A DNA stretch of 32,741 nucleotides, from NCBI GenBank assembly GCA_003163855.1, contig PLRJ01000206.1, positions 1 through 32,741 of the forward strand, read 5' to 3'. Origin of the DNA: Bryobacterales bacterium. Its GTDB lineage: Bacteria; Acidobacteriota; Terriglobia; Bryobacterales; Bryobacteraceae. Both the position numbers and the translations under genes were made by a program. Below the pieces are notes generated by a model. That model searched no databases and was not told where the DNA came from. It saw only the letters and a list, made by a program, of their open reading frames with translations. Below are positions 1-32,741 of the stretch, one piece after another (within the stretch, counting starts at the first letter, position 1; each line of letters begins with the position of its first letter).

Positions 1-693
1 CAGATCGGAACGAAGTATTTGCGACGGAGGGCCGTCCGCGCGCAACCGGCCTTCGTGCAGCAGGATTATACGACACGCATAGGCAGCCGCCAGATTCAAA
101 TCGTGTGTCACGCAAACGATCAACAAACCTTCGCGACTCAGTTTCGCCAACAACCGCTGAAGCTCAACCTGATGTTGTAAATCCAGATGCGTTGCCGGTT
201 CGTCCAACAGCAGCACTTCGGGTTCCTGCGCCAACGCGGCCGCCAGCAGTATCCGCTGCCTTTCACCACCGCTCAGCGTGGCAACATCGCGATCGCGGAA
301 CGCCGACATTCCGGTCGCCTGCAACGCGCGATCAACAGCGGCATGATCTTCGGCCGATTCATACATACCCTGCTGGTGCGGCATGCGGCCCATATAAACG
401 ACCTCGCCGGCGGTGAAAGGGAATTCAGGCCGATCGGCCTGCTGCACCACCGCCACGCGCCTGGCAAAATCGCGGCGTTTCCACTCGTGCGCCTTGCGTC
501 CCAGCAAACTGCACATTCCAGAGCTTGGCGCAGTCAGACCCGCGAGCAACGAAAGCAGCGTCGATTTCCCTGCTCCGTTCGGACCCGCAATCGCGATGAA
601 CTCGCCGGCGCACATCTCGAGCGATAGCGGCTTCAAGACTTCGGCGGCGCCATAGCGGACGCGCGCCTGGACCAGCGTGAAGAGCGGTTTCAA
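1..693 (-). CDS. ABC transporter ATP-binding protein, BtuD/FecE-like (3' end beyond window)
   Basis: This is the ATPase of a cobalamin or siderophore-type importer, a cytoplasmic protein that would drive a BtuC-like permease. The minus-strand frame is open from a TTG at 693 to the window edge (231 codons). It shows Walker A GPNGAGKST (Lys about 43), a Q-loop region (VVQQADRPEF), signature LSGGERQR (about 140-147), Walker B VLLLDEPATHLD (Asp about 164) and an H-loop THD (about 196-198). The TTG start overlaps the TGA stop of the upstream binding-protein gene (TTGA), and GGAG lies 7 nt before it, so the two are translationally coupled. No in-frame ATG lies early enough to keep the first strands of the fold. 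B12 specificity is inferred from the riboswitch-led operon. The sequence alone does not exclude a haem or siderophore importer. Confidence 0.9.
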   Translation of the reverse strand, partial: MKPLFTLVQARVRYGAAEVLKPLSLEMCAGEFIAIAGPNGAGKSTLLSLLAGLTAPSSGMCSLLGRKAHEWKRRDFARRVAVVQQADRPEFPFTAGEVVYMGRMPHQQGMYESAEDHAAVDRALQATGMSAFRDRDVATLSGGERQRILLAAALAQEPEVLLLDEPATHLDLQHQVELQRLLAKLSREGLLIVCVTHDLNLAAAYACRIILLHEGRLRADGPPSQILRSDL

Positions 694-1496
694 AGCTGAA
701 TCTCCGGGTGCAGCAGATGAACCAACAGCTTCACCGCATCGGCTGCTCGCGGACCCGGGACAACAAAGGGATCGGACGGCACCGCATACACGTGTCCGCC
801 TTTTACCGCCTTCAGCATGGGCCACGCACGCCACAGCGTCATGTCGCCGCTTAACTCAATGATGGCGTCGGGATTTCGCAGAATGATTTCCTCCAACGAT
901 ACGCTTGGATAAGCTGTAGCGGCATCGGAGAAAACATTTACTGCTCCGGCATAGTTCAACAAATCGGAGAAATAAGACTTTCCTGCGCCTGCGATCAAAC
1001 CTTGCAGGCTGCCCGGATCATGCCCGACGACAAATGCGACCGACGGCTTATGCAACGTGCGAGTGATGTTTTGAATATCGGCCAACTGGCGTTCCGAGCG
1101 GCGAATAAACTCCTCAGAGGACGCTTCCGAGTTTGTGGCTTTCCCAATTTCGCGCGCACCTGCAAAGATAGCGGCTAGATTCTCACTTTCAACTTCCAAA
1201 TATCGAACATGCACACGAGCCAGTTCCTGACCCAGATGATTGGGTTGCCTCTGAACGATAACTAGATCAGGATGGAGCGCCACAATCGCTTCTACATCCG
1301 GACTCAAAAATGTACCGATTTTTGGCAGGCTAAGAACCTGCGGCGGGAACTTGCAATACACGGTTACGCCCACTAAGCGCGGACCCAACCCCATGGCAAA
1401 CAGCGTCTCGGTGATGCTGGGAGACGTCGAGATGATGCGCTGCACTTCTGCCGCACGCAGACTCAGGGCCAGCAACAACAGCGCTATCATCCGCAT
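690..1496 (-). CDS. Periplasmic cobalamin-type ABC substrate-binding protein, BtuF-like
   Basis: This 268-residue protein fits the class III periplasmic binding proteins (BtuF/FhuD fold) that hand B12 or chelated iron to an ABC importer. The N-terminus is a short signal peptide (MRMIALLLLALSLRAAE). The mature part begins with RIISTSPSITETLFAMGLG, which is typical of BtuF-like proteins, followed by the SPDVEAIVALHPDLVIV block that ends the first lobe. The second lobe includes YPSVSLEEIILRNPDAII and ends near HVYAVPSDPFVVPGPRAAD. I prefer the ATG at 1496 to the TTG at 1499 because its A is also the last base of an upstream small-ORF stop (TGATG), with GAGG 10 nt upstream. The TTG alternative has the better spacing (7 nt). 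The gene overlaps the ATPase start. B12 as ligand is inferred from the riboswitch upstream. Confidence 0.85.
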   Translation of the reverse strand: MRMIALLLLALSLRAAEVQRIISTSPSITETLFAMGLGPRLVGVTVYCKFPPQVLSLPKIGTFLSPDVEAIVALHPDLVIVQRQPNHLGQELARVHVRYLEVESENLAAIFAGAREIGKATNSEASSEEFIRRSERQLADIQNITRTLHKPSVAFVVGHDPGSLQGLIAGAGKSYFSDLLNYAGAVNVFSDAATAYPSVSLEEIILRNPDAIIELSGDMTLWRAWPMLKAVKGGHVYAVPSDPFVVPGPRAADAVKLLVHLLHPEIQL

Positions 1497-1594
1497 CAAT
1501 AAAGTTCCTCAAATCGATTGGTATCCACATTCGCCTGAAACCAGTGGTCTAGAGCCTGGTACGTGCTTGTATGCGATGCCGTTCCGGCCACCAT
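1496..1594 (-). CDS. Possible small ORF (32 aa) between btuB-like and btuF-like genes
   Basis: An ATG at 1594 opens a 32-codon frame that begins MVAGTASHTSTYQ and ends NRFEELY. Its TGA overlaps the ATG of the btuF-like gene as TGATG. A purine stretch, AAGAGAG, lies 9 nt before the start, just after the stop of the receptor gene. It fills most of the 112-nt gap in the operon. There is no hydrophobic segment and no cysteine, and I recognise no family. It may be a real small protein, a coupling ORF that feeds ribosomes to the next gene, or a chance frame. The overlap and the purine stretch are the only support. Confidence 0.35.
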   Translation of the reverse strand: MVAGTASHTSTYQALDHWFQANVDTNRFEELY

Positions 1595-1608
1595 TAGCGC
1601 ACGCTCTC

Positions 1609-4041
1609 TTAGAAGCTGAATTGCACGCCGCCTTTCGCCACAAAGCCGGGCGTGGGAAATCCGTCTTCGAAGTAGATCTGATTAGCCAGGTTTTCAAGGC
1701 GCGCGTAGATTCGGAGTTTCATCCGCTCACCCAGCGGCTGGGTATAACCGATGGTTGCGTTTACTTTTCGCGGACCCGCAAAAGAATAAGCCAGCACATT
1801 GTAAGGAGGCAGCGAATTGTATAGCGGGAACAGAAAACGGCTGGCGGCCAGAAAATCGACCGATGTGTCCCAGTGCCTTCCAAACGACTTCATCACAATG
1901 AGCGCAAACGTTTGCGGCCAAATTCCAGGCGTCTGCAATTGGCCATCGCTGTATTGGGAGATTCGGTCTATGGAACTCGTATAAGTGTAGCCAGCGCGAA
2001 TGATCATTCGGCGCCGCAGTTTTGCTTCCGCCGAGACTTCTACGCCGCGCGCAAGGCCGCCGGGAGTGTTGTAGTAGCCGCCGTAGCGGCCATAAGGGTC
2101 GGCAGACGGATTGATTAAGATGCCAGGGTCGTAGCCGATGGTTTCCTGCAGACGGGTATAGAAATAACTCGCGCTGATCTTAATTTGGTCCGAAGCGAAG
2201 TATTGATCGAAGCCAAAATCCAAGGAGATGGCGCGCTCCGGACTAAGACGCGGATCGCCATAGGCGGAGAACGAACTACCGTAGAAATAAGTACCGAAGC
2301 GTTCGTACAATGACGGTGCGCGATAAGCATTACCAACGTGTGAACGGAATTTTGTGTTGGTGGAACGGATAAAGTAGGCGAGCGATGCATCGCCAGTGAA
2401 TGCGCTGGGCGGCGAAGTTGCCGAGGCCGAGGCATACACGGGAAACACACCGGAGAATGTTGGTGCGCTTAAATCAAACGCCTGCCATCTGCCGGACAGA
2501 GAAATCTGCAGCCGGTCATTCAGCAACTTTGTTTGATCCTGCACAAACGCGGTGTTACTGGATTGGAGCGCGCCGGTGCTCGACACGAAAACGGGCATTT
2601 GTCCGGTATACGAGGGGCTTGAATAGGTTTCACGCTCAAACTCGTAGCCGGCCGATAGCAACTGGCTATGAACTGGCTGCCATTCGAGCGTTGCATTCGC
2701 CGTGTCGGTGCGGCTGTCGTACCTGGTGGAGGTTCTGTCAAACGGTTGATAGCCCAAGCCCAGCGGGCCGTTCACGTAATTTCTGTTGGTGTCGAGATCC
2801 TGAAAATTAAGCCGGTAATGCAAGTTCGGAAGGATTTCGTGTTCGGCATAAAGCAGCGTTGAGATGAAACGGACGACCCGGTAGTCATCCGAATCTCCAT
2901 ACGCCGGAATGAAGGTAGCGTTGCCGAAATTGAACGGAGCCCCCAAGGAGATGCTTGCTACCGCAGCCGGTATCTGGCTGACAGGAAGCGCAATCGCGTT
3001 GATTGCGCCAGTTGCATTTACAGCAGGAGGCAGCGGAATGGGATTGTCTTGTAATTGTCCAAATGTGCCGGCACCAATGATGCGGCCGCCAATGCGCAAT
3101 GCCGGCTTCAGCAAATATTCAAGCGAGCCCAAGCCGCCGTTGTTGCGATATTGGCCGTTCCCGTCGACGCCATTGGCTACCTCCACATGACCGAAGCCGG
3201 CCGAATAGAAAAGTCGATTGCGAACGCCGCCTGCGAGATGGACTTTCCCAAGAAATTGCCCCAACATGCCACCCTGCAGATCGATGTCGCCATGAAATGG
3301 GCCGCCGCCCTGATCAGTCACCATATTCACGACGCCCCCGATTGCATTGGTGCCATAGAGAGACGCTCCAGCGCCCTGCAAAACCTCCACTCGGGAAGTA
3401 TCGGCAAACCAGAGATCACTCAAGAATGTACTGGCGTCGCCCTGCGTCGCCGAGACATCGCGCAGGCGCATGCCGTCGACTAAAATCGACGTGTCAAACG
3501 ATCGCAAGCCGCGAATCTGAATGTTGGCAAAACTGCCCGGGCCGCCTTGCTGCGAGACTCTGAGGCCCGGCGTCAGACTCAACGCGGACACAAGCGAATC
3601 GCGCCCTTGCGCTTCCGCTTCTTCGACGCTTACGACGTTCGTTTCCTTCGATGTTTCGCTCGCCGACTGCGGAAACCCGTTGCCTGTGACGGTGACTTGC
3701 GATGACGTCGGGGCAATTTCCAGGACCAGATCGGGCAGTTTTTCAGTTGAGTCAGTGAGGTTCAGGCTCTGTGCACTTGTCATCTGCCCGTTCAGCGCAT
3801 CGGCCTGGAGCAAATAATCGCCCCTGGTTAGTTGAACGAAACAATAGCGTCCTGTTTCGTCGCTTTGTGTTGTCAGCTTTGTTTCGCTGTCGCGCGAATA
3901 AATTGTGACGTTGGCGTGCGCGACCCTTAGAGCGGATGCGTCGAACGTGCGGCCGCAGACTTGTTGCTCAGCGTGCGCATAGAAAGGGTTGAAGACCGTA
4001 AAGGCGGCCGCAGCCAAAGAAATAAAAAGACGATCAATCAT
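1609..4041 (-). CDS. btuB: TonB-dependent outer-membrane receptor, BtuB-like
   Basis: This 810-residue outer-membrane barrel is expected to import cobalamin with energy from TonB. A signal peptide (about 1-24, ending AHA) is followed by a carboxypeptidase-regulatory-like module (about 25-95, with DETGRYCFVQLTRGDYLL). The plug has VVSVEEAEAQGRDSLVSALSLTPGL, the IQIRGLRSFDTSILVDGMRL segment and VEVLQGAGASLYGTNAIGGVVN. The strand-rich barrel ends in the aromatic C-terminal signature VQFSF. The frame extends to a GTG at 4056, but that GTG lies against the ribosome site GGGAGAGG that serves the ATG at 4041, so I take the ATG. A cobalamin riboswitch lies directly upstream. The regulatory-like module is unlike enterobacterial BtuB but common in acidobacterial receptors. 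Confidence 0.88.
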   Translation of the reverse strand: MIDRLFISLAAAAFTVFNPFYAHAEQQVCGRTFDASALRVAHANVTIYSRDSETKLTTQSDETGRYCFVQLTRGDYLLQADALNGQMTSAQSLNLTDSTEKLPDLVLEIAPTSSQVTVTGNGFPQSASETSKETNVVSVEEAEAQGRDSLVSALSLTPGLRVSQQGGPGSFANIQIRGLRSFDTSILVDGMRLRDVSATQGDASTFLSDLWFADTSRVEVLQGAGASLYGTNAIGGVVNMVTDQGGGPFHGDIDLQGGMLGQFLGKVHLAGGVRNRLFYSAGFGHVEVANGVDGNGQYRNNGGLGSLEYLLKPALRIGGRIIGAGTFGQLQDNPIPLPPAVNATGAINAIALPVSQIPAAVASISLGAPFNFGNATFIPAYGDSDDYRVVRFISTLLYAEHEILPNLHYRLNFQDLDTNRNYVNGPLGLGYQPFDRTSTRYDSRTDTANATLEWQPVHSQLLSAGYEFERETYSSPSYTGQMPVFVSSTGALQSSNTAFVQDQTKLLNDRLQISLSGRWQAFDLSAPTFSGVFPVYASASATSPPSAFTGDASLAYFIRSTNTKFRSHVGNAYRAPSLYERFGTYFYGSSFSAYGDPRLSPERAISLDFGFDQYFASDQIKISASYFYTRLQETIGYDPGILINPSADPYGRYGGYYNTPGGLARGVEVSAEAKLRRRMIIRAGYTYTSSIDRISQYSDGQLQTPGIWPQTFALIVMKSFGRHWDTSVDFLAASRFLFPLYNSLPPYNVLAYSFAGPRKVNATIGYTQPLGERMKLRIYARLENLANQIYFEDGFPTPGFVAKGGVQFSF

Positions 4042-4072
4042 CGTCACCTCTCCCACGAAGGTGTTTTGGAAC

Positions 4073-4093
4073 TCGAAACCGTTTTAGTTTCGA
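4073..4093 (-). promoter_or_regulatory. Hairpin between riboswitch core and btuB ribosome site
   Basis: A perfect 7-bp inverted repeat (TCGAAAC / GTTTCGA, 7-nt loop) lies at the 3' edge of the cobalamin aptamer, about 20 nt before the ribosome site of the receptor gene. It touches the last bases of the aptamer, so it could belong to the expression platform by competing with the closing helix. There is no T-run after it, so control of translation is more likely than termination. That role is inferred. Confidence 0.4.
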
Positions 4094-4285
4094 CTGATGG
4101 CAGGTCTTCGGACTCACAAGCAGGTCCCGTTGCCGGGTTTGCCTAGTTGCCTCCGCTTCCCAGCCAATGGGCCAGTGCGTTGTGGTGAGGCGTTCGTTCT
4201 TGTTTACCGCTGCGGGGCAGTTCCGGATTTGCACCGGATTCCCTGTTTCCACGCCAATTAGATTGGCGAACCAACAGCGTCCGTA
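4092..4285 (-). ncRNA. Cobalamin (adenosylcobalamin) riboswitch
   Basis: Read on the minus strand, this leader holds the classic B12 aptamer landmarks in order. They are a hairpin CGCCAAT/ATTGGCG, then ACAGGGAA, the B12-box half GGTGCAAATCCGGAACTGCC with CCGCAGCGGTAA, an internal GCACTGGCCCATTGGCTGGGAAG block, and the 3' motif GAGTCCGAAGACCTGCCA. It lies between bluB and the BtuB-like receptor and ends about 50 nt before the receptor start. The family normally represses downstream transport genes when adenosylcobalamin is bound. Here it would control the receptor, the binding protein and the ATPase. Exact ends are approximate. Confidence 0.95.
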
Positions 4286-4301
4286 AGATTAGCACGAAAG
4301 C

Positions 4302-4934
4302 TTAGCGTTCAACTAGCGGGAGGGTGGCGCCGGAGCGGGTTTCCCAGCCAGCACGTTCGAGCTCTGGCGTTTGGGTTTCTTCTTCCGGATAGCCCAGGCA
4401 TAGGTAGGCGATGAGGGACCAGTGTTCCGGGACATCGAGAATGGCGTTCACGCGCGATGCTTCCAGGATAGAGACCCAGCCTAAACCAACGCCTTGAGCG
4501 CGCGCAGCGAGCCAGAGGGTAACAATGGCGCCGACGACTGAATATTCCAGCGTTTCGGGCATGGTGCGGCGTCCCAGACCTTTACCCTTGTCGGTCCCCG
4601 GATCCACAAAAACCGCCAGATGGACAGGCGCTCGGTCGAGTCCGGCTAGTTTCAGTTGCGCGTAAAGGCGGGCCTGGTCGCCAGAGTAGCCGGCTAAAGC
4701 TTCGCTATTGGCACGTTCGAATTCGGCCCGAACACCAGCGCGCCGGGATTCAGCGTTGACGCGCACAAAGCGCCATGGCTCGCTCAAGCCGACGGATGGA
4801 GCGAGGCAACTGAGCGCGACCAGCTCTTCCAACATTCCGTGCGGCAGCGGATCGGTCCGAAAGCAGCGAACGTCGCGTCGCCAGACAATCAGCGAGCGCA
4901 GGTGCCGCCGGAACTCATCGTCGAAATCCGCCAT
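4302..4934 (-). CDS. bluB: 5,6-dimethylbenzimidazole synthase BluB
   Basis: BluB is a flavin-destructase of the nitroreductase fold. It breaks down reduced FMN with oxygen to give 5,6-dimethylbenzimidazole, the lower ligand of B12. The 210-residue length matches the family, and the hallmark blocks are present: WRRDVRCFRTDPLP (about 18-31), APSVGLSEPWRFVRV (about 44-58), ERANSEALAGYSGDQA, LKLAGLDRAPVHLAVF, GLGRRTMPETLEYSVVGAI and GVGLGWVSIL, then AYLCLGYP and ELERAGWE near the end. It lies upstream of the riboswitch on the same strand, so it is probably outside riboswitch control unless an element further upstream acts on it. There is no ribosome site before the ATG. A TATACT box ends 9 nt before the start, so a leaderless or nearly leaderless message is possible. 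Confidence 0.95.
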   Translation of the reverse strand: MADFDDEFRRHLRSLIVWRRDVRCFRTDPLPHGMLEELVALSCLAPSVGLSEPWRFVRVNAESRRAGVRAEFERANSEALAGYSGDQARLYAQLKLAGLDRAPVHLAVFVDPGTDKGKGLGRRTMPETLEYSVVGAIVTLWLAARAQGVGLGWVSILEASRVNAILDVPEHWSLIAYLCLGYPEEETQTPELERAGWETRSGATLPLVER

Positions 4935-4950
4935 GCGTAAGCCAGTATAA

Positions 4951-4989
4951 AACCCAAGGGCGAGCCGTTTTTCGGCTCGCCCTTGGGTT
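4951..4989 (-). terminator. Rho-independent-type terminator hairpin after Oar-like receptor gene
   Basis: A 17-bp perfect inverted repeat (AACCCAAGGGCGAGCCG, 5-nt loop, then its complement) starts 20 nt after the stop of the minus-strand receptor gene. On that strand it is followed by TTATA. The T-run is short, but the stem is long and GC-rich. It also stands directly before bluB and would insulate the B12 block from the receptor transcript. Confidence 0.8.
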
Positions 4990-5009
4990 GGTTGGTTGTA
5001 TTTCGGAGG

Positions 5010-8000
5010 TTAGAAGGTGAACTTACCGGCGAGTACCGCCAGACGGCCAGACACCGAGGCGCCTTGACCGGTTCCGTAGATGCTTGTCGGAGGTCCGAGA
5101 GTGGTGGTGATTTCACCGAACGATCCGGAGGAGATTGAGCCGGAAGGGTTGGCGAAGTTTGCGTGATTCAGTACGTTGTAGGTTTGAATTCCGAGGGTTA
5201 AAGCCATCTTTTCCTTGATGCGGAAGTCACGAGATATCTGAGCGTCGATATCGAAGTAACCGGGACCCCGGAAGCTGTTAGGCGCGATATTTCCCCAGTC
5301 GGTCTGAACGGCTGTTCCTACGCCGGAGGTGGTGGCGTAAGTAGCGAAATCCGTTTTCGGAATGCAAGGTCCGTTGATAGCTACTCGGCCGCAATTCGCG
5401 GAGACTGCACTAGCCACTAGCAGGTCAGCAAGCGGGTTCGAGAGTACACCGCCAGCCGAGTTCACCTGGGCTGGTATCTTGCTGTCGTAGACACTGAACG
5501 GTGCGCCGCTATAGAGGTAAAGCTTGGTACCGAGGGTCCAATCGCTGGTCAAAGCATTCACGAATTTGTTCGCAAATTTATGAGGTTGCGTCCATACCAA
5601 ATCACCAGCAACCTGGTGACGGTTGTCGAAGCCGAGATTGCCATAGCCCGAGGTGATGTTGAACGGATTTTCGTAGGCGACGGTTCCGAGCGAATGGCTC
5701 CAGGTGTAGTGGATCTGTCCGGTTAAGCCATAGGCGAAAGTGTGCTTGTACTGCACGGTCATCGCATTATAGTTGCTGACGCCATTGTTGTAATACTGAG
5801 TGACCGAGAGGAACCGCGGATCAGGAGCAGTGGTTGGGAGATTGCCGTAAGTTCCGCCATATTTCTTGATACCCGCTGCGCTAATGTACATGTTGTCGTT
5901 GACGCTCTCCTGCAGGTTGTAGCCATGATTGCCGGTGTAACCGACAACGAAGACGCCGTGCGGCGAAACTTGCTGTTCGATCTCGAAGTTCCATTCGAGA
6001 TCTTTAGGCGACTTGTAGGTGGAGGGGCTCGAGTAGATGCTGGGCAGGCTGAAGCTGGCCGGTGCGACAGCGGCTTTAAGCTGGGCGAGGGTGTAGCCGG
6101 AGGTGAAACCGCTAAAGAAGGCATTCGCCGAGTTCTGCGCGATAGTGGCTGAACTGGTGGGGTCCGTGGCCAAGCCGATGTTACCTGTCACCAGACTTGA
6201 CGGAGCGAACTTGTTCGGAATCTGATTGGCAAAGGTGCCGGCCAAGCCGTCAGTGTAGTTGGTGGAGAATATGCCGATTCCGCCGCGTACAACGGTTTTG
6301 CCAGTGCCGAAGGGCTTCCAGGCGATGCCAAGGCGAGGCTGCACAATTACAGACTCAGCGTTGTAGAACAGGTTCGCCTTGGTCTGGATGGTGGTGTTAT
6401 AAGGAACGGTGGCGCCACCGGTGTAGCTGGGTGAATCAAAAGGAACGTTGGTCAGCGCAAAGCAGTTTTCGTTGCAGCTTGGATTGAGATCTTTTTCAAA
6501 GCGCAGACCATAGGTGATCTTCAGATCCTTGGTGACAGCCCATTCGTCGGAGCCGTAGAAGTCGATGGAGGGGATGCGGAAGTGAAGCGCGCCGTACTGT
6601 GGATAGGACTGAGTAAAGTTGCTACCTAGGTTGGTTCCGGAGAAGTTCATTGTACCGTTTGCAAAATCGGCCAAATCATTCAAGTTGTAGGAGCCAACGA
6701 AGGCGCTTTGGGCGATGCTGCTGTAGGTGTACTTGTCGTAGCGGAAAGAGAAGCCGCCCTTGATGGTGTGGGTGCCTTTAGTCCAGGACAAATCGTCACT
6801 CAATTGAATGTGTCCAATGTTTCTGCCGGCAGGATATCCATACGGGTAGGTGGCGCCTCCGACCGTAGGAAATCCGGTCGCGGAACTGCCGTTTACTCCG
6901 CCGTCAGCCACCGCAATGGCTTCGGGCATGAGGGCGGTAGTCTTTGAAAAATCCTGTACGCCGAACAAGGCTGAGTACCACAAGACCGATGCGACTATGT
7001 TGTTGACGATGGTGGGCGTTATGACCCAGCTGTGATTGATGCTGCCCTGGTATTGCGGCTGGTTGCTAAGAGCGTTGAACGCCGGGTTGATGGGGCTGGT
7101 GCCAGTAGCCTGGAGGCCGGCGTCGTGATTAAAGCGGAAGAAAATTTTCTGACTGTTGCTGAGGTTGTAATCGGCGCGGATGGTATAGAGCTGTTCGGTA
7201 TTCAGCTGGGTATTGTTGGTGCCAAGCGCGACGGCGCAAGGTGTGTTCACACCAAAGACCTGGCTGGAAGAAAGAACTGTTCCAGTGAATGTTCCGGTTC
7301 CGCATCCCAGGTGCCCGTTGCCATCCTGCAAGGGGCCCGAGCCATTTGTTACGGGAACTGCGCGGTTTATGCCAGGCGCTGTGTTGATGAGATTGAAGTA
7401 GTCCTTGTACAGAGGAAGCGAGGCTGCAGGCACATGGGCCAGAGTATATTGCTCAAGCTGCTGGGAAGGAAGCGCGACCACGCCTGCCGCCGGCAGCACA
7501 TAACGGAGATTTTCGTCGTCGAAGAAAAAGAAAACTTTGTTCTTAATCACAGGTCCGCCTACGCGTCCGCCGAACTGATGAGCGTCGGACCGGCCTCTGC
7601 GGGTATTGGTGGCGTTGTTAAAGAACGAGTTTGCGTTCAGGTCCTGCCAGTTGTAGTTGTAGAACAAGTTGCCGTGAAACTGGTTCGAGCCTGAGATACC
7701 GACTAGGTTTACCTGCGCGCCAGCCATGCGGCCGTACTGGGGGCTGTAGGCGTTCATCACGACGGCGGCTTCACCCACTTCGTTGGCGCCGAGAAGATTG
7801 TTGCTAGCACCGGAGTTGTTGATGTTGTTCGCAGGGTCGTTCTCATCCATACCGTTCAGCGTGAAGAGAATCGAAGCTCCGGGAATACCGTTGGCATTCA
7901 TGTTACTGGAACCGCCGGTAACGTTCACGCGCACGCCGGGAATAGTCATCGCGAGAGTGGTGAGATCGCCGCCGGCCATGGGAAGCTGTTCAACCTGTTT

Positions 8001-8435
8001 AGTACTGAAGCTGGTTTCCAGATTGGCATTTTCCGCCTGCAGAATAGGCGCCTCCGTGTTGACTTCCACAGTGATGGTGGTTCCCTGCGGATTCATGATG
8101 ATGTTGACTTCCTGTTCCTGACCCACCAACAAAGTGATTTTGGAGATGTTGGACTTCAGACCTTTGGAAGCGGCCGAGATGATATAGTCACCCGGCTTCA
8201 TGAGCGGGAAACGATATTCTCCCTTGGTATTGGCCGTGGCGGTGCGGACTTCGCCCGATTCGCTGGAGGAGATAGTAACTGTTGCGCCAGGCACGGCGGC
8301 GCCTGAAGTATCGCTAATTACACCAACAGCGTCGGCTGTGGTGATGGTTTGGCCGAAGGCGGCAGGTACTAGAAGCGAAATAAAGGCAAAAGAAAGAGCG
8401 CTCAGCAAGCTGCGTGAGCGGCGAGTTGAAAACAT
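5010..8435 (-). CDS. TonB-dependent receptor, Oar-like, with carboxypeptidase-regulatory-like N-terminus
   Basis: This 1141-residue outer-membrane protein is of the Oar-like class that is expanded in Acidobacteriota. The signal peptide covers about 1-28 (SLLVPAAFGQ). It is followed by a carboxypeptidase-regulatory-like fold (about 33-118: VGVISDTSGAAVPGATVTIS, then GEYRFPLMKPGDYIISA). A plug region follows (about 130-240: QVEQLPMAGGDLTTLAMTIP, FTLNGMDENDPANNINNSG, YSPQYGRMAGAQVNLV). The long barrel ends in the aromatic signature LAGKFTF. A ribosome site, GGGGA, lies 8 nt before the ATG, and a strong hairpin terminator follows the gene. The substrate cannot be told from sequence. Many relatives sit near glycan or peptide degradation genes, but none is adjacent here. 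Confidence 0.9.
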   Translation of the reverse strand: MFSTRRSRSLLSALSFAFISLLVPAAFGQTITTADAVGVISDTSGAAVPGATVTISSSESGEVRTATANTKGEYRFPLMKPGDYIISAASKGLKSNISKITLLVGQEQEVNIIMNPQGTTITVEVNTEAPILQAENANLETSFSTKQVEQLPMAGGDLTTLAMTIPGVRVNVTGGSSNMNANGIPGASILFTLNGMDENDPANNINNSGASNNLLGANEVGEAAVVMNAYSPQYGRMAGAQVNLVGISGSNQFHGNLFYNYNWQDLNANSFFNNATNTRRGRSDAHQFGGRVGGPVIKNKVFFFFDDENLRYVLPAAGVVALPSQQLEQYTLAHVPAASLPLYKDYFNLINTAPGINRAVPVTNGSGPLQDGNGHLGCGTGTFTGTVLSSSQVFGVNTPCAVALGTNNTQLNTEQLYTIRADYNLSNSQKIFFRFNHDAGLQATGTSPINPAFNALSNQPQYQGSINHSWVITPTIVNNIVASVLWYSALFGVQDFSKTTALMPEAIAVADGGVNGSSATGFPTVGGATYPYGYPAGRNIGHIQLSDDLSWTKGTHTIKGGFSFRYDKYTYSSIAQSAFVGSYNLNDLADFANGTMNFSGTNLGSNFTQSYPQYGALHFRIPSIDFYGSDEWAVTKDLKITYGLRFEKDLNPSCNENCFALTNVPFDSPSYTGGATVPYNTTIQTKANLFYNAESVIVQPRLGIAWKPFGTGKTVVRGGIGIFSTNYTDGLAGTFANQIPNKFAPSSLVTGNIGLATDPTSSATIAQNSANAFFSGFTSGYTLAQLKAAVAPASFSLPSIYSSPSTYKSPKDLEWNFEIEQQVSPHGVFVVGYTGNHGYNLQESVNDNMYISAAGIKKYGGTYGNLPTTAPDPRFLSVTQYYNNGVSNYNAMTVQYKHTFAYGLTGQIHYTWSHSLGTVAYENPFNITSGYGNLGFDNRHQVAGDLVWTQPHKFANKFVNALTSDWTLGTKLYLYSGAPFSVYDSKIPAQVNSAGGVLSNPLADLLVASAVSANCGRVAINGPCIPKTDFATYATTSGVGTAVQTDWGNIAPNSFRGPGYFDIDAQISRDFRIKEKMALTLGIQTYNVLNHANFANPSGSISSGSFGEITTTLGPPTSIYGTGQGASVSGRLAVLAGKFTF

Positions 8436-8796
8436 GAAAGATCCCCTTTTTAAAACCGGCTCCAGGCAACGTGGGCGGGGGCGTGAATGCGTTAGCGTTT
8501 TTTCACTAGCCGGATGACTCTTGATTCTGAACTATCGAGGGGCAAGTTGCAACATAAATTTTGCCGGATCGACATAGTTTTCCAATTTCCTGGCTGCTAA
8601 GCCGCGGTAACTCTTCTTTCCTTACCAGAATAGAAATTGGCTGGGCGGCGAATGGCTGAATTTTAATGCAGGTAGTTGATTCCGTACGAGAAATAAATGT
8701 GAGTTTTTGCGGAACGGCTTTTTTGCGCGCGCTGTCTGGAGCGGTTTAAGGGCTTTTGCGAAACGAATTCGGTGGCTTCGTTTTTGAAATTTTGTC
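8436..8796. other. 361-nt intergenic region without a convincing gene
   Basis: This stretch lies between the MBL-fold gene and the Oar-like receptor gene, both on the minus strand. It is AT-richer than its surroundings and should hold the receptor promoter. I see no RNA gene and no credible ORF. One short hairpin at 8761-8783 (AAACGAA/TTCGTTT) has its T-run on the plus strand, where there is no gene to terminate. Confidence 0.6.
8524..8552 (-). promoter_or_regulatory. Weak sigma-70-like promoter candidate for the Oar-like receptor gene
   Basis: On the minus strand, TTGCAA and CAGAAT are 17 nt apart and lie about 90 nt upstream of the receptor ATG. Each box matches 4 of 6 consensus bases, so this is only a candidate. 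Confidence 0.25.
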
Positions 8797-10134
8797 TTAT
8801 TGAGACTCGTGGATGAGTATGTCGTGCCAAAGCGTACCGGGTGAGCTTTCAAGCGACTGGGTGGAGAACAAGTCGCTGTACTCGGCCAGTTGTGCCAGCA
8901 GTTTGGTTCGGGGGACTTCGGTTCCGTCCTGGATGTGGCCATGTTTACCGGCCATGGTCGAAACGACTGTTTTCAGCGTTTTCGGGTTATTGGAAGATCG
9001 CTTACGCGTGAATAAGTCCCATAAGGTGTGAGGTGTTGCGTTCAAACTGCCGTGGTGCCCCACCTTATATAGATCCACGTCCTTAAGCAGTTCGCAGATG
9101 TCAGGTTTTGAAAGAGCGTAGGCCCAGTTTTCCTTTTGCGCGTCGCCGGGAAAGAGCAATTTCTTACCGCAGAACTCAAACAGCAAGATGACACTGGTGT
9201 TGTTCAGCACGGTGTCGAGAATCCGCACCAGTTCCAGAGTCTCGGTCGCACGCATTTCTCGCAACTGGCGGCGGAACCAGCGGGTGCGCACGGGATTTTC
9301 ATTAGAGTAACGGTCGTCTGCTGCCTGGAAGATAGGCTTAGGTCTCGGAGGCGGCGCGGCGTCTAATTCTTCCACCGTGGAGGGAGCCACCGTGAGTGCG
9401 TTCCACTGTCTTGATGCGGCCGCGACTCGCTTCTGCCATAAGTGCCAAAACTCAACATCATCTCTTTGGCGCTGCTTGCGGATTTCGTCACATTGCTCGA
9501 GAGTAGGTGGTCCTAAAACACGAACGGAAACTCCAGGCAGCAACTCTGCCAAGTTTGTCGGCATGCCAAAGTGAACATATTCCTGCTGCTGACCCATGGT
9601 CTGAAGATTAATGACGGCAGACCGATTCTTGAGATTGTTTTCACCCAGGAACTGCAACTGGCCCGCACACGGCATTCCGCTGAAGAGCTGAGCTTTTGCA
9701 TCGCGCAACACATTGAACGACAACTTGTGCAGGTGCGTCAGTTGTTTAACGAAATGCTGCTTCGGACCATCTGCCGCTTCGTCAATGTCAGGGTCCTCCG
9801 TCCACGGCTGAATGACCAACTTGGGTTTAAGGTTCCGGATGATGTCGCCTGGAGCGGAGGAGTCGGCATTCTTTGAAGTGCGAAAGCCTTCGATATGATC
9901 GCGGTGACGATGGGTGGCAACCACCGCGGTCAGTTCCGCGTTCTGTTCTTCTACGCAGGCGCTGTGGATGTCGGAAGCGACACTCATCAGCATATTTGGT
10001 TTATCCGTTGGAGCGGACGTGGTTCCGAAGTCAATCAGGACATGTTTGACGGAATCGGGGTACTTGAAGGTGAGACGGAAGCAATCGCCAAAACCCACAT
10101 GATAAACACGGAGAGAGACATGGACCGGGTTCAT
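8797..10134 (-). CDS. Metallo-beta-lactamase-fold hydrolase (ComEC C-domain-like), gluzincin partner
   Basis: This 445-residue protein has the MBL hydrolase fold of the soluble ComEC-like type. It has an early FGDCFRL strand, VLIDFGTTS, then the metal motif THRHRDH (HxHxDH at 75-80). It continues with LLFPGDAQKENW (bridging Asp about 331) and YKVGHHGSLNATP (His about 360-361). About 200 residues without a motif I recognise lie between the metal motif and the GDA block, longer than in minimal MBL proteins. There is no signal peptide or membrane segment, so it should be cytoplasmic. Its ATG overlaps the stop of the metallopeptidase gene (ATGA), which implies coupled translation. The substrate is unknown: nucleic acid, nucleotide and small-ester hydrolases all use this fold. 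Confidence 0.85.
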   Translation of the reverse strand: MNPVHVSLRVYHVGFGDCFRLTFKYPDSVKHVLIDFGTTSAPTDKPNMLMSVASDIHSACVEEQNAELTAVVATHRHRDHIEGFRTSKNADSSAPGDIIRNLKPKLVIQPWTEDPDIDEAADGPKQHFVKQLTHLHKLSFNVLRDAKAQLFSGMPCAGQLQFLGENNLKNRSAVINLQTMGQQQEYVHFGMPTNLAELLPGVSVRVLGPPTLEQCDEIRKQRQRDDVEFWHLWQKRVAAASRQWNALTVAPSTVEELDAAPPPRPKPIFQAADDRYSNENPVRTRWFRRQLREMRATETLELVRILDTVLNNTSVILLFEFCGKKLLFPGDAQKENWAYALSKPDICELLKDVDLYKVGHHGSLNATPHTLWDLFTRKRSSNNPKTLKTVVSTMAGKHGHIQDGTEVPRTKLLAQLAEYSDLFSTQSLESSPGTLWHDILIHESQ

Positions 10135-11840
10135 ATTTCGCTGAACCTCATTCTGTGCATGGAAGCAAAGTTGTTGAATTCACCGGCGCGTTCGGCAAGG
10201 AAATAACCGCTGCGCCAAAGGTAATCGAGACGCTCGGTTTGACGCTTCGCGTTGGCTATCCGATTGCGAACGTGATATTTGAGCCGGCAGAACTCGTCAA
10301 AAATCAGAGAGCCGCCGCCTTGAAGAAGCAAACGCTGGGCTCCATCCATTTCAGGGGGTTTAGTAATTCCAAGATCGCTCAGCTCGCTGGCTCGAAGTTC
10401 GATAGTCTGAACGTACTCCGCCACCGTTTCACGAAGGCTAAACCCGTCGGGACCGACCCTCAGACAGGGACGAACCGAGATAACCCTTGTATAAGCCTCT
10501 TCATGGACCTTCAATGCGCCGCGGTTATGCCAGATGAAACGGAACACCTCATCAGGTTCACTTTGCAGAGCTGCGTAGTGAATGCGATCGTACTTTATTT
10601 CGTCATCTGGAGGTTCCCACAGACCATCGGGAGCATTGGAGGTCGGCTCGATTCCATAAGACTTAAAGACGTCTTTCAGCGTCGCCCGAAACTTGTACTT
10701 GGAGTCGTTCGGATGAATTTCGGCATCGGCGGTTAGAACCGCACTCAGATAATCGCGGAAGAGGACGTCCGTTGGAGGCGCGTAATCGATGGCGCGGATA
10801 CACATGGTAAGGAGATAGTCGGCAATTTCGGCTCCCTCCTGGACCACTCGCTCACTGTCAAAACCTCCGGCTATGGTCTCGAAAGCGTTGATGCGATCCA
10901 CCCAGATTCTGAGAAATGCATTGAGCACAGCAGCGACAAGAATTTCACCGCGCCGATGGGACTCTTCAAACTCGGGATTCTCGCGATACTTCGGGTTGGG
11001 CGGCAGTTCGGCCGAATGGCGAAGCGCTTTTCCGCGCGCTTCGGAGAGCTCTTTGCCGATCTGATCGGCCATGGAAAGGAGTTTGGAGTTGCGGAGTTTC
11101 TCTACTGAGACATCCTCTCGCTTGATTAGTTTCGTCGGGACGCCCGAGCCTGGACCTATACCGACAGCGGAAACGACCTCGCGCAGGGATAGAATGCTGA
11201 GAATCGCAACGATGTCGGCGAAGCCCTCGTGAAAAGCTGCCTGCTCGGGCGATGAGGGATCGATGTAGCGGGCGCGAAGACCGTCCAGAAGAGCGTGCGT
11301 GGTTTCATGCGCAATCACATCGTGAGCAAGACAGGTAAAGATGTAGCCGGTTTTCCGTGAAGGGAAGTAGCCGAACAAGAGCGCGCGCTGTTCCCTTGCG
11401 TAAAAGGCATTTGCTTCTGAGAAAGCGTGCGGGGCGACAATCAACTGCGGCCCTCCAAAGCTCCAGCGAATGCGCCGGCCAAGCGCGAACTCGAACCTGG
11501 AGAGAACCCGCATGACAATGGCATAGACATTCTGACAGTGAAACTTGGGCGAAGTCAGCAGGCGCTGATTGTAGTGTTCGTAATGTTCTGGTTGTGCTGT
11601 GTCGTCGAACTGAGGCGTTTTATAAGGGTCGGAGCCCGGGCCCAACTCAAGTGGCCGATAGAGCGTGTCGGTTGACGCGTCATAGTCTAAGACATAGACT
11701 CGCGTACCTAGCGGACCGGGTTGGAGATCCTCGTCCGGGATGTCAATTTGCGTGGTGACGATGAGCCCATTGGCGTTTCGCAAGCCTGGGTCTTGCGCGA
11801 TAATCGTGAGCTTTCTGGTTTGACCTAGTCCCGTTGCCAT
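10131..11840 (-). CDS. Gluzincin-type zinc metallopeptidase-like protein, first gene of MBL pair
   Basis: This 569-residue protein carries a gluzincin active site. HDVIAHETTHALLDGL supplies HEXXH (His178, Glu179, His182) and HEGFADIVAIL supplies the third zinc ligand (Glu about 205). This arrangement resembles M4-like peptidases. The N-terminal ~170 residues (DIPDEDLQPGPLGTRVYVLD and an FGGPQLIVAPHAF block) and the C-terminal ~250 residues do not match a domain I know. There is no signal peptide, so an intracellular protease is suggested, unlike secreted thermolysins. The frame can begin at a TTG at 11882, but the ATG at 11840 has GGAG 8 nt upstream and is preferred. The stop overlaps the ATG of the MBL gene. 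The divergent esterase gene starts 83 nt away. The biological role is unknown. Confidence 0.8.
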   Translation of the reverse strand: MATGLGQTRKLTIIAQDPGLRNANGLIVTTQIDIPDEDLQPGPLGTRVYVLDYDASTDTLYRPLELGPGSDPYKTPQFDDTAQPEHYEHYNQRLLTSPKFHCQNVYAIVMRVLSRFEFALGRRIRWSFGGPQLIVAPHAFSEANAFYAREQRALLFGYFPSRKTGYIFTCLAHDVIAHETTHALLDGLRARYIDPSSPEQAAFHEGFADIVAILSILSLREVVSAVGIGPGSGVPTKLIKREDVSVEKLRNSKLLSMADQIGKELSEARGKALRHSAELPPNPKYRENPEFEESHRRGEILVAAVLNAFLRIWVDRINAFETIAGGFDSERVVQEGAEIADYLLTMCIRAIDYAPPTDVLFRDYLSAVLTADAEIHPNDSKYKFRATLKDVFKSYGIEPTSNAPDGLWEPPDDEIKYDRIHYAALQSEPDEVFRFIWHNRGALKVHEEAYTRVISVRPCLRVGPDGFSLRETVAEYVQTIELRASELSDLGITKPPEMDGAQRLLLQGGGSLIFDEFCRLKYHVRNRIANAKRQTERLDYLWRSGYFLAERAGEFNNFASMHRMRFSEI

Positions 11841-11923
11841 CAGGTGTTCTCCGTTGCAGAAAGCATAGCGCAGCTTGGGCAAGTAAGAGGATATAGGATA
11901 ACTAAGACAAAAGGACTGTTAAC

Positions 11924-13066
11924 ATGCTGCGTTTATTAATTGTTGTTTCGATTATGGGATGCTGCGGCATTCTTCGTGCTAGCGCGCAGACTCCCACCCC
12001 TCCTGCTCCCGCCCGGCCGGCGCGTCCAACTCCCCCTACCCGAGATCCTCATACGCCTGGTTATGTCAGTGCGACGGAACTGCCCGATGGGGCGAACGCT
12101 CCGGCGAATGCGGATGGAAATTTCATTCTTGGGCCGACACACAATCCAGCGCCGGAAATGAGCGTGCAGGAAGGTGTGCCACAGGGGACGATTTACAACT
12201 TCACGATGGAATCTACCGATAGCAAAATCTATCCGGGTATTGCGCGCGACGCTAATACGTTTGGTACGGCGGACCCAAACGATCCAGCCAAGCTGGTGGT
12301 CACAACAAGTCATCCGGCTGCCTACACTCGCAAGGTGGCTGTCTATGTGCCCAAACAATATGTTGCGGGAACGGCGGCGCCATTTATTATCGGGGCGGAC
12401 GGGCCAGACCGAGGGTTATTCACGGCTCTGGACAATTTAATAGCAGAGCATCGAGTTCCCGTTATGATTGCGATCTCGATTGGCAACGGGAGCGGCGATG
12501 CGCAAGGCAGCGAGCGCGGGCTTGAGTATGACACCATGTCGGGCCTTTACGCGGAGTTTGTGGAGAAAGAAGTGCTGCCGCTGGTTGAGAAGCAGTACAA
12601 CGTGAAACTGACGAAAGATCCGGAGGGACGAGCCACTATGGGCGGCAGTTCCGGTGGATCGTGCGCGCTGATTATGGCCTGGTTTCATCCAGAGCTTTAC
12701 CATCGAGTGCTGACTTATTCGGGAACTTACGTGAACCAGCAATGGCCGCCGAACGCGGCCACTCCGCATGGAGCGTGGGAGTTCCATGAACGCCTGATTC
12801 CAAACACACCGGCCAAACCACTACGCATCTGGATGGAAGTTGGAGATAGAGATCTTTATAATCCGAATGTCATGCACGACAACATGCATGACTGGGTAGT
12901 GGCGAATGAGAATATGGCGAAGGCGCTGGCAGCCAAGGGCTATCACTATCAATTTGTGTTCGCGCGAAATGCCGGACACACAGACCGTGCAGTGAAGCAA
13001 CAAACCTTACCTGAGGCCCTGGAATATTTGTGGCAAGGCTATCCGCTCAACCCCAAAACGAAGTGA
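11924..13066 (+). CDS. Secreted esterase of the esterase-D / enterochelin-esterase-like family
   Basis: This 380-residue alpha/beta hydrolase is probably periplasmic. The signal peptide spans about 1-21 (ending ASAQ), followed by a Pro-rich linker (about 22-45). The nucleophile elbow is MGGSSGGSCA (GxSxG, Ser243). The probable acid lies in MEVGDRDLYN (Asp308) and the His in NAGHTD (His352), the usual order for this family. YVPKQYV and the PLVEKQYNV helix before the elbow also fit. The family includes siderophore esterases and acetyl-xylan or feruloyl-type esterases, and the sequence does not choose between them. AAGGA lies 8 nt before the ATG. An Oar-like receptor gene follows 177 nt downstream on the same strand, so a shared substrate is possible but only inferred. 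Confidence 0.88.
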   Translation: MLRLLIVVSIMGCCGILRASAQTPTPPAPARPARPTPPTRDPHTPGYVSATELPDGANAPANADGNFILGPTHNPAPEMSVQEGVPQGTIYNFTMESTDSKIYPGIARDANTFGTADPNDPAKLVVTTSHPAAYTRKVAVYVPKQYVAGTAAPFIIGADGPDRGLFTALDNLIAEHRVPVMIAISIGNGSGDAQGSERGLEYDTMSGLYAEFVEKEVLPLVEKQYNVKLTKDPEGRATMGGSSGGSCALIMAWFHPELYHRVLTYSGTYVNQQWPPNAATPHGAWEFHERLIPNTPAKPLRIWMEVGDRDLYNPNVMHDNMHDWVVANENMAKALAAKGYHYQFVFARNAGHTDRAVKQQTLPEALEYLWQGYPLNPKTK

Positions 13067-13157
13067 GCGTACCAAGCGACGCGCCAGTTCATTTCATTCG
13101 TGATATAACTCCGAGTAACTTGCTTCCGGTATAGCTGTTAGTCGTATGAGTAGTTGC

Positions 13158-13178
13158 CTAGTAACTTCCAGTTACTAG
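13158..13178 (+). terminator. Hairpin between esterase and receptor genes (terminator or operator)
   Basis: A perfect 8-bp inverted repeat, CTAGTAAC-TTCCA-GTTACTAG, is followed by TGCTTTT. It is AT-rich and lies 92 nt after the esterase stop and 66 nt before the receptor ATG. It could be a weak terminator for the esterase gene or a dyad operator for the receptor gene. Confidence 0.35.
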
Positions 13179-13243
13179 TGCTTTTCATCGCATATTCCTC
13201 GGCTGTGCCGGTTTGACAAGTAGAATATGAGGTTCTTTGTCGA

Positions 13244-16200
13244 ATGTCTCGTTTTTCAACTAAAACATTCTCTTACATCTTATTATGTGTAAGTATTATT
13301 GTCACGCTTTGCAGTAACTTTTCCCAGGCACAATCAACTTTCGGGAGTGTTGTAGGTAATGTTACTGATCCGACCGGCGCCTCTCTGGCGGGTACACCAG
13401 TCACTTTGACAAATCTGGGTACCAACGAGAAGCGCACGGAAACCACCAACGCCGACGGGTTCTACCAGTTTGTTAACGTGGTGCCCGGACAATATAGCGT
13501 GGAGTGCGCTAAGGCAGGCTTCAAGCGCATTCTGAGATCGCCCGTAACAGTACAAACGCAGAGCACAGCCAAGATTGACCTCAGTTTGCAACTGGGAGAC
13601 GTTACCCAAACTGTGGAAGTGACTGCGCAGACACCGCTGCTGCAACCCGAGAGTTCGTCTTTAGGCGAAGTAGTGGATGAACGGAAGACGACCGAACTTC
13701 CGTTAAATGGGAGGAATCCTTTAAACCTGGTGGCGTTAGTGCCGTCAGTTGTTCCCCAGGGAGGCGCTATGTCGAACCCCAACGGACAAAACCCATTTGC
13801 CTGGGGCAACTACCAGATTGGTGGAGGTATGGCAAACCAAAGTATGGTTTGGCTGGATGGATCGCCGGTGAACGGCAGCTACATTAACATTACGGCGCTT
13901 ATTCCAACCCAGGATTCGCTGCAGGAGTTTAAGGTAGCGACTAACAATCTGTCGCCTGAGTACGGGCGTTTCGCGGGCGGAGTGGTGAACTTCACCACCA
14001 AATCAGGATCGAACGACCTTCATGGCGAGGCCTGGGAATTTCTCCGCAACCGCGACCTGGATGCGAACGACTTCTTCAGTAACTTAAACGGCACGCCACG
14101 AGGTGCTTTCACACAAAATCAATTTGGATTCAACCTGGGCGGCCCAGTGTACATACCAAAAATCTACAACGGTCGAAATAAAACGTTCTTTTTTGTAGAT
14201 TATGAAGGCTTCAGGCTGCGTCAGGGCGTTTCCTATACGGAGACTGTCCCGACAGCGGCTGAGCGAAGCGGGAATCTTAGCGCACTGGCGGCCTCGCAGG
14301 GTGTGAATATCTACGATCCACTGACAACCTGTGGTACGGGAGCTCCGGGAACTCCGGTGTGTCCGGCGGGTGTGGCCACAGGAACACGAAGTCAGTTCCC
14401 CGGAAACGTTATTCCAGCCAGCCGAATTAATCCGACTTCGCTTCTTTTCCTAAATCTCTATCCGATGCCTAATGCACCTGGCAACGCACAAGGCGTTGGC
14501 AACTGGGTAAGCAACGGCAGCCAGGGCGGGAACAACAATGAGACAGTGGTGCACCTTGACCAGAACGTTTCGGACAAGCAGCACATCACGGCGCGTTATA
14601 CCTACTGGGGAAACCTGAACCTGCCCACCGATCCATTCGGCAACGGCGTCTGCCAGGACCGCTGTACCGAGACCTTCAACACCAATAACTTTGTTCTCGG
14701 AGATACTTACTCGTTTTCTCCTACGACGATTTTAGAGGTGAGGTTGAGTTACCAGCGATTCGACTATAACCGCATTCCAACAACCCTGGGCTACAACCTT
14801 ACAAAACTGGGATTGCCGGCGAGCCTGGAAACGCAGGCCGTGTTCGACGATCTGCCGGTTCCGGTTATCAATGGCTTCGACACGAACGGAACATTTGGAA
14901 GCCAGGGAGCAGGCAGCATCATTATAGACCGCAACGATAACGACCGTGCGGCCGGAACACTGACTAAGATTCTGGGTAACCACACGATGAAGTTCGGAGC
15001 TGAATTCCTGCGGATGACTCACAATTATGCACAAACGAATATACCGACTGGCGAGTTCAATTTCAATCCCGACCTGACGGCGATGAATGCGAATAACACA
15101 GCGGGAAGCGGCTTGGGTATAGCGACGTTCTTGTTGGGTTATCCCTCCGGCGGCAGCGCTAGCAGCCCGAACCTGGTAGCCGCTTCGCAGCTTTACCCCG
15201 CTATATTTGCGAGCGACGACTGGCATGTGACGCAGAAGCTGACATTAAATTTGGGCATCCGGTGGGAGCATTCCGGTCCGTGGACCGAGCGCTTCAACAA
15301 CATTTCCATCTTCAATCCGACGCAACCGAATTCGGTTCTGGCGGCGGCCGGCCTGACGGTACCCGGAAATATCGACCTTGTGAACTCTTCTTCCGACTCT
15401 TATCGGAGCGGCATACGGCCTGACTGGAAACAGTTCGCTCCGCGCATCGGCGCCGCTTATCAGATAACGAAGAATACAGTGTTCCATGCTGGTTATGGAA
15501 TTTTCTGGCTGCCGAACGATGTGGCCTGGTCAACCAGCCCGAACAACGATCCCATCAACAGCTATACAACCAACGTGCTTGAATCGGTATACACGGGAGT
15601 GCCGGCTTGTTATCCGTCGAACTGCTCCTCAAGTTCGGCAGTTGTCGGAAGTGGTGCTTATACAATTGCGAATCCCTTTCCTGGCGGCATTATTCGTCCG
15701 CCTGGCCGTTCGCCCAGCTATGCCGCAACGCTAATTGGAAGCGGTCCTACGGAGAATCTTCTGGGAAATCCCTACGGATATGCTCAGCAATGGAACGCCG
15801 ACATCCAACAGCAGTTTGGCAACGGCTTCCTGATAGATGTCGCCTACGGCGGGTCGAAAGGCACTCATCTGCCGATTGATTCACCGAACCTGGATCAGTT
15901 ACCGAGCCAGTATCTGTCGTTGGGTAACGCGCTTCTACAGAACGTTCCCAACCCATACTACGGAATCATTACGACCCCGGGCTCTCCGTTGTCGCAAGCA
16001 ACCGTACAACGGCAGCAGTTGCTGCTACCTTATCCTGAGTACACAAGCGTCAGCTACGCGGGCGAAGGCGTAGGTGATTCGACTTATGAGTCGCTGCAGG
16101 TGAAGGCCACCAAACGCTTCTCAGGCGGCAATTCTGTATCTGTCGCTTACACACACGCGAAGCTAATTAGCGATACAGATACCATTACGAGCTGGCTGGA

Positions 16201-16837
16201 AGCAGGCGGCGCGGGCGGCATTCAGAACTGGAACAATCTGAACCAGGAGAAGTCGCTGGCATCGTTCGATGTTCCGGACCGACTGGTTATCAGCTACGTC
16301 ATGGACATTCCCGTTGGTAAAGGGCGGAAGTTCATGGCCAATGCTAACCGGCTAGCCGACGCGGCGATTGGAGGTTGGGGAGTTGAAGGGGTTACCACCA
16401 TTCAGGAAGGCTTCCCGCTGCACCTGACAACCAACTCCAGCACATTGAACGCGGCAGGCGCGGGCAGCCAACGTCCGAATGTCACGTCCGGATGCAGTGT
16501 GACTGAATCCGGCTCAGTCGCTTCAAAACTTAACGAGTATTTCAACACGAGCTGCTTTACTCAACCGGCAGCATTCACTTTCGGCGACGAGAGCAGGAAC
16601 GATCCTACATTGCGTTCACCCGGAATGGATAACTGGGATTTCTCGCTTTTCAAGAACTTCGCATTAACACCGGAGAACAGAGCTCACCTGCAATTCCGGG
16701 CTGAGTTCTTCAATATCTTCAACCGGGTGCAGTTTGGTTATCCGGGACAGTCATTGGGATCTTCGTCGTTTGGTGTCATTACCACTCAATTGAATAGCCC
16801 GCGACTGGTTCAGTTCGCTCTAAAGCTCGGATTCTGA
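13244..16837 (+). CDS. TonB-dependent receptor, Oar-like (second copy, plus strand)
   Basis: This 1197-residue outer-membrane receptor has a signal peptide (about 1-29, SNFSQAQ) and a carboxypeptidase-regulatory-like module (about 33-120: VVGNVTDPTGASLAGTPVT, GFYQFVNVVPGQYSV). The plug carries the family motif TELPLNGRNPLNLV followed by WLDGSPVNGSYIN and SPEYGRFAGGVVNFTTKSG. The barrel has many YG/GW-type strands and ends FALKLGF. It is related in layout but not closely similar to the receptor at 5010-8435, so it is unlikely to be a recent duplicate. GAGG stands 11 nt before the ATG, a long spacing. The ligand is unknown. The esterase upstream on the same strand is the only contextual hint. 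The gene ends 12 nt before the convergent TPR gene. Confidence 0.9.
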   Translation: MSRFSTKTFSYILLCVSIIVTLCSNFSQAQSTFGSVVGNVTDPTGASLAGTPVTLTNLGTNEKRTETTNADGFYQFVNVVPGQYSVECAKAGFKRILRSPVTVQTQSTAKIDLSLQLGDVTQTVEVTAQTPLLQPESSSLGEVVDERKTTELPLNGRNPLNLVALVPSVVPQGGAMSNPNGQNPFAWGNYQIGGGMANQSMVWLDGSPVNGSYINITALIPTQDSLQEFKVATNNLSPEYGRFAGGVVNFTTKSGSNDLHGEAWEFLRNRDLDANDFFSNLNGTPRGAFTQNQFGFNLGGPVYIPKIYNGRNKTFFFVDYEGFRLRQGVSYTETVPTAAERSGNLSALAASQGVNIYDPLTTCGTGAPGTPVCPAGVATGTRSQFPGNVIPASRINPTSLLFLNLYPMPNAPGNAQGVGNWVSNGSQGGNNNETVVHLDQNVSDKQHITARYTYWGNLNLPTDPFGNGVCQDRCTETFNTNNFVLGDTYSFSPTTILEVRLSYQRFDYNRIPTTLGYNLTKLGLPASLETQAVFDDLPVPVINGFDTNGTFGSQGAGSIIIDRNDNDRAAGTLTKILGNHTMKFGAEFLRMTHNYAQTNIPTGEFNFNPDLTAMNANNTAGSGLGIATFLLGYPSGGSASSPNLVAASQLYPAIFASDDWHVTQKLTLNLGIRWEHSGPWTERFNNISIFNPTQPNSVLAAAGLTVPGNIDLVNSSSDSYRSGIRPDWKQFAPRIGAAYQITKNTVFHAGYGIFWLPNDVAWSTSPNNDPINSYTTNVLESVYTGVPACYPSNCSSSSAVVGSGAYTIANPFPGGIIRPPGRSPSYAATLIGSGPTENLLGNPYGYAQQWNADIQQQFGNGFLIDVAYGGSKGTHLPIDSPNLDQLPSQYLSLGNALLQNVPNPYYGIITTPGSPLSQATVQRQQLLLPYPEYTSVSYAGEGVGDSTYESLQVKATKRFSGGNSVSVAYTHAKLISDTDTITSWLEAGGAGGIQNWNNLNQEKSLASFDVPDRLVISYVMDIPVGKGRKFMANANRLADAAIGGWGVEGVTTIQEGFPLHLTTNSSTLNAAGAGSQRPNVTSGCSVTESGSVASKLNEYFNTSCFTQPAAFTFGDESRNDPTLRSPGMDNWDFSLFKNFALTPENRAHLQFRAEFFNIFNRVQFGYPGQSLGSSSFGVITTQLNSPRLVQFALKLGF

Positions 16838-16849
16838 GTTTCGCTTAGT

Positions 16850-17908
16850 TTACTTGTCTGTTAGCGGCCCGTGATGGGTGAGTGATTGATACTCACTCAT
16901 TTCACGGGCCGCTTCTGTTTGTTTACCTTGTTTGCGATAGAGCGCGGCGAGTGAGAAGTGAGCCTGGGCCGCCAGATCGGAGGCTTTGTCTATCTCAATT
17001 AAGCGCTGCCAGCTTTTCTCGGCGTCAGTAATGTTGCCGTTCAGTGACTGGGATTTTCCGAGTGCATAGAGGGTTTCCGGCATATCGGGGCGGAGTTGAT
17101 TGGAACGGCTCAACTCAGTGACCGCTTCCTTGATTCTGCCTTCCCGCAAGAGGACATCTCCGAGGCGAAAGGATGGCTCGGCACCGCCGGGTTCAAGTTT
17201 AGTCTCAGCGCGGAACTCGGATTCGGCTTTTTCGAGATTGGGAACCATAAGATACATCTCACCCATGGCTAAGTGCAGTCCGGCGATGTTGGGATTTACT
17301 TTTTCTGCAGCAAGAAACTCGCGCTCGGCGTCTGGGAGTTTGCGGAGAGCAACGTAGTTCTCGGCTAACGACTGGTGAGCCCGTGCTGAATCGGGATAGC
17401 GTGATTCGAGGAGGTCGAAAGCTCGTTTAGAAAGAAGTCCGCTGGCTTGACCGAGGTAGTACAGCAGATCGGGATCGTTCGGTCTTTTCTCCAGCGCGGC
17501 GTTTAAGTTCTGAATCGCTTCCTGAAAGCGGCCCAGTTTCAGTTGCGCGATGCCAAGTGCGCCGGGATCCCCGGCTTTTTCAAGGTGCGGCAAAGCTTCG
17601 GCAGTGTAACCGGCGGAAAGCAGTGCATAGCCGAGCATCTGATCCGCGCCAGTGAGTCCGGCATTCAGACTGAGAGCCTTCTTAAGCGGAGCAATGGCAT
17701 CGGAGTACTGACGATTTTCGAGTAAAGCGGCGCCTAAGTTGACGTAGGCCGCAGGTAAGTCGGGAGCTAACTCAGTTACTTTTCTGAATTCAACAATTGC
17801 CTTGTCTAGGTGCCCTTCCTGTTTCGCGGCCAAGCCTTGTTTGACGTGCTGTACGGCCTCAGGCGAGAGGGTTTGGAACAGCAGACCTAAGGCGAAGAGA
17901 GCGAGCAT
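16850..17908 (-). CDS. Exported tetratricopeptide-repeat protein coupled to CRTAC1-like gene
   Basis: This 352-residue protein has a short hydrophobic leader (MLALFALGLLFQTLS) followed by about eight TPR units, for example LDKAIVEFRKVTELAPDLPA, YSDAIAPLKKALSLN and FQEAIQNLNAALEKRPNDPD, plus later units such as IKEAVTELSRSNQLRPDMPE. TPR arrays bind other proteins, so a scaffold role in the periplasm or outer membrane is likely. The ATG overlaps the stop of the CRTAC1-like gene as TAATG, so the two are translated as a coupled pair. The last codons form a long hairpin on the DNA (16863-16913). No catalytic motif is visible. Confidence 0.88.
   Translation of the reverse strand: MLALFALGLLFQTLSPEAVQHVKQGLAAKQEGHLDKAIVEFRKVTELAPDLPAAYVNLGAALLENRQYSDAIAPLKKALSLNAGLTGADQMLGYALLSAGYTAEALPHLEKAGDPGALGIAQLKLGRFQEAIQNLNAALEKRPNDPDLLYYLGQASGLLSKRAFDLLESRYPDSARAHQSLAENYVALRKLPDAEREFLAAEKVNPNIAGLHLAMGEMYLMVPNLEKAESEFRAETKLEPGGAEPSFRLGDVLLREGRIKEAVTELSRSNQLRPDMPETLYALGKSQSLNGNITDAEKSWQRLIEIDKASDLAAQAHFSLAALYRKQGKQTEAAREMSEYQSLTHHGPLTDK
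16863..16913 (+). terminator. Long hairpin in the 3' coding end of the TPR gene, possible terminator for the receptor gene
   Basis: Arms of 12 bp (AGCGGCCCGTGA and its complement) enclose a second inverted repeat (GTGAGT / ACTCAC). On the plus strand the hairpin is followed by TCTGTTTGTTTACCTTG. It starts 26 nt after the stop of the plus-strand receptor gene yet lies inside the convergent TPR coding sequence, just before that gene's stop codon. Confidence 0.5.
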
Positions 17909-19497
17909 TAGCGCTGCGGCTCCCTTACTTCGATATAGCGATCAACAGCAACGTGACTGAGTTTCTGCTGAATTCCGGAAGGCCAGCAAATCTCGATGTC
18001 GGCAGATTTTTGATCGCCTAAACCGAAATGCACTCGCTTGTCGCTTGCGGACTGGTAACCTACCGCAGTTTGCAGGTTCTGATACTGCCCGTTGACGATA
18101 ACGGTTGCGCCGAGAGCATCGCGATTGCTGCGCACGCCTGTGAGATGCAGACCTAGCCAATGATTTCCGGTGGCACATTGATTGTGGAAGAAGAGCGGCG
18201 CGCCATTCAGAACTCCCATGACAACGTCCATGCAGCCGCGGTTACTTAGATCTCCGAAAGCGGCGCCTCTTCCGGCTACAGACATGGGGGCGCCGGACTC
18301 GGATCGTTGAAAATGTCCTGAATGATTCATTGCCAGTAAAGGCTTTTCGAGGTAATGCATGGAAGGATCAACCTGTTCGACATTATCCAGGACGTGCCCC
18401 TGAGCGGCGAAGAGATCTTTCCATCCGTCGTTGTCGAAATCAACGAAACCGACGCCCCAGCCGGAACTTCCGGACGTCAGGCTGCCGAGATTGGCCTCCA
18501 GGCTTCGGTAGCTGAACATTCCTTTTCCATCGTTATGATAAAGCGCGTAAGTCTGCTTGGCTAGATTGGTGACGATGATGTCGGGCAAGCCATCGTTGTC
18601 GTAGTCGCGGAAATCGACTCCCATGCCGGCGTAGGGTTTTCCATCATCGGAGAGGGAAACTCCCGCGTCGAGCGCGCGTTCAGTGAATGTACCGTTGCCG
18701 TTGTTGTGCCAGAGGAACTGTTCCATGCCATCGTTCGCGACAAAGATGTCGGGGTAGCCGTCGCCATCGTAGTCTGCGAAGGCTACACCCAGGGAGCGGC
18801 CTTTCCTGGCGGCGATACCGGACTTTTGACTGACATCTTCAAAGGTGCCGTCGCCGCGATTATGAAACAGCATGTTAGTAACTGCCGGGAATTCTCCGGG
18901 GGGGCAGTAAGTCTGTTTGGCGCATGACTTACTGGTTCGTAGGCTCCAATCCATGTAGCGGGTGACAAAAAGATCGAGCTTGCCGTCGTTGTCGAAATCG
19001 ACAAAGCCAGCCGACGCGGACCAGCCACCGGCAGCTACGCCTGCGGTTGCAGTGACGTCAGTGAACGTTCCGTCGCCGTTGTTGTGATAGAGGACGTTGT
19101 GGCCAAAGCTGGTGACATATAGGTCGGGGTAGCCGTCGTTATCATAGTCGGCCACCGCTACGCCCATGCCGTAGTTGCCGTTGCCAGCATGGCTGAGGCC
19201 GGCTTGAGCGGTTACATCGGTGAAGGTACCGTCTTTATTTTGGCGGTAAAGACGATTCCAGTACTTTGGATTTTCGCGATCAAAACCGGAGGCGGCGATG
19301 TGGCCGCCATTGACGAAGAAAAGGTCGAGCATACCATCGTTGTTGTAGTCGAGAATGGCGACGCCGCCGCCCATTGTTTCAATCAGGTGCTTTGCGGCGG
19401 TTGGGGAAGATTGCTGGCGGAAATCAATGGATGGCGGAGTTAAGACATTGAAGAGGGCTGGCGGAGTCAAGAGGAAAAGGGCCAGGAGGCGACGCAT
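17908..19497 (-). CDS. CRTAC1-like secreted protein with FG-GAP/VCBS repeats and ASPIC/UnbV domain
   Basis: This 529-residue exported protein has a signal peptide (about 1-20) and then seven-bladed-propeller-type repeats with calcium-binding DxDxDG loops: DYNNDGMLDLFF, DYDNDGYPDLYV, DFDNDGKLDLFV, DYDGDGYPDIFV, DYDNDGLPDIIV and DFDNDGWKDLFA. Several are followed by YHNNGDGTFTDVT. The C-terminal ASPIC/UnbV segment begins at about NHWLGLHLTG and ends with a WPSG block. Such proteins are extracellular or periplasmic and their function is mostly unknown. The frame extends three codons to a TTG at 19506, but the ATG at 19497 gives a normal signal peptide. It is coupled to the TPR gene, a pairing seen repeatedly in Acidobacteriota and Planctomycetota. 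It is divergent from the VWFA-related gene with a short gap. Confidence 0.9.
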   Translation of the reverse strand: MRRLLALFLLTPPALFNVLTPPSIDFRQQSSPTAAKHLIETMGGGVAILDYNNDGMLDLFFVNGGHIAASGFDRENPKYWNRLYRQNKDGTFTDVTAQAGLSHAGNGNYGMGVAVADYDNDGYPDLYVTSFGHNVLYHNNGDGTFTDVTATAGVAAGGWSASAGFVDFDNDGKLDLFVTRYMDWSLRTSKSCAKQTYCPPGEFPAVTNMLFHNRGDGTFEDVSQKSGIAARKGRSLGVAFADYDGDGYPDIFVANDGMEQFLWHNNGNGTFTERALDAGVSLSDDGKPYAGMGVDFRDYDNDGLPDIIVTNLAKQTYALYHNDGKGMFSYRSLEANLGSLTSGSSGWGVGFVDFDNDGWKDLFAAQGHVLDNVEQVDPSMHYLEKPLLAMNHSGHFQRSESGAPMSVAGRGAAFGDLSNRGCMDVVMGVLNGAPLFFHNQCATGNHWLGLHLTGVRSNRDALGATVIVNGQYQNLQTAVGYQSASDKRVHFGLGDQKSADIEICWPSGIQQKLSHVAVDRYIEVREPQR

Positions 19498-19561
19498 GAG
19501 TGGCAAGGTGCGAGGTCAACTGTATCGTACCGCCTAAGCAATCAAGCTGCTGGGAAACCTT

Positions 19562-20599
19562 ATGGCAGTTACGGCGCCCTATGTGCAGAGGTGGGCTGTC
19601 GTGACAACTCGATGCGTCGTATTGACTTGTTTGTTGTCTGTTTCGTGTGCTTTCGGTCAAGGCGTAATCACTTTGAATGTGGTGGCCGTCGATAAGTCAG
19701 GAAAGCCGGTAAGTGGCCTGCAGCAGCAGGATTTCACGTTAATCGACAACAAGCAACCTAAAAAGCTGATTTCTTTCGAAGCCAAGACCGGGCGGGAGGC
19801 AGGAGACATCACGCTGGTTCTGGATGAAGTAAACACTTCATTTTCAAGAGTGGCCTATGAGCGCGAGCAGGTAAAGAAGTTCTTGCAGCGTGACGGCGGA
19901 CGGCTGACACATCCTATGACCATTGCGTTTCTTGCCGGCAAGGGGCTCGAGATGCAGCAGAGTAGTTCCCTTGATGGGAACGCTTTGGCGGCGGAGATTG
20001 ACCAAAACAAGAACGCTTTACGTACAATCCGCAACTCCGAGGGAATTTATGGCGCGGCGGACCGTTCGCAGCTGTCGTTTCGCGCACTTGATCAACTGAT
20101 AGAGGCTGAAGGAAAGAGGCCCGGCAGAAAGATCATCATTTGGATAAGCCCTGGCTGGCCACTGCTTTCCGGACCCCGTATGGACCTGACTTCAAAACAG
20201 CAGCATGAAATATTCAACACGGTTGTCGCGACTTCCACACAGTTACGCGAGGCACAGATTACGCTGTACAACGTGGATCCGCTGGGTACGGAGGAGGGAT
20301 TGGGGCGCGAGAACTACTATCAGCAGTTTTTGAAGGGAGTGCGCAAATACACTGACACGCAGTATGGGGATCTGGGGCTGCAGGTGATCGCTTTTCAGAG
20401 TGGAGGAAGGGTGCTGAACGCGAGTAACGACCTGCCGGGTGAAGTTGAGAAATGCGTTCAGGATCTTAACGCGTATTATGTTCTGTCATTTGAGGCGTCG
20501 GCTGGCGACGGGCCGGACGAGTATCACGCACTCGAAGTAAAAATCGCACAGCCCGGAGTGAAAGCGCAGACAAGCTCAGGGTATTACGCCCGGCCTTAG
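19562..20599 (+). CDS. VWFA-related (acidobacterial-type) exported protein
   Basis: This 345-residue protein matches the VWFA-related family that is abundant in Acidobacteriota. The leader is followed by VITLNVVAVDKSGKPVSGLQ and QDFTLIDNKQPKKL, which open the family. ITLVLDEVNTSFS replaces a strict MIDAS DxSxS (here DEVNTS). RKIIIWISPGW follows, and the ending LNAYYVLSFEAS with YHALEVKIAQPGVKAQTSSGYYA is typical. It is probably periplasmic or surface bound. The ATG at 19562 gives a long n-region. A GTG at 19601, with AGAGG 9 nt upstream, would give a cleaner signal peptide and is a real alternative start. It is divergent from the CRTAC1-like gene. The ligand and role are unknown. Confidence 0.85.
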   Translation: MAVTAPYVQRWAVVTTRCVVLTCLLSVSCAFGQGVITLNVVAVDKSGKPVSGLQQQDFTLIDNKQPKKLISFEAKTGREAGDITLVLDEVNTSFSRVAYEREQVKKFLQRDGGRLTHPMTIAFLAGKGLEMQQSSSLDGNALAAEIDQNKNALRTIRNSEGIYGAADRSQLSFRALDQLIEAEGKRPGRKIIIWISPGWPLLSGPRMDLTSKQQHEIFNTVVATSTQLREAQITLYNVDPLGTEEGLGRENYYQQFLKGVRKYTDTQYGDLGLQVIAFQSGGRVLNASNDLPGEVEKCVQDLNAYYVLSFEASAGDGPDEYHALEVKIAQPGVKAQTSSGYYARP

Positions 20600-20633
20600 C
20601 GCTTTCGCTTCGGGCTGATTAGCGGCCGTTAGG

Positions 20634-22433
20634 CTACTGTTCGTCGACTACTTTGCCGTTCTTGAAAATGATCTTGATGTCTTTGTAGACGTAGTCCTTT
20701 TCAATTCCTTTGTCGAGGATTCTTACGGGCTGTCCCATGGCGGCTATGACTTGGGCCGGGGTCTTACCGGTCAAATCAACTTGCGCCGGCGCGGCAGTAA
20801 CAGCGGGAGTAGCGTCGGCCGAGGGACCAGAGGCGGATGCCACCTGTTGAGCCCCGTTGTCGGCGGGGGCCTGGGCGACAACTTCTTTTTCGGCCTGGTC
20901 GGCGGCGGCTAACTGCTGGTTGATTTCGGTCTTAACGTTCTCATCGGGCTTGGGCGCCTCGGACATGAAGCCTGCTTTGACAGGCTCGCCGGCGGCTGAG
21001 GCAGGCAGAGTCGGCAGACCTTTCCCTTGCTTGGCCTGTAATTCACCCATTCCCGCATCGATGGTTTCGCGCATGTGATTCTGCATCTCCTGCAAATCGG
21101 CGACCTGTACGCTAACGACGTCGGACTTCTTGCATTCGGTGCCGCCTTTGCTGGAGAGCACAATGAGACTGGCGGTTGGAGCATCGGCTGGTGGTGGACC
21201 CTGAAGTTGAAGAGCGTCGCCCTGGGTCACTTCGCATTCCGTGCCCTGTGCGTTTACAACATCGATGTCGGCACCGACTACGAAGACGTGCTGAATGTTA
21301 TCTGTGAGTGACCGTTGAATGCTGCTGGACGCGGGGTCCGGCGCGGGTGGCGCCTGGGCGCCTTGCTGCGCGGTAGAAGCTTCAGCGTTTTCAAGGGCGA
21401 TCTGACGCTGGACTTCGGCAGAGATCAGGCCTCTGACTTCAGGCGTCATGGGGGCGGCATCCGGGGGCGGACCGCTTGGCGCCGGTTGAGCGGTTCGTGC
21501 TTCGTAGGCGGCAGCCAAGCTGGCCGAGACCATGTAGTCGGCAAGCCAGACCGAAGCGCTCGGGTAGACAGGAGCGGGAGTGAAGTAGTAACCGTAGGTG
21601 CCGTACCAGGGAGTAGAAGCGAATCCCCATGCATACGGAACGGGCGCGACCCAAGGATTGTAGGCCCAACCGTAAAAGGCGGGACGGTAATAGTAGGCGG
21701 GCGTGTAGTAGTTCACATAGACGCCGCGATACTGGTAGCGGGCATAGTAGTGATCGTAAACGCGGCCGTGATAGTAGTAAGTCCGGTGTCCGAACTCGCG
21801 GCCACCGTAGCGATAGGGATGCTCGATGTAGCCGCGGCCGCCACGCTCGGCGAAGACGCGGGAGTGGTCGGCGCGTTCCACCTCAATGCGGCGGTTGCCG
21901 CTTAGTGTACGGTGAATGTCCATGTTGCGGCCTGCAACGTGGACGTCGCGAACGTGACCGGCCGGATCTCGGCGGACGACGTCGCCACGGGCGGTGCGGA
22001 CGTCGTGGCGCTCAGGCATGCCCGGGCGCGAGGAGTTGAATTTGGTTGGCGTACGCGCTCCAGCCCCACCGACCCCTGGTCGTCCACCCGCTGCCGCAGT
22101 GCGGGGTGATGCGGCGGTGGGGCCATGGGCGCCCGCGGTTGTTGGACCGTGTGCACCAGCGGTGGTTGAACCGTGTGCACCAGCGGTGGTTGGACCATGA
22201 GCGCCGGCAGTTGTCGGACCGTGAGCACCAGCCGTTGTGGGGCCATGAGCCGCGGTAGCTCCGCCGGGTTTTGCCGCGCCGGCCGGTGTGGCTGTTTTGG
22301 CTGCCGGCGCTGCTGCTTTCGCGGGCGCCGCCGGGGCTGCCGCTTTCTTCTGGGCATGCGCAGCGGGGGCTACCGCCAACATGACGGCCAGAATGCCTGG
22401 CATTGAACGTTTGAACATTTGAAATGACTGCAT
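20634..22433 (-). CDS. Exported Ala/Pro-rich repeat protein with Tyr-rich core and short C-terminal BamE/SmpA-like module
   Basis: This 599-residue protein belongs to no family I can name. From the N-terminus it has a signal peptide (about 1-28, ending AHAQ), an Ala/Pro/Lys-rich linker and about six tandem octapeptides AHGPTTAG (62-109). A basic region with RGDVVRRDPAGHVRDVHVAG follows, then a Tyr/Trp/Gly-rich core (about 195-290: YYYHGRVYDHYYARYQYRG) and an Ala/Gln-rich region. The last ~45 residues (TGKTPAQVIAAMGQPVRI, then YKDIKIIFKNGKVVDEQ) resemble the SmpA/OmlA-type fold and match the end of the neighbouring upstream gene. A strong ribosome site, GGAGG, lies 5 nt before the ATG. It is the second gene of a two-gene operon, 31 nt after the first. 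A cell-envelope role is inferred. Confidence 0.75.
   Translation of the reverse strand: MQSFQMFKRSMPGILAVMLAVAPAAHAQKKAAAPAAPAKAAAPAAKTATPAGAAKPGGATAAHGPTTAGAHGPTTAGAHGPTTAGAHGSTTAGAHGPTTAGAHGPTAASPRTAAAGGRPGVGGAGARTPTKFNSSRPGMPERHDVRTARGDVVRRDPAGHVRDVHVAGRNMDIHRTLSGNRRIEVERADHSRVFAERGGRGYIEHPYRYGGREFGHRTYYYHGRVYDHYYARYQYRGVYVNYYTPAYYYRPAFYGWAYNPWVAPVPYAWGFASTPWYGTYGYYFTPAPVYPSASVWLADYMVSASLAAAYEARTAQPAPSGPPPDAAPMTPEVRGLISAEVQRQIALENAEASTAQQGAQAPPAPDPASSSIQRSLTDNIQHVFVVGADIDVVNAQGTECEVTQGDALQLQGPPPADAPTASLIVLSSKGGTECKKSDVVSVQVADLQEMQNHMRETIDAGMGELQAKQGKGLPTLPASAAGEPVKAGFMSEAPKPDENVKTEINQQLAAADQAEKEVVAQAPADNGAQQVASASGPSADATPAVTAAPAQVDLTGKTPAQVIAAMGQPVRILDKGIEKDYVYKDIKIIFKNGKVVDEQ
22107..22250 (-). 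repeat. 24-nt tandem repeats coding for AHGPTTAG units
   Basis: About six direct copies of a 24-nt unit sit head to tail inside the coding sequence. Each codes for AHGPTTAG, with one copy AHGSTTAG and the last decayed to AHGPTAAS. The repeat keeps the reading frame, and copies in the middle are nearly identical at DNA level, which suggests recent slippage or unequal exchange. Confidence 0.85.
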
Positions 22434-22464
22434 ACTTCCCTCCGAGGAAATGCTTTATTGAATC

Positions 22465-23274
22465 CTATTGGATATCAGTGACTTTGCCACCGACAAACGT
22501 TACTTTCATGTCGGGATAAACGTAAATTTGTTTTGTGCTCAGCTTTATCACTTTCGTGGGCTGACCGAAATTCGAGGTTACCTGGTCTACGGTTTGCCCC
22601 AGCGCGATGGTCTTGGGATCGGCCGGTGGCGGCGGAGGCGGGGCGATGGGCGGAGGAGGAGCCTCAGCCGACTTAGCGGGCACAGCGCTGGGTGCCGGGG
22701 GTGCCGCGGGCCCCGCAGGCTGAGCGGCGGCGCCTTGTTGGCCTCCGTCGGAAGCTTGAACGTCGAAGACCTCAGCTACTGCGGCCAGAGCGGCGGCCGC
22801 CGTTGGCGTCTGATATTTCTCAAAGGGAAAACTCAGCGTCGCTTCATAACGTGTATCGCCAAAAGCGTCCGTATACAAGCTAAGTACGACGCCGTTCTCT
22901 TTGACATCAATGCCGGTAATCCAGACCTTCTCGCCGCTGACAAAGGTACGCTCCCCGCCGCCGGCGGCAGACGCACCTGGCAGTTTCTTAAAGAAATTGG
23001 ACGTTTTCCCAAGTGCATTTTGGGTGATGCGTCCATTCTTGTAAGAGTTTTGATAGAGGTTCTTGTTACTGGTATCCACAGTGACCAAGCCGGTCTTCTT
23101 CAGCACCAGAATGGAGCCCGGGGTAACGATGTCGGTCTTATCCGCAGTCGTTACTGTTAAGACATACTTCGCCAGCAGGGCCTGCTTAATGGAGGCCAAG
23201 TCTTGTGACCAGGCGGGCAGGGCGACGGCGAGCGCGCAGGCTAGAGTGGTGACTCGAAATTGAAATAATCGCAT
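22465..23274 (-). CDS. Exported protein with Pro-rich linker and C-terminal SmpA/OmlA-like module
   Basis: This 269-residue protein has a signal peptide (about 1-23, ALPAWSQ). An N-terminal beta-rich domain (about 25-160) contains TPGSILVLKKTGLVTV, KVWITGIDVKENGVVLSLYTD and RYEATLSFPFEKYQ. A linker of Ala and Pro follows, including runs of PPPP. The last ~50 residues (LGQTVDQVTSNFGQPTKVI, then YVYPDMKVTFVGGKVTDIQ) resemble the BamE/SmpA fold and parallel the end of the next gene. I do not recognise the N-terminal domain by name; similar exported proteins occur in Acidobacteriota. It is the first gene of the operon, with a good promoter about 70-100 nt upstream. The ribosome site is weak. Confidence 0.75.
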   Translation of the reverse strand: MRLFQFRVTTLACALAVALPAWSQDLASIKQALLAKYVLTVTTADKTDIVTPGSILVLKKTGLVTVDTSNKNLYQNSYKNGRITQNALGKTSNFFKKLPGASAAGGGERTFVSGEKVWITGIDVKENGVVLSLYTDAFGDTRYEATLSFPFEKYQTPTAAAALAAVAEVFDVQASDGGQQGAAAQPAGPAAPPAPSAVPAKSAEAPPPPIAPPPPPPADPKTIALGQTVDQVTSNFGQPTKVIKLSTKQIYVYPDMKVTFVGGKVTDIQ

Positions 23275-23348
23275 AAAACAAAATGCATCCCGTTCGTGAA
23301 ATTTCTGTGCAAGCCGCTTGGAATGCTCCCAGCGGGCTTGATCGGCTT

Positions 23349-23377
23349 ACTATACATCAGGTACACGCTACATTCAA
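23349..23377 (-). promoter_or_regulatory. Sigma-70-like promoter for the two-gene repeat-protein operon
   Basis: On the minus strand, TTGAAT and TATAGT are separated by exactly 17 nt. The boxes match 4 of 6 and 5 of 6 consensus bases. The start point would fall about 67 nt before the first ATG. The leader then includes an imperfect hairpin at about 23311-23339 (AAGCC...GGCTT), of unknown role. Confidence 0.5.
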
Positions 23378-23555
23378 TTACAGTTAGGCTGCTTGAGTTT
23401 GATAGCGAGGCGTTTGTTCGTTTGCCTTCATAAGCTAATGCGCAGAAAAGGCGGGAGAATGCTCAGTTTGAAAAAGAAATCCGGCGTACTCGAACCAGAA
23501 ACTTTTCTAGTTGCGGGCTAGCGCGAAAAAAAGGCGAAAAATCGAGGTCTTCTGA

Positions 23556-24635
23556 CTATACGGGGAGCTCTTGGGACGTTATCTCATACTGAAACGTATC
23601 GGGGCTTAGACTGTCGATGCGGCCTTCGCTGGTTTCAGCCTGAGGATAGAGCAGGAAACTGAGGCGCTCGCCAGTCGTTCCGGGCAGCGCGACATCACCG
23701 CCGTAGTTAAAGGCCATCCAATTCATTTCCCACGACCCGAACAGCCGTTCGCGCGCCTGCCTCACCTTCGGATCGTCAAGTGACAAATTGCCGGGTGGCT
23801 CCTCTAGAACGACTTTTCGCACATCGGCGGGATCGACCGGCACCCAGCCATGACTTTCGAGGTAGACCTCGGCACGGCAGTGCTGCGCCTTGGTGACGTT
23901 TTCCGAGGAGGCACCGAGACTCTTAAAGCCCAGCTCGGACTTGGCGGTGCGAATGCCGTAAACATCTCGGGCGGGGAGCCCTGACGCACGAGCAAGACCG
24001 ACGAAGAGGGCATTGAGGTCGGCGCATTTGCCACCCAGATCGTGCGATTCCAGCATAAAGCGGATGTTACCGTTACCGCAGCCGCGCGTCCTGGGATTTC
24101 GAAAGGTATTTTCGACGACCCAGTTGTAGATGGCGCGAGCTTTCTGGAGGTCGGTGACGCAGCCGTTGGTGATTTGGGTTGCGGTCGCGTTTACGATGCC
24201 GTCGGTCGGCAGCATCCTGGTGGGCCGGCGAAAGTTATCGAGCTCGGCGCGACTCACTTGCGCCGGTTTGCCGGCAGCGGAAAGATCGACGGAATAGTTC
24301 TTGGTGGAGACGCGACTGGTGAGCGTGATAGCGGGGGTTGTTCCCGGCGGGAACTCGGCAGTTAGAATTCCCAGCCCGTCGGCCTTGAATTTGACCATTC
24401 TGGCGGTGCCGTTCTCGACACTGAAGCGATTCGACAGAGTTCTTTGAAATGGAGTCTCGACGATGAGAGCCGCCGGGAGCCAGACGCGAGTTGCGCCTGA
24501 AGGCTTGAGCACCTTAACACGAGTGGTGACTTCAAACGTGCGCCAGCCGGCAGCAGATCCCTTACCATTAAGTGCCCAGGCGGCAGAAAGACCGGCGGTA
24601 GATTGTAGAAAACGACGGCGATTCACAACCGACAT
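23556..24635 (-). CDS. Tat-exported transglutaminase-like protein
   Basis: This 359-residue protein has a twin-arginine leader (NRRRFLQSTAGLSAAWAL at 5-22), so it is exported folded. The catalytic triad of the transglutaminase core is visible: Cys204 in LGGKCADLNALFVGLARASG, His252 in AQHCRAEVYLESHGW and Asp268 in VPVDPADV. The upstream ~150 residues form a beta-rich domain (VKVLKPSGATRVWLPAAL) as in other bacterial transglutaminase-like proteins. Members act as peptidases, amidases or cross-linkers, and the substrate here is unknown. The frame extends 27 codons further up, but the ATG at 24635 starts one base after the AhpD-like stop (TAAAATG) and right before the Tat motif, so it is the likely start. 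Coupling to the AhpD-like gene implies co-expression. Confidence 0.85.
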   Translation of the reverse strand: MSVVNRRRFLQSTAGLSAAWALNGKGSAAGWRTFEVTTRVKVLKPSGATRVWLPAALIVETPFQRTLSNRFSVENGTARMVKFKADGLGILTAEFPPGTTPAITLTSRVSTKNYSVDLSAAGKPAQVSRAELDNFRRPTRMLPTDGIVNATATQITNGCVTDLQKARAIYNWVVENTFRNPRTRGCGNGNIRFMLESHDLGGKCADLNALFVGLARASGLPARDVYGIRTAKSELGFKSLGASSENVTKAQHCRAEVYLESHGWVPVDPADVRKVVLEEPPGNLSLDDPKVRQARERLFGSWEMNWMAFNYGGDVALPGTTGERLSFLLYPQAETSEGRIDSLSPDTFQYEITSQELPV

Positions 24636-24636
24636 T

Positions 24637-25251
24637 TTAGCCGGGCGGGGGTTGAGAACTGCGTGAATAGCCGTGAATTGCCGATCGTTTTGCGCCTGCC
24701 GCATGAGCTTCGTCACTCATGGCATGCACGCCGCTCGCGTCAATCCAGCGATTGTAGAAATTGAAGAGCGCACAGGCCGTGATGGCGTAATAGATGGCCT
24801 CATCGGTGAAGCCGGCGGCGTGTAAGACCTCGATATCGGCGGGCTGAACGTTGTACGATTCATGATTGACTTTCTTGAGAAAGCGCAGCAGAGTCTTTTC
24901 AGGTTCTGAAAGAAGGGAGGTCTCGAGATCGGCGAGGACGCTCGCCACCAGTTCCTTGCTGCCTAACAATTCCGCCGCGACCGCGGCGTGCGATTTGGTT
25001 CAAAAGGGGCATTGGTTCAAGTGCGAAGTGTAGGCTGCGATGAGTTCCCGAAAGCCTGGTGACAGGGGAGCGGGTTCACGCAGAATCTCCTGGGTGAAAC
25101 GTTCCAGGTGGACTGTGGCGTGAATTTTGTAGGAGAACATGTGCAGAATCTGCGGGTATTCAGATCCCGCGCGCTTCATCACATCGATAGCGCGAGTGTA
25201 ATTGTCATCGCCTTTGTGCGCTTCGACGTCCGCTAGAAACATGTGGTGCAT
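24637..25251 (-). CDS. AhpD-like (carboxymuconolactone-decarboxylase fold) protein, probable CxxU selenoprotein with in-frame TGA
   Basis: Two frames, 25251-25003 and 24999-24637, are in phase and separated only by a TGA at 25002-25000. Read through, they give one 204-residue protein of the peroxidase-related AhpD-like family, with YTSHLNQCPF before the TGA and TKSHAAVAAELLG after it. Relatives have CPFCTxxH here, a CxxCxxxH redox site, so the TGA takes the place of the second cysteine (residue 84) and would give CPFU. The flanks are intact: VEAHKGDDNYTRAIDV upstream, and PADIEVLHAAGFTDEAIYYAI with ALFNFYNRWID downstream, all family landmarks. A SECIS-like hairpin follows the TGA. The start region has ATGs at 25251 and 25242, no ribosome site, and a TATACT box 6 nt upstream. 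A nonsense mutation or sequencing error is the main alternative. Confidence 0.75.
24973..24988 (-). promoter_or_regulatory. SECIS-like hairpin downstream of the in-frame TGA
   Basis: On the minus strand, CGCCGC-GGTC-GCGGCG forms a perfect 6-bp stem. The GGUC loop lies 18-21 nt after the TGA, inside the range known for bacterial SECIS elements, and resembles the loop of E. coli fdhF. A weaker lower helix (CAAAT with AATTG, one mismatch) may extend it. The stem falls in Ala codons, so chance pairing is possible. Confidence 0.55.
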
Positions 25252-25284
25252 GGCGGCAGTATAACGGGAAAATTAAGCAGAGAA

Positions 25285-25308
25285 CTCAACCTTTGGATTG
25301 AAGTTGAG
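25285..25308. promoter_or_regulatory. Inverted repeat between divergent AhpD-like and P450 genes
   Basis: CTCAAC and GTTGAG flank a 12-nt centre, and the match extends to CTCAACcTT / AAGTTGAG with one bulged base. It sits in the 68-nt divergent gap, where a shared operator would be expected. There is no independent evidence of binding. Confidence 0.3.
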
Positions 25309-25319
25309 ACACTAAGTGC

Positions 25320-26660
25320 TTGCAGAACGACGGCTCTTTGCGGATAGAGTCCGCGGTAGAAGTTCAAGAAGACTTTCACATCGTGACGCGGAAGGCGTCG
25401 CTTGTTCAATTTCTTCGCGATCCGGTGAGCTTTTTTCGTTCTCTGAGCCAGCATGACGGTTCGCTGACCGAAATTTCGCTGGGCATGCGGAACTTCTATG
25501 TTCTGTCCGATCCGCACATCATTCGCGACATACTTGCAACTCGCGGAGGAATGTTCGAGAAATTCCCGCAAGGCAACCCGAAGCAGAAGCTGTTCGGCAG
25601 CGGTCTGCTGACAAGCGAAGGCGCGGCGCAGAAGCGGCAGCGGCGCATGCTTCTGCCGGGTTTTCACCGGGAGAAACTGCAACTCTATGCCCGGCAGATG
25701 GTGGCAAGTGTCGAGAGGCTCACCGCTTCATGGACGGACGGCTGCAAGGTCGACGTATCCCATGCAATGAACGATGTGACGCTTGAAATCATCGGAAGCA
25801 CGCTGCTAGGGGTAGACGATAAGTGCGTAATGGACGAACTGGGTGCGCATCTGCACACGATGCTCAACATGGTGAACAGATTTGTGCTTCCGTGGGGCGA
25901 CTGGCTGATGAAGCTGCCGCTTCCATCGACAATACGTTACAGAAACGCGTCCACAAAACTGGATGAGATCGTCCAGCGCCTTATTGGCGAGGCAAGGCGA
26001 CAGAATGCTTCTGACAATTTGATTGGAATGCTGGTTGAGAGCAGCCTGAGCGGTACCGAAATCCGCGATGAAATTGTAACGATGATCGTGGCCGGGCATG
26101 AGACGGTGGCGGTGGGATTGACTTGGAGCCTTTTTCTGCTGGCGCGTTACCCGCAATTGCAGGACGAACTGGCGGCGCGGGTGGTGGATGTTCTGGGCGG
26201 AGAAGACCCGACGGCGGACGACTATCCGCGCCTGGAGTTTTTGCAACATGCATTCGCCGAGACTCTGAGGATGTATCCGCCCATCTGGATTCTTGGACGC
26301 CGCAATCTGGAGGATTACACGATCCGGAATTTTCATGCGCCCAAAGGCTCCGTGTTTCTTGTATGCATGGCCGATCTGCACCGGCGCGCCGAGTTCTTCA
26401 CAGATCCCGATGATTTTCGACCGGAACGATGGGCGGCTCCGGATTGGCCTACTTACGCTTACATTCCATTTGGCGGGGGCGAGCGGCGCTGTATAGGTGA
26501 ACGTTTTGCGTGGATGGAAGCGGTGATTGTGCTGGCATGCCTGGTCAGGAAGTGGCGGTTCACGGCGGTTGACGCGAAGACGCCGGCTACGTCGGCGAAG
26601 CTGACTCTGCATCCGCGCGGTCCGATGCACCTACGCGTTAGTCCGCGGCTGTCAGGGTAA
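25320..26660 (+). CDS. Cytochrome P450 monooxygenase
   Basis: This 446-residue P450 has all the hallmark sites. The I-helix oxygen-activation motif AGHET is at 258-262, ExxR is in ETLRMYPP (Glu314, Arg317), PERW is at about 368-371, and the haem loop [13 protein letters not shown] has the axial Cys391. There is no membrane anchor, so it is a soluble class that needs separate ferredoxin and reductase, and neither is encoded nearby. The longest frame begins at a TTG at 25320 with no clear ribosome site. An upstream in-frame TGA at 25305 bounds it, and a GTG at V22 is an alternative start. The gene is divergent from the AhpD-like gene. Its last 23 bp overlap the 3' end of the histidine kinase gene on the other strand. 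The substrate cannot be deduced. Confidence 0.92.
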
Positions 26661-29600
26661 AGAAGAAAGTAGAGCCCACTCCAGGCTGGCTTTCGGCCCA
26701 GATGCGGCCGCCCAGCCGTTCGACAATGCGCTTGCAGATGGCCAGTCCCAGGCCGGTACCCGCATATTCATTGCGGTGCAGACGTTTGAACAAGCCAAAG
26801 ATGTGCTGTTCGTATTCCTGTTTAAAGCCAATGCCATTATCGCGAACCGAAATGACCCATTGGTTGTTGTCGCGTCGAGATTCGATTTGAAGCACAGGGG
26901 CGACGTCGGCCTTTGAGTATTTGAGTGCATTCGAGAGAAGGTTCTGAAACAGTTGCGGAAGCTGCGTTTCCTCGCCCATGACCATAGGCAATGCCGCGAT
27001 GTCGATGCGCGCGGATTTCTGCTCAATTTGCACTTGCAATGTAGCCAAAGCCTTATCCAGGCAGCTACGCAAAGAAACAGGCTCAAGGCTTAAAGCCTCG
27101 CTCTGAACATTGCGTGCGAAAGAGAGCAGATCGCGGATCAGTTCTTCCATCCGGCGCACGCCTGCGCCAATAAATTCGAGGTACTTTTGGGATTCGGGGC
27201 TTAAGTTTTCCTGCTTTTTAATCAGCAGATGGCTGTAGATGTTCACCATGCGAAGCGGTTCCTGCAAATCGTGGCTGGCGACGTAGGCGAACTCTTCCAA
27301 TTCGCGGTTGACCCTTTCCACTTCTTTGCGGGACTGAACCTGCCGGGTGACGTCGAAGGAGACCGAGATGAGTCCGCGGATACTTTGGTCGGAGTTTCGC
27401 AACGGATTGTAATCGACGTTGAACCAGTGATCTTCGACCTCGCCGTCCCCGTCGGCGTCGTAAGGAATGTACCACTCGTTTGCCTGGAAAGGCTGGCCGA
27501 GATCGACAACCTGACGAAAAGCCTGCCACACCTCCTCGGGCAATTCAGGAAGAGCTTCGGCGAGCTTGCGCCCAACTAATTGACGGCCACGCACAAGTTG
27601 CTGGTAGAACGGGTTAGCAAGTTCGAATACAAAATCCTGCTTGTTGAAGACGCAAATAGCCACCGGAGCCTGTTCGAAGATCTGATTCAGCTGATCCATG
27701 GCATGGCGGCGCTCGCGATGGATCAGCAGGGTGCCGCGCACACGCGCCAACAGTTCACGCGCAGTAAACGGCTTCACAATGTAGTCGTCGGCGCCAGCCT
27801 CACGGCCTTCCGCGCTTGCCTCTTCTCCGGCGCGCGCAGAAAGAAACACAACTGGAATGGACCTGGTGACTGGGTTCGCCCGCAACTCGCGCAACAATGC
27901 GAAGCCGTCAAGCTCCGGCATCATAATGTCGGAGAGAACCAGATCAGGCGGTTCTGAGAGCGCAATCTTCAGGGCTTGCGCACCATTCGATGCCACAACG
28001 ACGTCGTAATTGGAACTCAGGAGCCGCTCAACGTAGCCGCGCATATCGGCGTTGTCATCGACAAGAAGGATGCGCCCTTCTGCAGCTCTGGCAGCTAGTT
28101 GCCTGCGCTGCGAAAGAGAAACAACATCGTTTGACTGAGGCAGCCATCCAAGCGCCTCTTCGATGTAATTTTCAGCCTGCAGGGAATGCTGATGCTCCAA
28201 AGCTGACGTTGGAGATGGCGCCGGCCGCAGCGGCAGCGAGACCGTGAAGGTGCTGCCTTTTCCGACACTGCTGGTTACGCCCACAGTTCCCTCATGCAAG
28301 CGCACCAGCTCCTGAACGAGAGCCAAGCCGATGCCGGTACCTTCGAAAGTACGTCCACGAGCGCCGGCCACCCGGTGAAACCGTTCGAACAGACGCGGCA
28401 GTTCACTCTGCGGGATGCCGGTGCCGGTATCAGATACAGTCAGGACCGCATTACCGGAGCTTTGCGTGAGATGAACGGAAACGTTGCCCTCGAACGTGTA
28501 CTTGAGAGCATTGGAAAGCAAGTTGAGCACGATTTTCTCCCACATCTCGCGATCAATCAAGACGGGCTGAGAAAAGGGTTCGCAGTCAACATTGAAGGTT
28601 AGTTTGGCTCGCTCCATGGCGGACTGGAAAGCGGAAGCGAGCTCGGAGGTGAACGCGGGGAGATCAGTTGGTTGGAATTGCGCGGACATGCGGCCTGCTT
28701 CAATGCGCGAGAAATCGAGCAGGGAGGTCACCAGCTTTTGCAGACGAACGGCATTGCGATGAATGGTGACAAGCGACTGCCGGTCAGAAGCCGAGTCACA
28801 GTCAGCCTCAGCATAACGGGCAAGCAGGTCCTCAACCGGACCTAGCATCAAGGTGAGGGGCGTGCGAAATTCGTGGCTGATGTTGGAAAAGAAGATTGTC
28901 TTGGCGCGGTCGAGTTCCTCAAGCGCTTCGGCGCGCCTTCGCTCCTGCTGATAGGCGCCAGCGCTAGTCAGAGCGGAGGCGATCTGGCCGGCGATGAGGG
29001 TAAGGAAACCGTCATAAGAATCGTCATAGGCGCGATGCGGATTTAGGCCCACAATCAACACGGCAGAAGAGCCGATTTGACCCGAGGTATTGATAGGGAG
29101 CAGAACGACCCTCTCAGGAGACTGGTCCCAGGCACCGGCAGGGAAATTCATGCCAGCAGGCAGATCCATGAGACAGGGCTTGGCTGAACGCAGGGCATCG
29201 TCAAGCGGCCAGAATGTTGCGTGTTGAAGTAGAGCATCCTGGTCAGCGGGCACTCCGGAGCGACCCATCAGTTCGGCAGAAGAGTTGCCCGGTTGTTTCA
29301 AATACAGCAGGGCAAAGGGAAGATCGTAGGGATTGGTAGCCAGGGCGGCCATGCTGCTGGCGCAGGCATCGGGAATGGTCAAAGCGTCGGTTGTGCGTGC
29401 GGCCAATTCGCGCTGTGTAGCAAGCCGGCGGGTGCTGATGATGCGCTGCGTTTCGTCGGTGTTGGCGCAGAAGATGCCGAAAGTCTCACCCTGGTCGTTG
29501 GGAATAGGGCTGTAAGAGAAGGTGTAGTAGGTTTCCTCGGGGTAGCCGTTTCGCTCCATCATCAGAAAGAGCGCTTCATCGTAGGTGCCCTGATTGCTGG

Positions 29601-29943
29601 CGATGGCGGAGTGCGCGCGCGGGCCGACTTGATCCCAAATTTCCTGCCATACCACTGACGCGGGTTTGCCTAAAGCGGCAGGATGTTTGCCGCCGAGTAT
29701 GGAGCGGTAAGGGTCGTTATAGAGGTTGATGAGATCGTGCCCCCACCAGATAAACATGGGCTGGCGGGAAGTGAGTAAGATGCGAACGGCTGTTTTGAGA
29801 GACTGTGGCCAGCAATCGGGAGTACCGAGCGAGGTTGCTTCCCAATCGAAGGAGCGCATAAGTGCGCCCAGTTCTCCGCCATCTGCTAAGAAGGGGAGTG
29901 GATGTACTGCATGGTCAACTTTTCGGCCGGTTGAAACACTCAT
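26638..29943 (-). CDS. Hybrid histidine kinase with two kinase cores: PAS-GAF-HisKA-HATPase-REC-PAS-HisKA-HATPase
   Basis: This 1101-residue signalling protein has an unusual double architecture. It has a PAS-like sensor (about 45-165: [19 protein letters not shown]) and a GAF-like domain (about 180-335). The first kinase core has an H-box [15 protein letters not shown] (His357), an N-box and a G-box [14 protein letters not shown] receiver (about 620-735) has [13 protein letters not shown], phosphoacceptor Asp672 in [11 protein letters not shown] and [11 protein letters not shown] second PAS (about 745-865: [19 protein letters not shown]) precedes a second core with H-box [13 protein letters not shown] (His891) and [18 protein letters not shown]. 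There are no membrane segments, so it is probably a cytosolic sensor. No output regulator is adjacent. It lies 33 nt after the PQQ/Ig-like gene on the same strand and may be co-transcribed. The ribosome site is weak. Confidence 0.9.
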
Positions 29944-29976
29944 GCCACTGCTGCCATTTTATTAGAGTTCGGGGCG

Positions 29977-32319
29977 TCACTGCACTGTTACTAGAACAGT
30001 GGCGGAATGGCTGAGCGTTCCGCTGGTCCCGACGACTGTGATCAAACCGCTTTCGGCAACTGGTCCTGAAAACGACGATGCCGTGCTGGCGCCTCCGCCA
30101 CAACTCGTCAGGCAGGCCAGAGTAAGCGTAGCGAGACAGGCTCCCACATAGCGACGGCGATTGATCAGCAGCAAGGCAGAGGCCAGCAGGAGAGTTGCCG
30201 CAAGATAGAGGAGCATTCGATTTCCTGGCGGGAACGGCGGCAAGGCGGCCTGTGCACTGGCGGTAACGGTCAGAACGGGAGCGAAGAAACCGCCCGAGAT
30301 GGTGGCAGGTATGGAACATGTGACGTTGACGAGCGTGCCGGCGACAGAACATGACAGGTTGACAGGATTGACGAGGGTACCGCCCAGGTTGATTTGAACT
30401 GTGGCGGAGCCTCCTGGCGAAAGGGTAAGGCTGCTGAGGGCGGGCGTGATTGTGAAATCAGGCGGAGCGGCGATGGCAAGTGCGAGATTGATGGAGTGGC
30501 TAATAGTCCCCGAGACGCCGGTAATGGTGACCGAATAGTTTCCTAGTGAGGCGGTTGTGGCGGCGGTAAAGGTGGCCACTGCGCTGGCACCTGTTGTGGT
30601 GAAAGAGGCTGTTACACCAGTGGGCAGATTGGATGCGCTGAAAGAGACGGCGCCGGTGAATCCGTAAAGAGGGGCAATGTTGATGGTGGCGGTTGAGGTT
30701 TGGCCTTGCGTAGCACTGACGGAGGAGGATGCAGGCGTGAGTGAGAAGTCGGGCAGGCCGTAAACCGCAACCTGTCCCATGGAGGAGACGAAGACCCTGC
30801 CGTTGGCGACGGTTGGAAACTGAAATTTAATGGCTTGCCCGGCGCCGTCGCGGACAGCGTTGGCGGCGCTGCTCCACAGCAGGTTGGCGACGTTGGTGGC
30901 GTCGTGCGCGTAAAGCACCTGGGGATTTTGGCTGGCGTCAATGGTCCAGACGATGGCATTGCTTGTGCCGTTGGCCGAAATGGAAGGCGTGGAGCCGAGG
31001 CCTTTGGCCTGCGCTTGGGGGGAGACTGCGACCGGAGTTGATGAGAGCAGGCCATTGGTAAGGCTGAACTGCTGGAGTTGGCCAGCCGACGGCCAGATAT
31101 AAACGTTGCCATTCCAATAGGCGGGCAGGCCGAAAGTGGAGCCGATCTGGTTATCCATCTCCTGCACGACGTTGTTGGCAGAGGTGCTATAGCCGCCCAA
31201 ATTGTCGCGATTCACCAGGTAGATGACGCCGCCCTTGCTGGCTTCAAGCGCGAGATGCGGGTAAGCCCCGGGCTGGTCGGGGAGGATCAAGAGCCCGCTG
31301 GAACCGAGATCTGTATCGGTTGTAGACAGGGAAGCCTGATTGTAAGGCGTGAAGTAATCGACAATGTTGATTCCACTCGAAAGATCGATCCGCAGAATGT
31401 CGTCGCCGTAATCGGCATTTGGCGCACCGGGGGAAGCTGCGTCGAAGGTCCCGTTACCGGTAGTGATGAACATGCGGGTGACACCGTTCTGGGTATCGAA
31501 GGAAGGGGCGGCTGCGCCCATCCAGATGCCGGAATCCATTCCATTCGGTGAAGTGATAAAAACGGCTGTTTGCGCCAAGGTGGCGGCGTTGTACGCGAAC
31601 AGCCAGCCGTGGTAATTAGACAAATCGCAATAGGCACCGAAGGCGACATAGACCTGGCCATTGACGAATGCCAGTCCGGGACGCTGGTTTTGTTCGGCGG
31701 GGTTGAAGGCGAGGGTACCGTTGGAACTGCCGGCACCGGTGCCCGCTACGGAGGCCGTGATGGCGACTGGGCCGCCGAATTTTTCAGCGCCCGTTTTGAC
31801 GTCTAGAGCGTGCAGCCGGGAGACGGGGAAATTGTTTTCGTAAGTGACGGACGAGACGTAGAGCGTTCCGGTCAAGGGATCGATAACGGGCGTACCGGAG
31901 ATGCCGTATTCGTAGTTCGCAATGTAGCAGCCGGAGACGGTGTCGGGTACAGAGGTGGCGCCGGAGGACGCGCCATGGGCCGCATCGAGCAGCGTGACCT
32001 GCCACAAAGGCGTGCCGCCAAAATCGGCGTCGAAGGCATAAACGCTGTCGTGTTCGGTGGCGATGAAGACGACGTTGTGCGTGGCGCCGCCGATTGCAAG
32101 AGCGGGCAGATAAAGAGGCTGGGCTTCGACAGTGCCATCGACGGAGAGGGTGAAGAGTTTGCCGAAGTTGCCGGTGCTAACGGTAGCAGGGGTGAGTATC
32201 GTCTCGCTGAGGTTTTGGCCTGTCCGGGCAAGGTCGTTATGTTGAGTTAGAACGCTGGCTTGGCCGAAGAGAAGCTGTGCGACGGCAAACGTGGCGCCGA
32301 ATAGTCTGGGGAAGCTCAT
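29977..32319 (-). CDS. Secreted PQQ-propeller-like protein with Ig-like domains and hydrophobic/lipobox C-terminal tail
   Basis: This 780-residue protein has a signal peptide (about 1-20). A beta-propeller of PQQ-like repeats (about 25-520) contains GKLFTLSVDGTVEAQPLYLP, VVFIATEHDSVYAFDAD, GTPVIDPLTGTLYVSS and GGVIYLVNRDN. Two Ig-like or cadherin-type domains follow (about 525-700: SATQGQTSTATINIAP, LSPGGSATVQINLGG). The tail is odd: a membrane-like segment (about 702-719), NRRR, a second hydrophobic stretch ending in lipobox-like LTSCGGG (Cys about 740), then a short beta-strand end typical of an Ig domain (GTSGTLSHSATVLVTVQ). No enzyme motif is visible, so an adhesin or surface-structure role is a guess. 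No ribosome site precedes the ATG. A TATAGT box lies 17 nt upstream. Confidence 0.8.
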   Translation of the reverse strand: MSFPRLFGATFAVAQLLFGQASVLTQHNDLARTGQNLSETILTPATVSTGNFGKLFTLSVDGTVEAQPLYLPALAIGGATHNVVFIATEHDSVYAFDADFGGTPLWQVTLLDAAHGASSGATSVPDTVSGCYIANYEYGISGTPVIDPLTGTLYVSSVTYENNFPVSRLHALDVKTGAEKFGGPVAITASVAGTGAGSSNGTLAFNPAEQNQRPGLAFVNGQVYVAFGAYCDLSNYHGWLFAYNAATLAQTAVFITSPNGMDSGIWMGAAAPSFDTQNGVTRMFITTGNGTFDAASPGAPNADYGDDILRIDLSSGINIVDYFTPYNQASLSTTDTDLGSSGLLILPDQPGAYPHLALEASKGGVIYLVNRDNLGGYSTSANNVVQEMDNQIGSTFGLPAYWNGNVYIWPSAGQLQQFSLTNGLLSSTPVAVSPQAQAKGLGSTPSISANGTSNAIVWTIDASQNPQVLYAHDATNVANLLWSSAANAVRDGAGQAIKFQFPTVANGRVFVSSMGQVAVYGLPDFSLTPASSSVSATQGQTSTATINIAPLYGFTGAVSFSASNLPTGVTASFTTTGASAVATFTAATTASLGNYSVTITGVSGTISHSINLALAIAAPPDFTITPALSSLTLSPGGSATVQINLGGTLVNPVNLSCSVAGTLVNVTCSIPATISGGFFAPVLTVTASAQAALPPFPPGNRMLLYLAATLLLASALLLINRRRYVGACLATLTLACLTSCGGGASTASSFSGPVAESGLITVVGTSGTLSHSATVLVTVQ

Positions 32320-32375
32320 GAAGAAGCGACAGAGCGACTATATATCATTTGCCCTGACTCCGACGCAGGGGGGCG

Positions 32376-32465
32376 TGGCGGAAAGGGTGAGATTCGAACT
32401 CACGGACAGCTTTCACCGTCGGCGGTTTTCAAGACCGCTGCCTTAAACCGCTCGGCCACCTTTCC
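32376..32465 (-). tRNA. tRNA-Ser (anticodon UGA)
   Basis: The minus strand folds as a class II tRNA. The acceptor GGAAAGG pairs with CCTTTCC, and the D-arm region is GCCGAGCGGTTTAAGGC. The anticodon arm GCGGT-CTTGAAA-ACCGC reads UGA, a long variable arm follows, and the T-arm is GTGAG-TTCGAAT-CTCAC. The discriminator is G, and CCA is encoded. It decodes UCA serine. The loop is TTGAAA and not TTCAAA, so this is not tRNA-Sec. Confidence 0.95.
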
Positions 32466-32501
32466 GTACTTCTTAAGATAGCTGATTTCATACCTATAGA
32501 C

Positions 32502-32525
32502 GAGGGCTCCGATGAGGGCTCCGAT
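32502..32525. repeat. 12-bp tandem duplication upstream of tRNA-Ser
   Basis: GAGGGCTCCGAT occurs twice head to tail, 37 nt upstream of the tRNA 5' end. It may be simple slippage or lie in the tRNA promoter region. Confidence 0.7.
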
Positions 32526-32692
32526 GGCCTTTTGGGGGAAATGTGTCACTCGGTTATCACTTGGATTGGCCGGCGCGGTTTGGGCCGCGCAAGCAGCCCT
32601 ACTGGGGCGCACGAGTGCTGTCAAGACACAGGTGGAGCGCAGTCCCGGTTCCTGCTTCTTGGTTCGAGGTGAATTAGCGCATGCTTTTTGCG

Positions 32693-32741
32693 TTAGGCAG
32701 CCTTCCCTTTGGCTAATTCGGCGGCGTACTCCTTTTTGAGG
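32693..32741 (-). CDS. C-terminal end of an unidentified gene (5' part beyond window)
   Basis: The minus-strand frame entering from the right edge reads LKKEYAAELAKGKAA and then TAA at 32695-32693. The Lys/Ala-rich helical tail looks like a real protein C-terminus, but 15 residues are too few to name a family. The other two minus frames at this edge do not look more convincing. Between it and the tRNA (32466-32692) I see no gene, only a 12-bp tandem duplication and a GC-rich hairpin. Confidence 0.4.
   Translation of the reverse strand, partial: LKKEYAAELAKGKAA

Follow-up and report, generated by a model that had tools for sequence, protein, structure and literature searches.

AhpD-like proteins with a CxxU motif, in which selenocysteine (Sec) is predicted at the second position, belong to the catalogued bacterial selenoproteins. 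As far as the cited extracts of these sources go, a 2026 review includes the ‘AhpD-like protein, TIGR01926, CxxU’ among the known selenoprotein families and lists MCB9421940.1 as an example (PMC13188914), 27 AhpD-like sequences of COG2128 with CxxU were found in the Sargasso Sea (PMC1088965), AhpD-like 1 and AhpD-like 2, also with CxxU, were reported in PMC2398784, and two AhpD-like selenoproteins of COG2128 appear in PMC1794560, which in a separate count includes four acidobacterial selenoproteins in three families. Extracts of PMC9312934 and PMC12013277 contributed nothing further, and among the papers listed on selenoproteins of Acidobacteri-, Solibacter or Bryobacter, no title or abstract opening describes the gene considered here. 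Since CxxU selenoproteins under TIGR01926 are already published, the gene is new at the member level only: it founds no family but adds a member from an acidobacterial lineage to the catalogued CxxU AhpD-like selenoproteins. The ‘new’ of the first-pass annotation thus holds for the member and not for the family.

The AhpD-like gene and its in-frame TGA codon

We analyzed a stretch of 32,741 nucleotides (the window) from a Bryobacterales bacterium, whose assembly is 89% complete and consists of 253 contigs. On the minus strand of the window, the frame 25251..24637 comprises 204 codons followed by a TAA stop (24639-24637) and contains exactly one internal stop, a TGA at 25002-25000 that corresponds to residue 84. 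The protein scores 91.8 bits with TIGR01926 (peroxidase-related enzyme; curated cut-off 81.8) and matches the profile of the CMD domain PF02627. Its predicted model matches the AhpD fold, and the E/C/C(U)/H spacing of the active site also fits; we predict an all-helical, AhpD-like, peroxidase-related product.

The TGA stands in the context C81-P-F-U84-T-K-S-H88, at the second Cys position of CxxCxxxH, which bears out the first-pass description of a single in-frame TGA in an otherwise intact AhpD-like gene. Three further codons of the predicted active site lie on the same strand. Cys81 (25009..25011), the predicted resolving cysteine of the CxxU pair, is at least 90% conserved in an 88-row alignment, in which Glu69 (25045..25047), a predicted proton-relay residue, is invariant. 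His88 (24988..24990) is the predicted proton-relay histidine, and the third base of its codon is also the first base of the SECIS-like stem described below.

Selenocysteine machinery in the genome and the family

The genome of the window encodes SelA, SelB and SelD, each over its cut-off, together with a tRNA-Sec with anticodon UCA (73.6 bits, over cut-off), so that all four components named in the first-pass annotation as a check are present. The same genome carries a formate dehydrogenase-type gene (L176, contig C25, 1261-3753, plus strand) with an in-frame TGA at 1921. Its best stretch reaches 165.3 bits, which is under the TIGR01591 cut-off. The TGA lies in the motif QARI-U-H, which we take to be the Sec site of the formate dehydrogenase family, and is followed by a fitting hairpin with the loop 18-19 nt past the TGA. 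This gene is likely a second selenoprotein gene in the genome.

We compared the distribution of the TGA form with that of the machinery across 237 genomes of the family, with the counts transcribed by hand. The TGA position was confirmed for the fetched rows only, the remaining rows being counted as a match with a TGA inside. Such a match was found in 110 of the 237 genomes, at least five of these matches being partial or split (G101, G140, G188, G198, G219), while a non-TGA form alone was found in 10. The SelB search at E 0.001 matches related GTPases in all 237 genomes, which makes SelB alone a poor marker of Sec use, and SelA was therefore added; 50-51 genomes fall under the SelB cut-off (two tallies differ by one). 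SelA or SelB passed its cut-off in 108 of the 110 genomes with a TGA match. Conversely, a TGA match is absent from 28 of the 30 genomes with neither protein over its cut-off (Fisher p 8e-7). The two exceptions are G072, in which two pieces of SelA lie on different contigs, and G140 (85% complete), which has no SelA match and a SelB match only below the cut-off (E 4.3e-57). As G045, a genome without SelA over the cut-off, reaches a similar SelB value (E 4.9e-58), G140 stands as an exception.

The association is not strict in the other direction. No TGA match was found in 99 family genomes with SelA or SelB, and SelA or SelB is kept in eight of the ten genomes that have a non-TGA form alone. The form of the gene thus does not simply follow the machinery, and loss of the machinery is not the sole route to Cys. 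The other two of these ten genomes, which lack both SelA and SelB over the cut-offs, are G178 (Cys, 97% complete) and G045 (Ser, 98% complete).

Conservation of the TGA codon and selection downstream

A TGA occupies site 84 in the best match of all 110 close ortholog loci (L024-L133). These loci combine the 30 best matches of the 237-genome family search with the 80 best out of 162 from a contig scan, so that close relatives are favoured and the two collections partially overlap. To these we added another 36 stretches, so that non-TGA and distant forms would also be represented. Altogether, the fetched loci, paralogs included, gave 129 TGA, 25 TGC, 4 TGT and 1 TCC entries, with the TGA entries representing 103 distinct gene sequences. 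Among the 30 non-TGA entries, 29 encode Cys, one Ser and none Trp, in line with the first-pass expectation of homologs with Cys at this site. The Ser codon (TCC) belongs to the locus L149 of G045.

The codons past the TGA, compared with 29 orthologs, gave pN of 0.11-0.26 and pS of 0.57-0.85. This low pN relative to pS indicates that the part after the TGA is under purifying selection and is most likely translated. Close relatives were also checked for broken frames, and the reading of the gene as intact was not overturned.

The titles of the contig-scan loci are mostly Acidobacteria. Six TGA orthologs (L080, L083, L090, L116, L119, L124) lie in contigs whose titles name Chthoniobacterales, Gemmatimonadetes (three), Proteobacteria and Cyanobacteria; either the gene has moved between phyla or these assemblies are misbinned or misnamed.

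A quick tree was built from 121 of 223 rows; the 22 homologs called with Trp at the site (see below) and six without a motif match (P0006, P0010, P0017, P0032, P0037, P0100) were not in it. This tree needs at least ten changes between Sec and Cys, of which the starred branches force only two. The Cys copy of G178 is placed among Sec forms, suggesting that Sec was replaced by Cys in that genome. A distant AhpD-like paralog with 35% identity (L167, in G211:C37) has a TGA after CFF and a GGTC-type hairpin sequence after it, and sits in a group otherwise made up of Cys forms; a separate origin of Sec is possible there.

The SECIS-like hairpin and its covariation

On the minus strand at 24988..24973, the gene contains a SECIS-like hairpin with a 6-bp stem (CGCCGC/GCGGCG) and a GGUC loop, in which two stem pairs and the loop-closing pair consist of codon third positions. 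The stem begins 11 nt and the loop 17 nt past the TGA. The first-pass annotation had the same stem and loop, but its distance of 17 nt applies to the loop and not to the stem. According to the extract of PMC13188914 that gives the bacterial SECIS model, the loop has 3-9 nt and lies 16-37 nt from the UGA, the stem has 4-16 bp, a G occupies one of the first two loop positions, and the energy is -7.5 kcal/mol or lower. The hairpin of the window fits these constraints (loop GGUC, 6 bp, 17 nt, -10.8 kcal/mol), as the first-pass annotation had anticipated. Taken as a single sequence, the hairpin is weak evidence. A 48-nt stretch containing it has no folding advantage over shuffled versions (z -0.36; 65 of 200 shuffles did as well), and 39 of the 1007 TGA triplets on both strands of the window are likewise followed by a hairpin fitting the constraints. 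For this reason, our argument rests on the relatives.

Scanned with the same constraints as coded in this analysis, 123 of the 129 TGA entries (103 distinct gene sequences) carry a fitting hairpin, compared with 2 of the 30 non-TGA entries; six TGA entries do not fit the constraints in this form. The conservation of the TGA together with the hairpin is far beyond chance.

The way in which the stem is embedded in the coding sequence allows a further comparison. It pairs the third bases of codons +4/+9 and +5/+8 after the TGA, and the third bases of +6/+7 close the loop. Among 84 distinct orthologs encoding HAAVAA, the +6/+7 third bases are G-C in 50 and A-U in 34 and mismatched in none, while shuffles average 43.5 paired and none of 10,000 reaches 84. 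The +5/+8 pair is Watson-Crick in 83 of the 84 and the +4/+9 pair in 79, both beyond 10,000 shuffles. Because shuffles ignore kinship, we also tested the covariation with a 101-row tree, in which 83 rows encode HAAVAA. On this tree, each of the +6/+7 positions changes 13 times overall, and in all seven phylogenetically independent switches that fall on supported branches both positions change in concert (p 0.016). At +5/+8, three switches were the same and one showed no difference, and at +4/+9 the numbers were one and one; for both pairs, switches are too rare for a significant test. Of 17 homologs with Cys or Ser, only four have paired bases at +6/+7. As the protein sequence offers no explanation of the covariation, this paired third-base design is unusually clean SECIS evidence.

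Neighbouring genes and other features of the window

The neighbours of the AhpD-like gene in the window are not conserved. A transglutaminase-core gene (24635..23556, minus strand) starts 1 nt past the stop of the selenoprotein gene, and its product has by eye a Tat-like N-terminus (RRRFLQ). Neither this gene nor the divergent P450 gene had a match in the other loci L024-L169 (flanks of ~1.5-3 kb where the contig allowed), and neither was used in assigning function for this reason. Elsewhere in the window, a cobalamin riboswitch (4082-4290, minus strand, 110 bits) lies upstream of a long frame (4056..1609) whose product looks by eye like a TonB-dependent receptor.

In some relatives, a gene for an MFS transporter lies directly downstream on the same strand (30 of the 76 loci that extend more than 1200 nt beyond the site), for example at 3578-4822 (+) in L080 and 866-2152 (+) in L055; the protein scans covered two of these transporters. 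The transporter also occurs in three Cys loci (L139, L141, L142). No MFS transporter gene was found downstream of the AhpD-like gene in the window or in locus L056.

Proposed function and alternative readings

The Sec machinery of the genome, the TGA in 110 of 110 close ortholog loci, the selection downstream and the synonymous covariation of the hairpin all argue that the gene is recoded rather than broken, as the first-pass annotation had proposed. We consider it very probable that this is an intact selenoprotein gene, in which the in-frame UGA is read as Sec to give an AhpD-like CxxU protein that would use an attacking selenol to reduce a hydroperoxide or another substrate. The SelB/tRNA-Sec system of the genome would read the UGA as Sec, with the hairpin that starts 11 nt past the UGA likely directing the insertion. 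Within the AhpD active site, the selenol would most likely be the attacking group, Cys81 would act as the resolving thiol, and Glu69 and His88 may form the proton relay. The protein would thereby reduce its substrate, a hydroperoxide or some other oxidised compound, and could be re-reduced via a selenenylsulfide. A peroxidase activity is predicted from the family assignment.

Two further readings keep Sec and differ in the role of the protein. The CxxU protein may be a selenoprotein other than a peroxidase, namely a thiol-disulfide or reductive dehalogenase-type enzyme that perhaps acts on a metabolite carried by the MFS transporter encoded next to it in some relatives; we regard this as a minority possibility. 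Equally tentative is a broader proposal, in which the Sec clade of TIGR01926 would be the usual form in this acidobacterial family (110 of 237 genomes with TGA versus 10 with a non-TGA form alone), with the SECIS element held in paired synonymous third bases. This clade could turn to Cys or Ser on loss of the machinery, and its protein would act, together with an MFS carboxylate-type transporter encoded next to it, on a specific metabolite and not on general peroxides.

Reading of the UGA as Trp, or by near-cognate read-through without selenium and with a hairpin that only promotes read-through, is very improbable. It could draw on the JGI gene calls, in which 22 proteins by motif among the best 120 of 1768 homologs (P0002-P0004 among them) have Trp at the Sec site. 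These calls are best explained by translation under code 4, and we expect other annotators to split or truncate the gene. Against a genuine Trp, the family has its redox Cys at this site, where the 30 non-TGA entries have Cys in all but the single Ser case and never Trp; the Sec machinery fits Sec, and so does the finding that most Cys forms have lost the hairpin. Still less credible is a decaying pseudogene or sequencing error, in which the TGA of an AhpD-like gene would stem from a nonsense mutation or a miscalled base: the single premature stop, the Cys of some relatives and the fragmentation into 253 contigs would allow it, but the same TGA recurs in 110 of 110 close ortholog loci (from overlapping collections; 129 entries, 103 distinct sequences), with low pN downstream and synonymous covariation. 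On the strength of the conservation and the covariation, we rejected pseudogene, sequencing error and Trp read-through.

With the selenoprotein reading preferred, the gene is conserved over many genomes of one bacterial family, and the JGI calls give Trp at its key site in 22 of the 120 homologs. A natural test of the benefit of Sec in an AhpD-type active site is offered by the forms with Cys or Ser, of which two come from genomes where SelA and SelB both fall short of their cut-offs.

Comparison with known AhpD-like proteins

The closest described proteins are the AhpD-like CxxU selenoproteins of COG2128/TIGR01926 from the Sargasso Sea and GOS, with which the protein of the window shares the family model and the predicted Sec at the second position; its hairpin likewise falls within the bacterial SECIS model. 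In contrast to this marine set, the nearest loci of the window gene are titled Acidobacteria. The AhpD-related (seleno)protein NF041238, given with CFYUT in a table of PMC13188914, also combines an AhpD-type domain with CxxU. However, its model spans 357 positions, and the window protein matches only positions 211-339 with 39.7 bits against a cut-off of 175. The peroxidase-related structures 6k40, 2prr, 2oyo, 2pfx and 3c1l have only 20-24% identity to the window protein, and the two whose alignments were inspected, 6k40 and 2pfx, have Cys at the site of the predicted Sec.

Mycobacterium tuberculosis AhpD shares 15% identity with the window protein, and Phe83 of the latter takes the place of His132. 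The spacing E-12-C-3-U-4-H presumably equals that of Glu118, Cys130, Cys133 and His137 in the mycobacterial enzyme, whose H137 is named in a PDB title. We take the mycobacterial enzyme to have Cys at the position where the window protein is predicted to carry Sec.
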